A DNA stretch of 64,000 bases from an uncultured Paracoccaceae bacterium (lineage in GTDB: Bacteria > Pseudomonadota > Alphaproteobacteria > Rhodobacterales > Rhodobacteraceae): NCBI GenBank assembly GCA_905182105.1, contig CAJJAR010000013.1:1-64000 (forward strand). Reading direction: 5' to 3'. Positions 1 through 64,000 of this stretch are shown here, piece after piece. Below the pieces are notes generated by a model, which did not search any database, was not told the origin of the DNA, and worked only from the letters and a program-made list of their open reading frames with translations. The position numbers and the translations under genes are program-made. How positions within the stretch are numbered: the stretch's first letter is position 1; each line of letters opens with the position of its first letter.

Positions 1-143
1 GAGCCCAAAGTAACCACTACTGCACATTGTAATTGCAAAAGCGTAAAAGACGTCTATCAGCTTCGTCTCAACAAGAACTACCTGATTTCATTTGTCAGTT
101 TGCCATCTCGAAACGACCCAATGCGTCATTCAACTTCACGGAT

Positions 144-1598
144 TTAGCCACCTGTTCGAGGATTAATTGGCAACTGCGGTGATATTCCGACAGCTTGTTC
201 AAATCGCTTGGCCACACGTAAAAGAGAGGCCTCTCCTCTGGGTTTTCCCATGATCTGCACGCCAACGGGCAACCCCTCAGTCGTAAATCCGCACGGAACG
301 CTTATGGTGGGGCAAGCGGTCATCGTCAGGGCGAAGGTAATAGAAAACCAATCGATGTAGGTTTCGCATGGCTTACCATCAATTTCGGTTACGTATCGTT
401 GCTCAACCGGAAACGGGGCAATGGATGCAGCAGGACAGATAAGAAAGTCATGGGTCTCGAAGAATGTGATAACCTTTTTGTAAAGTTCGATACGTACGCG
501 TTCTGCTTCGAATATTTGAGATGGTGTAATGTTCAATCCGCGCTCAATATTTCCAATTATCTCTGGCGCAATCTGGTCGCGGTGTTGTGCTAATATGGGC
601 TCCATCAAAGTTGCAAACAGGGCTGCTCGAAGTGTTTGAAAGGCCTCAAGAACGCCTGTAAAATCGGGAACGTCATCCGTTACATCAGCACCGAGATCAC
701 CAAACACCGAAGTCGCCCCTCGACAGACTTGCGCGATTTCTTTCTCCATTGAGACAATCGAAAGGTCAGGGCTGAATGCGACGCGTTTTGGCATGCCAGT
801 TTCTTGCAATGCCTCAACGAAAGACGACCCCGCATGATCAAAAGATAAAGGATCATCAATCTGTTGACCAACACCCGCGTCTAACATCAATGCTAAGTCA
901 TCAACATTTCGGGCCATGGGGCCTTCGACCCAAAGCGTATCCATAGACGGCAACCGTGTACCCCGAGGCACGCGCCCTGGTCCGGGGCGTAAGCCGACAA
1001 TCCCATTGAATGCCGCAGGTGTACGCAAACTACCGCCCAGATCATTACCTGTTGCAAGCCATACCGATCCACTGGCAAGTGCCGCTGCTGAACCGCCTGA
1101 TGATCCGCCCGCACTTTTTCGCATATCCCAGGGGTTGCGCGTCAAGCCATTAACTGGGTTGAAGGTGTGGCCGCCCGCCCATTCTGGGACATTGGATTTA
1201 GCGACAGCAATTGCGCCGTTACATTCCAACTGCCTTACCGTGGCATCAGATTTTTTCACCACATTGTCGGCAAAGATAGGCGATCCGTAAGTCGTAAGCG
1301 CTCCGCCTAGGTCGTTGTAGTCTTTAACTGCAATTGGCAGGCCACATAAGGATTTTGGGTTTTCCGCATGTTCTCTAACGTCGAATGCCCTTGCCTGTGA
1401 GCGTGCTTGTTCAAAACAGTGTATGGGCAATGCGTTAACTTCGGTATCAATAGTTTCAATTCTCTGAATGGATGCTTCGACCAGATCAAGTGGAGACACC
1501 TCCTTAGAACGGAGACGCTTGACTGCTTCGGTTGCAGTCATCTGAATGAAATCGTTGATCGCATCGCTCATCATGAATTCCTGACTTAGTTGGTTCAA
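144..1598 (-). CDS. Amidase (amidase signature family)
   Basis: A 484-residue amidase that would hydrolyse a carboxamide to acid plus ammonia; the substrate is unknown. The Ser-cisSer-Lys triad is readable: Lys92 in GLPIAVKD, Ser166 in the glycine/serine-rich signature (about 164-170), and nucleophile Ser190 in GNDLGGSLRTPA. The spacing of 74 and 24 residues fits fatty-acid-amide-hydrolase-type enzymes. The length is full for the family. Internal Met9 or Met10 are equally plausible starts. It stands alone and lacks gatB/gatC neighbours, so it is a catabolic amidase rather than GatA. The nitrile hydratase operon 4 kb away on the other strand makes amides, so a nitrile to amide to acid route is possible but only inferred. 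Confidence 0.9.
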   Translation of the reverse strand: MNQLSQEFMMSDAINDFIQMTATEAVKRLRSKEVSPLDLVEASIQRIETIDTEVNALPIHCFEQARSQARAFDVREHAENPKSLCGLPIAVKDYNDLGGALTTYGSPIFADNVVKKSDATVRQLECNGAIAVAKSNVPEWAGGHTFNPVNGLTRNPWDMRKSAGGSSGGSAAALASGSVWLATGNDLGGSLRTPAAFNGIVGLRPGPGRVPRGTRLPSMDTLWVEGPMARNVDDLALMLDAGVGQQIDDPLSFDHAGSSFVEALQETGMPKRVAFSPDLSIVSMEKEIAQVCRGATSVFGDLGADVTDDVPDFTGVLEAFQTLRAALFATLMEPILAQHRDQIAPEIIGNIERGLNITPSQIFEAERVRIELYKKVITFFETHDFLICPAASIAPFPVEQRYVTEIDGKPCETYIDWFSITFALTMTACPTISVPCGFTTEGLPVGVQIMGKPRGEASLLRVAKRFEQAVGISPQLPINPRTGG

Positions 1599-1874
1599 CT
1601 CGGATTTAGTTCTTTCCCAAAAGATGCCGCCAAAGATCAGATTAGTACAGAACTATCGAAATTTGCCACTTTCGTATGGCAGCTAAGTCCGCATAGCTGA
1701 CATAGAGGTTGCTCTCTGAATGTTTAAAACGATCTAAACCGCCTGCAACTTCGCCAAGGCGCTGCGTTGTCGAGTCGCGTCTGCCAATGTTTAGCCGTCG
1801 AGGTCGGCGAAAAAGGCCTTTTGCGCCTGAGCCTCCCTCTCGCCATCCCGATTAACCTCATATAAACACTCCCT
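1599..1874. other. Intergenic region, no gene recognised
   Basis: About 276 bases between the divergent amidase and oxygenase-like genes; it must carry both promoters. On the minus strand an open stretch ends at a stop at 1642-1644 and reads roughly 40 codons, including the run LYVSYADLAAIRKW. This may be the tail of a decayed gene, but I cannot assign it to a family. Confidence 0.4.
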
Positions 1875-2495
1875 ATGTCAGATATAAAAACACTCTTTGT
1901 CACCCGTCTTTACCGCGCTCAATTGTCCGAAATGGGCAAGGCTGTGGATCGCAACGAACTTGAAAACTCTTGCTGGTCCATCGCCAATGACGATGAAGCA
2001 GGCCAAGAATGGTGTGAGGAGAATGGCTTTCCTGGCTATACCAGTTACGCCTCTCTGACAGACCTTGGCTGGCGCTTTCCGATCTTTGCCGATTTGATCA
2101 AGGTATTGGACAAGCACGTGGCTGCTTTTGTCAAAGATCTGGATTTTGATCTGGATGATAAGAAGATCACGTTGGATTCATTGTGGATCAACATTCTGCC
2201 CCAAGGTGGCGTGCATACCTCCCATATTCATCCGCACAGTGTGATCAGCGGCACGACTTATGTGAACATGCCCACGGAAACGAGCGCGATCAAGTTTGAA
2301 GATCCCCGTTCCGCCATGATGATGGCCGCGCCTGTGCGTAAAAAAGACGCCCGCGACGAGATGCGCAGCTTCTTTTACGTGGCCCCTGATGTGGGGGATG
2401 TGTTGTTATGGGAAAGCTGGCTGCGTCACGAGGTGCCTGTGAATATGGCCGAAGACGAGCGGATCAGCATTAGCTTTAACTATGGTTGGGGTTAA
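1875..2495 (+). CDS. Putative 2OG-Fe(II) oxygenase family protein (TIGR02466-like)
   Basis: A 206-residue protein resembling the TIGR02466 family of putative 2-oxoglutarate/Fe(II) oxygenases. A double-stranded beta-helix metal site is suggested by HTSHIHPHS at residues 114-122, a distal His185 in WLRHEVPVN, and Arg197 in RISISF, a likely 2-oxoglutarate contact. It has no signal peptide and no membrane segment, so it should be cytosolic. No substrate is known for the family and the neighbours give no clue. The gene is single, followed by the GNAT remnant on the opposite strand. Confidence 0.8.
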   Translation: MSDIKTLFVTRLYRAQLSEMGKAVDRNELENSCWSIANDDEAGQEWCEENGFPGYTSYASLTDLGWRFPIFADLIKVLDKHVAAFVKDLDFDLDDKKITLDSLWINILPQGGVHTSHIHPHSVISGTTYVNMPTETSAIKFEDPRSAMMMAAPVRKKDARDEMRSFFYVAPDVGDVLLWESWLRHEVPVNMAEDERISISFNYGWG

Positions 2496-2506
2496 GAGCT
2501 GACCGC

Positions 2507-2770
2507 TTAGTATTTAATGGTTTTGCCATTTTCTGATTTATCGCTGCTAAATCCCATGGATTCATAATAGGCCAACCCTTTGGGGTTAGTGTCCCCGATA
2601 GTTGCATCTATTTTCTGTAGCTTTGTGTTGACCGCATCGTTGATCAATCGATAAACGATGCCCTAGCCAAGGTCATGTGCAAACCTGCCGTTTCGATTGC
2701 CAGATTGTTGTCGCCGTATCTTCGTTCTAGACATGTTTGCCATCACGTGCATACCGTCCCTCAACGTTAG
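2507..2770 (-). pseudogene. GNAT acetyltransferase remnant
   Basis: Reading minus from a stop at 2507-2509, the frame gives a GNAT-like C-terminal half: GIVYRLINDAV followed by ATIGDTNPKGLAYYESMGF and ending KTIKY. The second piece matches the typical N-x-x-A-x-x-x-Y-x-x-x-G-F end of GNAT folds. An in-frame TAG at 2663-2665 falls inside the acetyl-CoA loop (HDLG-stop-GIVY, where R/Q-x-x-G-x-G/A is expected). The sequence upstream of that stop is short and has no convincing N-terminal half. The 5' boundary given is approximate. I read it as a dead, truncated gene. Confidence 0.7.
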
Positions 2771-2789
2771 TTTCAGGTAGAAAACCCAC

Positions 2790-3185
2790 ATGTCAGGCGA
2801 AACAAATTTGGATGAGTTGATCCGCTCATTGTCCGCAGTTCTGGTTGAGGGTCTATATGTCTTTACCACCGTAAAAGCCCCTCAAGACCTGATGGGAATT
2901 GTGCCGCGCATGAGTTTTGGCGAGGCTGAGGGGACCACCTATATTTTGCTAAAGTCAGAGGCAGAGCAGTTGGGGGTGGCGTATGAATTTCCATGCCGGA
3001 TGATTACGCTGAATATTCATTCGTCCCTAGAGGCCGTTGGGTTTATGGCCCGCATCGCGACGGAGTTGGCCAAGCATGACATGGGCGTGAATCCAGTGTC
3101 GGGCTTTTTCCACGATCATCTGTTTGTCCCGGATGGGCGCGAGCAGGATGCGATGAATGTGTTGATGGAGATGTCAAAGCGCTAA
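2790..3185 (+). CDS. ACT-domain protein (ACT_3 / DUF2241-like)
   Basis: A small cytosolic protein of 131 residues made of a tandem ACT-like fold, resembling the DUF2241/ACT_3 family. Typical features are an early SAVLVEGLYVF strand, the central MITLNIHSSLEAVGF motif, and a C-terminal NPVSGFFHDHLFVP segment. ACT domains usually bind small ligands such as amino acids, but this family has no defined role. It is followed by a strong bidirectional terminator shared with convergent pyrG. Confidence 0.8.
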   Translation: MSGETNLDELIRSLSAVLVEGLYVFTTVKAPQDLMGIVPRMSFGEAEGTTYILLKSEAEQLGVAYEFPCRMITLNIHSSLEAVGFMARIATELAKHDMGVNPVSGFFHDHLFVPDGREQDAMNVLMEMSKR

Positions 3186-3205
3186 ACTGCGTCTTTGAAT
3201 GTAGA

Positions 3206-3230
3206 AAAGGCCCGCAACTTGCGGGCCTTT
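3206..3230. terminator. Bidirectional rho-independent terminator
   Basis: A perfect 11-bp stem (3206-3216 with 3220-3230) closes a 3-base loop. It begins with AAA and ends with TTT, so it can serve both the ACT-domain gene and convergent pyrG. Confidence 0.85.
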
Positions 3231-3236
3231 AATCGT

Positions 3237-4883
3237 TTATACCAAGCGTGAGTTTTCTTTCGCGGCCCGTACAAAGTCCTTGAACAAGGGGTGTGGGGCG
3301 AAGGGTTTGGATTTGAGCTCTGGGTGAAACTGCACGCCAATGAACCATGGGTGGTCTGGCCATTCGATGATTTCTGGCAGAGATCCGTCTGGCGACATGC
3401 CTGAGAACACCATACCCGCATCTTCAAGCTGTTTGCGGTATTTGACGTCAACCTCGTAGCGGTGACGGTGGCGTTCATCGATAGATGTGGTGCCGTAGAT
3501 TTTAGCGACCTTGCTGCCCTCAACAAGCGTTGCGTCATAGGCGCCAAGGCGCATGGTGCCGCCTTTGTCGTCGCCGACTTTGCGGCTGACTTTTGCGTTG
3601 CCCTGAACCCATTCTTTGAGGTGGTAAACCACTGGTTCAAAGCGTTTGTTGCCTGCTTCGTGGTCGAATTCTTCAGAACCGGCTGAAGTGATCCCTGCCA
3701 CGTTGCGCGCTGCCTCGATCACGGCCATTTGCATGCCCAGACAGATGCCGAAATATGGGACGTTGCGTTCACGGGCAAATTGCGCCGCTTTGATTTTACC
3801 TTCAGTGCCGCGCTCACCAAATCCACCGGGAACAAGGATCGCATGGAACCCCTCTAAGTGTGGTGCGACGTCTTCGGATTTGTCAAAGACTTCGGCGTCG
3901 ACCCATTTCACGTTGACCTTAACGCGATTGGCCATGCCGCCATGTGTCAGCGCCTCTTTGAAGGACTTATAGGCGTCTTCAAGTTGGGTGTATTTACCAA
4001 CGATTGCGATTGTCACTTCACCCTCTGGCTGGTTCACGCGTTGAGACACATCGCGCCAAACCGTCAGGTCAGGTTTTGGGGCAGGCGAGATATCAAAGGC
4101 ATCCAGCACAGCCTGATCCAGCCCTTGAGCGTGATAGGCAAGTGGCGCGTCATAGATGGTATCAAGGTCATAGGCGGCCACAACCGCTTCTTTGCGCACG
4201 TTACAGAACAGCGCAATTTTCTCGCGTTCCTTTTCAGGAATTGGGTGTTCAGAACGGCAGACCAAAATGTCAGGTGCGATCCCGATGGATTGCAATTCCT
4301 TAACGGAGTGCTGAGTTGGTTTGGTTTTCAATTCACCAGAGGCTGCAAGGTATGGCAGCAATGTCAGGTGCATAAAGATGGATTGCCCGCGTGGAAGGTC
4401 GTGGTTGAATTGGCGGATCGCTTCAAAGAACGGCAGTCCTTCGATATCGCCCACAGTCCCGCCGATTTCGCACAACATGAAGTCAACTTCGTCATTGCCT
4501 ACGTGCAAGAATTCTTTGATTTCGTTGGTGACGTGCGGCACAACTTGGATCGTTTTACCCAAATAATCACCGCGGCGCTCTTTTTCCAAAACTGTGGAAT
4601 AGATGCGGCCAGAGCTGACAGAGTCCGTGTTGCGCGCAGGAACACCAGTGAAGCGTTCGTAGTGGCCCAGATCAAGGTCAGTTTCTGCCCCATCGTCGGT
4701 CACAAACACTTCGCCGTGCTCAAACGGGGACATTGTTCCCGGATCGACGTTTAAGTATGGATCAAGTTTGCGAAGACGCACGGAAAAGCCGCGGGCTTGA
4801 AGCAGCGCACCGAGGGCAGCAGAGGCAAGGCCTTTGCCAAGTGAAGACACAACACCGCCAGTGATGAAAATATAGCGCGCCAT
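3237..4883 (-). CDS. pyrG: CTP synthase
   Basis: CTP synthase (548 residues, normal length) converts UTP to CTP using ATP and glutamine. The N-terminal synthetase domain starts [18 protein letters not shown], with the P-loop-like [10 protein letters not shown] and the Mg-binding [11 protein letters not shown] segment near residue 140. The C-terminal class I glutamine amidotransferase domain has PGGFGERG, the nucleophile Cys in YFGICLGMQ, and the His-Glu pair in GVQFHPE. A GGGAGAA-type ribosome site precedes the ATG. It lies downstream of secG on the same strand, an order often seen in Rhodobacteraceae. Confidence 0.98.
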
Positions 4884-4997
4884 TTAAGAATTCTCCCGTC
4901 GTATTATTGGGGTGTGATAGGCCACCAGAAACGCCTGTGAAATTCACAGTACCACGGGATTTAAGCCTAACAGGATTCGGGTGGATAAGGCAAGGGA

Positions 4998-5018
4998 CCC
5001 GCAACATGATGTTGCGGG
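4998..5018. terminator. Stem-loop between secG and pyrG
   Basis: An 8-bp perfect stem CCCGCAAC/GTTGCGGG (4998-5005 with 5011-5018) with a 5-base loop lies just downstream of secG. No clear U-run follows on the minus strand, so it may be a weak terminator or a processing/attenuation hairpin. Confidence 0.45.
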
Positions 5019-5045
5019 AAAATCCGTCACCTCAAGGTATAGATA

Positions 5046-5411
5046 TTAGTCAGCAGATGGGACCAATGGAGCGTTTTCGCCTTCAGCTGGTGGCAGCAGG
5101 CTGCCGTCGCCTGTCGGCAAAGCGGCTGGCGTGCTGTTCTCAGTTGGCGCGGCACCACCTACGCGGTCCAAAACAGACGCGCCAGATGATTTTTGTGCTG
5201 CGATGATTGTCAATGAGATCGAAGTGATGATAAAACCAATGGCCAAAATCCATGTGACTTTGCCAAGTGCAGTCGCTGCAGAGCGTCCACCTTGTGCGCC
5301 GCCACTGCCGCCACCCATACCAAGGCCACCGCCTTCAGAACGTTGCATCAACACTATGGCGATAAGGCCAAGTGCGAGAATTAGGTGGATAATAAGAACA
5401 ACGTTTTCCAT
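5046..5411 (-). CDS. secG: Preprotein translocase subunit SecG
   Basis: SecG, the small integral membrane partner of SecY and SecE. From the chosen start (MENVVLIIHL) it has 121 residues: a first membrane helix near residues 2-20, the cytoplasmic QRSEGGGLGMGGG loop diagnostic of SecG, a second helix (TWILAIGFIITSISL), then a low-complexity Pro/Ala/Gly tail typical of alphaproteobacteria. The frame is open for eight more codons upstream (to 5435), but the inner ATG follows an AGG-like site and matches the usual N-terminus. Confidence 0.95.
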   Translation of the reverse strand: MENVVLIIHLILALGLIAIVLMQRSEGGGLGMGGGSGGAQGGRSAATALGKVTWILAIGFIITSISLTIIAAQKSSGASVLDRVGGAAPTENSTPAALPTGDGSLLPPAEGENAPLVPSAD

Positions 5412-5560
5412 AGGTACCTGCAATGGTGTGATCAATTTGAGTGGTATCTAGGCAAGTTTAGGGGGCGGGGCAAGTGTAGCTGGAGCGCTAAATGTGAAAT
5501 GACCGTATTTGTGACGCTAATGCGCTGGACAGAACGCAATTCGCCTTCCATGATCCCGAA

Positions 5561-6178
5561 ATGCCTCATGACCACGCTGATCACGATCACCCGCACACAT
5601 TGTTGCCCTCAGACCCCGCTTTGCGGGTGAAGGCGCTTGAAACCATCCTAACGCAGAAAGGGTTGATTGACCCTGCGGCCTTGGATGAAATTATTGAAAC
5701 CTACGAGACTAAGATTGGGCCGCGCAACGGAGCCCATGTGGTTGCGAAGGCTTGGACCGACCCTGCTTTTAAGACTGCATTGCTGAAGGATGCCACCGCT
5801 GTAGTGTCTGAGATGGGGTATTACGGTCGCCAAGGTGAACATATGATTGTGGTTGAGAACACGGACGAGGTGCACAACATCGTCGTGTGCACATTGTGCA
5901 GCTGTTATCCGTGGCCTTTGCTGGGCATTCCGCCCACGTGGTACAAATCAGATGCCTACCGCGCCCGCGCTGTGCGTGAGCCGCGCAAAGTTTTGGCCGA
6001 ATTTGGCGTGACCTTGCCCAGTGATATGGCTGTACGCGTTTGGGATTCCACGGCTGAGACTCGTTATCTGGTCTTGCCCCAACGTCCCAAGGGCACAGAT
6101 GGAATGGCCGAGGCCGCATTGATGGACCTGATCAGTCGCGACAGTATGATTGGCACAGGATTGGTGAGCGCGCCATGA
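5561..6178 (+). CDS. nthA: Nitrile hydratase alpha subunit (cobalt type)
   Basis: The metal-bearing alpha subunit of nitrile hydratase, which hydrates nitriles to amides in the cytosol. The 205-residue protein carries the metal-binding claw [11 protein letters not shown] at residues 109-119: Cys110, Cys113, Ser114 and Cys115. Thr111 in the CTLCSC form is the known mark of cobalt rather than iron enzymes. The N-terminus is a His/Asp-rich tail ([12 protein letters not shown]) that could bind metal. No strong ribosome site is visible before the ATG. It overlaps nthB by 4 bases (ATGA), implying coupled translation of the two subunits. Confidence 0.96.
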
Positions 6179-6855
6179 GCCGCGTTCACGATATGGGGGG
6201 CCGCTTTGGCGATGGTGCCATTGTGCCTGAGGCTGAAGATGATCCCGTTTTCCACGCAGACTGGCATGGGCGCGCATTGGCTGTGACCTTGGCCGCGGGT
6301 GCTTTGGGCAAATGGAATATCGACATCAGCCGTCATGGCCGCGAATGCCTGCCACCAGTCGATTATGCATCCATGTCTTATTACGAGAAATGGATGGCTG
6401 GATTGGCAGGGCTGTTGGTGGATGCCAAGGTGCTAACCCGCGAAGAGTTGGCACAGGGCCGTGCTATCGGATCAAGTGATCTAACTGCCAAGCGGATGGA
6501 TGCGGATAAGGTTGCTGCGGTTCTGGCCTCTGGTGGTCCTGCGGATCGTCCCAGCGATGTACCAGTTGGCTATAGCGTTGGTGACATGGTCCGCACCCGC
6601 AAAATTAATGGCAATCGCCATGTGAATGGTGGCCATACGCGCCTGCCGTCTTATGCTGTTGGCGCATTAGGCCGTATTGTAATGATCCAAGGCACACATA
6701 TTTTGCCTGACAGCAGTGCGCACCGTTTGGGTGATGCGGCTGAACCGCTGTATGCTGTTGCCTTTGCTGCGTCTGAATTGTGGGCAGACCCCGAACATCC
6801 CAAAGACGAGGTCGTCTTGGACCTGTGGCAAAGCTATCTAAGTGCCGCCACATGA
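6175..6855 (+). CDS. nthB: Nitrile hydratase beta subunit
   Basis: The 226-residue beta subunit of nitrile hydratase, which forms the heterodimer and shapes the active-site pocket with NthA. It begins with the characteristic MSRVHDMGG followed by F and G residues. It has the YYEKWMAGL helix near residues 65-75 that packs on alpha, and the C-terminal SH3-like barrel ([32 protein letters not shown]). It overlaps nthA and the activator gene by 4 bases at each end, so the three genes form a tight translationally coupled operon. Confidence 0.96.
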
Positions 6856-7163
6856 GCGCCCCTGAACCCGTATTCGAGTCCCCGTGGCACGCGCAGTTGT
6901 TTGCCTTGACGGTTCACCTAAATGAGGCAGGACGTTTTGCATGGCCTGATTGGGCGGATCGCTTTAGCGCGACCCTGAAACGTCATGGCGTGGATAAAGA
7001 CCTTAATGGTGGCGACGATTACTTTAACGCATGGCTTGAGACGTTAGAGGCGTATTTGTCTGAGATAGGGGCCGCGTTGCCACAAGATGTCGCACAGATG
7101 CGTAATGCGTGGGAGCAGGCGTATCTTTCTACGCCCCACGGTGAACCTGTTTCACTTGGCTGA
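6852..7163 (+). CDS. Nitrile hydratase accessory/activator protein
   Basis: A 103-residue activator of the nitrile hydratase accessory family, homologous to the beta-subunit N-terminus. Such proteins form a self-subunit-swapping complex with alpha to load cobalt. Motifs are FESPWHAQLFALTVHLNEAG at the start and the YFNAWLETLEAYL helix. The start at 6852 overlaps the nthB stop in ATGA; an upstream in-frame Met at 6780 lies inside nthB and is less likely. No cobalt transporter gene lies nearby, so cobalt must come from a general system. Confidence 0.92.
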   Translation: MSAPEPVFESPWHAQLFALTVHLNEAGRFAWPDWADRFSATLKRHGVDKDLNGGDDYFNAWLETLEAYLSEIGAALPQDVAQMRNAWEQAYLSTPHGEPVSLG

Positions 7164-7168
7164 CGCGC

Positions 7169-7571
7169 CTAGCTGTCGACATCACCCATGTCGGCCTGAC
7201 CTGACAGTGCGCGTCGCACGTGGCTCCAACTAAGGCCGACACCCAAGACGAGGGAGAGGGCCAATAAGCCCAGCCACACGTTCATGCCTGTGTTATCGAG
7301 ACTAAACGCGAAAATCATAGAGCACCCATAGCAATGCCCTAACAGGGGCGAGTACCAGCAACATGCCAAAGCCGCCGATTGAGCGTAGCGTGGCCCGCAA
7401 ATAGATGATTTTGCCGATCAGAAGGAGCAAACCGGCCAGAACCAACAGTGAAACGGGGCGTTCGCCCTGTGTCATCACCTATTTCACATAATTAAATGAT
7501 GTCGGATTATAAGTCGCTGCAAGCAGTGCAAAAACCGTAAGCCAACGTAAAACAAACCAATTTCAACACAT
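7169..7571 (-). pseudogene. DUF6524 membrane protein, broken by a stop and a frameshift
   Basis: Read minus from about 7571, the translation gives a DUF6524-like four-helix membrane protein in pieces. The first piece runs VLRWLTVFALLAATYNP to FNYVK, then an in-frame TAG at 7479-7481 where Trp is expected. It resumes with GERPVSLLVLAGLLLLIGK and YLRATLRSIG to LLWVLYDF. The frame then runs into a stop at 7302-7304, while the family C-terminus continues in another frame (SLDNTGMNVWLGLLALSL to GLSWSHVRRALSG) to 7169. The expected N-terminal ATG at 7569-7571 is also followed by TGA. Three lesions make this a pseudogene. Confidence 0.8.
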
Positions 7572-7693
7572 TCCTCAAATCGCTTTATGACGAAATGAAC
7601 ATCATGGATTGAAGAGAAACACAAGAATCAGGTTTCACCCAAGCCAACTGCCGTCTATATGGTCGCGGGTTTGCATGAAAAAAGGACCGCATC

Positions 7694-8989
7694 ATGGCCA
7701 ATGTAGTAGTTGTCGGAGCTCAATGGGGCGACGAAGGAAAAGGCAAGATCGTCGATTGGCTTTCTGAACGCGCTGATGTCATTGCGCGTTTTCAGGGTGG
7801 TCATAATGCCGGGCATACCTTGGTCATTGATGGGAAGGTTTACAAACTGCACGCGCTGCCATCTGGTGTGGTGCGTGGCGGTAAGTTGTCTGTTATTGGC
7901 AACGGGGTTGTTTTGGACCCATGGCACCTGATGAAAGAAATTGCGACGGTCGAAGCACAGGGCGTTGTGATTAACCCAGAAAACTTGATGATTGCGGAAA
8001 ACACGCCGCTGATCCTTCCGATCCACGGTGAACTGGATCGCGTGCGTGAAGAAGCCGCATCAAAAGGCACCAAGATTGGTACGACAGGTCGCGGCATTGG
8101 CCCAGCCTATGAAGACAAAGTGGGCCGCCGTGCGATCCGCGTTGCCGATTTGGCAGATGCAGCGACATTGGAAGCGCGTGTTGATCGTGCATTGCAGCAC
8201 CACAACCCACTGCGCAAAGGCCTTGGGGTCGAAGAAATCGACCGCGACGCGTTGTTGGCGCAGCTGCAAGAAATTGCACCAAAGGTTTTGCCTTATGCTG
8301 CACCCGTTTGGAAAGTTTTGGCTGAAAAGCGCAAAGCCGGTAAACGGATTTTGTTTGAAGGTGCGCAGGGCGCATTGCTGGATATCGATTTTGGGACCTA
8401 CCCGTTTGTCACCAGCTCTAATGTGATTGCAGGGCAGGCGGCCACGGGTGTTGGCCTTGGCCCGACAGCGATTGATTACGTGCTGGGCATTGTGAAAGCC
8501 TATACAACCCGTGTGGGTGAAGGGCCTTTCCCAACTGAGTTAGAAGACGCTGATGGTCAACGCCTTGGCGAACGCGGTCATGAATTTGGCACCACAACGG
8601 GGCGTAAACGTCGTTGTGGTTGGTTTGATGCAGCATTGTTGCGCCAGACATGTGCGACCTCAGGCATTACTGGGATCTGTTTGACAAAGCTGGACGTTTT
8701 GGACGGCTTTGAGACGCTGAAAATTTGTGTAGGGTATGATTTGGACGGTGAACGTCTGGATTATTTGCCAACTGCGGCGGATGCACAGGCGCGTTGCAAA
8801 CCTATCTATGAAGAAATGGATGGGTGGTCTGAAAGCACTGAAGGCGCACGCTCTTGGGCGCAGCTTCCAGCGCAGGCGATCAAATATGTTCGGCGTGTCG
8901 AAGAGCTGATCGAATGCCCAGTTGCGTTGGTATCCACATCACCAGAGCGCGAAGATACCATCCTTGTCACTGACCCGTTTGCTGACTGA
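7694..8989 (+). CDS. purA: Adenylosuccinate synthetase
   Basis: Adenylosuccinate synthetase (431 residues) joins IMP and aspartate with GTP in the first committed step to AMP. Visible landmarks are the GTP-binding N-terminus [17 protein letters not shown] (residues 4-20, with catalytic Asp and the following GGHNAGHT near residues 37-44), the [14 protein letters not shown] loop near 130, the [20 protein letters not shown] block near 225, and the guanine-specificity segment TKLDVLDGF near 330. It overlaps the DUF2842 gene by one base. The broken DUF6524 gene lies just upstream on the opposite strand. Confidence 0.98.
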
Positions 8990-9213
8990 TGGCCCTTAGC
9001 TATAAAGCACGTCGTCGCTGGTCTTTGGTGGTTCTTTTGCTAGGACTACCAGCCTACGTCATCATGGCTGTATGGCTGATGTCGTTCTTTGAAGAACGCC
9101 CAAGCACTTTGGTTGAGGTCTTGATTTATTTTGGTCTTGGCGTGTTGTGGGCCTTCCCATTGAAGGCGATATTCAAGGGCGTGGGGCAGGCTGATCCAGA
9201 TCAGCGCGACTGA
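8989..9213 (+). CDS. DUF2842 small membrane protein
   Basis: A 74-residue protein with two predicted membrane helices (WSLVVLLLGLPAYVIMAVWL and a second around FGLGVLWAFPLKAIF), matching the DUF2842 family of alphaproteobacteria. Its ATG shares a base with the purA stop (TGATG), so it is translated with purA. The function is unknown. Its 3' end overlaps the tail of the convergent MFS remnant. Confidence 0.88.
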   Translation: MALSYKARRRWSLVVLLLGLPAYVIMAVWLMSFFEERPSTLVEVLIYFGLGVLWAFPLKAIFKGVGQADPDQRD

Positions 9214-9690
9214 AATCCACGGCCTAAGGCCTGCCATCCGATTATTCCCAAGATCAAAGCGCCGGCACTCGCTGTGAAAAACGGCAGGTTCAGCGCATTG
9301 CTGCGCCCGATGATCGGTTCGCCGTAGCGCACGATCAGGCCTGATAGGATCAGGCCCATGGGCATCATTCCCCATGCGAGCAGGCGGTAAAGGCTGTTGA
9401 CCCGTCCCAACATCGCGTCTGGAATTGTGCGTTGGCGGTAGGAGACGGAGACCGAGTTCCATGTCAGCCCTGCGAATTGGGACAGGCCGATTGCGCAGGC
9501 CAGCGTGATCCAATTCGGCGCAAGTGCCATGACCAAATAAATGGGGGCTGATACTACAAGGCTGATTTGCACAGTAAGCTTGGGGCCTAGGCGGTTTACA
9601 ATCCGCTCTGCCACAAAGCCTGCGCAGACACCGCTAAGCCTTCCAAGGTGTAGGAAAACGTCCCATAGGATACTGTTAAAGTTTTGTGGT
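9201..9690 (-). pseudogene. MFS transporter C-terminal remnant
   Basis: The open frame covers only the last 4-5 helices of a major facilitator superfamily transporter, of the drug/siderophore-exporter-like group. Visible parts are a LSGVCAGFVAERIVNRLGP cytosolic loop and helices through ISLVVSAPIYLVMALAP, the loop YRQRTIPDAMLGRVNSLYRL, and two final helices. The frame opens at a stop near 9692 and has no start codon or signal before it. About two thirds of a normal 400-residue protein is absent, so this is a truncated, probably untranslated gene. The 5' limit is approximate. Confidence 0.75.
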
Positions 9691-9841
9691 TAATCATCAT
9701 TGGTTACGTCCTCTGCGCTTTTGCAGCTTGTTGTTTAGCGTGGTAACTAGTGCGAAAGCGGCCTGATTCTGTGCCTATTATGGTATCATTTCATGGTGAG
9801 AATGAGGTGGAATTCCAATAAATGCGTGTATTTGCATCTAA

Positions 9842-10534
9842 ATGACGTCAGTTTTTCAAAGCAATAACCCAATTACTATTGTAGGCGGTGGCGACGTCGG
9901 TTCTGAGGACTTAAATCTTGCCCTCAGTATCGCACCAACCTGTATAGCAGCAGATGGTGGTTCAATTGTGGCCCTGGCTGCGGGAATTCAATTAGAGGCC
10001 GTGATCGGCGATTTTGATTCATTAAATTCCTCCGTCTTGGCGCAGGTTCCTGTTGAGCGGCAGTACCATATTGCTGAACAGAATAGCACTGACTTTGATA
10101 AATGCCTGCGTAATGTAGAAACGCCAGTTGTCGTTGGCGTGGGGTTCTTGGGCGGGCGTGTGGATCACCAGATGGCTGCGTTGCATACCCTAGTTGTGCG
10201 TGCGGATCGCCCTTGTGTTTTGTTGGGCCCGCATGAAGTTGTGTTTCATTGCCCTGCCAAGATCGAATTACCGACCAAAGTTGGGGATATTGTATCACTA
10301 TTTCCCATGGCTGAGGTGACAGGTACCTCCGTTGGCTTGGAATGGCCGATTGATGGGCTGGCTTTGGCACCGGGCGAACAGGTTGGAACGTCCAACTGTG
10401 CGACTGGTTTCGTTCAGCTGAAGATGTCAGTGCGGGGCATGTTGTGCATTTTGCCCCGCCGGATGCTCGCGGATGTTACGTGGGCTCTGGCGACAATGCC
10501 TGATCACGTGAAATGGCCCGCTCGCGTAAAATGA
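9842..10534 (+). CDS. thiN: Thiamine diphosphokinase
   Basis: A cytosolic enzyme that transfers pyrophosphate from ATP to thiamine, giving thiamine diphosphate. Motifs typical of the family are ADGG near residue 38, the catalytic GDFDS at 58-62, STDFDKCL near 82-89 and GGRVDHQ near 104-110. At 230 residues the length is normal. The ATG lies in a short leader with no recognisable thiamine riboswitch. Its last 59 bases overlap the 3' end of the convergent EamA gene. Confidence 0.93.
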   Translation: MTSVFQSNNPITIVGGGDVGSEDLNLALSIAPTCIAADGGSIVALAAGIQLEAVIGDFDSLNSSVLAQVPVERQYHIAEQNSTDFDKCLRNVETPVVVGVGFLGGRVDHQMAALHTLVVRADRPCVLLGPHEVVFHCPAKIELPTKVGDIVSLFPMAEVTGTSVGLEWPIDGLALAPGEQVGTSNCATGFVQLKMSVRGMLCILPRRMLADVTWALATMPDHVKWPARVK

Positions 10535-11393
10535 TATAGACGCCTGCGGTCACTGTGATTGCGATGCCAACGGCAGCCATTCCATTTGGTAAATCCTGAA
10601 AGACCCAAAAGCCGATGACAGTTGCAATTGGGATTTCCAAATATTGCATAGGGGCCAAGGTTGCTGAGGGCGCATACCGCAAGGACCATGTCATCAACAG
10701 ATGTGCCATCGTGCCAAGGGCACCAATCGCCCATAACATGGTCCACTCAAATGCTGAGGGTGCCATCAGGGTCAACGCATCAATGCCAGAGCTTGTGGTG
10801 ATCGCCAGAAGGGGCACGATAATGCAAACCGCCATGACACCACTGACAGCCTGGAGTCCAATCGGATTGGTTTCTTTGGCGATTTTGCGGGTGATTAACA
10901 TGAAGAATGAGAAGTTTAGTGCGACAACCAATGGAAGCAGGGCTGGCCAACCAACTTCGGCAAAACTGGGCTGTACGACCAGAAGGGTACCGACAAAGCC
11001 AACGCTGCAGGCGATTAGACGACGGGCACCTACTTCTTCGTCTAGCACGTATTTACCAAGCAGTAGCATAATGAACGGCATGACAAAGGCGATTGCGACG
11101 GCATCGGCCAGTGGAAGGTATTGTAGGGCGGTATACATCGCACCAATGCCGAAGATATGAAGGACCGTTCTAAGGAAGGCGAGTTGAAGAACCCGACCGC
11201 TCATGCGCCACGCCAGCTTGGTGGCCCAGACCATCGGGATTAGGATGATCGCTTGCACTGCGAAGCGTATGACGAGCAATTGGCCGAGTGGAACTGTCTC
11301 ACCTAGGATCTTGGCAACAGCGTCACCCATTGGGGCAAGAACGCAAAAGCCAAGCATAAGCAGGATTCCGAGGAGGGGTTTATCTTGTTTCAT
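10476..11393 (-). CDS. EamA-family (DMT) transporter, copy 1
   Basis: A ten-helix drug/metabolite transporter of 305 residues with two EamA repeats, probably an exporter of amino acids or other small metabolites in the inner membrane. The first repeat ends in the family signature DEEVGARRLIACSVGFVG near residues 118-135. The second repeat ends at the FWVFQDLPNG loop and VGIAITVTAGVYIIL helix. It sits in tandem with copy 2 (11485-12393), which shares the RRLIAC/RRIIAC-GF-G and PSFA segments, so the two look like an old duplication. The substrate is unknown. Its 3' end overlaps thiN. Confidence 0.9.
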   Translation of the reverse strand: MKQDKPLLGILLMLGFCVLAPMGDAVAKILGETVPLGQLLVIRFAVQAIILIPMVWATKLAWRMSGRVLQLAFLRTVLHIFGIGAMYTALQYLPLADAVAIAFVMPFIMLLLGKYVLDEEVGARRLIACSVGFVGTLLVVQPSFAEVGWPALLPLVVALNFSFFMLITRKIAKETNPIGLQAVSGVMAVCIIVPLLAITTSSGIDALTLMAPSAFEWTMLWAIGALGTMAHLLMTWSLRYAPSATLAPMQYLEIPIATVIGFWVFQDLPNGMAAVGIAITVTAGVYIILRERAISRDQALSPEPT

Positions 11394-11484
11394 ATCATCA
11401 TGTTAGGCGACGTATCTTTTAAAAGCAACGTACAGGTTGCGCATGAATTGTCTTTGTTTAGGGCTTGATTGCTGCTATCTGGCG

Positions 11485-12393
11485 TCACAAGTTATTGGAG
11501 GTGTCGCTACTTTGACGCTCGCGTGCCAATATATACAGGCCAGAGGATATTATGATCGCAACGCCCAGCAGGGTTGTGGGTGTTGGCACATCACCGAAAA
11601 TTGCGATCCCGAATATCGTCGCAGTCACAATTTCTAAATATTGTAACGGGGCGAGGGTGCTTGCAGGCGCTTTGGACATTGCGAACCCGATCAACAGATG
11701 TGCGAGGGTCGCCATGACCCCGACACCGATCATCATCTGAACGGCAAAGGCGCTGGGCCACGCAGGATCGAGGCCTGCAATGTTTGAGCCATCCGCGAAC
11801 CACAGGACGGGGGCGGACAGCACCACGGCTGCAATGGCTGTGTATGATTGCATCGCGAGTGGATGCATCTTTTGCGCCATTTGCCGTGTGAGTATCATGT
11901 AGACCGCAAAGCACGCGGCAGTCCCTAGCGGCAACAATGCGACAGCGCCTGTGTTGGCAAAGCTGGGGCGGATTACAAACAGTGCGCCGATGAAGCCGAT
12001 GAGGCAGGCGATGATCCTGCGCGGTCCTACGGTTTCTTTCAGTATCACAGCCCCAAGAAGGGTTAGGATGAAGGGCTCAACAAAGAACACGGCGATTGCG
12101 TCTGCGATGGGCATAGAACGCAAGGCGGTAAAGAATAGGGCTGTCGCAACCATGATCAGGGTGGCGCGCAGCAGATGTAACACCACCTCTTGTCTGTTGG
12201 GGAGGTGCAGTACGGCAAGGTAGGCGGCGATTGGCAGCAGAAGGCTGGATTGCATGATGAACCGCGCGGCCGTCACTTGGGCCACAGGGATTTCATGCGG
12301 CACCAGTTTGGCGAAGACGTCGATACCGGGCGCGATCATTGCACCGGATGCCATCAGTAATACGCCTGTGAGGGTTGCGTTTGTGGGTTTCAT
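11485..12393 (-). CDS. EamA-family (DMT) transporter, copy 2
   Basis: A second EamA exporter of 302 residues with ten hydrophobic segments in two repeats. The signature KETVGPRRIIACLIGFIGA lies near residues 119-137 and VIRPSFANTG follows. It is the first gene after sdaA on the same strand: the sdaA stop and this start share one base at 12393, so the two are translationally coupled. That pairing with a serine deaminase makes serine, threonine or a related amino acid a reasonable guess for the substrate, but it is only an inference. Confidence 0.9.
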   Translation of the reverse strand: MKPTNATLTGVLLMASGAMIAPGIDVFAKLVPHEIPVAQVTAARFIMQSSLLLPIAAYLAVLHLPNRQEVVLHLLRATLIMVATALFFTALRSMPIADAIAVFFVEPFILTLLGAVILKETVGPRRIIACLIGFIGALFVIRPSFANTGAVALLPLGTAACFAVYMILTRQMAQKMHPLAMQSYTAIAAVVLSAPVLWFADGSNIAGLDPAWPSAFAVQMMIGVGVMATLAHLLIGFAMSKAPASTLAPLQYLEIVTATIFGIAIFGDVPTPTTLLGVAIIISSGLYILARERQSSDTSNNL

Positions 12394-13766
12394 CAGCAGT
12401 TGGGCACGTTGACGGCCAAGCCGCCAAGAGAAGTTTCTTTGTATTTGGCAGACATGTCCTCGCCCGTTTGGCGCATGGTTTCGATGCAGGCATCCAGGGG
12501 CACAAGATGCGTGCCATCACCACGTAGCGCAAGTGAGGCGGCAGAGACCGCTTTGATCGCGCCAAGTCCGTTGCGTTCGATACAAGGGACCTGCACCAAA
12601 CCTTTGACGGGATCGCAGGTCATACCAAGGTGATGTTCAAGCGCGATTTCAGCGGCGTTTTCGACCTGTTCGGCTGATCCGCCCATTACAGCGCATAGGG
12701 CTGCAGCGGACATGGCTGCAGCAGACCCCACTTCGGCCTGACACCCCGCTTCGGCCCCAGAGATAGAGGCGTTGTATTTCACAAGACCCCCAATTGCGGC
12801 AGCAGTCAGCAGGAAATCTTCGATATGGGATTTTGATGCACCTGGTACGTGGTCGAGGTAATAGCGCAGAGTGGCTGGCAACACGCCTGCAGCCCCGTTT
12901 GTTGGGGCGGTGACAACTTGACCACCAGCTGCGTTTTCCTCGTTTACGGCCATCGCGTAGACGCTCATCCAGTCATTGATGGTGTGGGGCGCTTGTTGGT
13001 TCATGCCCCGTTCGGCCAACAATGCGTCATGAATGCCTTTTGCGCGGCGTTTTACGTTTAGGCCACCAGGTAGGATGCCATCGGTTTCAAGGCCGCGGTT
13101 AATACAGTCATTCATTACTTGCCACAAACGCGCTGAACCTTTCTTAAGGTTGGCCGCACCGCCACGGGCTTCTTCATTGCTGCGCTTCATCGCGGCGATA
13201 GTTTTGCCAGAGGCGTTGGACATCTTCAGCATTTCAGTGGCGGATTTGAATGGAAAGGGGACAGGGGTTCCTTCATCGGTAGCTTTGCCAGCGGCCAATT
13301 CCTGTTCCGTCATGACGAAACCGCCACCTATTGAATAGAACACTTGGCTAAGGGTCACATCGCCTTGTTTGTCGGTTGCCATCAAAACCATACCATTGGC
13401 GTGGCCATCTAGCTGTGTGTCATAATCAAAGATCAGATCAGTCTTTGGGTTGAAGTTCAGCGTTGGTAGGTCTGCAGGGCTGAGTGTGTTCGTCTCGCGC
13501 ATGGTCGTGAGAATCGCATCAGCCTTGTCATTGTCGTAGGTGTCGGGCAGAAACCCAGCAAGGCCAAGGATTGTGGCGCGGTCCGTTGCGTGGCCTACGC
13601 CAGTAAAAGCCAATGATCCATGTAAGGACGCCTTAACACCCGCAAATTCAAACGGGGAGGCGCGCATCATGTCAAGGAAACGGGCAGCGGCCACCATCGG
13701 TCCCATTGTATGGGAAGAGGAAGGCCCAATGCCAACCTTGAACATCTCGAAAACGGATAGGAACAT
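12393..13766 (-). CDS. sdaA: L-serine ammonia-lyase (iron-sulfur type)
   Basis: A single-chain [4Fe-4S] L-serine dehydratase of 457 residues, converting serine to pyruvate and ammonia. The N-terminal beta domain begins with FEMFKVGIGPSSSHTMGPM near residues 6-24, the family hallmark. The alpha domain carries NGAAGVLPATL, cysteines in GAEAGCQAEVGSAAAM and LCAVMGG, and CDPVKGLVQVPCIERN. The protein ends in Cys457 (VPNC), matching the known 'tail-in-mouth' arrangement in which the C-terminal cysteine ligates the cluster until serine displaces it. It is coupled by single-base overlaps to the GST upstream and EamA copy 2 downstream. Confidence 0.96.
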   Translation of the reverse strand: MFLSVFEMFKVGIGPSSSHTMGPMVAAARFLDMMRASPFEFAGVKASLHGSLAFTGVGHATDRATILGLAGFLPDTYDNDKADAILTTMRETNTLSPADLPTLNFNPKTDLIFDYDTQLDGHANGMVLMATDKQGDVTLSQVFYSIGGGFVMTEQELAAGKATDEGTPVPFPFKSATEMLKMSNASGKTIAAMKRSNEEARGGAANLKKGSARLWQVMNDCINRGLETDGILPGGLNVKRRAKGIHDALLAERGMNQQAPHTINDWMSVYAMAVNEENAAGGQVVTAPTNGAAGVLPATLRYYLDHVPGASKSHIEDFLLTAAAIGGLVKYNASISGAEAGCQAEVGSAAAMSAAALCAVMGGSAEQVENAAEIALEHHLGMTCDPVKGLVQVPCIERNGLGAIKAVSAASLALRGDGTHLVPLDACIETMRQTGEDMSAKYKETSLGGLAVNVPNC

Positions 13767-14467
13767 TAGATTGGGCTTCCTTCAGGAGGGTTTGGTGATG
13801 CGGGGTTTGTGAACGGGGTTGCGTTCATGCCCTCTGCTTGGCTCAATAAATGGACGGGTGCGAGTGTTTCCAAGCGCAGACACATGTCGTGGAGGGCTGG
13901 GTAGTTGGCTAAGCTGTGCCAACTGCGGTCATAATCGCGTGGGTAGATGGCGGGCCAACGCAGAGTGGCCGCGATGTAAAAATCCAAAGCGCTGGGCGTT
14001 TGCCCGCCGCACAATGTGTGCCCTTGTGCCACAAGGCTATCGAGTTGGGTGTGATATCGAACCAATGCATTCGCCGCGGTTGCGCGCAAATTACTTTGGT
14101 GAATGGGGTCCGCGCCAATGAATTGATCAGGATAAAACAAAATGCGCAGGGCGGAGTGCACCGTATTGGATAAGAAGAACAACCATTTCAGGAAATCCGC
14201 ACGCTTAACGCTGTCTGGGGCAGGGCCCAAGCCGTCGTGGCGATCGGCCAGCCAAAGCAGAATAGCACCTGTTTCAAAGATGGGTTCCTGATCAGTTTCC
14301 AATGTTGGGATCAAACCATTGGGGTTCAGGGCGATGTAGGCTTCAGAACGTTGGGCCGCTTGGCTACGGTCCACGAGGGCGCAGCGATAGGGCGCACCGA
14401 CTTGTTCCAGCGCAAGGCGGATCACAAGAGACGCGTTATCAGGGGCGTAGTGCAGGACATAGCTCAT
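13766..14467 (-). CDS. Glutathione S-transferase family protein
   Basis: A 233-residue cytosolic GST-fold protein: an N-terminal thioredoxin-like domain (YVLHYAPDNASLVIRLALEQ, then NPNGLIPTLETD with the cis-Pro near residue 55, and ETGAILLWLAD as the glutathione-binding Glu-Thr) and an all-helical C-terminal domain with the SALDFYIAATLRW N-capping motif. A likely catalytic Ser or Tyr lies near the start. Conjugation, reduction or isomerisation cannot be told apart by sequence. It is the first gene of a coupled run GST-sdaA-eamA. Confidence 0.88.
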   Translation of the reverse strand: MSYVLHYAPDNASLVIRLALEQVGAPYRCALVDRSQAAQRSEAYIALNPNGLIPTLETDQEPIFETGAILLWLADRHDGLGPAPDSVKRADFLKWLFFLSNTVHSALRILFYPDQFIGADPIHQSNLRATAANALVRYHTQLDSLVAQGHTLCGGQTPSALDFYIAATLRWPAIYPRDYDRSWHSLANYPALHDMCLRLETLAPVHLLSQAEGMNATPFTNPASPNPPEGSPI

Positions 14468-14589
14468 TCCTCAATGAATAGGGCAGATGGTCCTATAGGT
14501 CTTTCCGAAAACGACATTTTAAAGTGAAGAGCGGACGTGACCCATTTTTACAATGTATTAGTGGGGGATTAAGTGGGTGCTTTCTTCTC

Positions 14590-14620
14590 GCACCTTAGCC
14601 AGCATTTTTATATAAGGTGC
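14590..14620 (+). promoter_or_regulatory. Inverted repeat in the rpiA leader
   Basis: An 8-bp inverted repeat GCACCTTA/TAAGGTGC (14590-14597 and 14613-14620) encloses a 15-base AT-rich spacer, 23 bases before the rpiA ATG. It could be a leader hairpin or an operator. I do not recognise it as a known riboswitch. Confidence 0.4.
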
Positions 14621-14643
14621 GCAGTAACTGGGGAGCCGCAGCT

Positions 14644-15426
14644 ATGGCTGGAGAATTGTCACCAATCGACAAGGCAAAATTTGTTGCTGCCAAGCGGGCT
14701 GCGCAATACGTCGAGGACGGCATGCGCGTTGGATTGGGCAGCGGATCAACTGCTGCATGGTTGGTGCGTTGTTTGGGTGAACGCGTACGCAATGATGGCC
14801 TGCGGATTAAAGGTGTTCCTACATCGACCCACATTGCTGAATTGGCACGCGAAGTTGGACTTGATATTATTTCCTTGGATGAAGCCAAATGGTTAGACAT
14901 CACGATTGATGGTGCAGATGAGTTTGACGGCGACCTAAATCTGATCAAAGGTGGTGGTGGTTCATTACTACAAGAGAAGATCGTGGCGACGGCATCTGAT
15001 CAAATGATTGTTATCGCGGACATCGGCAAAGAGGTTGAATCCTTGGGTAATTTTCCATTACCAATCGAGGTTATTCCATTTGGGTGGCAGACCACTCAAG
15101 CGCTGGTCGAAGAAACCCTTATTTCTATGGATTTTTTGGGCCGTCAGTCGACGCTGCGCATGAATGGCTATCGCCCGTTTATCACGGATGAGGGGAACCA
15201 TATTCTGGACCTTCATTTGAACCGCATTGGGAACCCACGTCAGTTGGCGATGGTTATAAATCAAATGCCGGGTGTGGTTGAAAACGGACTGTTTATTGAT
15301 ATCTGTGATGCAGTTGTGATTGGCTTCGGCGATGGCCGTGTCGAGATACGTGATATCAATGCGGGGACGGCCGAAACGGACCGTCTTGATTTCGTCGAAA
15401 CAGACAACCTGTTTAGCGATCTTTAA
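14644..15426 (+). CDS. rpiA: Ribose-5-phosphate isomerase A
   Basis: Ribose-5-phosphate isomerase (260 residues from this start) interconverts ribose 5-phosphate and ribulose 5-phosphate in the pentose phosphate pathway. Motifs are GLGSGSTAAWLV near residues 32-43, GVPTSTHIAELA, the active-site DGADEFD near 86-92, and the catalytic KGGGGSLLQEKI loop near 98-109. The ATG at 14644 has GGGGAG about 8 bases upstream, so it is preferred over the in-frame Met at 14617. It opens the co-directional series rpiA-gor-hflK-hflC. Confidence 0.96.
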   Translation: MAGELSPIDKAKFVAAKRAAQYVEDGMRVGLGSGSTAAWLVRCLGERVRNDGLRIKGVPTSTHIAELAREVGLDIISLDEAKWLDITIDGADEFDGDLNLIKGGGGSLLQEKIVATASDQMIVIADIGKEVESLGNFPLPIEVIPFGWQTTQALVEETLISMDFLGRQSTLRMNGYRPFITDEGNHILDLHLNRIGNPRQLAMVINQMPGVVENGLFIDICDAVVIGFGDGRVEIRDINAGTAETDRLDFVETDNLFSDL

Positions 15427-15443
15427 TAATAAGGACTAAGCCC

Positions 15444-16802
15444 ATGGCGTTTGACTACGATCTTTTTGTTATTGGTGGCGGCTCTGGCGGCGTACGTGCG
15501 GCCCGTGTTGCGGCTGGTGAACATGGTGCGAAAGTCGCATTGGCCGAAGAAGATCGTTACGGTGGCACCTGCGTTATTCGCGGCTGTGTCCCAAAAAAGC
15601 TGATGGTATTTGCATCAGGATATAGCGGTGTTGAGGCGGAAGCTGGTGCATATGGTTGGGATATCACTTTGGGTGATTTCAATTGGGACCGCTTTAAAGG
15701 TTCAATGCACGCTGAATTGGATCGCCTTGAAGCCATCTATCGCCGCTTGCTTGCTAACTCTGGCGTTGAGACATTCGATGCACGCGCAACTGTCAAAGAC
15801 TCGCACACCGTTGTCTTGTCCACAGGTGAGGAAAAGACAGCTAAGCATATCTTGGTCGCTGTAGGTGGTTGCCCAACACGTCCCAACATTCCGAATGCGG
15901 ATGTAGGTATCGTGTCTGATGATTTGTTTGATCTGCCAGAACTGCCAAAAACGATGCTGATTATCGGCGGCGGTTACATCGCGTCTGAATTTGCAGGCGT
16001 CATGAATGGTTTGGGCGTTTCGGTGACGCAATATTATCGTGGTGAGCAAATTTTGCGTGGCTTTGACAATGAGGCGCGTACATTGATTGCGGACCAAATG
16101 GTTGAAAAAGGCATCGATCTACAACTGGGCACGAACATCGCTGAGATGGAAAAACGTGACGGCCGGGTTTGGGTTAAGTCGACCACTGGCGTCGAAACCA
16201 TTTTCGATCAGGTTTTGTTCGCAACGGGCCGTAAACCAAACACGCATGGTTTGGGTATTGAAGAAGCTGGCGGCGTGCTGGGCCGTGGTGGCGAAATCGT
16301 TGTGGATGAGTATAGCCAAACTGGTGTTCCATCTATCTATGCGATTGGCGATGTGACCAACCGTGTGAACCTGACACCTGTTGCGATCCGTGAAGGCATG
16401 GCCTTTGTTCAGACTGTGTTCAACGCCAACCCAACACCTGTCGATCACGATTTGATCCCATCCGCGATCTTTACGCAGCCTGAAATGGGTACCGTTGGTT
16501 TGTCTGAAGAAGCAGCGGCTGAGATTGAACCGATTGAAGTTTATGCAACCACATTTAAGCCAATGCAATCCTCATTCGCGGGCAAATCTGATCGCGTCAT
16601 GATGAAACTAATCGTGTCCCAAGCAACGCGTGTTGTTTTGGGCTGCCATATCGTTGCGCCGAATGCAGGCGAGATGATCCAAATGGCAGGTATTGCGGTC
16701 AAAATGGGTGCTACAAAAGAAGATTTCGACCGGACGGTTGCGGTTCACCCCACAATGTCCGAAGAAATAGTAACAATGAAAACACCGACACGTAAAACAT
16801 AG
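15444..16802 (+). CDS. gor: Glutathione-disulfide reductase
   Basis: An NADPH-dependent flavoenzyme of 452 residues that regenerates reduced glutathione. It shows the FAD-binding GGGSGGVRAAR near residues 11-21, the redox disulfide GGTCVIRGCVPKK with Cys43 and Cys48, the second Rossmann motif GGGYIASEFAGV near 173-184, the TGRKPNT segment, the FAD-binding YAIGDVTN near 300, and the C-terminal HPTMSEE with the catalytic His. The ribosome site AAGGA lies just upstream. It starts 17 bases after rpiA ends; both support NADPH and redox balance. Confidence 0.96.
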   Translation: MAFDYDLFVIGGGSGGVRAARVAAGEHGAKVALAEEDRYGGTCVIRGCVPKKLMVFASGYSGVEAEAGAYGWDITLGDFNWDRFKGSMHAELDRLEAIYRRLLANSGVETFDARATVKDSHTVVLSTGEEKTAKHILVAVGGCPTRPNIPNADVGIVSDDLFDLPELPKTMLIIGGGYIASEFAGVMNGLGVSVTQYYRGEQILRGFDNEARTLIADQMVEKGIDLQLGTNIAEMEKRDGRVWVKSTTGVETIFDQVLFATGRKPNTHGLGIEEAGGVLGRGGEIVVDEYSQTGVPSIYAIGDVTNRVNLTPVAIREGMAFVQTVFNANPTPVDHDLIPSAIFTQPEMGTVGLSEEAAAEIEPIEVYATTFKPMQSSFAGKSDRVMMKLIVSQATRVVLGCHIVAPNAGEMIQMAGIAVKMGATKEDFDRTVAVHPTMSEEIVTMKTPTRKT

Positions 16803-16884
16803 AGACACATGGCTTGATTTTTTGACCTGAAAGCACATGTATAGAACAAGATCATAGTTTCTAAATTTAAGGAATGACGCGAAA

Positions 16885-18096
16885 ATGGCTGGCAATACAG
16901 GCGGCCCCTGGGGGGGCGGCGGCAATTCGGGCGGTAACAACGGCGGCAGCAATGGCGGCGGAAACCGTGGGGACAATGGCAATAACGGTGGCGGGCGCAA
17001 GCCAGGCAACGATGGACCACAAATCCCAGAGATTGATGAGCTGGTCAAAAAAGGCCAAGAGCAACTGCGCGTCCTAATGGGCGGCCGTGGTGGCACTGGC
17101 GGTGGCAACGGCGCTGACAATGGTGGCGGTGGCGGTCCTGCATTGACACGCAACACAGTTGGTCTTGGCCTTTTGGCAGCTGCAGTATTGTGGGGAATGA
17201 CCAGCTTTTACACTGTTCGTCCAGAGCAGCAGTCGATCGAATTATTCCTTGGTGAATTCTCAGGCATCGGTACTGAAGGTCTGAACTTTGCCCCTTGGCC
17301 ACTGGTAAAAGCCGAAGTGTTTGATGTCACAACCAACCGCACAGAGACAATTGGTGTTGCGCGGACGTCTGGCAATGACGGCTTGATGCTGACAACGGAC
17401 GAAAACATCGTAGACATCGATTTCGAAGTTGTTTGGAACGTCAAAAACGCACGTGATTTCAAATTCTCGCTACGCTCTCCGGAATCTTCAGTGATTGCGA
17501 TTTCTGAGGCTGCGATGCGTGAAGTTATAGCTGAATCAGAATTGGCTCCGATTTTGAACCGTGACCGTGCCAGCGTTGAAGTCGACGTGCGCGAATTGAT
17601 TCAACTTACTTTGGACAACCGCCAAACAGGTATCAACATTCTGCGTGTGAACGTTAAGAAGGTCGATCCACCAAGCCAAACAGTGCGTATGGTTGATAGC
17701 AACGGCAACGTAACAACCGTTTCTGTTGTGGATGCATTCCGTGATGTTCAGGCAGCTGAACAAGAGCGCGACCGCCTAGAGCGTCAAGCGGATGCATATG
17801 CAAACCAGAAAACTGCGGAAGCCCGTGGTGAATCTGCACAGTTGCTTGAAGCTGCTGAGGGCTATCGCGCCCGTGTGGTCAATGACGCTGTTGGTGAAGC
17901 CAGCCGTTTCTTGGCCGTCTTGAACGAATATCAAGCGGCCCCAGAAGTAACCCGCAAACGCCTTTATCTTGAGACGATGGAAAAGGTCTTGGGCAATGTG
18001 GACAAGATCATTCTTGAAAACAACACTGACGGTGGGCAGGGTGTCGTTCCCTACCTTCCTCTGAACGAATTGCGTAAAAATGGAGGGTCAAACTAA
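16885..18096 (+). CDS. hflK: FtsH protease modulator HflK
   Basis: A 403-residue inner-membrane SPFH/band 7 protein that pairs with HflC to cage and restrain the FtsH protease. The first 90 residues are Gly/Asn-rich low-complexity sequence, as is common for HflK. A single membrane helix follows (TVGLGLLAAAVLWGMTSFY), then the band 7 domain (RPEQQSIELFLGEF to VNVKKVDPP) and a long Ala/Glu/Arg coiled coil (EQERDRLERQADAYANQKT). The AAGGA ribosome site is 10 bases upstream. Its stop shares a base with the hflC ATG. Confidence 0.95.
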   Translation: MAGNTGGPWGGGGNSGGNNGGSNGGGNRGDNGNNGGGRKPGNDGPQIPEIDELVKKGQEQLRVLMGGRGGTGGGNGADNGGGGGPALTRNTVGLGLLAAAVLWGMTSFYTVRPEQQSIELFLGEFSGIGTEGLNFAPWPLVKAEVFDVTTNRTETIGVARTSGNDGLMLTTDENIVDIDFEVVWNVKNARDFKFSLRSPESSVIAISEAAMREVIAESELAPILNRDRASVEVDVRELIQLTLDNRQTGINILRVNVKKVDPPSQTVRMVDSNGNVTTVSVVDAFRDVQAAEQERDRLERQADAYANQKTAEARGESAQLLEAAEGYRARVVNDAVGEASRFLAVLNEYQAAPEVTRKRLYLETMEKVLGNVDKIILENNTDGGQGVVPYLPLNELRKNGGSN

Positions 18097-18980
18097 TGCG
18101 TAACTCTAGCTATTTGATTCCTGTCGTTGTTATTGCAATCGCAGGTATCCTTTCATCGATCTTTATTGTGGACGAGCGCGAAAAAGTGCTGGTTCTGCGT
18201 TTTGGTCAAATCAAACAAGAGATTACTGAACCTGGTTTGGGCTTTAAAATTCCATTTCTGGACGAAGTTGCACGTTATGAAGACCGTATCCTGACTATGG
18301 AAACGGAATTGATCGAGGTCACACCGGCCGATGATCGTCGTCTAGAAGTCGATGCGTTTGTTTTGTACCGTATCACTGACGTTAAACAGTTCCGCCAAGC
18401 GCTTGGTGGAGGTGGTGAACGTGAAGCTGAAGTACAGCTGCGCGGTATTTTGGACTCGCAAATCCGTGCTGTTTTGGGTTCTGAGGGTGTGACGTCTAAC
18501 ACGATCCTATCCCCAGAGCGTGCGGCATTGATGGTTCAAATTCGTGATCAGTCTGACTCGCGTGCTAAGGCCCTGGGTCTGTCGATTGTGGATGTGCGTC
18601 TTCGTCAAACCAACCTTCCAGAGCAAAACTTTGCTGCGACCTTGCAGCGAATGATTGCAGAACGTGAACGTGAGGCAACGGATGAACGTGCGCGTGGTCG
18701 TGAGGCTGCGCAACGTGTTCAAGCGCTTGCTGATCGTACGTATGAGGAAATCTTATCTGAAGCGCGCCGTGATGCACGTATCGCTGAAGGGGAGGCCGAT
18801 GCGGCACGTAACAAAATATTTGCGGAAGCATATGGTCAGGATCAAGAGTTCTTTGAATTTTATCGTTCTTTGACCGCCTATGAGACTGCGATCACCAGCG
18901 AAAACACTTCGATGGTTATGTCGCCTGACAGTGAATTCTTTAACTATTTCAAGAGTGATCAAGGCGCTGCGTCAAAGTGA
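18096..18980 (+). CDS. hflC: FtsH protease modulator HflC
   Basis: The 294-residue HflC partner of HflK in the inner membrane. It has an N-terminal signal-anchor (YLIPVVVIAIAGILSSIFIV), the band 7 domain starting DEREKVLVLRFGQIKQ, and the hallmark helical segment RMIAEREREATDERARGREA near residues 187-206. The C-terminal tail is short. It overlaps hflK by one base and the following DUF2065 gene by 4 bases, so all three are one operon. Confidence 0.96.
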   Translation: MRNSSYLIPVVVIAIAGILSSIFIVDEREKVLVLRFGQIKQEITEPGLGFKIPFLDEVARYEDRILTMETELIEVTPADDRRLEVDAFVLYRITDVKQFRQALGGGGEREAEVQLRGILDSQIRAVLGSEGVTSNTILSPERAALMVQIRDQSDSRAKALGLSIVDVRLRQTNLPEQNFAATLQRMIAEREREATDERARGREAAQRVQALADRTYEEILSEARRDARIAEGEADAARNKIFAEAYGQDQEFFEFYRSLTAYETAITSENTSMVMSPDSEFFNYFKSDQGAASK

Positions 18981-19180
18981 TTGCGTTGATCTTATTGGCC
19001 ATTGGTTTGGTCATGATAGTAGAGGGGCTGGCATATGTGCTGGCCCCTTCTCTCATTGAGCAGGTCCTTGAGATCCTGCGCAGCTTGCCCGAAGCCTCCC
19101 GCCGCCAAATGGGCGGATTGGTCTTGGTGTTTGGTTTGCTACTGGTGTGGGGCGCATTTCAAATGGGCGTGAGCCTGTAA
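18977..19180 (+). CDS. DUF2065 small membrane protein
   Basis: A 67-residue protein of the DUF2065 (YjeT-like) family, with two membrane helices (LILLAIGLVMIVEGLAYVL and GGLVLVFGLLLVWGAFQMG) joined by a short charged loop with LRSLPEASRRQMG. The start is GTG, overlapping the hflC stop by 4 bases. Following hflC is the usual place for this family. The function is not established; an association with HflKC/FtsH is inferred from context only. Confidence 0.88.
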   Translation: MIALILLAIGLVMIVEGLAYVLAPSLIEQVLEILRSLPEASRRQMGGLVLVFGLLLVWGAFQMGVSL

Positions 19181-19372
19181 ATACGGCCAAACAGGGTCAA
19201 ATGTTTCAATACATCTCCCGTTGCTTCACTGTTTCTTGAGAATTCCTTGAAAGTACCGCGTCTGCGCACCATGTCTTAAGTTGTACCCTGCATACCCTAG
19301 ATGCAGGCTGCATTTGACGCGTATTGATGCGCAAAATGGCCCGAAGTGGCCCGTACTTACAGGAGACGATAA

Positions 19373-20842
19373 ATGCAGCCCAAAGCGGTAGCCTTGTCGA
19401 AAGAAATGAAACCTCTCATTCAAATGCGTGGCCTATGGCTGGGCCTGTTGACGACTGCGCTGGTACTTGCGCAAGTAATGATGGCCAACGCCCGTCCCGA
19501 AAGCTTGGCCCCGCTGGCCGAACAGATCAGTCCTTCCGTTGTGAACATCACAACTTCAACTGTTGTTGAGCGCCCAACAGGCCCACAAGGCATCGTGCCT
19601 GAAGGGTCTCCTTTGGAAGATCTGTTTAACAACCGCCCCAAAGGTGAGGGCAGCCCACGCTCGCGCCGGTCTTCTGCTCTGGGTTCAGGTTTTGTCATCT
19701 CTGAAGATGGATATGTTGTAACCAACAATCACGTCATTGAAGGCGCGGATGAAATCCTGATCGAGTTCTTTTCTGGTGAAGAATTGCCTGCGAAAGTTAT
19801 TGGCACAGACCCAAAAACTGACATTGCATTGCTGAAAGTCGAAACAGATCAACCACTGCCGTTTGTTCCGTTTGGCAACAGCGATGTGTCGCGTGTTGGC
19901 GACTGGGTCATCGCGATGGGCAATCCGCTGGGCCAAGGCTTTTCGGTTTCGGCCGGTATCGTTTCAGCGCGTAACCGTGCCCTTAGCGGTACATATGACG
20001 ACTACATCCAAACGGATGCAGCTATCAATCGCGGCAACTCTGGCGGCCCATTGTTCAACATGGACGGCGAAGTGATTGGCGTAAACACAGCGATCTTGTC
20101 ACCAAATGGTGGTTCTATCGGCATCGGGTTTTCTATGGCGTCCAACGTTGTAACCCGCGTTGTTGATCAATTGCGTGAGTTTGGTGAAACCCGCCGTGGT
20201 TGGTTGGGTGTGCGCATCCAAGACCTGACTGATGACCTGGCCGAAGGTTTCGGATTGGACAGCACAAAAGGTGCGTTAGTGAATTCTGTTCAAGAGGGTC
20301 CTGCCAAAGAAGGCGGCATGCTGGATGGCGACATCATTGTTAGCTTTGATGGCAAGCCAGTCGCTGACACACGTGGCCTTGTGCGCACGGTTGCCAACAG
20401 CCCGGTCGGTGAATCTGTTCGCGTGATTGTTTTACGTGAAGGTAAATCGATCACTTTGAAGGTTACATTGGGTCGTCGCGAGGACGCAGAGAAAGCAGTT
20501 CAAACCTCTGCTGTGGAACCTGAAGAAGCACCAGCGCCTGTGACTAAAGATGTTTTGGGTCTGACGCTTAGCGTCCTGACAGATGAGTTGCGTGAGCAGT
20601 TGAGCCTTGATGCAGACCAAGATGGTTTGGTGGTCACAGATGTCGATAATACGGCTGAAGCCTATGAAAAAGGCCTGCGCGCAGGTGATGTGATCACCGA
20701 AGCTGGTCAGAAAAAGATAACCAGCATCGAGGACCTAGATACACGTTTGGCAGAGGTCAAAGACGCAGGACGCAAGTCACTGTTGTTGCTGGTACGCCGT
20801 GCAGGTGATCCGCGTTTTGTCGCGCTAAGTCTTGCTGATTAA
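19373..20842 (+). CDS. Do-family serine endopeptidase (DegP/DegQ-like)
   Basis: A periplasmic HtrA-type protease of 489 residues that degrades or refolds damaged envelope proteins. An N-terminal signal segment (LWLGLLTTALVLAQVMMANA) is followed by the trypsin domain with catalytic His in VTNNHVIEGAD (near residue 122), Asp in KTDIALLKV and Ser in NRGNSGGPLFN (near 225). Two PDZ domains follow (GWLGVRIQDL and DVLGLTLSVL onward). A Q-linker (LGFR type) is replaced by an Arg/Ser-rich loop SPRSRRSSA. AGGAGA precedes the ATG. It follows hflKC, grouping membrane quality-control genes. Confidence 0.94.
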   Translation: MQPKAVALSKEMKPLIQMRGLWLGLLTTALVLAQVMMANARPESLAPLAEQISPSVVNITTSTVVERPTGPQGIVPEGSPLEDLFNNRPKGEGSPRSRRSSALGSGFVISEDGYVVTNNHVIEGADEILIEFFSGEELPAKVIGTDPKTDIALLKVETDQPLPFVPFGNSDVSRVGDWVIAMGNPLGQGFSVSAGIVSARNRALSGTYDDYIQTDAAINRGNSGGPLFNMDGEVIGVNTAILSPNGGSIGIGFSMASNVVTRVVDQLREFGETRRGWLGVRIQDLTDDLAEGFGLDSTKGALVNSVQEGPAKEGGMLDGDIIVSFDGKPVADTRGLVRTVANSPVGESVRVIVLREGKSITLKVTLGRREDAEKAVQTSAVEPEEAPAPVTKDVLGLTLSVLTDELREQLSLDADQDGLVVTDVDNTAEAYEKGLRAGDVITEAGQKKITSIEDLDTRLAEVKDAGRKSLLLLVRRAGDPRFVALSLAD

Positions 20843-20861
20843 TCTGATCTAAACGATTGCG

Positions 20862-20887
20862 AAAAGGCACCCTTCGGGGTGCCTTTT
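20862..20887 (+). terminator. Rho-independent terminator with UUCG loop
   Basis: An 11-bp perfect stem (20862-20872 with 20877-20887) closed by a TTCG tetraloop and followed by a T-run. It ends the degP transcript and may also act on the convergent lipoprotein gene. Confidence 0.9.
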
Positions 20888-20895
20888 TTGTTAGG

Positions 20896-21417
20896 TCAAT
20901 CCACGGTGCGGGGGACAGCGACCAACCCCAATACCCGCGCAGATGCGACGGTTAGATTTCCACTTTCAAAGCCGCCTTGCTGGAACTTGCGAATGGCGCG
21001 GCGGGTCTTGTCGTCCATCAAACCAGTCATCTTACTCCGGTATGTTCTGCGGATGCTGAGCGCGCGTTGCAGGTTGGCGACAAAATCATTTGTCATTAAG
21101 TTTGGACAAACGGTTTCATACCATGTTTCTGCGCGTTGCTGGACGATCTCTTGCAAGTCCTCTTTTTTGTAGACGGCGGGCTGCTGAATGCGTCCATCTG
21201 TGCTGACCTGTGCGGGTTGCAACAGTACTTCGCAACGGACCGTTTCGATGATCGCAGGTGAAATCGTTTTACCCCAGCAGGTGTCGGCTGCCGAACCATC
21301 TGGCGCGAACCCAATGATTTGAAGCGAACGTGGGGAGGACGTGCCAATATTTGGCATGTCACAACCGACCAATGTACAAAGTGCCACTGCTATTAGTGGT
21401 AAGTTTCGTTTGGTCAT
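20896..21417 (-). CDS. Putative lipoprotein with peptidoglycan-binding-like C-terminus
   Basis: A 173-residue exported protein. A lipoprotein signal with the lipobox LVGC puts the lipidated Cys at residue 19. The central part has a few cysteines and no assigned domain. Near the C-terminus, FVANLQRALSIRRTYRSKMTG then MDDKTRRAIRKFQ resembles a peptidoglycan-binding domain (PG_binding_1). It would be an outer- or inner-membrane lipoprotein touching the cell wall. No operon partner is evident; it converges on degP. Confidence 0.75.
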   Translation of the reverse strand: MTKRNLPLIAVALCTLVGCDMPNIGTSSPRSLQIIGFAPDGSAADTCWGKTISPAIIETVRCEVLLQPAQVSTDGRIQQPAVYKKEDLQEIVQQRAETWYETVCPNLMTNDFVANLQRALSIRRTYRSKMTGLMDDKTRRAIRKFQQGGFESGNLTVASARVLGLVAVPRTVD

Positions 21418-21568
21418 AGTTTCTGCCTGTGCGCTTTTTTTTACCCTGACAATGGGTTTTTGTGATGCTGCCTAGTGCTTAAAACTTTTGACCCTGATTT
21501 GTGCCTAAAACGCGCTCATCAAGCGATCCACGAAAAAGGGGCTGGTCTTGGGCAAAGGCGCTGGGTAG

Positions 21569-21921
<353 letters not shown>

Positions 21922-21922
<1 letters not shown>

Positions 21923-22554
21923 TGTTGAACGGGGTGCGGCGTCTGTCGTTCTGCGCGTTGCTGCGCCCCATTCGCTCCGCGCTGCTGGCCGCGTGTTTGT
22001 CGCCACTGGCCCACGAGGCTGTTGCGTAAACGATCACCAGTGCAGCCTATACTGATCCAACAACGCGTTATGCGCATGGCATCCTTGGGGATGCGATTGA
22101 GCATGGGGCGCTTGTGATCAAGCTCAGTAACGCCAAGACGGTTACAATCACGCTACCCCAGTCAGATGTTTTTGAAGACGCCGCGCCGCGCCTATTGGAT
22201 GTGGATGCGGATGGATCACCTGAAGTCGTTGTTGTGCAAAGCAACGCGCGACTTGGTACAAAACTGGCCATCTACGACGAAACTGGGTTGATTGAGCTAG
22301 CCTATATTGACCGCCCATATCTTGCCAAAACTTTGATGATTTGGTGGTTTGAAGGTGGCAAATTACGCTTTGTCAGTGAGTTGGCTGGTTACACGAACCA
22401 TCGCATTGGTGAACGCGATATCGCGGGCGGTATTCGCACCTGTAGCGGGATGCCTGAAATGATTGTTGAGCGGGCGGATTGGTCTGAGATGGCCGCGATC
22501 ACCTTTGACGCGAAAGATTTCGTGGTAAAGACTATTGTTGGAATTACATCCTGA
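21922..22554 (+). pseudogene. Secreted VCBS/FG-GAP-like protein interrupted by a stop
   Basis: From the ATG at 21922, overlapping the ferredoxin stop, the frame gives a signal-peptide-like start (LRPIRSALLAACLSPLAHEA) and then meets TAA at 22027-22029. The same frame continues without a break to 22554: TITSAAYTDPTTRYAHGILG, then AAPRLLDVDADGSPEVVVVQ, a VCBS/FG-GAP-like calcium-binding strand, to the end. The 3' part alone could start at a GTG at 22114 but would lack the signal peptide. I read it as one nonsense mutation in a periplasmic beta-propeller-like protein of unknown function. Confidence 0.7.
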
Positions 22555-22600
22555 CCTGCCTTTGCCACAGCCATGACCTGTAACGATTAAGGCGTCGGTC

Positions 22601-23866
22601 TTAGCCTAGCGCACGCCAACCGATGTCACGGCGGCAAAAGCCATCGGCCCAATTGATCTTATCAACCATTGCATAGGCACGCTGTTGAGCTTCGGCCAAG
22701 CTGTCACCACGTGCCGTCACGTTCAAAACGCGCCCACCGTTTGCAACGATCATTCCGTCACGTTCGGCGGTGCCTGCGTGGAACACCATATTCATGCTGT
22801 CGCTTTGCAATGCGTCCAAGCCACCGATGACGGTGCCTTTTTCGTAGGCATCTGGATAACCTTTGGCAGCCAGCACGACTGTAACCGCATGATCATCAGC
22901 CCAGTTTGGTTTGACGTCATTCAAGCGACCCTCTGAAGCTGCAATCAATAGGTCCAGAACCTGTGCGCCCAAGCGCATCATTAGCACCTGACATTCAGGG
23001 TCACCAAAGCGAACGTTGTATTCCACCAAACGCGATTGGCCGTTTTCGATCATCAGGCCCGCATAAAGGATTCCTTGATAAGGCGTGCCGCGACGCACCA
23101 TCTCAGCCATTGTGGGGCGGATGATTTCATCAATGGCTTTTTGTGCAATCGCATCTGTAAGAACTGGGGCAGGGGAATAGGCACCCATGCCGCCTGTGTT
23201 CGGTCCTGTGTCGCCGTCACCAACCCGTTTGTGGTCTTGGGCGGTGCCAATCGGCAGAACGTTTTCACCGTCACAAAGGATGAAGTAGGAGGCTTCTTCG
23301 CCTGTCATGAATTCCTCAATCACAACTTCAGCGCCGGCTTCGCCGAATGAGCCATCAAACATGTCATCAATTGCAGCTACGGCCTGGTCCACAGTTTCAG
23401 CAATAATCACGCCTTTGCCTGCAGCCAATCCGTCAGCTTTGACCACGATTGGCGCGCCTTGGGTTTGAACATAGGCTTTGGCGGCCTCAGCATCGGTAAA
23501 GTGACCGTAGGCTGCTGTTGGTGCGGATGCAGCGTCACAGATGGCTTTGGTGAAGGCCTTGGATGCTTCCAACTCGGCGGCTGCTTTGGAGGGTCCAAAG
23601 ACCAAGATGCCAGCGTCGCGCAATTGATTGGCAACGCCTGCGGCTAAAGGGGCTTCTGGTCCGATGACCACAAAATCGATGGCTTGTTCTTGAATGAACT
23701 CAAGAACGGCGGTGCCGCTCATCACGTCGAAATCTACACATTCAGCCATTTTGGCGATTCCTGCGTTACCAGGTGCCACGATCAAACGATCACATTTAGG
23801 GTTTTGTTTGATAGCCCATGCTAGGGAATGTTCGCGTCCACCGCCGCCGAGGATAAGAATATTCAT
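22601..23866 (-). CDS. purD: Phosphoribosylamine--glycine ligase
   Basis: GAR synthetase (421 residues) ligates glycine to phosphoribosylamine with ATP in purine synthesis. The start MNILILGGGGREHSLAWAI is diagnostic. The ATP-grasp core shows IVVKADGLAAGKGVIIAE near residues 140-157, GEEASYFILCDGENV near 210, and the metal-binding NVRFGDPECQ near 285. A C-terminal domain completes the normal length. It is divergent from xseA, with about 75 bases between them for both promoters. Confidence 0.97.
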   Translation of the reverse strand: MNILILGGGGREHSLAWAIKQNPKCDRLIVAPGNAGIAKMAECVDFDVMSGTAVLEFIQEQAIDFVVIGPEAPLAAGVANQLRDAGILVFGPSKAAAELEASKAFTKAICDAASAPTAAYGHFTDAEAAKAYVQTQGAPIVVKADGLAAGKGVIIAETVDQAVAAIDDMFDGSFGEAGAEVVIEEFMTGEEASYFILCDGENVLPIGTAQDHKRVGDGDTGPNTGGMGAYSPAPVLTDAIAQKAIDEIIRPTMAEMVRRGTPYQGILYAGLMIENGQSRLVEYNVRFGDPECQVLMMRLGAQVLDLLIAASEGRLNDVKPNWADDHAVTVVLAAKGYPDAYEKGTVIGGLDALQSDSMNMVFHAGTAERDGMIVANGGRVLNVTARGDSLAEAQQRAYAMVDKINWADGFCRRDIGWRALG

Positions 23867-23941
23867 GATGATGCTCCTGATGTGCTTGGCCTTAGAGTTG
23901 GGGCGTTCTAAGCTGTGCGGGACTAGAGGTAAAGAAGACAG

Positions 23942-25426
23942 ATGATGGACCTATTGGACGACCCTGTTGAAGGTGTGAATTCTCCTGAATTCAGCGTGAC
24001 CGAACTTTCGGGCGCGATCAAACGCGTGATTGAGGGTGAATTCAGCCATGTACGGATCAAAGGTGAAGTGGGGCGCGTGTCGCGTCCGCGTTCTGGGCAC
24101 ATTTATCTAGACCTAAAAGACGACAAATCCGTTATCAATGGTGTGATCTGGAAAGGTGTCGCAGGGCGTTTACAAACCCAACCTGAGGAAGGGATGGAGG
24201 TTGTTGCGACGGGTCGTGTGACTACTTTTGGTGGTCAATCCAAATACCAGATTGTAATTGAGGATATTAAGCCTGCGGGTATGGGCGCGTTGATGGCGCT
24301 GCTGGAAAAGCGCAAAACGATGCTAAGTGCCGAAGGTCTGTTTGAGGAATCGCGCAAACGTGCCTTGCCCTATCTGCCTGACGTGATTGGTGTTGTGACG
24401 TCGCCGTCAGGTGCGGTTATCCGTGATATTTTACACCGTCTGCGCGATCGGTTTCCGCGCAAGGTACTGATTTGGCCTGTTGCTGTGCAGGGTGCCAAAT
24501 GTGCGCCTGAAGTGGTGCGTGCGATTGAGGGGTTCAATGCTTTGCAGATTGGCGGCGCAATGCCACGACCTGATTTGCTGATCGTGGCGCGTGGCGGTGG
24601 ATCTGTTGAAGACCTTTGGGGGTTCAACGAGGAAAGTGTGGCCCGCGCTGCTGCGGCCTCAAACATTCCGCTGATTTCTGCGGTGGGGCATGAAACTGAT
24701 ACAACGTTGATCGATTTTGTATCGGACAAACGTGCGCCAACCCCAACCGCGGCAGCTGAGCTGGCTGTGCCTGTACGAATTGAATTGATGGCGTGGTTGG
24801 ACCGGCAGAGCGCGCGTATGACCACCTCGCTCAGCGGTGGATTACAGCGTCGTTCCCAAAGATTGCTTGACCTGTCACGGGCACTGCCGCGTTTGGAAAC
24901 GCTGTTAGATGGTCCGCGCCAACGTTTGGACACCACCGGTGCCCGTCTTGGCCCCGCTTTGATGAGTGGTGTGCAGCGGCGCAAGGTGCGGCTGTCTGAG
25001 GCGGCAGGCGGACTGCGTCCAGTTGCAATGCAGCGAATGATTGGAAATGAGCGCCGACGTTTGGATGCGTTGTCGGCGCGCATGGGGCCTGCATTGGCGC
25101 GTTGCGTGTCAATCGATCAGCGCCGCCAAGCCGTTGCTGCAATGGCCCAGCGGGTGGCGGATGCAGGGCAGCAACGTGTGAACGCGGCCCGCAACAAGAT
25201 TGAGTCGATGGATCGCTTGCGCCTGACACTGGGCTATGAGGCGACATTGTCGCGTGGTTACGCTGTGGTGCGCAGTGATGGCGATGTTGTCACAACGAAG
25301 AGGGCAGCTGACAAAGCGCAGGAGTTGGAAATCCAATTTGCGGATGGTCGAAGCGTCGTGGGGGGCAAGGCGGCACCAACCCGCAAGACTGCGCCAAAAC
25401 CAACGGATCAAGGATCACTGTTTTAA
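23942..25426 (+). CDS. xseA: Exodeoxyribonuclease VII large subunit
   Basis: The catalytic subunit of ExoVII (494 residues), which degrades single-stranded DNA to oligonucleotides together with XseB. It has an N-terminal OB-fold (VRIKGEVGRVSRPRSGHIYLD near residues 36-56), the catalytic domain with GVVTSPSGAVIRDILHRL, ARGGGSVEDLWGFNEE and SAVGHETDTTLIDFV, then a long Arg-rich helical stalk and a C-terminal GYAVVRSDG. ATG codons at 23942 and 23945 are both possible starts. No xseB gene is adjacent. Confidence 0.95.
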   Translation: MMDLLDDPVEGVNSPEFSVTELSGAIKRVIEGEFSHVRIKGEVGRVSRPRSGHIYLDLKDDKSVINGVIWKGVAGRLQTQPEEGMEVVATGRVTTFGGQSKYQIVIEDIKPAGMGALMALLEKRKTMLSAEGLFEESRKRALPYLPDVIGVVTSPSGAVIRDILHRLRDRFPRKVLIWPVAVQGAKCAPEVVRAIEGFNALQIGGAMPRPDLLIVARGGGSVEDLWGFNEESVARAAAASNIPLISAVGHETDTTLIDFVSDKRAPTPTAAAELAVPVRIELMAWLDRQSARMTTSLSGGLQRRSQRLLDLSRALPRLETLLDGPRQRLDTTGARLGPALMSGVQRRKVRLSEAAGGLRPVAMQRMIGNERRRLDALSARMGPALARCVSIDQRRQAVAAMAQRVADAGQQRVNAARNKIESMDRLRLTLGYEATLSRGYAVVRSDGDVVTTKRAADKAQELEIQFADGRSVVGGKAAPTRKTAPKPTDQGSLF

Positions 25427-25435
25427 TCAGCGGTC

Positions 25436-26539
25436 TCAGCCAACGTGGAACAATGTATCGAACAAGCGTGGGTCAACGCTGGCGTTTGCGAATGTATCCC
25501 CTTGGGTCAGGATTGATACCGCGTCATGGCTGTGCAAGCTTTCTTGATGGCTGGCAACAACGCGGAAATCGCTGATACGTTTGTCCGCAAGCAATTGTTC
25601 ACAAAACAGCCGTGCAGCATCTTCGACAAAGATTGGGTTGGCAGCGTTCAATTCTGCAAAGGCTTGTTCGTCTTCGCGTTTCACCATCACTTGCGTTTCG
25701 GTTGGCACCGCGCGTCGGCATGCCCCTATCAGGTCCTCGAACCACATTGTTTTGGTGCCGGGTGTCATCATCGCTGAAATGCGTGCAACTGAACGCTGGG
25801 AATGTGGTGTCGCCAATTGTCCGCGTGTTTCGCGGGCGTGTTCGGCCAGCTCAAGAGAACAAGGGCAGGTGGAGGAGTAGACATAATCCAGATGCATGAT
25901 CTTTTGGCGCACGCCATCTTTTTCAACCAGCTCAAGCGCGATGTCATAGTATTGGTAGCCAGACAAACCAGAGCGCAGGCTTTGAATCTTCATCGGATAG
26001 CTAAAGCGCATTTGGATACGCGCATCAAAGCTTTCTAGATCGGTTTTGTAATCCTTAAGGGCCGCTTCGATCACTTTGAAACTGAACGCTTCTTCGGAGT
26101 ATTTGTAAAACGAGCGCATAATGCGGGACATGTTTATGCCCTTTTTATCCGCCTCAAGGCTGACAGACCCCGTAACAGAGGTCTGCAAGATAATTGGGTC
26201 GCCATTGCGCGTTTGATAATGGATTGGCAGGCGAAAGTTTGAGATGCCGACGTGCTGGATTTGCTGCTTTGCTCCTTTGATCAGGCTGGATGGTCCATTC
26301 TGCAAATCAGGAAGGGTCGCCTTATAGGCCGCATCAACTTTGAAATCTGCGGGGTATTCGCGGTTAAGTTCGGGTGTATTGCTGCGGTTGGGCAGGTCGA
26401 TCAGGCCAGCGATAGACGGATCAAGGGCGTCAATTTCAGATTGGGCCGCCACGGATGCCCATTGGCGCAGCACATCAAGGGCTGCTTTGGCATCGTCGTG
26501 TTCGGGTATTGATTGTGACTTGGGCGAATGAATATTCAT
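25436..26539 (-). CDS. folE2: GTP cyclohydrolase FolE2 (type IB)
   Basis: A 367-residue FolE2 enzyme that converts GTP to dihydroneopterin triphosphate, the first step of folate synthesis, with flexible metal use. Family signs are VGISNFRLPI near residue 97, the conserved STCPCSLEL with Cys225, and HSQRS at 246-250. The N-terminal start MNIHSPKS matches the family. The frame is open 26 codons further up, but that extension is unlike homologs. The ribosome-binding position is occupied by a run of eight G (see the separate entry). It converges on xseA with a 9-base gap. Confidence 0.95.
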   Translation of the reverse strand: MNIHSPKSQSIPEHDDAKAALDVLRQWASVAAQSEIDALDPSIAGLIDLPNRSNTPELNREYPADFKVDAAYKATLPDLQNGPSSLIKGAKQQIQHVGISNFRLPIHYQTRNGDPIILQTSVTGSVSLEADKKGINMSRIMRSFYKYSEEAFSFKVIEAALKDYKTDLESFDARIQMRFSYPMKIQSLRSGLSGYQYYDIALELVEKDGVRQKIMHLDYVYSSTCPCSLELAEHARETRGQLATPHSQRSVARISAMMTPGTKTMWFEDLIGACRRAVPTETQVMVKREDEQAFAELNAANPIFVEDAARLFCEQLLADKRISDFRVVASHQESLHSHDAVSILTQGDTFANASVDPRLFDTLFHVG

Positions 26540-26546
26540 TAAGTAG

Positions 26547-26560
26547 CCCCCCCCTTTTTT
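26547..26560 (-). promoter_or_regulatory. A6G8 homopolymer at the folE2 ribosome-binding position
   Basis: On the minus strand, six A then eight G lie 7 bases before the folE2 ATG. The G-run is the only Shine-Dalgarno-like sequence there. Slippage in such a run would change the spacing or strength of translation without altering the coding frame. Confidence 0.5.
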
Positions 26561-26691
26561 ACTGCTATACTGAACACATATGGTGCTGTGGGTCTGTTTG
26601 CCAATCGACAAACGCAAAATTGCCTATTTGAGCCAGTGCAGGAGAGTTTTTGGGCCCTCCCGCGTCGGTTTTGCGACTTGGACTGTCGCGC

Positions 26692-27876
26692 TTACTGCGC
26701 AGCCTCAATAGCCTGCAATATATCAGCAATCAGATCGTCTGTGTCCTCAATCCCGATTGAGATTCGGACAAGGCCATCGGTTATTCCTAACAGGACTTTT
26801 TGATCCTGTGGCAAGCGCTGGTGTGTTGTTGTAGCTGGGTGCGTCAGGATTGTTTTTGCGTCACCTAGGTTGTTGGAGATGATCGCAATCTTGGCCGCGT
26901 TCAGGAACTTGAATGAAGCTTTGCGCCCGCCTTTGAGTTCAATGGCCAGCATGGTGCCGCCTTTGCCCATCTGCTCTGCAACCAACGCAGATTGTGGGTG
27001 ATCAGTTAGGCCGGGATAAATAACGCGCTCCAAGGCGGCATGCCCTTGAAGACGTGTTGCCAACGCATGCGCAGTTGTTGTTTGTGCACGAACGCGCAGG
27101 TCCATTGTTTCAAGGCCTTTGAGGTGCAGCCAAGCGGTGAAGGGCGACATAGAGCCGCCTGTGTGTTTCATGAAAGGTTCAAGCGTGCCACGGATGTAGT
27201 CGCGGCTGCCTAGGACGATGCCGCCCAATGCGCGGCCTTGGCCGTCGATGTGTTTCGTCGTGGAATACACAATAACATCGGCACCTTGGGCAAAAGCGTT
27301 TGAATAAACAGGGGTTGCGAAGACATTGTCAACAACAACCAACGCGCCATTGGCGTGGGCAATCTCTGACACTGATTTGATGTCGATCACTTCGAGAGTT
27401 GGGTTGGACATGGATTCAAAAAACACGACATCCGTTTCAGATGTTATGGCCTGTTTCCATTCATCCAGATTGGTGCCGTCCACAAAGGTCACGTCGACGC
27501 CATAGCGTGTTAGGATGTTTTCGAGCACATAAAGACACGACCCAAATAGTGCGCGTGAGGACACAACTTTGTCGCCCACCTTGAGCATAGACATCAGCGC
27601 ACCAGAAACCGCAGCCATTCCAGATGCAGTGGCAAAGCTGTCTTCGACACCTTCAAGGGCGGCAACGCGGTCTTCGAACATTTTGACTGTTGGATTGCCG
27701 TAACGTGCGTAGATAAATTCGTCTGGACCGGCTTCTTCAAAGCGCGCAGCGGCGTCTTCGGCGGTGTCGTAGACAAACCCTTGGGTTAAGAAGATTGCCT
27801 CTGACACTTCGCCGTATTGGCTGCGGCGTGTGCCGGCATGTACGGCTTTGGTCCGTGGATTCCATTCATCAGTCAT
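26692..27876 (-). CDS. metZ: O-succinylhomoserine sulfhydrylase
   Basis: A PLP enzyme of 394 residues that makes homocysteine from O-succinylhomoserine and sulfide for methionine synthesis. Cys/Met metabolism family features include YARYGNPTVKMFE near residues 56-68, ATASGMAAVSGAL near 82-94, and the PLP lysine Lys208 in YSTTKHIDGQG. The AHAGTRR-like start and the lack of a cystathionine-lyase signature favour MetZ, as does the upstream SAM-II riboswitch. The start at 27876 follows GGAGA at proper spacing; the Met four codons earlier is less likely. Confidence 0.93.
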   Translation of the reverse strand: MTDEWNPRTKAVHAGTRRSQYGEVSEAIFLTQGFVYDTAEDAAARFEEAGPDEFIYARYGNPTVKMFEDRVAALEGVEDSFATASGMAAVSGALMSMLKVGDKVVSSRALFGSCLYVLENILTRYGVDVTFVDGTNLDEWKQAITSETDVVFFESMSNPTLEVIDIKSVSEIAHANGALVVVDNVFATPVYSNAFAQGADVIVYSTTKHIDGQGRALGGIVLGSRDYIRGTLEPFMKHTGGSMSPFTAWLHLKGLETMDLRVRAQTTTAHALATRLQGHAALERVIYPGLTDHPQSALVAEQMGKGGTMLAIELKGGRKASFKFLNAAKIAIISNNLGDAKTILTHPATTTHQRLPQDQKVLLGITDGLVRISIGIEDTDDLIADILQAIEAAQ

Positions 27877-27911
27877 AGTCTTCTCCATTGGCCTGAAAAT
27901 GGGTTGGCCAC

Positions 27912-27948
27912 AAAAAAACCCCCGAACGCATGGTCAAGCGAAGGGAGG
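27912..27948 (-). terminator. Terminator-like hairpin in the metZ leader
   Basis: On the minus strand, downstream of the SAM-II aptamer and before metZ, an imperfect GC-rich hairpin (arms CCTCCCTTCGC and GCGTTCGGGGG) is followed by seven T. This suggests transcription attenuation as the expression platform. The stem has an internal mismatch, so its strength is uncertain. Confidence 0.6.
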
Positions 27949-27954
27949 CTTCAT

Positions 27955-28015
27955 CCTGACCTTTTAGCGGTACTTGTTTAACGTGGCCCGCAATCAGGTA
28001 ACAAATCGCCACGGA
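27955..28015 (-). ncRNA. SAM-II riboswitch (metA RNA motif)
   Basis: The minus strand about 80 bases before metZ carries the SAM-II signature elements in order: GTGGCGATTTG, a short variable loop, TTGCGGGCCAC, GTTAAACAAG and CCGCTAAAAGG. The 5-bp P1 stem GTGGC/GCCAC is intact. The rest is expected to form the H-type pseudoknot that binds S-adenosylmethionine. SAM-II is known mainly in alphaproteobacteria before met genes. High SAM should lower metZ expression. Confidence 0.92.
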
Positions 28016-28075
28016 GTCGATCTACGCCCCAGCGGGGCGAAGGTCAAGTTTAGCAGGGGGACTATCACAGCATTG

Positions 28076-28699
28076 TTAGCTTTTGTCGCTGCTGTCTTCA
28101 TCGGTGCTATGTGTCTGGAGCAACTTGCTTTGGGTCATGAAGAACCCGAACATTGCCAGCGTCAGGCCGAAAGTTTTGAAGTAGACCCACGTTTCTGTGC
28201 TGGATGTACGCCAGATCAATTCGTTCAAGATGGCTAGGCCAAAGAAGAAGATCATCAAGCGTTTTGTCAGTATCATCCAACCAGCGTCTTGGAGGGGCAT
28301 CATGCCCTCCATAACGTACTGCAGGTATGAGCTGCCGCGCAGCAGCCCAAAGCCTAATGTGCAGCCGAAGAGGAGGTAGATCATCGTTGGTTTCATCTTG
28401 ATAAAACGATCATCATTCAGCCAAACAGTCATGCCACCAAATAACACAACCATCACAAGCGTGGCGATTTGCATTCTAGATAGTTTCCCTGTCAGGAACC
28501 AAAGCAGGCCAGTCGTAGCAATCAGCAAGATAACGAAGCCAGCGGTCACAAGGATGAAACCGTCGTATTCTATGCCTGAGATTGTGTAGACGTTGTCCTT
28601 CATGCGCATGTAGGCGACGAAAAATAAAACAATGGGGCCCATTTCAAGCAATAGCTTAACGAATGGATTGATTTCTTTTCCAGATGTTTCTGTGCTCAT
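28076..28699 (-). CDS. yciB: Inner membrane-spanning protein YciB (septation protein A family)
   Basis: A 207-residue polytopic membrane protein of the YciB/IspA septation family, with about six hydrophobic helices. Family signs are the FVKLLLEMGPIVLFFVAY start, KMKPTMIYLLFG near residue 102, the WMILTKRLMIFFFGLAILNE helix, and ETWVYFKTFGL near 168. It is linked to cell-envelope and septum maintenance in other bacteria. It starts 20 bases after the EamA gene and is the last gene of ftsY-eamA-yciB. Confidence 0.92.
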   Translation of the reverse strand: MSTETSGKEINPFVKLLLEMGPIVLFFVAYMRMKDNVYTISGIEYDGFILVTAGFVILLIATTGLLWFLTGKLSRMQIATLVMVVLFGGMTVWLNDDRFIKMKPTMIYLLFGCTLGFGLLRGSSYLQYVMEGMMPLQDAGWMILTKRLMIFFFGLAILNELIWRTSSTETWVYFKTFGLTLAMFGFFMTQSKLLQTHSTDEDSSDKS

Positions 28700-28718
28700 G
28701 TCTGCTCCTGTTGCGGTA

Positions 28719-29621
28719 TTAACCGCCCATTTCTACGATAACGGCACCTAACGCGATCAGCGCCATCAGTGCAATGCGGCGTGGTCCAACTGTTTCTTTT
28801 AGCACTAGCCAGCCGATCAATGCGGCAAAGATGGTGGATGTCTCGCGCAGGATGGCCGCCTCACCAACTTTGTCCAAGCGTGTGGCCATCATGATTGACC
28901 CAAAGCTAAGGAATGCGATGAGTCCGCCCGCAAATCCACGCAACATCAGCGGGGGAAGGGCAGGAGGGTTTTCCATTTTGAGCCAACGGCGGATGGCGAT
29001 TGGCGGCATTGTGATCCCGTCTATCATGAAAAACCATGCCAAAAATGTGAAGGGATTGGCCGTCGCGCGGATGCCGTAAGCGTCATAGGTGGTGTAAAGT
29101 GCCACGAACAACCCTGTCAGAACCGCAAGCCCAAGTGCGGCGTGCAGGGTGTCACGCTCTGCACTAAGGTATTTCAGGTTGTAGATTGCGAGTCCGAAAA
29201 TACCCGCCATCAATGTGGCAACACCCAACCATTGTATAAGTGTGAAGCTTTCGGAAAAGACAAAATATGCGCCGATGACTGCGAACAATGGGCCTGTGCC
29301 ACGCACAACGGGGTAAACCACTGTGTAAGCCCCTTTGGTGTAGGCCCAAGCCTGCAACAGTTTGTAGATGACATGGATAACCCAAACGATAGCAAAGATC
29401 GGCCACATGTGGGGTTCGGGCCAAGGCACCACAAACAAGGCAAAGGGTGCGGCCATGATGCCATAGCTGAAATCGATAGCGCCACGTGTGAGCCACGGGT
29501 CGTGCCGTCCTTTTTGAAGTGCGCCAAAAACGGCGTGCAGGAATGCAGCAAGGATCGCGAGGTAAAGAGCAACTTGATGGCCCGTTTGCGTGCCCTCAAT
29601 GCTGATCAACCATTCGGTCAT
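28719..29621 (-). CDS. EamA-family (DMT) transporter, copy 3
   Basis: A 300-residue transporter with about ten membrane helices. The first EamA repeat runs through VVYPVVRGTGPLFAVIGAYF (residues near 100-120), and the second ends with the signature LKETVGPRRIALMALIALGA near residues 272-292. Its start overlaps the ftsY stop by 4 bases (ATGA), so it is translated with ftsY. It is not closely alike to copies 1 and 2 in the N-terminal half. The substrate is unknown. Confidence 0.9.
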   Translation of the reverse strand: MTEWLISIEGTQTGHQVALYLAILAAFLHAVFGALQKGRHDPWLTRGAIDFSYGIMAAPFALFVVPWPEPHMWPIFAIVWVIHVIYKLLQAWAYTKGAYTVVYPVVRGTGPLFAVIGAYFVFSESFTLIQWLGVATLMAGIFGLAIYNLKYLSAERDTLHAALGLAVLTGLFVALYTTYDAYGIRATANPFTFLAWFFMIDGITMPPIAIRRWLKMENPPALPPLMLRGFAGGLIAFLSFGSIMMATRLDKVGEAAILRETSTIFAALIGWLVLKETVGPRRIALMALIALGAVIVEMGG

Positions 29622-30787
29622 TCGATGTGCGCACCTGTGAGGGCAGCAGCGAATTCTTCTGGATCGAATGGGGAAAGGTCATCGATTTGCTCGCCCACGC
29701 CAATCGCATGAATGGGCAGGCCGAACTTATCAGCGAGTGAGACAAGCACACCGCCTTTGGCTGTGCCATCCAGTTTGGTCATGACCAAGCCAGAAACATC
29801 TGACACTTCTTGGAATACCTTAACTTGGTTCACAGCGTTTTGTCCTGTTGTTGCATCCAGAACCAACAACGTGTTGTGTGGTGCTGTTTCGTCCTTCTTG
29901 CGAATAACACGCACGATTTTTTCCAGCTCTTCCATCAGGTCGCCGCGGTTTTGAAGGCGCCCTGCGGTATCGATCAACAATAGGTCTGCGCCGTCTTCAT
30001 GCGCTTTGGTCATCGCATCAAACGCAAGACTGGCAGGATCTGAGCCTTCGGGCGCGGTTAAAACAGGAACACCTGCGCGTTCGCCCCACACCTGTAATTG
30101 TTCGACTGCGGCGGCGCGAAATGTATCACCAGCAGCGATAACTACGTTTTTACCAGCGGCACGAAATTGGCTGGCCAATTTGCCGATCGTTGTGGTTTTA
30201 CCTGATCCGTTCACGCCAACGACCAAAACCACCTGTGGCGTCTTTGGGTAGATCGGCAATGGGCGGGCGACGGGTTCCATAATACGGGTGATTTCAGCGG
30301 CAAGAAGCGATTTGATCTCGTCCACTGACAGCTTTTTGCCCATGCGTCCTTCGGCCATGTTGGCCGTGACTCGCAGGGCCGTATCGACGCCCATGTCTGT
30401 AGAAATCAGTAACTCTTCCAGTTGTTCCAACATCTCGTCGTCCAACACACGGCGGACAAATTCTTTGGTTTCGTTTTGGCCAAACATGCGGCCCAGTATG
30501 CCTGATTTTTTGGCAGCGGGTGCCAGTTCTGCTGGTGCAACAGGTGGCGTTTTAACGACGGGTTCTGGTGCAGGTTCTTCGATCTGAGGTTCGGGAACAA
30601 CTTCAACAGTGGGTTCAGCTAAGACCACTATCTCAGGCTCAGGCTCAGCAAAGGCTTGGGGAGGGGCAGGCGCTTCGACAACAACAGTTTCTTCAGCGAT
30701 GTTATCTTGAACGATAGCCTCTAGCCCCTCATCTATCTTTGCAGATGATTTAAATAAACGGTCTTTGAGTTTACTGAAAAACGCCAT
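29618..30787 (-). CDS. ftsY: Signal recognition particle receptor FtsY
   Basis: The membrane-associated SRP receptor GTPase (389 residues) that docks ribosome-SRP complexes on SecYEG. An acidic Pro/Val/Glu-rich A region (about residues 20-95) precedes the NG domain: the N helices (EFVRRVLDDEMLEQLEELLI), the G1 P-loop GVNGSGKTTTIGKLA near 195-209, GDTFRAAAVEQL, DTAGRLQNRGDLMEELEK near 275, and TKLDGTAKGG near 340. It is the first gene of ftsY-eamA-yciB and diverges from the broken lytic transglycosylase. Confidence 0.97.
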   Translation of the reverse strand: MAFFSKLKDRLFKSSAKIDEGLEAIVQDNIAEETVVVEAPAPPQAFAEPEPEIVVLAEPTVEVVPEPQIEEPAPEPVVKTPPVAPAELAPAAKKSGILGRMFGQNETKEFVRRVLDDEMLEQLEELLISTDMGVDTALRVTANMAEGRMGKKLSVDEIKSLLAAEITRIMEPVARPLPIYPKTPQVVLVVGVNGSGKTTTIGKLASQFRAAGKNVVIAAGDTFRAAAVEQLQVWGERAGVPVLTAPEGSDPASLAFDAMTKAHEDGADLLLIDTAGRLQNRGDLMEELEKIVRVIRKKDETAPHNTLLVLDATTGQNAVNQVKVFQEVSDVSGLVMTKLDGTAKGGVLVSLADKFGLPIHAIGVGEQIDDLSPFDPEEFAAALTGAHIE

Positions 30788-30834
30788 TTTACTTCCGATA
30801 CTTGTTTCACATCACCTAATACGGCGAGAGCGCT

Positions 30835-31758
30835 ATGAAAAGAGATCAGATGAAACGAACTCTGTATGCAAGCGTTATTGCAGGGTTTTGTGCGATGATC
30901 CCTGGTGTTTTACTGGCCAATGCCCCGGGAACCATGAGCAGCCTGGCACAATCTGGGCAGGTTGATTGTATTCGCCCCGACCATTTTGTTTTTGATTTGT
31001 GCCAGCAAATCGAGAATGTCAGTCGCAATAACGGCATTGATCCAGGTTTTTTCGCGCGTTTACTGTGGCAAGAAAGCTGATTTGATCCAAACGCACTGAG
31101 CCACCCAGGGGCACAAGGGATTGCGCAATTCATGCTCCAAACAGCTAAATTACGCGACCTCCCTGACAGCTATAATCCAGCCCAAGCGATTGAGCGATCT
31201 GCCAACTATCTAGGCGAGTTGCAGCGTACTTATGGCAATGCTGGTTTAGCGGCGGTTGCCTATAATGGGGGCGAAGGGCGCGCGAATGGATTTACGAAAG
31301 AGGGTAAAAGGCTGGCCAGTGAGACAGTGAAATATGTCCCGATCATTTCGGGTTAAGTGCTGAACGTTGGTGTGATGCCCCCCCCCCCGAAAGTGCAGGA
31401 TTTTCGCCTAGATGAGGACACGCCGTTTTTGCAAAACTGTCTGAAACTAGCCAGAGTTCGCAGACTGACCAAATTGTCGCCACTGGGCCCCAAGCACAAA
31501 GCGTGGGGCGTGCAGCTGGCATTTTGGCGTACAAAATCTGAGACAAAGGCGGAGGTTGCACGATTGCGCAGTAGTTGCCGTGCGTTGGTAAAATCAGAAA
31601 AGACGCACTATTTGTCGATCAAATCGCGGGTGCAGGGCAAACCAGCCTACTTTACAGCGCGCATTGGACAAAATACAAAGGACCTTGCAACCACCCCATG
31701 CCGCAAAATCGGCAGCAGAGGATGTTCTTGCAAGGTTTATAAGAACAAGGTCGATTAG
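30835..31758 (+). pseudogene. Lytic transglycosylase, broken by a stop and two frameshifts
   Basis: A secreted SLT-type lytic transglycosylase gene. A signal peptide (LYASVIAGFCAMIPGVLLANA) leads to the catalytic motif GFFARLLWQES, where the Glu should be the catalytic acid. TGA at 31078-31080 then follows directly, where Arg is expected, and FDPNALSHPGAQGIAQFM continues in frame. The frame stops again at 31354-31356. In the next frame the sequence LSAERWCDAPPP reads like the family linker, and at a run of eleven C (31378-31388) the original frame returns (VQDFRLDEDTPFLQNCLKLA to the end). So there is one nonsense codon and two compensating frame slips. It is not functional as read. Confidence 0.8.
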
Positions 31759-33452
31759 ATCTCGTCTGCGAAGTGCTGCATCGTCAGCTTGATCGGGTTT
31801 GGCGCTGCCTGACCAAGACCGCAGATAGATGCATCTGTCATTGCCGTGCACAGTTCGGTCAACAGCGATTGATCCCATGTTTCGGATTGCATCAGCAGCA
31901 CCGCTTTTCCACATCCAACGCGGCAGGGTGTGCATTGCCCACAGCTTTCGTCCTCAAAGAAACGCAGCATGTTCAGGGCCGCATCACGGGCGCGATCCTT
32001 TTGGGACAAGACAACAACGGCAGCAGAACCAATGAAGGTGCCGTGTGGTTGTAATGTATCAAAATCAAGCGGGATGTCGTTCATCGACGCAGGCAACAGG
32101 CCGGATGACGGGCCGCCCGGTTGATAGGCTTTGAATTCATGCCCATCCGCCATGCCACCAGCCGCGGCAATGATGTCAGTGATGGTTGAGCCTGCGGGCA
32201 ACAAGTAAACGCCGCCCTTTGCCACACGACCAGAAACGGAGTAGCTGCGCAAACCTTTGCGGCCATTCAGTTCTGTTGTGTTCAGGCACTCTGGACCTTC
32301 GCGGCAAATCTTCGCGATCCAGTAAAGTGTTTCGACGTTGTGCACTAAGGTGGGCTGGCCGAAAATACCAACTTGCGCCACGAACGGTGGGCGGTGGCGT
32401 GGCATACCACGTTTGCCCTCAATGCTTTCGATCATCGCGGATTCTTCACCGCAGATATAGGCACCAGCACCACGACGCACTTCGATATAACCCACGTCAA
32501 CTATGCCTGTGTCTTCGAGAGCTTTAATTTCGCGCGCCAAAATTTCCAAGACAGCGGGGTATTCATCACGCATGTAGATATAGGCGCGATCTGCCTCAAC
32601 GGCCCATGCTGCGATCAACATGCCCTCTAAGAACAGATGCGGTGTGCGCTCTAAGTAGTAGCGGTCTTTAAACGTACCTGGTTCGCCTTCATCCCCGTTC
32701 ACGGCGATATAACGTGGTCCTGCGTTGCCACGTACAAAGCCCCATTTGGTGCCTGAAGGGAAACCTGCACCGCCAAGGCCACGCAAACCGCTTTCCTTGA
32801 TCTTGGCTTGAAGGTCTTCCCAATGGCCGTTTGCACGCAGGTCTTTGAGGGCGGCGTAACCACCGTCAATCGCGTATTTGGCGTGGGTTTCGTATGTTGG
32901 GATATGGGCGTGGGTGTCATCAGCTGCGATGGCCGCTTCAACCTTTTTGAACGTCGCGTTGTCGATGTGGTTGTGGCCGATTTCCAAAACAGGTGCGGTG
33001 TCACAACGGCCCATACAAGGAGCGCGCAAAACGCGGACCTCTTCGGGGTTTAAACCGTCCTCTAGGGCGGATTTCAGTGCTTGTGCACCAGCAAGTTCAC
33101 ATGACAGTGAATCACAGACACGGATTGTAAGGGCAGGCGGTGGTGTGTCGGCTTCTTTGACCACATCAAAGTGGGCGTAAAAGGTGGCGACTTCGTAGAC
33201 TTCGGCCATAGACATGCGCATTTCTTCGGCCAGCGCACGAAGGTGCGCTGCACTGAGGTGGCCATAGGTATCTTGGATCTTGTGCAGGTGTTCGATCAAC
33301 AAATCCGCACGGCGTGGTTCTGTGCCAAGCAATGCTTTGACTTCGTTCCATGCCTGATCGGTCAATTGACGGCCTTTGGTGTGGTGACGCCCTTTGCCTT
33401 TGCCAGATTTCCAAACGCCATCACCGTGTTTTTTCAGTGTATCAGTGGCCAT
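31755..33452 (-). CDS. NuoE-NuoF fusion, NAD-dependent formate dehydrogenase beta subunit type
   Basis: A 565-residue flavin iron-sulfur subunit. The N-terminal NuoE-like thioredoxin fold (to about residue 165) has Cys ligands in VCDSLSCELAG and APCMGRCDTAP for a 2Fe-2S cluster. The NuoF-like part has the FMN/NAD motifs SGLRGLGGAGFPSGTKW and NGDEGEPGTFKDRYYLE, then RRGAGAYICGEESAMIES, and the 4Fe-4S motif ESCGQCTPCRVG near residues 500-511. This fused arrangement matches the beta subunit of tungsten/molybdenum NAD-linked formate dehydrogenases (Fdh1B of methylotrophs) rather than complex I. The catalytic alpha subunit is normally adjacent but is absent here. Its end overlaps the broken transglycosylase by 4 bases. 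Confidence 0.88.
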   Translation of the reverse strand: MATDTLKKHGDGVWKSGKGKGRHHTKGRQLTDQAWNEVKALLGTEPRRADLLIEHLHKIQDTYGHLSAAHLRALAEEMRMSMAEVYEVATFYAHFDVVKEADTPPPALTIRVCDSLSCELAGAQALKSALEDGLNPEEVRVLRAPCMGRCDTAPVLEIGHNHIDNATFKKVEAAIAADDTHAHIPTYETHAKYAIDGGYAALKDLRANGHWEDLQAKIKESGLRGLGGAGFPSGTKWGFVRGNAGPRYIAVNGDEGEPGTFKDRYYLERTPHLFLEGMLIAAWAVEADRAYIYMRDEYPAVLEILAREIKALEDTGIVDVGYIEVRRGAGAYICGEESAMIESIEGKRGMPRHRPPFVAQVGIFGQPTLVHNVETLYWIAKICREGPECLNTTELNGRKGLRSYSVSGRVAKGGVYLLPAGSTITDIIAAAGGMADGHEFKAYQPGGPSSGLLPASMNDIPLDFDTLQPHGTFIGSAAVVVLSQKDRARDAALNMLRFFEDESCGQCTPCRVGCGKAVLLMQSETWDQSLLTELCTAMTDASICGLGQAAPNPIKLTMQHFADEI

Positions 33453-33687
33453 GTGCTGTCTCCGCAGTCAAAGTCGATCAATAATTGAAGGTTTGGTAGC
33501 AGGATTTGGTCGGATGATTACCCTCAAAAACGACAGTTCAGGGTGGGTTTCAGATCACTTGGCCTTGGGTTCAGCACGAATAGGAGGCAAGGTTTCCTAA
33601 AGTGAACGGCTGGTGGGCGTGAAAGCATTGCTTATTGTTGAAAACGGGGGGTTATAAAGTTGGTGCCTAATTAAGAGAGCTCAGAAC

Positions 33688-34711
33688 ATGCGCCCGATGA
33701 TGACCTTTGCATTTGCAAGCCTTTTGCCAGCATTTTTGTTGGTTCTTGCGAGTGGGTTTGGCGGCATTTTTCCATTTGCCAGTGTCCTGAGCATTACCGT
33801 CGTGGTTTTCATTTTGGATCGCATTTCAAATGTCGAACCCGTCGAAGTTTCCGCCGATAGTGGACATGATTTGTCTTTGCTGATTGGCGTTGTTCATTTC
33901 GTTGTTTTGCCAATGAGTATTTGTGGGATCGCGCAAGCAGGCCACTTGTCGACCTTGGACTGGCTTCTTATCTTTATCTGCGCGGGGCTGTGGTTAGGCC
34001 AAGTCTCAAACTCGAACGCACATGAGTTGTTTCATAGATCTTCAAGCGGGCCACGCCAGTTGGGTGTTGCAATTTATTGCTCGCTCTTGTTTGGACACTA
34101 TGCAAGTGCCCACCCCAAAGTGCATTATGTTTACGTTGCAACGGATCGTGATCCAAATTCTGCGCAATCTGGCGAGGGTTTCTATCGCTTTTTAATACGG
34201 GCATGGTTGGGCGGGTTTCATGAGGGACTGGTGGCCAAAACACTGCACTTGGGGGGCAAAGCAAGTACTGTCACGTTGGTCTCATCCCTATGTTGGATAC
34301 ACAGCAGGTGGGGTTTTGACAGTTTCTGCCTCTTTGGTCATCGGCGGGTTTACAGGCCTAGGCAAGCTGTTGGCCCTTGCAGCCGATGCGCAGATCCAGT
34401 TGTTTCTGTCCGATGACTTCCAGCACTATGGCCTTCGTCGTGAGATGCTGGAAGGTGGCCGACCCGAACTTATTGGCCCATGTCACTCTTGGAACGCGCC
34501 GCATTGGTATTCCAGCGCGATGATGCTGAATGCGCCACGCCATTCTGATCATCACACACGACCAAGCCGAAGCTTTCCATCATTGGGATTGGATGAAAAC
34601 ACAATGTCAATGCTGCCCCAACCTTTGTCTGTGATGGCTTGTTTAGCCCTGGTGCCAATTATCTGGCGCAGGGTTATGGATCGCTGTGTGGCAAAGTGGA
34701 TGGCCCTGGAG
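33688..34711 (+). pseudogene. AlkB-like membrane di-iron monooxygenase, frameshifted
   Basis: Two overlapping frames together give one alkane 1-monooxygenase/fatty acid desaturase-like protein. Frame one covers the first helices, the His box NAHELFHR and the HPKVHYVYVATDRDPNSA box, up to AWLGGFHEGL. The match then passes to the +1 frame near 34250-34280 (a G6 run lies at 34251-34256), continuing SRWSHPYVGYTAGG, FQHYGLRREMLEGGRPELIG, HSWNAPHWYSS and the third box NAPRHSDHH. In box two the second His of the usual HH pair is Tyr, removing an iron ligand. The frame has no stop before the next gene. I judge it inactive. Confidence 0.78.
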
Positions 34712-35125
34712 ATGATACGTTTTTACAAACTGATATTACGGATTTTGCTAACGGGTTTTGTTTTGATTGGCGGAGGCGCAAATGCTGAAACGATGACTGC
34801 ATCGGAGTTTGACGCCTATACCAAAGGTAAAACGCTTTTCTTTGGTCAAACAGGAAAACCATATGGGGCAGAACGGTATCTGGAAAACCGTCGGGTTCAG
34901 TGGTCATTCTTGGATGGTATCTGCAAAGATGGCTACTGGTATGAAGAGGCCGGCGAGATTTGCTTTATTTATGAAGGTAAAAATACACCTCAATGTTGGA
35001 CATTTGAAGAAGGCCCCAGCGGTTTGATTGCGCGTTTTAGTGGTGATCCTCAGAAAGTTGACCTGTATGAAGTGCAAAATTCGGATCAGGAAATGATCTG
35101 TTTAGGGCCTCAAGTAGAGGTTTAA
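34712..35125 (+). CDS. Small secreted protein of unknown function
   Basis: A 137-residue protein with a signal peptide (FYKLILRILLTGFVLIGGG, cleavage expected after ANA) and a mature domain beginning ETMTASEFDAYTKGKTLFF. Tyr, Trp and Cys residues (CKDGYWYEEAGEICFIYEG, QCWTFEE) suggest a compact disulfide-bonded periplasmic fold of the kind found in other Rhodobacteraceae. The frame is open continuously from the broken AlkB-like gene, so the true start is uncertain (34700 or 34712); GGAG abuts the chosen ATG. A possible read-through fusion is noted. Confidence 0.65.
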   Translation: MIRFYKLILRILLTGFVLIGGGANAETMTASEFDAYTKGKTLFFGQTGKPYGAERYLENRRVQWSFLDGICKDGYWYEEAGEICFIYEGKNTPQCWTFEEGPSGLIARFSGDPQKVDLYEVQNSDQEMICLGPQVEV

Positions 35126-35152
35126 GTGGCGCACGTTGTTTGATCCACACGC

Positions 35153-35178
35153 AGCCGCTCACTAAGTGAGCAGCGGCT
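35153..35178 (+). terminator. GC-rich hairpin after the small secreted protein
   Basis: Outer arms AGCCGC and GCGGCT (35153-35158, 35173-35178) enclose a second TCA/TGA pairing. No T-run follows, so it is a weak terminator candidate. Confidence 0.4.
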
Positions 35179-35271
35179 ATGCGCATTCAGCATTGGTAAC
35201 TCAGAGCGGTGCATTTTAGTTGGACCACACGGGACGGGCCCGTCATTCGAAGATTTCGAAAAGGTTTCAAA

Positions 35272-35499
35272 ATGTTAGTACAATCTACAAACGCGCAAAT
35301 CTATTTTGGTGGCTTTACAGCAGTAATTTCATCTTTTTTTGTAAAGATAATCGAAAATAGCGTGATGGCACGTTCTGCTGAAGTGCGTAGCGAACAAATC
35401 GCAGCTTTGAACGCAAAATCAGATGCTGAACTCGCAGCTATGCGGCTTAACCGCAGCGACATCGCTCTTCATGTGTTCCGCGATCGTTTGTACATCTAA
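35272..35499 (+). CDS. Small DUF1127-like protein
   Basis: A predicted 75-residue protein. The N-terminus has a short hydrophobic segment (FGGFTAVISSFFVKII) and the C-terminal part SEQIAALNAKSDAELAAM then ALHVFRDRLYI resembles the DUF1127 tail, whose small Arg-rich members are common in roseobacters and often stress related. I chose the ATG after AAAGG at 35272; the frame is open from 35209. It precedes trkH by about 60 bases. The family call is tentative. Confidence 0.6.
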   Translation: MLVQSTNAQIYFGGFTAVISSFFVKIIENSVMARSAEVRSEQIAALNAKSDAELAAMRLNRSDIALHVFRDRLYI

Positions 35500-35562
35500 G
35501 ACAGTGCAAATCTATCACTCGCGGTATTGACAGTGGATGCGGGTCGGGCCAACGCTGCGGCT

Positions 35563-37011
35563 ATGTTTGACCTACGACCAGTTGGATACGTGATAGGCCT
35601 TTTGGTCACTATGCTTGGCTTTGCCATGCTGCTTCCTTTGGTTGTGGATTTGGGCGAAGGAATGGGCCACTGGCCCGCCTTTGCCGAAAGCGCGATGATC
35701 ACCATTTTAGTTGGTGGTATCTTGTCGCTCAGCTGCGCGAATGCGGTGCGCCAAGGGCTGACAATTCAGCAAACCTTTATTCTCACAACTGGCGTTTGGT
35801 TGATGCTGCCTATTTTTGGGGCGCTTCCATTTGTATTTGGTGCCACCGAAGCACGCTATGTAGACGCATTTTTCGAGGCGATGTCAGGGCTTACGACCAC
35901 AGGTTCAACCGTGTTCTATGGTTTGGAAACATTGCCTAAGGGCTTGTTGTTGTGGCGGGGTATCCTCCAATGGCTAGGTGGCATTGGTATCATTGTTGTG
36001 GCCATGGTGTTCTTGCCAGAGTTGCGCGTTGGTGGAATGCAAATTTTCCGATCCGAAGGTTTTGATACCTTGGGGAAAATTCTTCCTCGTGCCACGGAAA
36101 TTGCGAGCCGAATTTCTGTAATCTATGTTGGCCTAACAGCAATCTGTGCAATCTTTTACATGGGGTTCGGTATGAACCCCTTTGACGGAACTGTTCACGC
36201 GCTAACCACTGTTTCTACGGGTGGGTTTTCGACTTACGACGCTTCATTCGGGGCTTTCTCTGGCCCGATGGAGTATGTTGCAACGGTCTTTATGATCCTC
36301 GCTGCGCTTCCTTTTGTACGCTACGTACAATTGCTGAATGGCAGTGCGTTGCCCTTATGGCGTGATCCACAGATCCGCGCGTTCCTCGTGGTTATAGCGT
36401 TTGCAGCTGGGGTTGTCGCGATAACACTGATGACAATTTTTCCGCACAACCCAGAGCAAGCTGTTCGCGAAGCGTTGTTTAATATCACCTCAATCATCTC
36501 GGGTACAGGCTACGCTAGTGTGGATTACATGGGTTGGGGATCTTTCGTGATCTCGATCTTCTTTTTTGTGGGATTGATTGGTGGCTGCGCGGGATCGACT
36601 GCCTGTTCGGTCAAGATATTCCGCTACCAATTGCTATTCGCATCGATCCGCGCACAACTGCTAAAAACACGTAGCCCGCATGGTATCTTCACACCGCGCT
36701 ATGCAGGGCGACCTGTTGGTGATGATGTATTAAGTTCGGTAATCTCCTTCTTTACATTTTTCGTGGTGACGCTGGGTGTTTTAGCGGTCGCATTGGGCAT
36801 GACTGGTTTGGATTTTGTTACTTCGGTCTCTGGGGCCGCGTCCGCACTCGCAAACATCGGCCCAGGCCTTGGTGATCAGATCGGACCCGCGGGTAATTTC
36901 TCGGGCCTGAATGACACCGCCAAATGGTTGCTTGCGGCCGGAATGCTGATTGGTCGGCTAGAGTTGATGGTCGTTTACGCTCTGCTTACCGTTCATTTTT
37001 GGAAGGCCTAG
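35563..37011 (+). CDS. trkH: TrkH-family potassium uptake protein
   Basis: An inner-membrane potassium channel-like transporter of 482 residues from this ATG, with four repeated pore units. Selectivity filter-like segments are visible as AMSGLTTTGSTVF near residues 105-117, TTVSTGGFSTYD near 215, TSIISGTGYASVD near 315 and AALANIGPGLGD near 430. VGLIGGCAGSTACSVKIFR is the conserved interdomain loop. It needs a TrkA-type regulatory subunit, which is not in this window. A TTG start at 35527 would add 12 residues. The next gene starts one base after its stop. Confidence 0.93.
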   Translation: MFDLRPVGYVIGLLVTMLGFAMLLPLVVDLGEGMGHWPAFAESAMITILVGGILSLSCANAVRQGLTIQQTFILTTGVWLMLPIFGALPFVFGATEARYVDAFFEAMSGLTTTGSTVFYGLETLPKGLLLWRGILQWLGGIGIIVVAMVFLPELRVGGMQIFRSEGFDTLGKILPRATEIASRISVIYVGLTAICAIFYMGFGMNPFDGTVHALTTVSTGGFSTYDASFGAFSGPMEYVATVFMILAALPFVRYVQLLNGSALPLWRDPQIRAFLVVIAFAAGVVAITLMTIFPHNPEQAVREALFNITSIISGTGYASVDYMGWGSFVISIFFFVGLIGGCAGSTACSVKIFRYQLLFASIRAQLLKTRSPHGIFTPRYAGRPVGDDVLSSVISFFTFFVVTLGVLAVALGMTGLDFVTSVSGAASALANIGPGLGDQIGPAGNFSGLNDTAKWLLAAGMLIGRLELMVVYALLTVHFWKA

Positions 37012-38616
37012 ATGTCCAAACTATCAAACACGCTGTCCCGTCCTCTAGGGGTGCAAATTTCTCACATGTTGAAGGATCGCGGAGTTGATGTAATCTTTGG
37101 GATACCCGGCGTACACAATCAAGAAATGTACCGAGGCATTGAAGAGGCTGGGATTACCCATGTTTTAGCACGTCATGAACAGGGCGCTGGTTTTATGGCC
37201 GACGGCTATGCCCGTGCCTCGGGCAAACCCGGAGTGGCCTATGTGATTACTGGCCCGGGTCTGTGCAATATCATGACGCCAATGGGGCAAGCCTATTCAG
37301 ACTCTGTTTCAATGCTGGTAATTTCATCGTGTTTGGATGAAGTGTCTGTTCGGAAGGGCCAACTTCACCAAATGAAAGATCAACGGGCTGCGGCTGAGAC
37401 CGTTTGTGATTGGTCTAATGAGGCTGGATCAGCCGATGCTGCATACACCTTGATCGATCGCGCCTTTGCAGAATTCCAAAATGCGCGTCCACGCCCTAAA
37501 CACATACAGGTACCCATTGCCCTACTAGAAGGGCAGGCTGCCCCCCTCGCTCGTAATTTGAGTTTGCCAAGCAATCAAAACGTCGATGGAGATGTCATTC
37601 ACGACGTCTTTACTCGGTTGCTCTACGCACAGTACCCACTGATTATTCTAGGCGGTGGCGTTGCAAATGGTGAATGCGAGGGTGTTGCAAAAGCGATGCG
37701 CACCATCGGTGCCGCCAGTATGGTTAGTACTGCAGGTCGTGGATTGGTCGATCCTGTTGACCCATTCACATTTGGTGCCTGTTTAGCGCGCCCTAGCAGT
37801 GCCGAGGTCGCAGCGAAGGCTGATTTGGTTGTCGCGGTTGGTTGTGAACTTGCAGAGGTTGATCTTTGGCGCAGCGAACTTGGACACGCAGCACCTTTGA
37901 TCCGTGTGGACTTGGACGCGAGTGTGGGTACAGCAGACCCCAAAACATCGATGTTTGTGCAATCAGACGGTGCAAGTTTTATTCTGGCTTTGGCAGATCA
38001 GTTTGACGAACCTCTGAATACAGAATGGAAAGCTGACAATGTTATGATGTGGCGCGCGCGTTGGCGCTCCGAAGTAATTTCGGAACGGCCAAACATTGCT
38101 CCGGTCATTGAGGTGCTCAAGGCTGCAGTACCAGACGACACGATGATCTATTCAGATATGACACAATTGGCCTACGCTGCAGTTGAGTTGTGGGACATGG
38201 CCTTGCCAAAGCACTGGCATCATCCTTCTGGGTTTGGAACCCTTGGCTATGCCACGCCAGCTGCGATTGGTGGGGCCATTGCGCGTCCAAGCAAGCCGAC
38301 TATGGCCATCATTGGTGACTACGGGTTTCATTACACCATGGCTGAGCTAGGTGTCGCAGTTGAATTGGGGCTAAGCATACCCATCGTTCTGTGGGACAAC
38401 GCGAAATTGGGTGAGATAGAAGACAGCATGACTGCGGCCCAGATCGCGCCTAATGCTGTTATCGCGCACAATCCTGACTTTTGTAAACTTGCAGAAGCGT
38501 TTGGCGCAAATACATCTGCGCCAGAAAATTTGATTGAGTTGGACAAGGCGGTTCAATCAGCGTTCAATGCCGATGGACCAACCCTAATTTACGTAACACC
38601 CAAAATCTTGGCCTGA
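37012..38616 (+). CDS. ThDP-dependent decarboxylase, 5-guanidino-2-oxopentanoate decarboxylase-like
   Basis: A 534-residue thiamine diphosphate enzyme of the acetolactate synthase superfamily. The Pyr domain has GIPGVHNQEMY with catalytic HEQGAGFMADGYARASG (Glu near residue 55). The central domain follows, and the PP domain has GFGTLGYATPAAIGGAIA then GDYGFHYTMAELGVAVE with the Mg-binding GD-x-N region (here GDYGFH). The annotation closest to this architecture in Rhodobacteraceae is AruI, the arginine transaminase pathway decarboxylase, but related enzymes act on other 2-oxo acids. It abuts trkH (stop 37011, start 37012), so the two are likely one transcript. Confidence 0.8.
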   Translation: MSKLSNTLSRPLGVQISHMLKDRGVDVIFGIPGVHNQEMYRGIEEAGITHVLARHEQGAGFMADGYARASGKPGVAYVITGPGLCNIMTPMGQAYSDSVSMLVISSCLDEVSVRKGQLHQMKDQRAAAETVCDWSNEAGSADAAYTLIDRAFAEFQNARPRPKHIQVPIALLEGQAAPLARNLSLPSNQNVDGDVIHDVFTRLLYAQYPLIILGGGVANGECEGVAKAMRTIGAASMVSTAGRGLVDPVDPFTFGACLARPSSAEVAAKADLVVAVGCELAEVDLWRSELGHAAPLIRVDLDASVGTADPKTSMFVQSDGASFILALADQFDEPLNTEWKADNVMMWRARWRSEVISERPNIAPVIEVLKAAVPDDTMIYSDMTQLAYAAVELWDMALPKHWHHPSGFGTLGYATPAAIGGAIARPSKPTMAIIGDYGFHYTMAELGVAVELGLSIPIVLWDNAKLGEIEDSMTAAQIAPNAVIAHNPDFCKLAEAFGANTSAPENLIELDKAVQSAFNADGPTLIYVTPKILA

Positions 38617-38649
38617 ATTATCTTCATCTTAACAGACAAACTCGGGGGT

Positions 38650-38666
38650 TTGGGGCAAAGCCCCAA
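38650..38666 (+). terminator. Stem-loop after the AruI-like gene
   Basis: A 7-bp stem TTGGGGC/GCCCCAA with an AAA loop (38650-38656, 38660-38666) lies between convergent genes. No U-run; a modest terminator candidate for either strand. Confidence 0.5.
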
Positions 38667-38670
38667 GGTG

Positions 38671-40440
38671 TTATCTCCAGCAGCTGACCAGAACAGTCAT
38701 GCTGCGCGCAGCTACAGAAATGTCTTCTGCAGCCATCTGTTCTGTTGAATTGGCTGTTTGGCTCGATTTTCCAGCATCACTCAATGCTGCCTGAACAGTT
38801 TCACGATCTAGCGAAAAGGCAACGTCAGCAGGCAATTGTGGGCCAGTCGATAGTGCTGGAAGCAACATGCCCAACACACCACCAGTTGGATCCAAAATTG
38901 GACCGCCGGCATCGCCAGCCAGAGCGGTTAGCGCCATACGGTTCAGGTATTCCTCGCCGCGCAAACCGCGCAGATCAGACAACGTTTCGTCGGTGACTGA
39001 ATGAGAGTCCAATACACCTTCATAGCTGTAACCCGCCACTGCTATTTCAGTGTTTAACCGCGGTGTTTGCGCGCTGAATGCTGCAACGTTTAAAGGAGAT
39101 AGCGCCTCATTTGGTGTCAAAACCGCTACGCCGTTGTTTGATGTTGAAACCAAGGTGGCCTCATATAAATCGTCAATGGTAATGCGGGCGCAGCTGTCGA
39201 CAGCGTCTGTTGTTGTGACAACAGTGCCGCGGCTATCGATATAAAACCCTGAACGGGAAACCGCAGGCTTGCTAACTTCAAGGCCAAAAACTAAATCGAT
39301 GGCTTGATCCTCATCAGACCCTGCTGTTGGGTCCAAAACTGCAGCTGACCGGACCAAACTTTTGTCCATTTCACCAATCAAACGACGGCGACGTTCTTCG
39401 TCACCAGCAGGCCACATCCAGGTGAAACCTTTGATTTAACCGTTGGCCAGGCTAATGGGAGTTTCGCTCACCATGGTGGCGTTTTCACCTATTAAGACAA
39501 AGCTGTTATTTTTACGCTCACGCGGGCCGTCCAGTGGAACTGCTTCTAGTGTCTGCATGGTGTCGTAGAGACTATAGAGTGTGTTTTGATCACCCGGCTG
39601 GCTGACAAGTAAAACGCGCGCGCCGGTGTCATCCACAGACTTATACTGAGCAAAAGGTGACTCATATTTCTCAAATGCAACTTCGAGCGTTGGAAGCTTA
39701 ATTTCGATAACTGCAGCGTCATCGCGAACAACCTCGAGGCCCAGGCCATCAAAGATTGAGTTATATTTTTTCAAAATTTCAGCACGTTGTGTGGTCGTTA
39801 AAATGCCAGCAGTATCATAGCTATTTGCTTCTTGCCATGCAGCCATCGAATTACGTGTGCCACGACCGAACGACCCATCAATTGCTGCGTTGTAAAAACC
39901 AGCCCACTGTAACAGACGTTGCAATTTTTTCTTTTCTTCCCGGCTCAGTGCACCTTTGCTACGCTGAGCTTCGGCAGGTGTTTCGCCAGCGGGTTCAACG
40001 AGCTCAACCTCAACAAGGGATGTTGGCTCCGCTGTTGGTGTTTCGTCAGCATCTACTATTTGTGTCTCAGCTTCGATCGGAGCAGGGGCTACCTCAAGGT
40101 CTAGGATATTTGCTCCAACCGGCCAAAATTGTTGACGCAGGCTTGAGGATTCTGCGATGACTGCGACGCGTGGGATTAGTCCGTCGCGGTGATAAGGCAG
40201 TAACGCCGTCTCAGCATCCGCACGTGTGTAAGGACCTAATGCAATACCATGCCAACCGCCGCCTAGAGCGAAGCCATTAACATCTTCTAGAATTTCAGCA
40301 TAGCCACGCGCAGCTTCTGTGCCGGCACGCAAACTAGATTGAGCTTCAATTTAAATCCATACGACTTCATGGGCTGATTGTGCTGCCTCTGGCATTGCCC
40401 AAGCCCACAGTACCAAAGTTAGAGAAAGGAGATTACGCAC
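38671..40440 (-). pseudogene. Peptidoglycan-binding/trypsin-fold secreted protein with two in-frame stops
   Basis: A single minus-strand frame runs from a GTG at 40440 to 38671. Its start is a signal peptide (LLSLTLVLWAWAMPEAAQSA) and then EVVWI, TAA at 40351-40353, IEAQSS. The usual reading is WIQIEAQ, so CAA to TAA is likely. A peptidoglycan-binding domain follows (LQRLLQWAGFYNAAIDGSFG near 300 bases in). A second TAA at 39436-39438 falls between LANG and IKGFTW, after which a trypsin-fold domain runs to the end. There the usual GDSGGP reads GDAGGP, so even the intact ancestor may have lacked protease activity. Confidence 0.78.
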
Positions 40441-40647
40441 AATTTTGTGAATCAATGTGCTGGATACCTTGCAATCATTTAGTTTCGGTTAAATAAGCAG
40501 GAATTCGCTGCAATTGCCATAAGCTAAGTGACATAAAAAGAATGCTTTGGGTGCAATTGACCACAGTTGTTGAGAAGCTTAGGTAAGACGCGGCTTATAA
40601 TGCCGATTGCAACGGCGAATTGAACCGCATTTCGATACAGTCAGGAC
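40441..40647. other. Intergenic region upstream of glyQ
   Basis: About 207 AT-richer bases between the broken secreted gene and glyQ. They must hold the glyQ operon promoter. I found no T-box, glycine riboswitch or hairpin that I can defend. Confidence 0.5.
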
Positions 40648-41586
40648 ATGTCCATGAACAGCACAACACCGCGATCCTTTCAGGAAATCATCCTGCGTCT
40701 TCAAGGGTATTGGGCCTCTAAGGGCTGTGCCATTTTACAGCCATACGACATGGAAGTTGGGGCCGGGACATTCCACCCAGCGACGACACTACGCAGCTTG
40801 GGGTCAAACCCTTGGGCCGCCGCTTATGTGCAGCCCTCACGCCGCCCAACAGATGGGCGCTATGGTGAAAATCCGAACCGCCTGCAGCATTATTATCAAT
40901 ACCAAGTGCTGATCAAACCCAGCCCACCCAATTTGCAAGAATTGTATCTCGGATCCCTTGCTGCCATCGGCGTCGACATGGACCTTCATGATATTCGTTT
41001 TGTAGAGGACGATTGGGAAAGCCCAACTCTTGGCGCGTGGGGCCTTGGATGGGAAATCTGGTGTGATGGCATGGAAGTTTCACAGTTCACTTATTTCCAA
41101 CAAGTCGGCGGCCATGACTGCACGCCTGTGTCTGGCGAGTTGACATACGGTCTTGAACGCCTCGCGATGTACATTCTGGAGTGTGACCACGTGATGGACA
41201 TGCCCTTCAATGACCCTGATGCACCAATTCCCATGAAATACAGTGACATCTTTAAGCAAACCGAAGAAGAATATGCCCGGTGGAACTTTGATGTGGCTAA
41301 CACCGAAGTGTTGTTACGTCATTTTGAGGAGGCTGAGGTTGAATGTCAGGCCATCCTTTCACAAGCATTTGACGATCCAAAAACTGGTAAGCGTATCATC
41401 ATGGCACACCCTGCCTATGACCAATGCATCAAAGCTAGCCACATCTTCAACTTGTTGGATGCGCGCGGCGTAATCTCTGTCACTGAGCGTCAGGCATACA
41501 TTGGTCGTGTCCGTTCGCTTTCTAAAAAATGCGCAGATGCATTTGTCCAAACCCGCGCTGGCGGCTTTATCGAGGCGGTGGAATAA
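40648..41586 (+). CDS. glyQ: Glycine--tRNA ligase alpha subunit
   Basis: The catalytic class II alpha chain (312 residues) of the heterotetrameric glycyl-tRNA synthetase. It begins with [19 protein letters not shown] and has the motif [14 protein letters not shown] near residue 50, the [20 protein letters not shown] segment near 65-85 and [12 protein letters not shown] near 150, all family landmarks. Met3 at 40654 is an alternative start. It overlaps the DUF6446 gene by one base, with glyS following, an order typical of Rhodobacteraceae. Confidence 0.97.
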
Positions 41587-42101
41587 TGGGAAAGTTTTTA
41601 GCAGTGTTGTTACTTGGAAGTGCCGTGATTGCAGGGGCATCTATGTATTATCTGCAGGTTTATGGCCTGTACGACGAAGTCCAAACAAGAGATGTTCAAC
41701 TTGTTTCGGTTGTGGATGATCTGCCGGAAACGATCAGCTTTGATAACTTCCAAGCCATCGATTCACAAAGTTCACCAATACGCTATCGCGCATGTTTCAC
41801 AACAGACCTTAGCATACCATTGTTAAGCGAAACGTATGTTGGTTTGGAAAAGGCGTCCCCGCGCAACGCTCCAAAATGGTTCGACTGCTTTGATGCAGCC
41901 GCAATCGGTGCAGAGTTGGCGGCAGGAACAGCTGTTCCTTTTCTTGGCCAGAAAAACGTCCACTTCGGCGTTGACCGCATCGTTGCCATCACGGACGACG
42001 GACGTGGCTATATATGGCACGATCTCAATGACTGCGGCGACAAAGCCTATGATGGCACTATCGTTGGCGAAGAATGCCCAGGACGGGAAGCAACAGAATG
42101 A
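41586..42101 (+). CDS. DUF6446 family protein
   Basis: A 171-residue protein with one N-terminal membrane anchor or signal segment (FLAVLLLGSAVIAGASMYYL), a middle domain with YRACFTTDLSIPLL, and a C-terminal acidic region with three Cys (WFDCFDA, LNDCGDK, GEECPGRE). It corresponds to the DUF6446 family found between glyQ and glyS in this group. The start shares a base with the glyQ stop and its end overlaps glyS by 4 bases, so it is expressed stoichiometrically with the synthetase. Its function is unknown. Confidence 0.85.
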   Translation: MGKFLAVLLLGSAVIAGASMYYLQVYGLYDEVQTRDVQLVSVVDDLPETISFDNFQAIDSQSSPIRYRACFTTDLSIPLLSETYVGLEKASPRNAPKWFDCFDAAAIGAELAAGTAVPFLGQKNVHFGVDRIVAITDDGRGYIWHDLNDCGDKAYDGTIVGEECPGREATE

Positions 42102-44143
42102 CTGATCTATTAATCGAACTTTTCTCCGAAGAAATTCCGGCCCGTATGCAGACACGTGCGGCCAATGATCTAAAGAAACTTGTTACTGATGGTATGGTGG
42201 AGGCTGGCTTAACCTATGCCTCAGTCGCCGCGTTTAGCACGCCGCGCCGCCTAACGCTGACCGTTGAAGGTATGCTTGATGCGTCGGCAACAATTGTCGA
42301 AGAACGCAAAGGCCCAAGGGCCGATGCCCCTGAAAAAGCAATCGAAGGTTTCTTGCGCGGTGCAGGTTTGACCCGCGGCGATCTTGAGGAACGTGAAACG
42401 CCCAAGGGGAACATCTTTTTCGCCAAGATTACTAAAGAGGGACGCCCCGCCGCAGATATCGTGGCTGAGGTTTTAGAGCGTACAATCCGCAATTTCCCAT
42501 GGCCGAAATCCATGCGTTGGGGAAAAGGGACGTTGAAATGGGTGCGCCCGCTGCACTCTATTCTATGCATCACCAGCTCTGAAGAAGGCGCAACTGTTGT
42601 GCCGCTTCAGGTCGATGGGATCATCTCTGGGAATACGACCCATGGCCACCGTTTCTTGTCTCCAGATAGTATCACTGTGAACAACTTTGATGACTACACT
42701 AGCAAACTGAAATCGGCACATGTGGTGCTTGATGCTCATGAACGGGCAGACGCAATTTGGAACGACGCGACCAATCAGGCTTTTGCAACTGGTTTTGAGG
42801 TTGTTGAAGACGCGGGTCTTTTGGCTGAGGTGGCAGGCCTTGTTGAATGGCCTGTTGTCTTGATGGGTGAGATTGGTGAGGATTTCTTGGGGCTACCAGC
42901 CGAAGTGCTGCAGACCTCGATGCGCGAGCATCAAAAGTTCTTCTCAGTACGTAACGCCAAAACGGGCCGTATTGAGCGCTTCATTACCGTGGCAAATTGC
43001 ACAACAGCTGACAACGGTGCTACGATCCTTGCGGGCAACCAAAAGGTATTGTCGGCTCGTTTGGCGGATGCAAAGTTCTTCTGGGAAAACGACCTGCGCG
43101 TTGCAAAGTCAGATATGAGCGTTTGGTTGAAGTCGCTTGAAAACGTTACATTCCATAACAAGCTTGGCACCCAAGCAGAGTTGGTGAACCGCATGGCGAC
43201 GTTGGCGCGTGAGTTGGCTCTGGCGGTTGGGGCAGACCCTGATATGGCCGAAAAAGCTGCGCGTTTGGCCAAAGCAGACCTAAGCTCTGAAATGGTCTAT
43301 GAGTTTCCAGAACTTCAAGGGCTTATGGGGCGCTATTATATCGAAGCTTCAGGTCAAGACGTGCAAATTGCAGCCGCTGCTGAGGAACACTATGCACCAC
43401 TTGGACCCTCTGATGACGTACCAACAGCTCCAGTTTCGATAACAGTAGCGCTCGCTGAAAAACTTGAAAAACTCAATGGATTTTGGTCCATCGATGAAAA
43501 GCCAACGGGTTCAAAAGACCCCTTCGCACTACGCCGTGCGGCACTTGGTATAATTCGAATTGTGATAGAAAACGATTTAGCACTGTCTTTGAATGCAGTG
43601 TTGTCAACAGAGCATGCAGATAGCATTCTTTCGTTCTTCCACGATCGCCTTAAAGTATACCTAAAAGATCAAGGCATTCGCCACGACATCATTGATGCCT
43701 GCATTGCAATGGACGGCAATGACGACATTAATCTTTTGGTGAAACGTGCACGGGCCTTATCTGAAACGCTGAAAACAGATGACGGTGAAAACCTGATCCA
43801 AGGGTTCAAACGTGCCAACAATATTTTGTTTCAAGCGGAAGCTGCGGACGGGGTTGAATACTCTTACGGTGCCGATGTGAAATTCGTAGAAACAGATGAG
43901 GAGCGTACACTATTTGGTGCCCTTGATACGTCTGAGGCAACAATCAAACTTGCAATGGAGGCCCAAGACTTCGCATCTGCTATGTCTGCAATGGCAATGC
44001 TTCGCACGCCTATAGACACCTTCTTTGAGGCAGTACAGATTAACTCTGATAACCCGACGGTGCGCCGCAATCGCCTTAACCTTCTCAGTCGTATCCGTAC
44101 GGTTTGCTCTTCGGTGGCGGATCTAACCAAAATCGAAGGCTGA
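42098..44143 (+). CDS. glyS: Glycine--tRNA ligase beta subunit
   Basis: The 681-residue beta chain, which binds tRNA-Gly and completes the enzyme made by glyQ. Landmarks are LLIELFSEEIPARMQ at the start, MRWGKGTLKWVRPLHSI near residue 140, the LPAEVLQTSMREHQKFF block near residue 270, KSLENVTFHNKLGT, and a C-terminal anticodon-binding DALR-like domain ending with NRLNLLSRI. The chosen ATG overlaps the DUF6446 stop (ATGA); eight extra codons upstream are open but unlikely. Confidence 0.97.
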   Translation: MTDLLIELFSEEIPARMQTRAANDLKKLVTDGMVEAGLTYASVAAFSTPRRLTLTVEGMLDASATIVEERKGPRADAPEKAIEGFLRGAGLTRGDLEERETPKGNIFFAKITKEGRPAADIVAEVLERTIRNFPWPKSMRWGKGTLKWVRPLHSILCITSSEEGATVVPLQVDGIISGNTTHGHRFLSPDSITVNNFDDYTSKLKSAHVVLDAHERADAIWNDATNQAFATGFEVVEDAGLLAEVAGLVEWPVVLMGEIGEDFLGLPAEVLQTSMREHQKFFSVRNAKTGRIERFITVANCTTADNGATILAGNQKVLSARLADAKFFWENDLRVAKSDMSVWLKSLENVTFHNKLGTQAELVNRMATLARELALAVGADPDMAEKAARLAKADLSSEMVYEFPELQGLMGRYYIEASGQDVQIAAAAEEHYAPLGPSDDVPTAPVSITVALAEKLEKLNGFWSIDEKPTGSKDPFALRRAALGIIRIVIENDLALSLNAVLSTEHADSILSFFHDRLKVYLKDQGIRHDIIDACIAMDGNDDINLLVKRARALSETLKTDDGENLIQGFKRANNILFQAEAADGVEYSYGADVKFVETDEERTLFGALDTSEATIKLAMEAQDFASAMSAMAMLRTPIDTFFEAVQINSDNPTVRRNRLNLLSRIRTVCSSVADLTKIEG

Positions 44144-44194
44144 TTCCACTTCGTCTTACCAAATAAACTCCCGTGAACCGGCCCGTAGGGACGT

Positions 44195-44214
44195 GGGGGC
44201 TGGCCCCCTTGTTT
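44195..44214 (+). terminator. Terminator after glyS
   Basis: A short, very GC-rich hairpin (GGGGG/CCCCC around CTGG, 44195-44208) is followed by TTGTTTT. It ends the glyQ-DUF6446-glyS operon. Confidence 0.65.
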
Positions 44215-44263
44215 TCTGCTCCCCGGTATACGCTAAATCCTTGATCGCCTGGGATTTAAGTCT

Positions 44264-46831
44264 ATGCTGACATGGAAACCGGTAGGTGCTGCAATGCAGA
44301 ATAATCCCGATACAACACTTGTTACGCAAACAGCTATAATGGCGGCGTCCACGCATGGCGGCCGTGCAAAATGCTTACAGCGTTTGATCCGTCTTGACCT
44401 GCCAGTGCCCAAAACGGTGGCGCTTAGTTTTTCGGCGGTCTCCAAAATTGCCAATGGTGAATTGCCAGATATTGAAGCCGTGCTTTCACAGTTCCCGAAA
44501 GATGCACTTTTGTGCGTGCGCCCGTCCTCAGAGGATGCGGATTGGGGTGGCCCCAGCGCTGTGCTCAATATCGGAATGAACGATTCTTCCTATGTAGACT
44601 TGTGCGCTCAACTAGGGACAGAGGGCGCAACTGCGATTTACACTCGGTTTGTTCAGTCCTACGCAATTAACGTTGCACGTCTTGATCCAGATATGTTTGA
44701 CGATGTTGTCGCATCAGGTCCCGAAGGATTGTCAGAGACATTGCGTGCGTATGAAGCTGAAACAGATGAGAAATTCCCCTCCGACGTCGGTACACAACTT
44801 GCCGCTGTGCTGCGATCGATGGCACGTGCGTGGGATGGAACCTCTGCGCGCCTGCTTCGCCAAGGCAAAGGTGCACCTGCAGGTGCCGGTCTTGGTCTCG
44901 TGGTTCAACAAATGGCTTTTGGGGTAGGCAAGCATCAAAGCGGCTCTGGAATGTTCCAACTGGTCAATAGCGATACTGGCCAGCCGCAAATTACGGGTCG
45001 CTATCTGGTCCAAAGCCAAGGGCTAGAAGCGCTGTTCCAAGATGCCGAAGCAATGTACCTCACGCGTGACCCACGCGGCCCATCCTTTGAGGAACTGGAA
45101 CCAGAGCTGTTTGAAACGCTCAAAGCCCATGCCGCCTTGAGCCGTGTGCGCCTGCGTGAAGAGATGCAACTGGAGTTCACAGTTGATAACGGCAAGCTCA
45201 ATATTTTGGACGGGATCCGTGTTGCCAGATCATCACGCGCGGCTGTTCGTATCGCGGTCAGTTTAGCCAACGATAAGATCATCCCTCGTCAAGAAGCCTT
45301 GATGCGTGTTGAGCCGCTTTCGCTTAACGAATTGCTGCATCGCCAAGTTGATAGCGATGCGCTGCGTGATGTCGTAGGTCACGGCATTGCGGCCAGCCCG
45401 GGTGCCGCTACAGGCAAGCTTGTTTTCACTGCTGCCGATGCTCAAGCGCACGCTGCACGTGAAGAAGATTGTATTCTTGTGCGTCGTGAAACGTCACCCG
45501 AAGATATTCGTGGAATGCACGCCGCTCGTGCTGTTTTGACAGAGCGGGGCGGGGTTACCAGTCATGCAGCCGTAATCGGGCGCGGAATTGGTTTGCCTTG
45601 CGTCGTTGGCGTGTCGAACATTCGGTTCGTGCCAAACAAGAAACAGCTTATTTTGGCAGATGGCCGCATTCTTGAAGAAGGCGAGGTCGTAACAGTTGAT
45701 GGCACGTCAGGGCAGGTTTTGTTGGGCGCTGTTGCGATGCAAGAAGCCGCGCTTGATGATGCATTCCAGACCTTGATGGAGTGGGCAGATGAAGAACGCG
45801 ACATTGGTATTCGTGCCAACGCGGATACGCCTGCTGATGCCCAAACCGCTCGTAATTTTAATGCACAAGGTATTGGGTTGTGCCGCACGGAACATATGTT
45901 TTTTGAGGCAAGTCGTCTGACAGTGATGCGAGAGATGATCTTTGCAGAAACATCAAAGGACCGTCGCGCGGTGCTTGAGCGCCTTTTGCCGATGCAACGT
46001 GAAGACTTTACCGAACTGTTCCGCATTATGCAGGGACAACCAGTTTCGATCCGTCTGTTCGATCCACCATTACATGAATTCCTTCCAGCAGACCGAAATG
46101 GGCAGCGTGAATTGGCTGAAGCCCTTGATCTACCATTGTCCGATGTTACGCGTCGTATTGAGGCGATGCGTGAATATAACCCTATGCTTGGTTTGCGCGG
46201 TGTTCGATTGGGTGTGACGGTTCCAGAAATTTACGAAATGCAGGCGCGTGCGATTTTCGAAGCGACGATCGTGGCTAGTCGTGATGGCGCATCGATTGTG
46301 CCCGAAATCATGATTCCGCTCGTCAGTGCAAAGCGCGAAGTTGAGTTGGTCAAAACCCGCGTTGATGGAATTGCTGCCGCTGTTCGTGTCGAACAGGATG
46401 CAGATTTCGATTATCGGTTGGGTGTAATGGTTGAAACTCCTCGGGCCGCTTTGCGCGCCGGAGATATTGCGCAGCACTGTGCCTTCCTTAGTTTTGGAAC
46501 TAATGACCTTACCCAGATGACATATGGTCTTAGCCGTGATGACGCAGGTCGATTTATGTCAGACTACGTTCAGCAAGAGGTGTTTGCCGAAGATCCGTTT
46601 CACACACTTGATATAGACGGAGTGGGCGAGTTGCTTAAATTGGGTGCAGAGCGTGGTCGAAAGACCCAACCGAACATGACTTTGTCGATTTGCGGCGAAC
46701 ATGGTGGGAACCCCGAATCAATCGCTTTTTGCCGAGAGGCCGGGTTTGACTACGTTTCGTGTTCCCCCTTCCGTGTTCCGGTCGCTCGATTGGCCGCGGC
46801 GCAGTTGGCGATCAAAGACAAGACAGGGTAG
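44264..46831 (+). CDS. Pyruvate phosphate dikinase-like PEP-binding protein
   Basis: An 855-residue PPDK-like enzyme. The swivelling phospho-His domain has TERGGVTSHAAVIGRG with His434, and the PEP-binding TIM barrel has RLFDPPLHEFLP, MLGLRGVRLG, GVMVETPRAA, SFGTNDLTQMTYGLSRDD and the acid/base Cys810 in SICGEHGGNP. The N-terminal nucleotide-binding part is unusual: the canonical GARVSMPGMMDT loop is replaced by VRPSSEDADWGGPSAVLN. It may therefore not be a normal ATP/pyruvate dikinase. It follows glyS after a terminator. Met11 (44294) is an alternative start. The role is unclear; an orphan PEP-dependent activity is possible. Confidence 0.85.
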   Translation: MLTWKPVGAAMQNNPDTTLVTQTAIMAASTHGGRAKCLQRLIRLDLPVPKTVALSFSAVSKIANGELPDIEAVLSQFPKDALLCVRPSSEDADWGGPSAVLNIGMNDSSYVDLCAQLGTEGATAIYTRFVQSYAINVARLDPDMFDDVVASGPEGLSETLRAYEAETDEKFPSDVGTQLAAVLRSMARAWDGTSARLLRQGKGAPAGAGLGLVVQQMAFGVGKHQSGSGMFQLVNSDTGQPQITGRYLVQSQGLEALFQDAEAMYLTRDPRGPSFEELEPELFETLKAHAALSRVRLREEMQLEFTVDNGKLNILDGIRVARSSRAAVRIAVSLANDKIIPRQEALMRVEPLSLNELLHRQVDSDALRDVVGHGIAASPGAATGKLVFTAADAQAHAAREEDCILVRRETSPEDIRGMHAARAVLTERGGVTSHAAVIGRGIGLPCVVGVSNIRFVPNKKQLILADGRILEEGEVVTVDGTSGQVLLGAVAMQEAALDDAFQTLMEWADEERDIGIRANADTPADAQTARNFNAQGIGLCRTEHMFFEASRLTVMREMIFAETSKDRRAVLERLLPMQREDFTELFRIMQGQPVSIRLFDPPLHEFLPADRNGQRELAEALDLPLSDVTRRIEAMREYNPMLGLRGVRLGVTVPEIYEMQARAIFEATIVASRDGASIVPEIMIPLVSAKREVELVKTRVDGIAAAVRVEQDADFDYRLGVMVETPRAALRAGDIAQHCAFLSFGTNDLTQMTYGLSRDDAGRFMSDYVQQEVFAEDPFHTLDIDGVGELLKLGAERGRKTQPNMTLSICGEHGGNPESIAFCREAGFDYVSCSPFRVPVARLAAAQLAIKDKTG

Positions 46832-46982
46832 GGGTAAGAATAGGTGTCCGCTACATCCTGTTATCGGCCTGATATTCACTATTGGTTAATTGGATACCTC
46901 TAAGTTGCTGACGTAAGGTTAACTGGACGAACTGCACTAAACACACTAGTTGGCTGCCATCGGAGTAACTTTGGAGCGCCGA

Positions 46983-47609
46983 ATGCGGGCCGCAATATTC
47001 TTTTTAATTTTATTGGCTGTGTTTGCGCCAATAACAGCGACGGCAAATGAGAAGCAGGCAAATGCGCTGCATAAAACTGAAGTGCGTGGAATTTCGTCGC
47101 TTGCCCCTGCACGCCTAGAAGATATGATTACTGCCTCAGTTGCTGCGAGTGGTGTTGAGTTTTCCACCTCTTGGTTGGACAAGCAGGCGGTTGCCAAAGG
47201 TGACGCGAATTGGAGGTGTCTTTCAGAGGCGCTTTATTTTGAGGCGCGCGGTGAAACCGTCAAAGGTCAATTTGCTGTTGCTGAGGTTATTATGAACCGT
47301 GTCGCGCATTCGCGCTTCCCCAGCTCACTGTGTGGCGTGATCAACCAAGGTACTGGAAAAAAATTCCAATGCCAGTTCAGTTATACATGTGATGGTAAGG
47401 CCGAAAATGTATCTGAACCGCGTTCTTACGCACGTGTTTCAAAAGTTGCGCGCGCTGTAATCGATGGCCGTGTGCCCAAGCTGACCAATGACGCAACGCA
47501 TTATCATACAACGGCGGTTAGTCCGAGTTGGTCACGCGTTTACACCAAAACAGCGCGTATCGGCGTACACATCTTTTACCGACATAACGTATGGTCTACC
47601 TCTAACTGA
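46983..47609 (+). CDS. Cell wall hydrolase (SleB-like)
   Basis: An exported 208-residue hydrolase of the SleB/Hydrolase_2 family. A signal peptide (AAIFFLILLAVFAPITATA) precedes the catalytic domain: LSEALYFEARGETVKGQFAV with the conserved Glu near residue 90, AEVIMNRVAHSRFPSSLCGV, FQCQFSYTCDGK and a late NDATHYHTT. It likely trims peptidoglycan in the periplasm. The start at 46983 has TTGGAG about 8 bases upstream; an in-frame Met at 46950 would place charged residues before the signal. Confidence 0.88.
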   Translation: MRAAIFFLILLAVFAPITATANEKQANALHKTEVRGISSLAPARLEDMITASVAASGVEFSTSWLDKQAVAKGDANWRCLSEALYFEARGETVKGQFAVAEVIMNRVAHSRFPSSLCGVINQGTGKKFQCQFSYTCDGKAENVSEPRSYARVSKVARAVIDGRVPKLTNDATHYHTTAVSPSWSRVYTKTARIGVHIFYRHNVWSTSN

Positions 47610-47637
47610 TCACTCCGGACAAGCCAGGACGCTTTTG

Positions 47638-47679
47638 CACCCTAGCCTGACGTAAAGTGCACTGGTATAAGCTAGGGTG
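47638..47679 (+). promoter_or_regulatory. Nine-bp inverted repeat before folB
   Basis: CACCCTAGC (47638-47646) pairs with GCTAGGGTG (47671-47679) across a 24-base spacer, between the hydrolase stop and folB. It could be a weak terminator or an operator. No U-run follows. Confidence 0.4.
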
Positions 47680-47728
47680 AGCCTTAAAGGGGTTCTACCC
47701 ACCAGCCTGACCAAAAGGGTCTGACCTT

Positions 47729-48652
47729 ATGATTTCTGAAGTGCATCTTGCCTTTGCCCATCCGTCTGAGCGTTCTGACGCCACGACAACATCCATTTCA
47801 TTGGATAGAATTTCCCTTCGTGATCATATCGTTGATGTCGAGATTGGTGCCTTTCAGGCCGAGCGCGGCGTCACGCAACGCATCAGCTTCAACATCGTTG
47901 TTGAGGTGTTGCCTTTGACGGGGCCAATTGATGACGATGTCGATCGTATTCTCAGCTATGATAAAGTCATTGAAGCAATCGCTTTCGAATTGGCCGATGA
48001 ACGTCTCAATCTATTAGAAACATTGGCTGAAAATGTTGCAGATCGCATTCTTTTAGAACCTCAAGCGATGCGCACGTTTGTACGTATCGAAAAATTGGAT
48101 CGTGGTGCTGGTGCGCTTGGTGTTGAGATTGTTCGCGCGCGCGGTGACGTGACCGTCGAGCAGATTGAGCCAGAAGATGCTTTGCGTCCACAGTTGGTTT
48201 TCCTGTCCGATGAGGCCATTTCCTCGCCACATTTCAAGGCTTGGGTTGATCAATTGCAAGCCAATGATCAACCGTTGATTTTGTGTGTTGGCTTTGCAGA
48301 AACGGATCGCCCACAAACGGGTCACGCAATGACGCAACGCCGTGTCGATTTGCTAGCGATTGAACAAAACGCATGGGTTGTTGCTTCGCGTGATGAACGC
48401 TGCGTTGTTGTCGAAACACGCACGGAGCTAGAATGGGCGATGCGCAATAATCAAATTTGCGTTTGGGCTCCGTCCAAACTTGTCCTTGGTGCTGTTGATG
48501 GTCCTTGTGCGCGATTGAACGATCCACTTGAGTTAGCAGCATGGTTTGCTTCGACGTTTGACGCTCAAGAGATGATCGTGATTGGAGCAGACCTGCCTGC
48601 GAATATCCAAGTACGCTCACGGACTGTGGGTCCTGATCAAGCCGTGCTTTAA
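47729..48652 (+). CDS. folB: Dihydroneopterin aldolase with C-terminal extension
   Basis: The FolB domain occupies about residues 23-140: SLDRISLRDHIVDVEIGAF with the pterin-binding LRDH and the GAFxxE-type pattern, RILSYDKVIEAI, LLETLAENVADRIL and FVRIEKLDRGAGALGVEI. It makes 6-hydroxymethyl-dihydropterin for folate. The protein is 307 residues, against about 120 for a bare DHNA; the last 165 residues (QLVFLSDEAISSPHFKAW onward) have no domain I can name. folP starts 5 bases after its stop, so the two folate genes are one unit. Confidence 0.88.
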   Translation: MISEVHLAFAHPSERSDATTTSISLDRISLRDHIVDVEIGAFQAERGVTQRISFNIVVEVLPLTGPIDDDVDRILSYDKVIEAIAFELADERLNLLETLAENVADRILLEPQAMRTFVRIEKLDRGAGALGVEIVRARGDVTVEQIEPEDALRPQLVFLSDEAISSPHFKAWVDQLQANDQPLILCVGFAETDRPQTGHAMTQRRVDLLAIEQNAWVVASRDERCVVVETRTELEWAMRNNQICVWAPSKLVLGAVDGPCARLNDPLELAAWFASTFDAQEMIVIGADLPANIQVRSRTVGPDQAVL

Positions 48653-48656
48653 AACT

Positions 48657-49673
48657 ATGAAACGCTATATCCGCCCACTTGTTCAGATCGGTCCAGCACG
48701 CCCACAGGATGCACATACGCTCGCCAGTGGCTGGTGCTGGTTCACACATGTTGAGGTCCTTTCGCGCACGGATAAAACAATCGTGCTATCTGCTTCAAAT
48801 CTTGAGAAAGAGGAACTTGAAGCCCTTACAGCTGTCCGTACTCCAATAGCAGACCTTTCTTTCGATGCTCCACGTTTGATGGGCATTCTGAATGTGACGC
48901 CTGACAGTTTCTCAGATGGTGGCCGACACCAGACGCCTTATGATGCAGTCACAGAAGCTATAAAAATGGTCGCGACGGGTGCTGACCTAATTGATATCGG
49001 CGGCGAGTCTACACGACCGGGTGCAGTAACCGTTACACCTGACGATGAAATAGTGAGGACAGTGCCAGCTATCAAAGCGATACGAGACGCAGGCGTTGTT
49101 ACACCAATTTCAATTGATACCCGCAAGGCGAGCGTAGCGCATGCAGCGATCGCTGCTGGGGCTGATATCGTGAACGATGTTTCTGGATTCACTTATGATC
49201 CAGCCCTTGCAGTATCGTGCTCTAAGACGGGGACGCCAGTTTGTGTGATGCATGCTCAGGGCGACCCTGCCACAATGCAAGACGAACCAACCTACAAAAA
49301 TGTTTTGCTTGATGTATATGACTTTTTAAAAACACAGATCGACTGCTTGAGTTCACTGGGAATTCCACGTCACTTGATAATCGCTGACCCAGGTGTTGGA
49401 TTTGGAAAAAATCAAACGCACAATCTTAAACTGTTAAATCGTATCAGCCTGTTTCACAGTCTTGGTGTTCCAATTTTGCTGGGCGCATCCCGTAAAAAAT
49501 TTATAGGTATCATTGGAAATGAACCGATTGCGGATCGTCGTTCAGCTGGTTCTGTTGGCGTTGCCCTTGCTGCTATTGCGCAAGGTGTGCAATTAATACG
49601 TGCGCATGATATCGCTGACCATAAGCAGGCTATTGCGTTATGGCAGGCCAGCGTGACGCAAGATTTGAACTAA
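48657..49673 (+). CDS. folP: Dihydropteroate synthase
   Basis: A 338-residue enzyme joining dihydropterin pyrophosphate and p-aminobenzoate; it is the sulfonamide target. The TIM barrel begins at MGILNVTPDSFSDGG near residue 79 and shows GGESTRPGA, SIDTRKASVAHAAIAAGA, NDVSGFTYDP, IADPGVGFGKN and LLGASRKKFIG. About 75 residues precede the barrel, longer than in minimal enzymes. ATG at 48657 directly follows folB and is preferred over the longer frame open from 48582, which lies inside folB. Confidence 0.95.
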   Translation: MKRYIRPLVQIGPARPQDAHTLASGWCWFTHVEVLSRTDKTIVLSASNLEKEELEALTAVRTPIADLSFDAPRLMGILNVTPDSFSDGGRHQTPYDAVTEAIKMVATGADLIDIGGESTRPGAVTVTPDDEIVRTVPAIKAIRDAGVVTPISIDTRKASVAHAAIAAGADIVNDVSGFTYDPALAVSCSKTGTPVCVMHAQGDPATMQDEPTYKNVLLDVYDFLKTQIDCLSSLGIPRHLIIADPGVGFGKNQTHNLKLLNRISLFHSLGVPILLGASRKKFIGIIGNEPIADRRSAGSVGVALAAIAQGVQLIRAHDIADHKQAIALWQASVTQDLN

Positions 49674-49692
49674 ATTGAGTAAGAATTAAATA

Positions 49693-51036
49693 ATGACTAA
49701 GCTATTTGGAACCGACGGTGTGCGTGGCACAGCGAATATGTACCCTATGACTGCCGAAATGGCATTGCGTATTGGCGCGGCTGTTGGGCGTTATTTTGAA
49801 CGTGAGGCTAAAGGTGTACACCGCGTTGTTATTGGCAAAGATACACGCCTCTCTGGATATATGTTTGAAAGCGCTTTGACTGCTGGTTTGACCAGTACAG
49901 GTATGAATGTGCTTTTGCTTGGGCCAGTTCCGACACCTGCTGTTGGATTTCTAACACGCTCAATGCGTGCCGATCTTGGTGTGATGATTTCAGCGAGCCA
50001 CAATCCTGCGATCGACAATGGTATTAAATTCTTTGGTCCAGACGGCTTCAAACTGTCGAATGCTGCAGAAACTGAGATCGAAGCGTTGGTGGCCAGTGGT
50101 GTTGAGTTTATCGAGCCTGAGCAGATCGGTCGCGCTAAACGCGTTGACGATGGCCGCTTCCGGTATATCGAACGTCTCAAGTCCTCTTTCCCACGACAGA
50201 CCCGTCTTGATGGTTTGAAAATAGTTGTGGATTGCGCGAATGGTGCCGCACACAGGATCGCGCCAGAGGCATTGTGGGAACTAGGCGCTACCGTCATTCC
50301 TGTCGGTAACAATCCTAATGGTACAAATATCAACGAAGGTTGTGGATCGACGCACCCGCAGATGGCCGCAGAAACGGTTGTTGCCCACGGTGCTGATCTG
50401 GGTGTTTGCCTTGATGGGGATGCCGATCGCGTAATCCTTGTTGATGAGAATGGTAAAGTTGGTGACGGTGACCAGTTTATGGCCCTCTTGGCGTCTCGTT
50501 GGGCCATAGAGGAGCGCCTAAAGGGAAATGCGCTGGTTGCAACCGTTATGTCCAACCTAGGGCTTGAGCGTTATCTCCAGGGGCAGGGCATTGGTTTTGA
50601 GCGCACTGCTGTTGGTGACCGCCACGTTGTTGAACGTATGCGCAGTGGTGGCTTTAATCTTGGCGGTGAGCAATCAGGCCATATCGTTATGACGGACCAT
50701 GCCACAACTGGTGATGGCCTTATGGCTGGGTTGCAATTTATGGCTGAGATGATCCGCAGTGGGAAGCCCGCAAGTGAATTGCTCAACTCATTTGAAGCGG
50801 TTCCTCAATTGCTAAAGAACGTACGTTATAGCGCAGATCAAACGCCGCTGGATGATCCCAAAGTTATTGCAGCTATAGCGCAATCTGAATTGGACTTAGT
50901 CGGCAATGGCCGTTTGCTAATTCGTAAGTCTGGTACTGAGCCTTTGGTTCGTGTGATGGCAGAGTCCGAGGACGAGGGCATTTTGAACCAAGCAGTCGAC
51001 AGCATCGTTGCTGCTGTTGAAGATGCAGTTTCGTAA
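49693..51036 (+). CDS. glmM: Phosphoglucosamine mutase
   Basis: A cytosolic mutase of 447 residues converting glucosamine 6-phosphate to glucosamine 1-phosphate for UDP-GlcNAc and peptidoglycan. It starts with [11 protein letters not shown], has the phosphoserine loop [17 protein letters not shown] with Ser102, the metal site [31 protein letters not shown] near 325, and the phosphate-binding [12 protein letters not shown] near the C-terminus. Length is normal. It follows folP by 19 bases, an order seen in many bacteria. Confidence 0.97.
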
Positions 51037-51071
51037 TAGGAGCCGACTGGAATTGAATTAGCGTAAGCTGT

Positions 51072-51989
51072 TTATCTTCTAAACAGCTTACGAAACGCAC
51101 CGTATTGCGACAATCCAACGCCTGCCAAAATCAACACCATTGCCATGATCAATGATGTGGGTAGTGGTTCGCCCAAAAGCAAGGCACCTAACACGACGGA
51201 CCAAACAGGCACTTGGTAGTTTGTGATAGACATGAAGACTGGCCCTGCAGAGCGGATAACCAGTGTACGCAAGAAGTTTGCAGCAGCCGTTGGAATTAAG
51301 CCCAAAAGCGCAATCACGATCATTGTCTTAGTGGATGGCATAGGCGGAAAGCCTTCCACAATCAGTGCAATTGGAATGACGATCGCGGCAGACATGATTA
51401 GCAGCACGGTAGACAATCCGATGGTGTCAATCGCAGGCAAACGGCGCATCATTATGGAGTTGACCCCATAACACATGGCTGCAATCAAACAGGCAAGCCG
51501 TCCTGCGGTTTCCAAAGATGCGCCCGTACTTTCAAACGCTTTCGCACCCATCAGAATAACAACTCCACAAAATCCGATCGAAAAACCAAGTGATTTTCGC
51601 CATGTAAGGCGTTCACCTGGTACGAAAAAATGTGCTAATGGGAGGACCATTAACGCGATTGCAGCCATCGAAACACCAGCAAAGCCGCCCGTGACGTATT
51701 GCTGACCCCATGCCAATAACATGAAGGGAATTGCAGAGCTTAGAGCCCCCATAATCCACATGACCAACTTGGTTTTTTGTGTCGGCGGTTCTGCGAATAA
51801 CGCCCCTCCGCGCGCTTGCCAAATTGCGTACATAAGTATCGAAGCAAATGCGATGCGGCCAGCTGCAAGCCAAAAGGGAGTGATACCCTCTAGTGCGATT
51901 TCTGTAACAATGAAAGTGCCACCCCACGTGAAACCCAAAAGTACCACCATCATCCAGCTTCTTGCTGTGATTTCAGAGGTTTGTATCAT
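51072..51989 (-). CDS. EamA-family (DMT) transporter, copy 4
   Basis: A 305-residue ten-helix DMT transporter. The N-terminal repeat starts WMMVVLLGFTWGGTFIVTEI and the first signature is GERLTWRKSLGFSIGFCGVV near 128-147. The second repeat ends with ALLLGEPLPTSLIMAMVLIL. The start overlaps the stop of the upstream broken Asp/Glu racemase by 4 bases (ATGA), so the pair once formed an operon. The amino-acid racemase partner hints at amino-acid related export, but that partner is now dead. Confidence 0.9.
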   Translation of the reverse strand: MIQTSEITARSWMMVVLLGFTWGGTFIVTEIALEGITPFWLAAGRIAFASILMYAIWQARGGALFAEPPTQKTKLVMWIMGALSSAIPFMLLAWGQQYVTGGFAGVSMAAIALMVLPLAHFFVPGERLTWRKSLGFSIGFCGVVILMGAKAFESTGASLETAGRLACLIAAMCYGVNSIMMRRLPAIDTIGLSTVLLIMSAAIVIPIALIVEGFPPMPSTKTMIVIALLGLIPTAAANFLRTLVIRSAGPVFMSITNYQVPVWSVVLGALLLGEPLPTSLIMAMVLILAGVGLSQYGAFRKLFRR

Positions 51990-52652
51990 GCTTTTAAATT
52001 TCCTGACGAAGAGGCCGCGACGGCTAGGACTTTCTGAGTTGCTAACATCGGCGAGGACAAGGTGGGTACCCCTAGATCACCTAGGGTATTGGTGACGACA
52101 CGCATAGAGGTTTGTGCCAAAACGATGCGATCGGGTGTGCCTTTATTAACAATGGACTGGCGAATTGTCTTGCTTATTTCGCTTGAGATAGTTGTCATAT
52201 GTCCGGCTTCGAAATGTGGCCAAGCTGTGTCACATAGCATTAGTTCTATGGATATTGATGATCCAATTTTCTTTGCGGAGTTTTCCAGCAATGCCAAGGT
52301 GGCGTCACGTGTGCTTTCAAGGCAAATAGTGACCATAATTTTTGTGCCTGTTTCTATTGCGTCTTCCATCATTGGACAGTCAATTCGGGCAGTGTTAGGG
52401 TGGGTTTGCGCAAAGCTATCGACCAGTGGGCCAAGGGTTGAGCAGGTGCAAAGCACTGCATCGGCGGTACTCAACTGTTCAAGTATTTCTGAGGTTTGGG
52501 TTGTGATGCTCAACAAGCCATCAGTTTGTGCACTCGCAAGCAGTTCAGGGGCGACGTGATGGGTTTGTACGTTTTTGGGGTGCTATCTCATCGACCAGCG
52601 CTTCGAAGGTTTCAATGTGAACCTGAGCGGTGTGGAGGAATGCAATTTTTAT
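51986..52652 (-). pseudogene. Asp/Glu racemase family gene with frameshift and lost start
   Basis: The minus strand encodes a racemase-like protein in two frames. The N-terminal part is IKIAFLHTAQVHIETFEALV, where the expected initiator ATG is ATA at 52650-52652. The frame breaks in a five-T run (52572-52576, AAAAA on the coding strand) and resumes as THHVAPELLASAQTDGLLS. It continues intact to the end with ADAVLCTCSTLGPLVDSF (catalytic Cys), MVTICLESTRDATLALLE and RIVLAQTSMRV. The C-terminal 176 residues are open but lack the first substrate half-domain. It overlaps EamA copy 4 by 4 bases. Confidence 0.75.
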
Positions 52653-52748
52653 TTCGGGGTACCACGTTTTCTAAGCTGTCGGCTAAGGTAGATAGCTCAT
52701 GGCAGACAATGAATATAATAAAGTCTTTTTTTGACAAGTCCAAAGGAT

Positions 52749-52774
52749 GTGGGGTCGGATTATTCTGACCCCAC
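52749..52774. terminator. Stem-loop downstream of ilvC
   Basis: An 8-bp perfect stem GTGGGGTC/GACCCCAC (52749-52756, 52767-52774) around a 10-base AT-rich loop lies 9 bases beyond the ilvC stop. A U-run is lacking on the minus strand, so termination strength is uncertain. Confidence 0.55.
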
Positions 52775-52782
52775 AAAAGTTT

Positions 52783-53928
<1,146 letters not shown>

Positions 53929-54393
53929 ATGAAAATCATTCTTGACGATCTTGATCGAAGCATTCTTCGGCAATGGCAGACAGATCCTACGCTGTCACCT
54001 ACGGAGCTTGCTGAACGCTGTGGTTTGACATTGGCCAAAGTCACGCGTCGTCAGGCGCGGTTGCAAGAGGCCGGGGTAGTCAAAGGTATTGAGGCTGTGA
54101 TTGATTGGGCCGCGCTGGGGTATGCATTTGAAGTTTCATTGCGTGTGACTTTAGACAAAACGATTGATCGCGCCTTTGATGAGTTCATTGAGGCGGCGCG
54201 CGCTGTCCCTGAAGTGATTGAAATTCAGACATTCCTTGGCCGTGTTGACGTCCGCCTTTCAGTAATTGCACGGGATATGGCGCATTATCAACATATCTAT
54301 AGGTCCAGTATCTTAACGTTGCCGCACATTGCAGACATCGAGGGATTGATGCGGGTAGCCGAGATTAAGTCTAATGAAAGCCTGCCGTTATGA
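53929..54393 (+). CDS. Lrp/AsnC-family regulator, first of pair
   Basis: A 154-residue leucine-responsive-type regulator: an N-terminal winged HTH (LDDLDRSILRQWQTDPTLSP, then TLAKVTRRQARLQEAGVVKG) and a C-terminal RAM domain (AFEVSLRVTL, IQTFLGRVDVRLSVIARDM). The frame opens one codon earlier with TTG; ATG at 53929 is preferred. It is divergent from ilvC and overlaps the second Lrp gene by 4 bases, so both are made together and may form mixed oligomers. Effectors are unknown; branched-chain amino acids are the obvious guess. Confidence 0.9.
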   Translation: MKIILDDLDRSILRQWQTDPTLSPTELAERCGLTLAKVTRRQARLQEAGVVKGIEAVIDWAALGYAFEVSLRVTLDKTIDRAFDEFIEAARAVPEVIEIQTFLGRVDVRLSVIARDMAHYQHIYRSSILTLPHIADIEGLMRVAEIKSNESLPL

Positions 54394-54845
54394 TTGAATT
54401 TGATGACTTCGATCGTGCCTTGTTGCGTGAATTGCAACGTGATGCTAATCAAAGCGCAGGTGCATTAGGGCGTGAGATTGGGATGTCCCAACCTGCCACG
54501 TGGCGCCGTATTCGGCGATTGCAGGAGGCTGGCGCAATCAAAGGGCGGCGTTTACATCTGGATGCTGAGGCGCTGGGGTTCGGCGTGACAGTGTTCTTGG
54601 GCGTTAAGTTGGCGACCAAAGGGCGAGTGAGTCTGGACGATTTCGAGAGAGCGGTAAGTGCGATCCCTGAAATCCAAAAAGTCGAACACGTGTTGGGCTT
54701 CTACGATTATCGCCTGCGGGTTGTTGCACGGGACTTGTCTGACTTCGAAAGAGTTTTGCGTCGACGTATCATGACCTTACCAGGTGCAGGTGAGGTGGAG
54801 GCCAATGTGTTGCTTAGTGAGGAACGTCGGCCCGGACCACTTTGA
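54390..54845 (+). CDS. Lrp/AsnC-family regulator, second of pair
   Basis: A 151-residue paralog of the preceding regulator. The HTH reads DDFDRALLRELQRDANQSAG with the recognition helix MSQPATWRRIRRLQEAGAIKG. The RAM domain has FGVTVFLGVKLATKG, then VEHVLGFYDYRLRVVARDLS with the ligand-pocket Gly. It overlaps the first gene in ATGA. Sequence divergence from its partner suggests a distinct DNA target or heteromer rather than a recent duplicate. An EamA transporter follows after 92 bases. Confidence 0.9.
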   Translation: MIEFDDFDRALLRELQRDANQSAGALGREIGMSQPATWRRIRRLQEAGAIKGRRLHLDAEALGFGVTVFLGVKLATKGRVSLDDFERAVSAIPEIQKVEHVLGFYDYRLRVVARDLSDFERVLRRRIMTLPGAGEVEANVLLSEERRPGPL

Positions 54846-54937
54846 AGTCATCCGCGCCGAGATAAACTTTTCGTTGATTACGTGTTAAGTTGGAAGTTGC
54901 CCTTGGCGCGCATAGCTACGGTGCATAGGATCAAAGT

Positions 54938-55786
54938 ATGAAGTTGCTTTTCCTTACAATGCTAACAATGTTCGCCTTCGCGTCCAATTCAGTCCTAAAC
55001 CGTATGGCGCTTGATGGTGGGCACATTGATCCTTCAAGCTTTGCTGCTGTTCGGATTGTTGCGGGTGTGATTGCTTTGGTTGTAATTCTAGCAGTCCGTC
55101 ACGAAAAGTTACCGCTATGGGAAAAGCCGCGCATATTGGGTGCTTTGTCCCTGGCGGCCTATATTATCGGTTTTTCGTTGGCTTACGCCAGTTTAGATGC
55201 AGGTTTAGGGGCGCTGATATTGTTTGGCGTCGTGCAAGTGACCTTGTTCATCTATGGAGCGATCCGTGGCACTGCGCCAACAAAACGTGAGCTCGTAGGA
55301 GCCAGCATTGCCTTTCTTGGCCTATTGATTGCGCTTTGGCCGAGCGACGATAGTGCAGCAACTTTGGATGGTACCTTTCTAATGGTTGTCGCGGGCCTTG
55401 GTTGGGCTGCCTATACATTGGCAGGGCGAGGGGCACAAAACCCACTGGCGTCAACGGCTGCAAATTTCGTGTTGGCTATGCCGCTGCTCTTGCTTTTATT
55501 GATAGGTCAAACACTGAGCGTGAGTGTTATAGGTATCGCTTTAGCCATTTTGGCGGGGGCAATTACGTCCGGAATGGGCTATGCCTTGTGGTATTCAATT
55601 CTTCCACAAATGGATCCCAGTACAGCGGCTGTTGTCCAGCTGAGTGTGCCCATCATCGCCATCGTTGCAGGCGCTGTTTTGTTAGGTGAAGTTATCAGCT
55701 TCCCAGTGATTATCGCTGCGGGATTTGTTGTGGTTGGTATTGGGCTAGCGGTTACGAAACAATCAGTTCAAGTGGATCGTAAATAA
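54938..55786 (+). CDS. EamA-family (DMT) transporter, copy 5
   Basis: A 282-residue transporter with about ten membrane helices and two EamA repeats. The N-terminus LLFLTMLTMFAFASNSVLNR resembles a DMT start, the first repeat ends with GTAPTKRELVGASIAFLGLL near residues 109-128, and the second with AGAVLLGEVISFPVIIAAGF near 240-259. It follows the two Lrp genes and may be under their control; Lrp-linked exporters of amino acids are a known theme. Its last 35 bases overlap the convergent NUDIX gene. Confidence 0.88.
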   Translation: MKLLFLTMLTMFAFASNSVLNRMALDGGHIDPSSFAAVRIVAGVIALVVILAVRHEKLPLWEKPRILGALSLAAYIIGFSLAYASLDAGLGALILFGVVQVTLFIYGAIRGTAPTKRELVGASIAFLGLLIALWPSDDSAATLDGTFLMVVAGLGWAAYTLAGRGAQNPLASTAANFVLAMPLLLLLLIGQTLSVSVIGIALAILAGAITSGMGYALWYSILPQMDPSTAAVVQLSVPIIAIVAGAVLLGEVISFPVIIAAGFVVVGIGLAVTKQSVQVDRK

Positions 55787-56207
55787 GTTTACAATTGGGA
55801 TCAAAAGCCACACGTCCTAAACTGGACGGTTTGTGCATCGTTTTGGCCAATTCAGCCTCAGTCACCCAAACATGTCTGTTCACGACATTCTCTAGGTCTT
55901 TCCAGTCGTCCGCGATGTTTGTTTTTCCATTGAGTGTGCACTGAAAGAATACCTCGACTTGATGGTAGTCTTTTTCTGGCATGTGAAATTCGTTCACAAG
56001 GGCTGGTGCGCCAACTATTATGTCTAACCCAGTTTCTTCAAAAACCTCGCGTTTTAAGTTTTCTGGTAAGCTGGTTCCAATATTCACACCACCACCAGGT
56101 GTACACATCAGCGGGCTTTTTTGCCCAGCCCATGCGTTGACCAAGAGCAATCTATCTTTGTGAATGATGATCGCGCGAACGGCGACACGCGGCTGCTTTT
56201 CTGACAT
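55752..56207 (-). CDS. NUDIX hydrolase
   Basis: A 151-residue NUDIX-fold pyrophosphatase of unknown nucleotide specificity. The box reads GGGVNIGTSLPENLKREVFE then ETG, near residues 38-60. The REVFEETG core is intact. The Glu normally found after the first Gly stretch (as in GES) is Thr here, so the box is slightly non-canonical. N-terminal VAVRAIIIHKDRLLLVNAW and a later FFQCTLNG fit the fold. It starts near the lipase promoter and converges on EamA copy 5. Confidence 0.88.
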   Translation of the reverse strand: MSEKQPRVAVRAIIIHKDRLLLVNAWAGQKSPLMCTPGGGVNIGTSLPENLKREVFEETGLDIIVGAPALVNEFHMPEKDYHQVEVFFQCTLNGKTNIADDWKDLENVVNRHVWVTEAELAKTMHKPSSLGRVAFDPNCKLIYDPLELIVS

Positions 56208-56280
56208 TTCTTAGGTTCCAGTGCGAATGAATGACGCACCACCATTCCATGTGAAGGTATGAAGGTCTATCTGCATCATT

Positions 56281-57051
56281 ATGCAACAAGTATTTGCCAT
56301 TTTAATAGCATTGAACTGCGCCGGACCTGCGGCAGCCAATTGCGTCGTATTAATCCATGGGTTGGCGCGCACGGAATCCTCTTTTGCGCTGATGGAGACG
56401 GCTCTTGAAGCCGTCGGATATTCAGTGGTGCGCCCTGGTTATCCTTCAACCAAAGCAACTATTTCTGACTTGGCAGACGCCACCATTCCTGCGGCCGTTG
56501 CATCCTGTCCTGAAGGTCAAATTAACTTTGTGACTCACTCAATGGGAGGGATTTTGGTACGTGATTGGCTGAACCGAAATCGCCCCAAAAACCTTGGCCG
56601 TGTTGTTATGTTGGCTCCACCTAACAAGGGCAGCGAAATTGTTGATGCGTTTTCAGGTCTGTTTATCTTCGATCAAATCAATGGACCTGCTGGGCTACAG
56701 TTAGGCACAGGCAATGAAAGCCTGCCGCTGTCCTTACCCGCAGTCGACTATCCTGTTGGTGTAATTGCGGGTGATCAATCGCTTAACGTTTATTTTTCTA
56801 GGCTTTTGCCCGGTGCCGATGACGGCAAAGTTGCTGTGAGTTCAACTGTTGTTGCTGGCATGAAAGATCATATCATTCTGCCTGTGACTCACACATTTAT
56901 GATGAACAACCCAAGGGTTATTACTGAGACGATCCTGTTCCTAGAAACGAGTGCTTTTGATCCGTCCATTAGTTGGGCAGATGCATTGCTTGAGCGTTTG
57001 GGTTGCGAAGGATTTGACTGCCTAAAGGGCAATCCGAACGTAGAACGCTGA
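56281..57051 (+). CDS. Secreted alpha/beta hydrolase, lipase-like
   Basis: A 256-residue exported esterase/lipase-like protein. A signal peptide (FAILIALNCAGPAAA) is followed by CVVLIHGLARTESSF, with the oxyanion HG near residue 29, and the nucleophile elbow THSMGG near residues 93-98 with Ser at 95. An acid in GADDGKVAV and a late His in PVTHTFMMNNP complete a likely triad. The compact size and HSMGGI-VRDWL segment resemble small bacterial triacylglycerol lipases (EstA-like). The substrate is unproven. Confidence 0.85.
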   Translation: MQQVFAILIALNCAGPAAANCVVLIHGLARTESSFALMETALEAVGYSVVRPGYPSTKATISDLADATIPAAVASCPEGQINFVTHSMGGILVRDWLNRNRPKNLGRVVMLAPPNKGSEIVDAFSGLFIFDQINGPAGLQLGTGNESLPLSLPAVDYPVGVIAGDQSLNVYFSRLLPGADDGKVAVSSTVVAGMKDHIILPVTHTFMMNNPRVITETILFLETSAFDPSISWADALLERLGCEGFDCLKGNPNVER

Positions 57052-57092
57052 GGGCTGCTGCTTGCGGCGCACTAACCTAAAAACGTTACTCA

Positions 57093-58157
57093 TTATTTGA
57101 TGCGATTAAAATGACCCATCTTGCGATCGGTTTTCACCTCTGCTTTGCCATATAGATGCAGCGCTGTATTTGGCTCAGCAGCAAGCGTAGGTACGCGGTC
57201 CATGTCGCGACCAATTAGATTTTCCATTACAACGTCAGAGTGACGTTTCCCATCGCCCAAGGTCCAACCTGCAATGGCGCGAATATGCTGTTCAAACTGA
57301 TCAACTGCACAGCCATTTTGTGTCCAGTGGCCCGAATTATGTACGCGCGGTGCGATTTCGTTCACGATCAATCCGTTTTGGGTGACGAACAATTCGACAC
57401 CTAAAACGCCAACGTAATCCAGTGCATTCAAAATGTTTGCAGCGATTAGGATAGCATCTGTTCGCATGCTTGGAGATAGACGGGCAGGGATTGTTGTCGT
57501 ATGCAAAATACCATTGCGGTGTATGTTTTCGCCGGGATCATAGCATGCCACTTCGCCTGTAACACTACGTGCCGCAATGACTGATACTTCGTGCGTAAAG
57601 CTAACAAAGCCCTCTAACACTGCTCCGTTGCCGACCATGTCTTTGAACGCACTAGAAGCGTCGTCAGCCTTCATAATCCGCGCCTGGCCTTTCCCGTCAT
57701 AGCCAAACCGGCGCGTTTTTAGGATGGAGGGGGTACCAATGCTGTCCATTGCAGTTGCTAATGCTGAGTCATCGGGAATGTCAGCGAAAGGTGCGACGCT
57801 TAACCCAAGGCTTTGCAAGAAGTTCTTTTCGGTTAAGCGATCTTGCGAGATGCGCAAGGCTTCGCGACCTGGACGAATTGGGCGCAAAATTTCAAGTAAG
57901 TCGAGAGCGGAAGTCGGGACATTTTCGAACTCATAGGTGATTACATCGACATCAGCGGCAAAGGCATGCAAAGCATCAGCATCCTCATATGCAGCAGTCG
58001 TGACGCGATCAGCAACTTCACCAGCAGGCGGGTTAGCCCCAGGTTCAAAGATATGGGTTTTGAATCCTAAGCGGCTTGCTGCGACACTTAGCATGCGGCC
58101 CAGTTGGCCACCGCCCAAAATTCCGATCGTTGAGCCGGTTGTCAGTGTATCAGTCAT
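57093..58157 (-). CDS. purK: N5-carboxyaminoimidazole ribonucleotide synthase
   Basis: The ATP-grasp enzyme (354 residues) that carboxylates AIR to N5-CAIR with bicarbonate. Motifs are [20 protein letters not shown] near residues 9-28, [16 protein letters not shown] near 76-91, the ATP lysine region [18 protein letters not shown] near 145, and [18 protein letters not shown] near 263-280. The ATG at 58157 lies inside the end of purE (8-base overlap); upstream Met codons are also inside purE. The purEK operon acts as one step of purine synthesis. Confidence 0.96.
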
Positions 58158-58656
58158 CAGTGGGTACATCCGGAATTGAGGCGGACAAGTCATTGCGCCA
58201 TGTGTCTAAACGGGTGGCCAGCTCGGGGTCCTGAAGGGCCAGAATACCAGCGGCCATTAACGCGGCATTGGTTGCACCCGCGCCGCCAATTGCCATAGTC
58301 GCAACGGGAAACCCACGTGGCATTTGTAGTATTGAATACAGGGAATCTACACCCGAGAGAGCCTTGGTTTGAACAGGTACACCAACAACAGGCACACGGG
58401 TTTTGGAGGCCATCATGCCTGGAAGATGCGCTGCACCGCCAGCACCAGCAATAATAACCTGCAATCCACGATCAACAGCGGTCTTGCCATACTCCCACAA
58501 CCGATCAGGCGTGCGGTGAGCTGAAACGATCTTGGCCTCATAGGGGACGCCCAGTTGATCAAGAATATCAGCGGCTTCACGCATAGTTGGCCAATCTGAT
58601 TGACTGCCCATGATAATGCCGACTTTGATTAGTGCAGTAGTTGAGTGCTGTGTCAT
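58150..58656 (-). CDS. purE: N5-carboxyaminoimidazole ribonucleotide mutase
   Basis: The 168-residue mutase that shifts the carboxyl of N5-CAIR to CAIR, taking the PurK product. Class I signs are [20 protein letters not shown] near residues 12-31, the [15 protein letters not shown] loop near 45-60 with the active His, [16 protein letters not shown] near 72, PVIGVP-like [17 protein letters not shown] and [14 protein letters not shown]. It is upstream of purK with an 8-base overlap. Confidence 0.97.
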
Positions 58657-58739
58657 GTTGATAAGCCTCTGTTTGGCGAAGCGGGGATTATAGCGGGATG
58701 GACGTTCGAGGCAACGCTGAGAGGCACAGCTAGCAAAAA

Positions 58740-58964
58740 TTAAGCGATAATATCTGGAGTTAGCCGATCTTCGATTACCGTAATCCGGTCTTTAAGCCAT
58801 AGTTTTTGCTTTTTGAGGCGCCGTAGGGTCAATTGATCGCTAGTCCCGGCCTCAATCAATTTGCTGATCGCTTCATCCAATGCGCGATGGTCCGTACGAA
58901 ACACTTCCAATTCAACGCGTAACACGTCGTCGGTTTTCATGGATATGTCTGATTGATCGTTCAT
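58740..58964 (-). CDS. DUF465 (YdcH-like) protein
   Basis: A 74-residue all-helical protein of the DUF465/YdcH family. The conserved central coil is [20 protein letters not shown] and the C-terminal helix [20 protein letters not shown]. It is cytosolic, and no precise role is known. Met9 is a possible alternative start. It stands alone, upstream of and divergent from the hsp20 genes. Confidence 0.85.
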
Positions 58965-59042
58965 TGCGCTGATTCTAACTCGTATTTGAAGGTTTCAACA
59001 TAAGGTGTTGAAAAGGCTACGCATAGGTATTTCATCAAAGGT

Positions 59043-59073
59043 CTTGTCGGACGGTTAATTCCTTCCCATATTA
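59043..59073 (+). promoter_or_regulatory. Candidate sigma-32 (RpoH) promoter of hsp20
   Basis: CTTGTC at 59043-59048, a 16-base spacer, and CCCATATTA at 59065-59073 match the heat-shock promoter consensus (CTTGAA with CCCCAT-T) at the right spacing. It lies 66-96 bases before the hsp20 ATG. Confidence 0.55.
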
Positions 59074-59138
59074 ATACAAGAAGGTTGCCAAGATTTGGGG
59101 CCTAAATTGACTGTCGCTTAATTAGAAGGACGTGTCGC

Positions 59139-59552
59139 ATGACCAAAATGACCCTTGCTTCGTACCCTCATATGTTGGGTTTCGAACAACTTGAACGATT
59201 GCTGGAACGCACTGCCAAAACTGGCAATGAAGGCTATCCACCATTCAATATCGAACAAAGCTCTGATCATTCTTATCGTATTACATTGGCCGTGGCTGGT
59301 TTTGCCGAAGATGAATTGGCAATCACCGTTGAGGATCGCCAGCTGGTAATTCGCGGACGAAACACAGATGACGTTGAGGGACGCGTGTTCCTGCATCGCG
59401 GAATCGCATCACGCCAATTTCAACGCTCATTTGTATTGGCTGAAGGTGTTGATGTGGGCGAAGCCGTTATGGAAAATGGACTGCTGCATATCGATTTGAC
59501 ACAGGCCAAAGCTGAAACAGTGGTCCAGACGATCAACATTAAGAAAGGATAA
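59139..59552 (+). CDS. Hsp20-family small heat-shock chaperone
   Basis: A 137-residue IbpA-like holdase. The alpha-crystallin domain runs from YPPFNIEQSSDHSYRITLAV near residue 35 through ELAITVEDRQLVIRG near 62 to FLHRGIASRQFQRSFVLAE near 86-105, with the end MENGLLHIDL. It binds unfolding proteins without ATP. A heat-shock-type promoter is visible upstream. The DUF1150 gene starts 4 bases after its stop, the usual partner in alphaproteobacteria. Confidence 0.95.
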   Translation: MTKMTLASYPHMLGFEQLERLLERTAKTGNEGYPPFNIEQSSDHSYRITLAVAGFAEDELAITVEDRQLVIRGRNTDDVEGRVFLHRGIASRQFQRSFVLAEGVDVGEAVMENGLLHIDLTQAKAETVVQTINIKKG

Positions 59553-59555
59553 GTC

Positions 59556-59792
59556 ATGCATTCAGAATATAACTTCGACGAAGAGCTGTCAGTTGATACT
59601 GACCGGATGGTTTATGTGAAGTCAGTGTTGGTGAGCGATTTACCAAGTGAAGTTCAGAAGCAAGTTGACGGCGTTAAGGAATTATTCGCAGTTCACGATG
59701 CCGATGGTAAGCAATTGGCGTTGGTTGGTAATCGTCACCTTGCCTTCGCGCTTGCCCGCCAGCATGATTATAGTCCCCAACCGTTGCACTAA
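59556..59792 (+). CDS. DUF1150 family protein
   Basis: A 78-residue protein of the DUF1150 family, which accompanies hsp20 in many alphaproteobacteria. The conserved core is DRMVYVKSVLVSDLPSEVQK at residues 16-35, then LFAVHDADGKQLALVGNRHL and AFALARQHD. It is cytosolic with no known catalytic motif. A role in the heat response is inferred from its partner only. Confidence 0.9.
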   Translation: MHSEYNFDEELSVDTDRMVYVKSVLVSDLPSEVQKQVDGVKELFAVHDADGKQLALVGNRHLAFALARQHDYSPQPLH

Positions 59793-59797
59793 ACGAG

Positions 59798-60694
59798 ATG
59801 ATGTGCTGGCTTGTATGTTTGGTTTGGCTTTTTGCAACGCCTACATATGGCCAGAATGCGTCTCTTATTTTCACGGATGAAGACTCCAAGGTGCTGAAAA
59901 CAGAAATGTTGGCGAAAGCGGACAAAGATGTTTACGTATTTTTTGCTAAGAACTTTGGGCAAAGTATCGAAAATCCAATTGTGCTGATTGGCACTAGTGA
60001 TCCAAGTTTGTTAAATGAGAATCTTTCCAAAGCCTTAAAGGAGATGGGGCGGAGGCAACAATCGTCGCCCGTTGATGTCGGTAAGTTGTGTTATGAGAAA
60101 CCGATTGGTGCCGCTGCTAATCGTTCTTATACTGTTATGTGCTGGCTGAAACCCAGGGCGTATGATCGCAGATGGTTGTCTTCAATTGCGCAACGGCTGC
60201 CTCCAATCTTAGCCCATGAGTTCACTCATCAATTACAATACTATTTGGCAAATGATGATCCGCCCCAGCGGATAAACGGCACCAAAGAATTATTGCTTGG
60301 CCCAAGTTGGATGGTCGAGGGAACCGCCGAAGTGTTCGAGCAGATTTACAGCATTCAACTTCTAGGGCAGGACGCGGCCGATACTGCTGATCAAACGTTG
60401 TTTGACATGCAGAGACGTGCACGCCGTAGTCGATTGACGCTAGCGCAGTTAGACGAAACGGGAAGTACAAAAGGACGTGGCGGCTATGGCACAGCGCGGT
60501 TTGCAGCATATGTATTGGCGCAGCGTGAAGGGCCTGGAGCGTTGCTGGAGTACTTCGCAGTCTTGGGGCAAACTAAGGATCGCGATATTGCGTTTAGCCG
60601 GGCATTTGGCATCACCTTCGATAAGTTTGAAATTGACTTTGAGCTAATCCGTCGTGATTTCGCCGCAGCGAAGAAATATGTAAAAGGACAATAA
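59798..60694 (+). CDS. Secreted HExxH protein, putative gluzincin
   Basis: A 298-residue exported protein of unknown family. A short signal peptide (CWLVCLVWLFATPTYG) precedes a domain with HEFTHQ at residues 140-145, and a downstream PSWMVEGTAEVFE with Glu174. HExxH plus a Glu about 33 residues later is the gluzincin zinc-site pattern. The C-terminal part (GGYGTARFAAYVLAQREG) fits helical domains following such sites. It starts 6 bases after DUF1150, so it may be heat-inducible with hsp20. The substrate is unknown. A metallopeptidase call rests on these motifs only. Confidence 0.65.
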   Translation: MMCWLVCLVWLFATPTYGQNASLIFTDEDSKVLKTEMLAKADKDVYVFFAKNFGQSIENPIVLIGTSDPSLLNENLSKALKEMGRRQQSSPVDVGKLCYEKPIGAAANRSYTVMCWLKPRAYDRRWLSSIAQRLPPILAHEFTHQLQYYLANDDPPQRINGTKELLLGPSWMVEGTAEVFEQIYSIQLLGQDAADTADQTLFDMQRRARRSRLTLAQLDETGSTKGRGGYGTARFAAYVLAQREGPGALLEYFAVLGQTKDRDIAFSRAFGITFDKFEIDFELIRRDFAAAKKYVKGQ

Positions 60695-60696
60695 GC

Positions 60697-61590
60697 ATGA
60701 TGAACACTTTGAAATCGTTTGAGTTCGACTGGGTCGATGCATTCACCAACAAGCCATTTGGAGGCAACGGGTGTGCAGTGGTTCATGGCGGTGCAGGGTT
60801 AAGTATGGATACTTGCCTAAGTTACGTACGTGAAACATCATTGGTTGAATGCACGTTTACCGGGCCGTCTGACGTTGCGGACATAAAAGTGCGGTACTTT
60901 CTTGCCAGCCGTGAGATTCCGTTTGCTGGCCACCCCACAATCGCAACAGTTGCCGCTATGCGTAGTCGTGGTTTGATTGGTGAAGGACCTTTGGTGTTGG
61001 AAACTTTGGCCGGGTTGGTTTCCATCATTGTTGAGGGGGCCAATATACAGATGACCCAGATTGCACCAGAGTTTGGACCCAAAGTTCCTGCTGATATAGT
61101 TGCAGCAGTGGGTGGGTTAACAGCCGATGATATCGTTGGCGAGCCGCAAGTTGTGTCTACTGGATTGCCGTTTTGCATAACTGTTCTAAAGTCCGCTGAT
61201 GCATTGAAGCGTGCATCGCTGAATTTGGATGCATTAGGGTGTTATAATACCCATCTTGGGCAGACAACGAATGATGGTATGACGCCATTTTGGGTTGTTC
61301 AGGAAGGGGCTACGCCTTTAGGGGATACGTTCTCGCGCTTGTTGTTAGCTCCACCAAGCCCGCTAGAGGATCCTTTCACAGGGTCGGCGACGGGTGCGAT
61401 GGCTGCCTATTTGTGGGCAAACGGTATGATCTCTGAACCAGCGTTTGTTGCAGAACAAGGTCATGGGATGGGCCGTGCAGGGCATGCGCAGATTAAGGTA
61501 TTAGGTCACCGCGATGCGATCACAGGTGTTGACGTCTCAGGTGAAGGTTTCGTGTTAATGTCTGGAACCATCAATCTACCTTGCTATTGA
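60697..61590 (+). CDS. PhzF-family isomerase
   Basis: A 297-residue member of the phenazine biosynthesis-like (PhzF) family, a two-domain diaminopimelate-epimerase-like fold. Motifs are FDWVDAFTNKPFGGNGCAVV near residues 9-28, the catalytic Glu region VRETSLVECTF near 45-55, YFLASREIPFAGHPTIATVA near 68-87, and the second half PLEDPFTGSATGAMAAYLW near 225-243. No other phenazine genes are present, so a metabolic isomerase of unknown substrate is likely. It starts 3 bases after the HExxH gene. Confidence 0.88.
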   Translation: MMNTLKSFEFDWVDAFTNKPFGGNGCAVVHGGAGLSMDTCLSYVRETSLVECTFTGPSDVADIKVRYFLASREIPFAGHPTIATVAAMRSRGLIGEGPLVLETLAGLVSIIVEGANIQMTQIAPEFGPKVPADIVAAVGGLTADDIVGEPQVVSTGLPFCITVLKSADALKRASLNLDALGCYNTHLGQTTNDGMTPFWVVQEGATPLGDTFSRLLLAPPSPLEDPFTGSATGAMAAYLWANGMISEPAFVAEQGHGMGRAGHAQIKVLGHRDAITGVDVSGEGFVLMSGTINLPCY

Positions 61591-61643
61591 AAAAAGTGCA
61601 GAGATGACTCTGCCCATTCTCTAGCTATCTGGGTGGGTACAGC

Positions 61644-63362
61644 TTATTCTGCAGCGATCAGGCCCATGCTTTCAAGTTTCAACAGAACTTGGTGTGCACA
61701 TGTGTCCACATCTACGTTCAATGTCTCAACACGGAGCTCTGGGTTTTCTGGAACGTCGTATGGATCAGAGATGCCTGTAAACTCTTTGATCTTGCCTTCA
61801 CGCGCCAGCTTATAAAGGCCTTTGCGGTCGCGCTTTTCACATTCCTCAATTGATGTAGCAACGTGGATCTCAAGGAATGCACCAAAGGCTTCAACGTCTT
61901 CGCGTACAGTGCGACGGGTCGTTGCGTATGGTGCGATTGGCGCACAGATTGCGATGCCGCCATTTTTAGTGATCTCTGAAGCAACATAACCGATACGGCG
62001 AATGTTCAAATCGCGGTGCTCTTTAGAAAAGCCCAGTTCGGATGATAGTTTTTTACGAACAATATCACCGTCTAAAAGCGTAACAGGGCGGCCACCCATT
62101 TCCATCAACTTAACCATCAAGGCGTTCGCGATGGTGGATTTGCCTGAGCCAGAGAAGCCAGTGAAAAACACCGTGAACCCTTGCTTGGAGCGTGGCGGTT
62201 TGGTGCGGCGTAGCTCTTTAACCACCTCTGGGAATGAGAACCATTCTGGGATTTCAAGGCCCTCAGACAGGCGACGGCGCAATTCCGTACCTGAAATATT
62301 CAATATAGTGACGTTATCTTTATCTTCGATCTCATCAATGGCTTCGTACTGTGCGCGTTCAGCAACCCAAACCATGTGTTTGAAGTCGACCATTTCGATG
62401 CCCATTTCTTCTTGATGCTCACGGAACATATCCTGCGCATCATAGGCACCGTAGAAATATTTGCCCTGAGAGTTTGAACCGGGACCTGCATGATCGCGAC
62501 CAACGATGAAGTGGGTACAACCGTGGTTCTTGCGGATCAAACCATGCCAAACCGCCTCGCGTGGGCCTGCCATGCGCATTGCAAGGTTTAGTAAAGACAT
62601 CGAAGTTGTCGCTTGTGGATACTTGTCCAACACGGCTTCGTAGCAGCGTACACGTGTAAAGTGATCAACGTCACCTGGTTTGGTCAGCCCAACAACAGGG
62701 TGAATCAAAAGGTTTGCTTGTGCCTCACGTGCGGCGCGGAATGTCAGTTCTTGGTGTGCACGGTGCAATGGGTTGCGGGTTTGGAACGCCACAACTTTGC
62801 GCCAGCCCATTTTCCGGAAATAGGCACGCAACTCGTTCGGTGTGTCGCGCTTTGCACGGAAATCATAGTGGACGGGTTGCTGGATGCCTGTAACAGGGCC
62901 TCCCAAGTAAATCTTTCCTGCTTGGTTGTGCAGATAGTTCACAGCGGGGTGCGCATCGTCGTCCGTACCATATACCTTTTCGGCTTCCTTGGCTTTGTTT
63001 GGCTCCCAACGGTCAGTGATCGTCATCGTGCCCAGAATAACACCTTCTTGATCGCGCAAAGCAATGTCTTGGCCGATCACGATGGATGCTGCAAAATCTT
63101 CAGAAACGTCGAGCGTGATTGGCATTGGCCAAAGTTCGCCCGTTGTCAGACGCATGCCGTCCACGACACCGTTGTAGTCATCCTCGGACAAAAATCCTTT
63201 AAGCGGGTTGAACCCGCCGTTCATCAATAGCTCAAGATCGCAAATCTGGCGCGGTGAAAGATCGTGACTGGTTAGTTCACCAGCTTCCACTTTTAGCGTT
63301 TGCGCAGATTCATAAGATACATAAAGCTCTGGGATAGGAGCTAGGTTACTCAACATGGTCAT
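61644..63362 (-). CDS. Bifunctional sulfate adenylyltransferase / adenylylsulfate kinase
   Basis: A 572-residue fusion that activates sulfate to APS and then PAPS. The ATP sulfurylase domain (about residues 1-390) has VAFQTRNPLHRAHQELT near residue 195-211 and the GRDHAGPGSNSQGKYFYGAY segment near 290-309. The C-terminal APS kinase domain (about 390-572) has the P-loop GFSGSGKSTIANAL, DGDIVRKKLSSELGFS, RDLNIRRIGYVASEI and CEKRDRKGLYKLAREG. This order (Sat then CysC) is typical of Rhodobacteraceae. Met3 is an alternative start. It feeds cysteine and methionine synthesis. Confidence 0.95.
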   Translation of the reverse strand: MTMLSNLAPIPELYVSYESAQTLKVEAGELTSHDLSPRQICDLELLMNGGFNPLKGFLSEDDYNGVVDGMRLTTGELWPMPITLDVSEDFAASIVIGQDIALRDQEGVILGTMTITDRWEPNKAKEAEKVYGTDDDAHPAVNYLHNQAGKIYLGGPVTGIQQPVHYDFRAKRDTPNELRAYFRKMGWRKVVAFQTRNPLHRAHQELTFRAAREAQANLLIHPVVGLTKPGDVDHFTRVRCYEAVLDKYPQATTSMSLLNLAMRMAGPREAVWHGLIRKNHGCTHFIVGRDHAGPGSNSQGKYFYGAYDAQDMFREHQEEMGIEMVDFKHMVWVAERAQYEAIDEIEDKDNVTILNISGTELRRRLSEGLEIPEWFSFPEVVKELRRTKPPRSKQGFTVFFTGFSGSGKSTIANALMVKLMEMGGRPVTLLDGDIVRKKLSSELGFSKEHRDLNIRRIGYVASEITKNGGIAICAPIAPYATTRRTVREDVEAFGAFLEIHVATSIEECEKRDRKGLYKLAREGKIKEFTGISDPYDVPENPELRVETLNVDVDTCAHQVLLKLESMGLIAAE

Positions 63363-63563
63363 AATAAACGTCTCGTTTTTGCCTGTGCCAAATCGTTTGG
63401 CTTCTCAGGCACGGGGGTAGGCTCTGAATGTAGCAAAAGTCTAGCAATGGGAGCATAAAATCCATAAAAATGTGGATCTCCACCGAAAAACCGCTCTTTT
63501 ACACGCAATATAGCTGATCTGGAGGCCCGTTGGCCTATTTTCTATATCCTTAGTCCGACAAAC

Positions 63564-63599
63564 GAATAAGGGAAAAGCTGGTTGGCCTTTCCCTTATTC
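63564..63599 (-). terminator. Hairpin after trxB
   Basis: A 12-bp perfect stem (63564-63575 with 63588-63599) around a 12-base loop lies 21 bases beyond the trxB stop. It is terminator-like; the following T-content on the minus strand is modest. Confidence 0.65.
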
Positions 63600-63620
63600 C
63601 GTCGATTTTGGAGTGAGGCC

Positions 63621-64000
63621 TTATTCGTTTTCAGCAATCCATCGTTCAGCCTCAAGTGCCGCCATGCAGCCCATTCCAGCTGATGTCACAGCTTGACGGT
63701 ATTTGTGATCTGTAAGATCGCCAGCCGCAAAAACACCGGGAATTGATGTTTCTGTGCTGTCTGGTTTTGTCACAACGTAGCCACCCATATGGGTTTCCAA
63801 AACGTCTTTGACCAATTCATTTGCAGGCGCATGACCGATGGCAACAAACACGCCCTTGCATGGGATGTCTTTGATTTCTCCAGTTTCAACGTGTTTCACC
63901 TTGATACCTTCAACGCCCAAAGGAGCATCGGTGCCGTAGACTTCGTCAAGTTGATGGAACCACAATGGTTCGATCTTCGGATTCTTCTTAAGGCGATCGA
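63621..64000 (-). CDS. trxB: Thioredoxin-disulfide reductase (C-terminal part)
   Basis: A flavoenzyme that reduces thioredoxin with NADPH; only the last 126 codons or so lie inside the window. The visible part runs from RLKKNPKIEPLW at the window edge through VKHVETGEIKDIPCKGVFVA, the GVFVAIGHAPANEL segment, the FAD-binding GVFAAGDLTDHKYRQAVTSA and GMGCMAALEAERWI end, all typical of TrxB. The N-terminal FAD and CxxC regions are outside the window. It is cut by the window end, not truncated biologically. Confidence 0.93.
   Translation of the reverse strand, partial: DRLKKNPKIEPLWFHQLDEVYGTDAPLGVEGIKVKHVETGEIKDIPCKGVFVAIGHAPANELVKDVLETHMGGYVVTKPDSTETSIPGVFAAGDLTDHKYRQAVTSAGMGCMAALEAERWIAENE

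What the first reader, a model, noticed from the sequence alone, without database searches (positions are those of the whole stretch)
33688..35125. Frameshifted AlkB-like monooxygenase running open into a secreted protein gene
The gene has a +1 shift near a G6 run and a His to Tyr change in the second His box (VHYVYVAT). The second frame has no stop and continues into the next gene with a signal peptide. The remnant might be translated as a fusion, or the start of the secreted protein may be internal.
Basis: partly seen in the sequence, partly recalled or inferred. Interest (0 to 1): 0.5.

Follow-up and report, generated by a model that had tools for sequence, protein, structure and literature searches.

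The report
Decayed AlkB-like gene beside secreted-protein gene
An oxygenase-like gene in a marine roseobacter has been wrecked by two small deletions, a lost metal-binding residue and a lost stop codon, while the neighbouring gene for an exported protein looks intact; this is ordinary gene decay.

Summary
Against syntenic relatives (same genus; record titles say Ascidiaceihabitans), the AlkB-like gene at 33688-34711 carries two one-base deletions 15 nt apart (34236/34237, and beside the G6 run 34251-34256), net +1 frame. Codon 147 is Tyr where relatives have the His that aligns with iron ligand His172 of solved AlkB; codon 138 and other near-invariant positions are changed too. The second frame runs on because the gene's stop, TAG in close relatives, is GAG here (34709-34711). 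In those relatives the TAG abuts, in frame, the ATG of a 137-aa exported-protein gene, so one substitution makes the apparent 301-aa fusion. The exported protein most likely still starts at ATG 34712. Of the 80 best homologous loci none is fused, none has the His changes, and 78 carry the exported-protein gene directly downstream. Two congeners also have broken copies. In this genome 20 of 155 comparable genes are broken, its other AlkB paralogue included, and broken genes are more divergent than intact ones, so decay is likelier than sequencing error. Verdict: an ordinary pseudogene with stop loss; a functional fusion or frameshift product is unlikely. No reads or expression data were available.

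The parts
33688..34236 (+). AlkB-like gene, codons 1-183, first reading frame
   Evidence: aligns from codon 1 with the intact 341-aa genes of G008 and G005
34099..34101 (+). codon 138, His to Tyr (TAT)
   Evidence: H in 80 of 80 loci; sequence
34126..34128 (+). codon 147, His to Tyr (TAT); aligns with Fe1 ligand His172 of solved AlkB
   Evidence: ligand list in PMC10113152 (passage)
34236..34237 (+). first one-base deletion (between these bases)
   Evidence: alignment with G008
34251..34256 (+). G6 run; second one-base deletion beside it
34253..34708 (+). AlkB-like gene, codons 190-341, second reading frame
   Evidence: 87.5% aa identity to the G008 C-terminal part
34414..34416 (+). stop codon TGA that ends the first frame
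34709..34711 (+). GAG in place of the AlkB-like stop TAG (stop loss)
34712..35125 (+). open gene of a 137-aa exported protein (signal peptide by eye; predicted 8-stranded beta protein)

Best explanation
A decaying pseudogene. In this lineage an AlkB-like membrane diiron protein gene lost function and took on two one-base deletions, replacement of a metal-ligand histidine and of other near-invariant residues, and loss of its stop codon. In close relatives that stop (TAG) directly abuts, in the same frame, the ATG of the next gene of a conserved pair, so one T-to-G change makes the remnant's second frame run into the exported-protein gene. The exported protein still starts at ATG 34712, or four codons upstream at the in-frame ATG 34700, which would only lengthen the signal peptide. 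It is probably made without the translational coupling that its relatives may use. Shown: the lesions, the conserved pair, the conserved start in close relatives, and broken copies in congeners. Inferred: loss of enzyme activity, the start used, and the loss of coupling.
For: Intact 341-aa orthologues with TAG directly followed by the next ATG in G008 and G005. Two deletions and TAG-to-GAG. Of 90 columns at least 90% conserved in 76 outgroup loci, the window departs at 11, G008 at 1, G005 at 1; window-G008 differences hit such columns in 10 of 56 cases (15.0 expected at random), G008-G005 differences in 0 of 26 (7.0 expected, binomial p 0.0003), Fisher between the two sets p 0.026 (at 95% and 99% conservation the Fisher p is 0.051 and 0.17). 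H147 aligns with Fe1 ligand His172. Broken copies in G002 and G003. Of 80 loci none is fused and 78 have the exported-protein gene directly downstream. In this genome 20 of 155 genes of at least 150 aa are broken; broken genes have a median of 92.1% aa identity to G008 against 97.2% for intact ones, Mann-Whitney p 5e-6; 8 have nonsense changes only, 7 frameshifts only, 5 both. Control at a slightly stricter identity filter: 19 of 154 broken in this genome, 6 of 154 the other way, 4 of those 6 being fragments or fusions of genes already broken in this genome. The mature part of the exported protein has dN/dS 0.089 to G008, the AlkB-like gene 0.247.
Against: dN/dS of the AlkB-like gene to G008 (0.247) is well below 1, as expected of recent decay but no proof of it, and a 75-aa neighbour has 0.281. 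Branch counts polarised by G005 gave no significant excess of replacement over silent changes (Fisher p 0.20 to 0.71), and a recombination mosaic makes that polarisation unreliable. The window at 33.5-33.9 kb differs by 22-30% from all four close relatives, so part of the divergence may come from an imported or deeply split allele. Eight of the nine metal-ligand histidines remain. No reads were available to exclude errors at single positions.
Confidence: 0.9

Rival explanations
1. Assembly or sequencing errors: the gene is intact in the organism and the lesions are artefacts.
For: One deletion borders a G6 run; lesions in some other genes lie at runs (C8 at 26547, C11 at 31378). Runs of 7 or more G/C number 6 in this 112.5-kb contig against about 6 in 236.7 kb of G008. 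The genome is a draft of 49 contigs. No reads were available.
Against: Indel errors would not bring substitutions at near-invariant residues or lower the identity of broken genes. The first deletion is not in a G/C run. The stop loss is a substitution and 13 of the 20 broken genes carry nonsense codons. All G/C runs of 6 or more taken together are no more frequent than in G008 (16.1 and 16.0 per 100 kb). Congeners also carry broken copies.
Confidence: 0.06
2. A functional fusion: the C-terminal AlkB-like remnant (from a start at or after 34220) is translated with the exported protein as one polypeptide.
For: The frame 34220-35125 is open and contains several in-frame ATG codons.
Against: No fusion in 80 loci. 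The remnant lacks His boxes 1 and 2, carries replacements at conserved positions, and would bury the signal peptide.
Confidence: 0.02
3. Recoding: a +1 slip on the G6 run rejoins the two frames and makes a full-length AlkB-like protein.
For: The sequence shows that the net shift is +1 and that a tRNA on GGG could re-pair one base on within G6 (reasoned, not tested).
Against: G6 is a short, ordinary run (12 runs of exactly 6 G or C in this 112.5-kb contig). The product would lack Fe1 ligand H147 and carry Y244D and two lost prolines, and would run on into the exported protein because the stop is gone.
Confidence: 0.01

Closest known systems
AlkB alkane 1-monooxygenase (solved chains 8sbb_A and 8f6t_A)
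   Same: The profile of intact relatives matches both chains (E 5e-55 over residues 43-374 of 399; E 2e-52 over 92-365 of 471). At the nine positions that match the His ligands of FtAlkB, 79 or 80 of 80 loci have His.
   Different: The window copy is frameshifted and lacks one ligand histidine. The clade has Gln (24 of 24 in A1) where FtAlkB has the Fe2 carboxylate ligand Glu271, and no NCBIfam model matched any of the 24, so alkane oxidation should not be assumed.
Pseudogenes of Roseobacter-group genomes
   Same: Frameshifts, nonsense changes and stop loss in a genome with 20 of 155 comparable genes broken. PMC12661815 (passages only) gives pseudogene shares of 3.5-15.3% for its pelagic clusters.
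   Different: The counting method differs and those clusters are other lineages.
Lipocalin-like small beta proteins (for the exported neighbour)
   Same: Predicted eight-stranded beta fold; best VIA-align Z 8.2, rmsd 3.0, 87 residues aligned.
   Different: No family-wide match in Pfam and no credible one in the PDB by sequence; no Foldseek match at E 0.001. The Z value is in the range that may mean only a common arrangement.

Membership tests
Pseudogene | Reading frame broken relative to intact orthologues at the same place | tested here: met
Pseudogene | Loss of constraint at residues conserved in orthologues | tested here: met
   11 of 90 conserved columns departed, against 1 of 90 each in G008 and G005; the branch-wise silent/replacement test was not significant
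Pseudogene | No full-length product | not testable with these tools
   needs proteomics or ribosome profiling
AlkB-type membrane diiron hydroxylase | Sequence match to solved AlkB | tested here: met
   for the intact relatives; PF00487 in G008. The window's C-terminal ORF matches PF00487 only below the cut-off and its N-terminal ORF not at all
AlkB-type membrane diiron hydroxylase | Nine His ligands of the diiron site | tested here: not met
   eight present, codon 147 is Tyr; ligand list from PMC10113152 (passage)
AlkB-type membrane diiron hydroxylase | Fe2 carboxylate ligand (Glu271 in FtAlkB) | tested here: not met
   Gln in 24 of 24 rows of A1, placed by the alignment; the clade is AlkB-like, not shown to be AlkB
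AlkB-type membrane diiron hydroxylase | Alkane hydroxylation | not testable with these tools
   no assay
Gene fusion | Fused arrangement conserved in relatives | tested here: not met
   0 of 79 loci that hold both genes; the eightieth, L094, lacks the second within its flank
Lipocalin-like fold (exported neighbour) | Eight-stranded barrel with structural match | tested here: inconclusive
   Z 8.2, rmsd 3.0, 87 aligned; no Foldseek match at E 0.001

The most novel reading that the evidence does not exclude
The remnant is still used: its second frame is translated (after reinitiation, or a +1 slip on G6) and delivers the exported protein as an N-terminally extended fusion, replacing the stop-start adjacency of the relatives.
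Probability: 0.03. Interest if true: 0.4.

Novelty: new member of a known kind. Interest (0 to 1): 0.12.

Why it matters
It matters little by itself. It explains an apparent fusion that automatic annotation could call as a 301-aa protein, and it shows how a stop lost in a dead upstream gene of a tightly packed pair makes a spurious fusion in one step. The more useful by-products are the conserved pairing of an AlkB-like gene with an uncharacterised exported protein in Rhodobacteraceae, and the sign that this genome is losing many genes, including both AlkB-type genes found in it.

Tried and rejected
Sequencing error as the full cause: rejected because broken genes are also more divergent and many carry nonsense codons, and because of changes at near-invariant sites.

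Poly-G artefact or phase variation at G/C runs: all runs of 6 or more are as frequent as in G008, but runs of 7 or more are about twice as frequent (6 in 112.5 kb against about 6 in 236.7 kb), and one C11 run stands out. Not pursued.

Branch-wise dN/dS with G005 as outgroup: no significant replacement excess, and undermined by the recombination mosaic. The count (47 window-only residue changes) was therefore not used as a rate; conserved-column tests against 76 outgroup loci were used instead. Dropped before that test, 4 of 80 loci: L092 (G008), L093 (G009), L097 (G002) and L101 (internal stop in its match).

Function of the exported protein: no Pfam, NCBIfam or PDB sequence match of weight; its 57-row alignment uses 56 of 78 homologues found. 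The fold comparison is suggestive only.

Plasmid search: 14 records, the best at 41% identity. Promoter and terminator scan of 33400-35300: no more matches than shuffles give. Literature: AlkB structures (passages in 51 and 68), Ascidiaceihabitans with pseudogenes (passages in 52), Roseobacter AlkB, stop-codon loss; listings and passages only, no whole paper read. No paper on this gene pair appeared in those listings.

Full report
What is there. The ORF from ATG 33688 ends at 34416, and a second ORF, +1 in frame, is open from 34220 to 35125. The window lies in a 2.66-Mb draft genome of 49 contigs, 88.5% complete. G008 is syntenic over most of the contig with about 94% nucleotide identity.

The lesions. 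In G008 and G005 the gene is intact with 341 codons, and its stop is directly followed by the ATG of a 137-aa gene. The window has two one-base deletions relative to G008, one between 34236 and 34237 and one beside the G6 run at 34251-34256. The stop TAG is GAG at 34709-34711. Because stop and ATG abut in one frame, that single substitution is enough to open the second frame into the next gene.

The histidine changes. At codons 138 and 147, 80 of 80 homologous loci have His and the window has Tyr; at codon 244, 80 of 80 have Tyr and the window has Asp; at codons 308 and 315, 80 of 80 have Pro and the window has Ser. The 80 loci are the best kept of 575, and two of them (L097, which is G002, and L101) have a stop inside the match. 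In the alignment to two solved AlkB chains, H147 falls on the second His of the GHH motif. In FtAlkB (PMC10113152, passage seen) the ligands are His137, His141, His167, His172 and His314 for Fe1, and His171, His272, His311, His315 and Glu271 for Fe2. The spacing of H112, H116, H142, H146 and H147 here (4, 26, 4, 1) equals that of His137, 141, 167, 171 and 172, so H147 corresponds to His172; which PDB entry belongs to that paper I did not check. Eight of the nine ligand histidines remain.

Loss of constraint. Against 76 outgroup loci the window departs from 11 of 90 columns that are at least 90% conserved, G008 and G005 from 1 each. Window-G008 differences fall on such columns in 10 of 56 cases (15.0 expected at random), G008-G005 differences in 0 of 26 (7.0 expected; p 0.0003); Fisher between the two is p 0.026, and 0.051 and 0.17 with stricter conservation cut-offs. 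Results that do not help: dN/dS to G008 is 0.247, above three neighbouring genes (0.046, 0.056, 0.138) and the exported-protein gene (0.172), but below a 75-aa gene (0.281) and below 1; branch counts were not significant. Along 31.7-33.9 kb G008 resembles G005 and the window stands apart, with 22-30% divergence from all four relatives at 33.5-33.9 kb; from about 34.1 kb the window mostly groups with G008, but in the 34.5-34.7 kb bin G008 is again closer to G005. So recombination has shuffled this region, and part of the divergence may not be decay.

Congeners. Of 12 genomes of the genus, own included, open orthologous frames are seen in 5 (G001, G005, G008, G009, G011) and broken copies in 3 (the window's genome, G002, G003); 4 (G004, G006, G007, G010) show only partial or more distant matches or none, several of these genomes being far from complete. 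G002 lacks an internal stretch that includes the first His box and is shifted. G003 has in-frame stops and lacks most of the C-terminal half (partly read by eye), and its exported-protein gene looks shifted too (by eye only).

The rest of the genome. Over two contig pairs, 20 of 155 genes of at least 150 aa are broken in this genome; the median aa identity of broken genes to G008 is 92.1% against 97.2% for intact ones (p 5e-6); 8 have nonsense only, 7 frameshifts only, 5 both. The identity of frameshifted genes is somewhat lowered by out-of-frame ends; for the AlkB-like gene the in-frame figure is 279 of 335 residues. With a slightly stricter filter 19 of 154 are broken in this genome and 6 of 154 the other way; by position 4 of those 6 are fragments or fusions of genes already broken in this genome. 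The second AlkB-type gene, on contig C1, intact in G008, is also frameshifted beside its first His box. PMC12661815 (passages) reports pseudogene shares of 3.5-15.3% for pelagic Roseobacter clusters, so such a load is not extraordinary.

The exported protein. A homologue was found in 240 of 295 family genomes sampled. In 78 of the 80 named loci it lies directly downstream of the AlkB-like gene; L094 has none within the flank and L167 has it upstream; none is fused. The window copy has 137 codons; its mature part has dN/dS 0.089 to G008. Four cysteines (71, 84, 95, 130) are invariant in 57 sequences. The model (mean pLDDT 85, pTM 0.74) has a signal-peptide helix, a second helix and eight strands; structural matches include lipocalin-like small beta barrels with Z up to 8.2, rmsd 3.0 over 87 residues, none significant by Foldseek. 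Function is unknown; a periplasmic small-molecule-binding role is a guess.

Mechanism. Ribosomes starting at 33688 should stop at 34416, about 300 nt before ATG 34712, so any coupling through the adjacent stop and start of the relatives is gone (inference). Initiation at 34712, or at the in-frame ATG 34700 four codons upstream, gives a normal-looking signal peptide. Longer starts would bury it. A +1 slip on G6 could rejoin the AlkB frames in principle, but the product would lack a metal ligand and have no stop of its own.

Verdict. An ordinary decaying gene with stop loss next to an apparently intact gene.

Noticed in passing
window 2697-3185, 7169-7561, 21922-22587, 26692-28012, 30835-31758, 38671-40455, 51986-52776: Further genes that look broken against G008 (frameshifts or nonsense), among them an SLT/SPOR gene, a Cys/Met PLP enzyme shifted at a homopolymer near its start, and a peptidoglycan-binding/trypsin-like gene with two nonsense changes.
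   Followed up: partly
G000:C1:369170-369178 (locus L002): The second AlkB-type gene of this genome is frameshifted by two one-base deletions 8 nt apart; it is intact in G008.
   Followed up: partly
window 34712-35125 and 78 of 80 loci L092-L171: Conserved pair of an AlkB-like gene and an uncharacterised exported protein (four invariant Cys, predicted 8-stranded beta fold) in Rhodobacteraceae, without a Pfam family.
   Followed up: partly
alignment A1, column of residue 246 in L003: The clade has Gln (DYVQHYGL) where solved AlkB has Glu (Fe2 ligand Glu271 of FtAlkB), so its chemistry may differ from alkane hydroxylases.
   Followed up: no
window 31700-34700: Recombination mosaic: G008 switches between resembling the G005 clade and the window near 33.9-34.7 kb.
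   Followed up: partly
window 31378-31388: A C11 run in the broken SLT/SPOR gene, the longest G/C run of the 112.5-kb contig.
   Followed up: no
locus L101: The AlkB-like match in this Marinovum MAG has a stop inside it, possibly a further broken copy.
   Followed up: no
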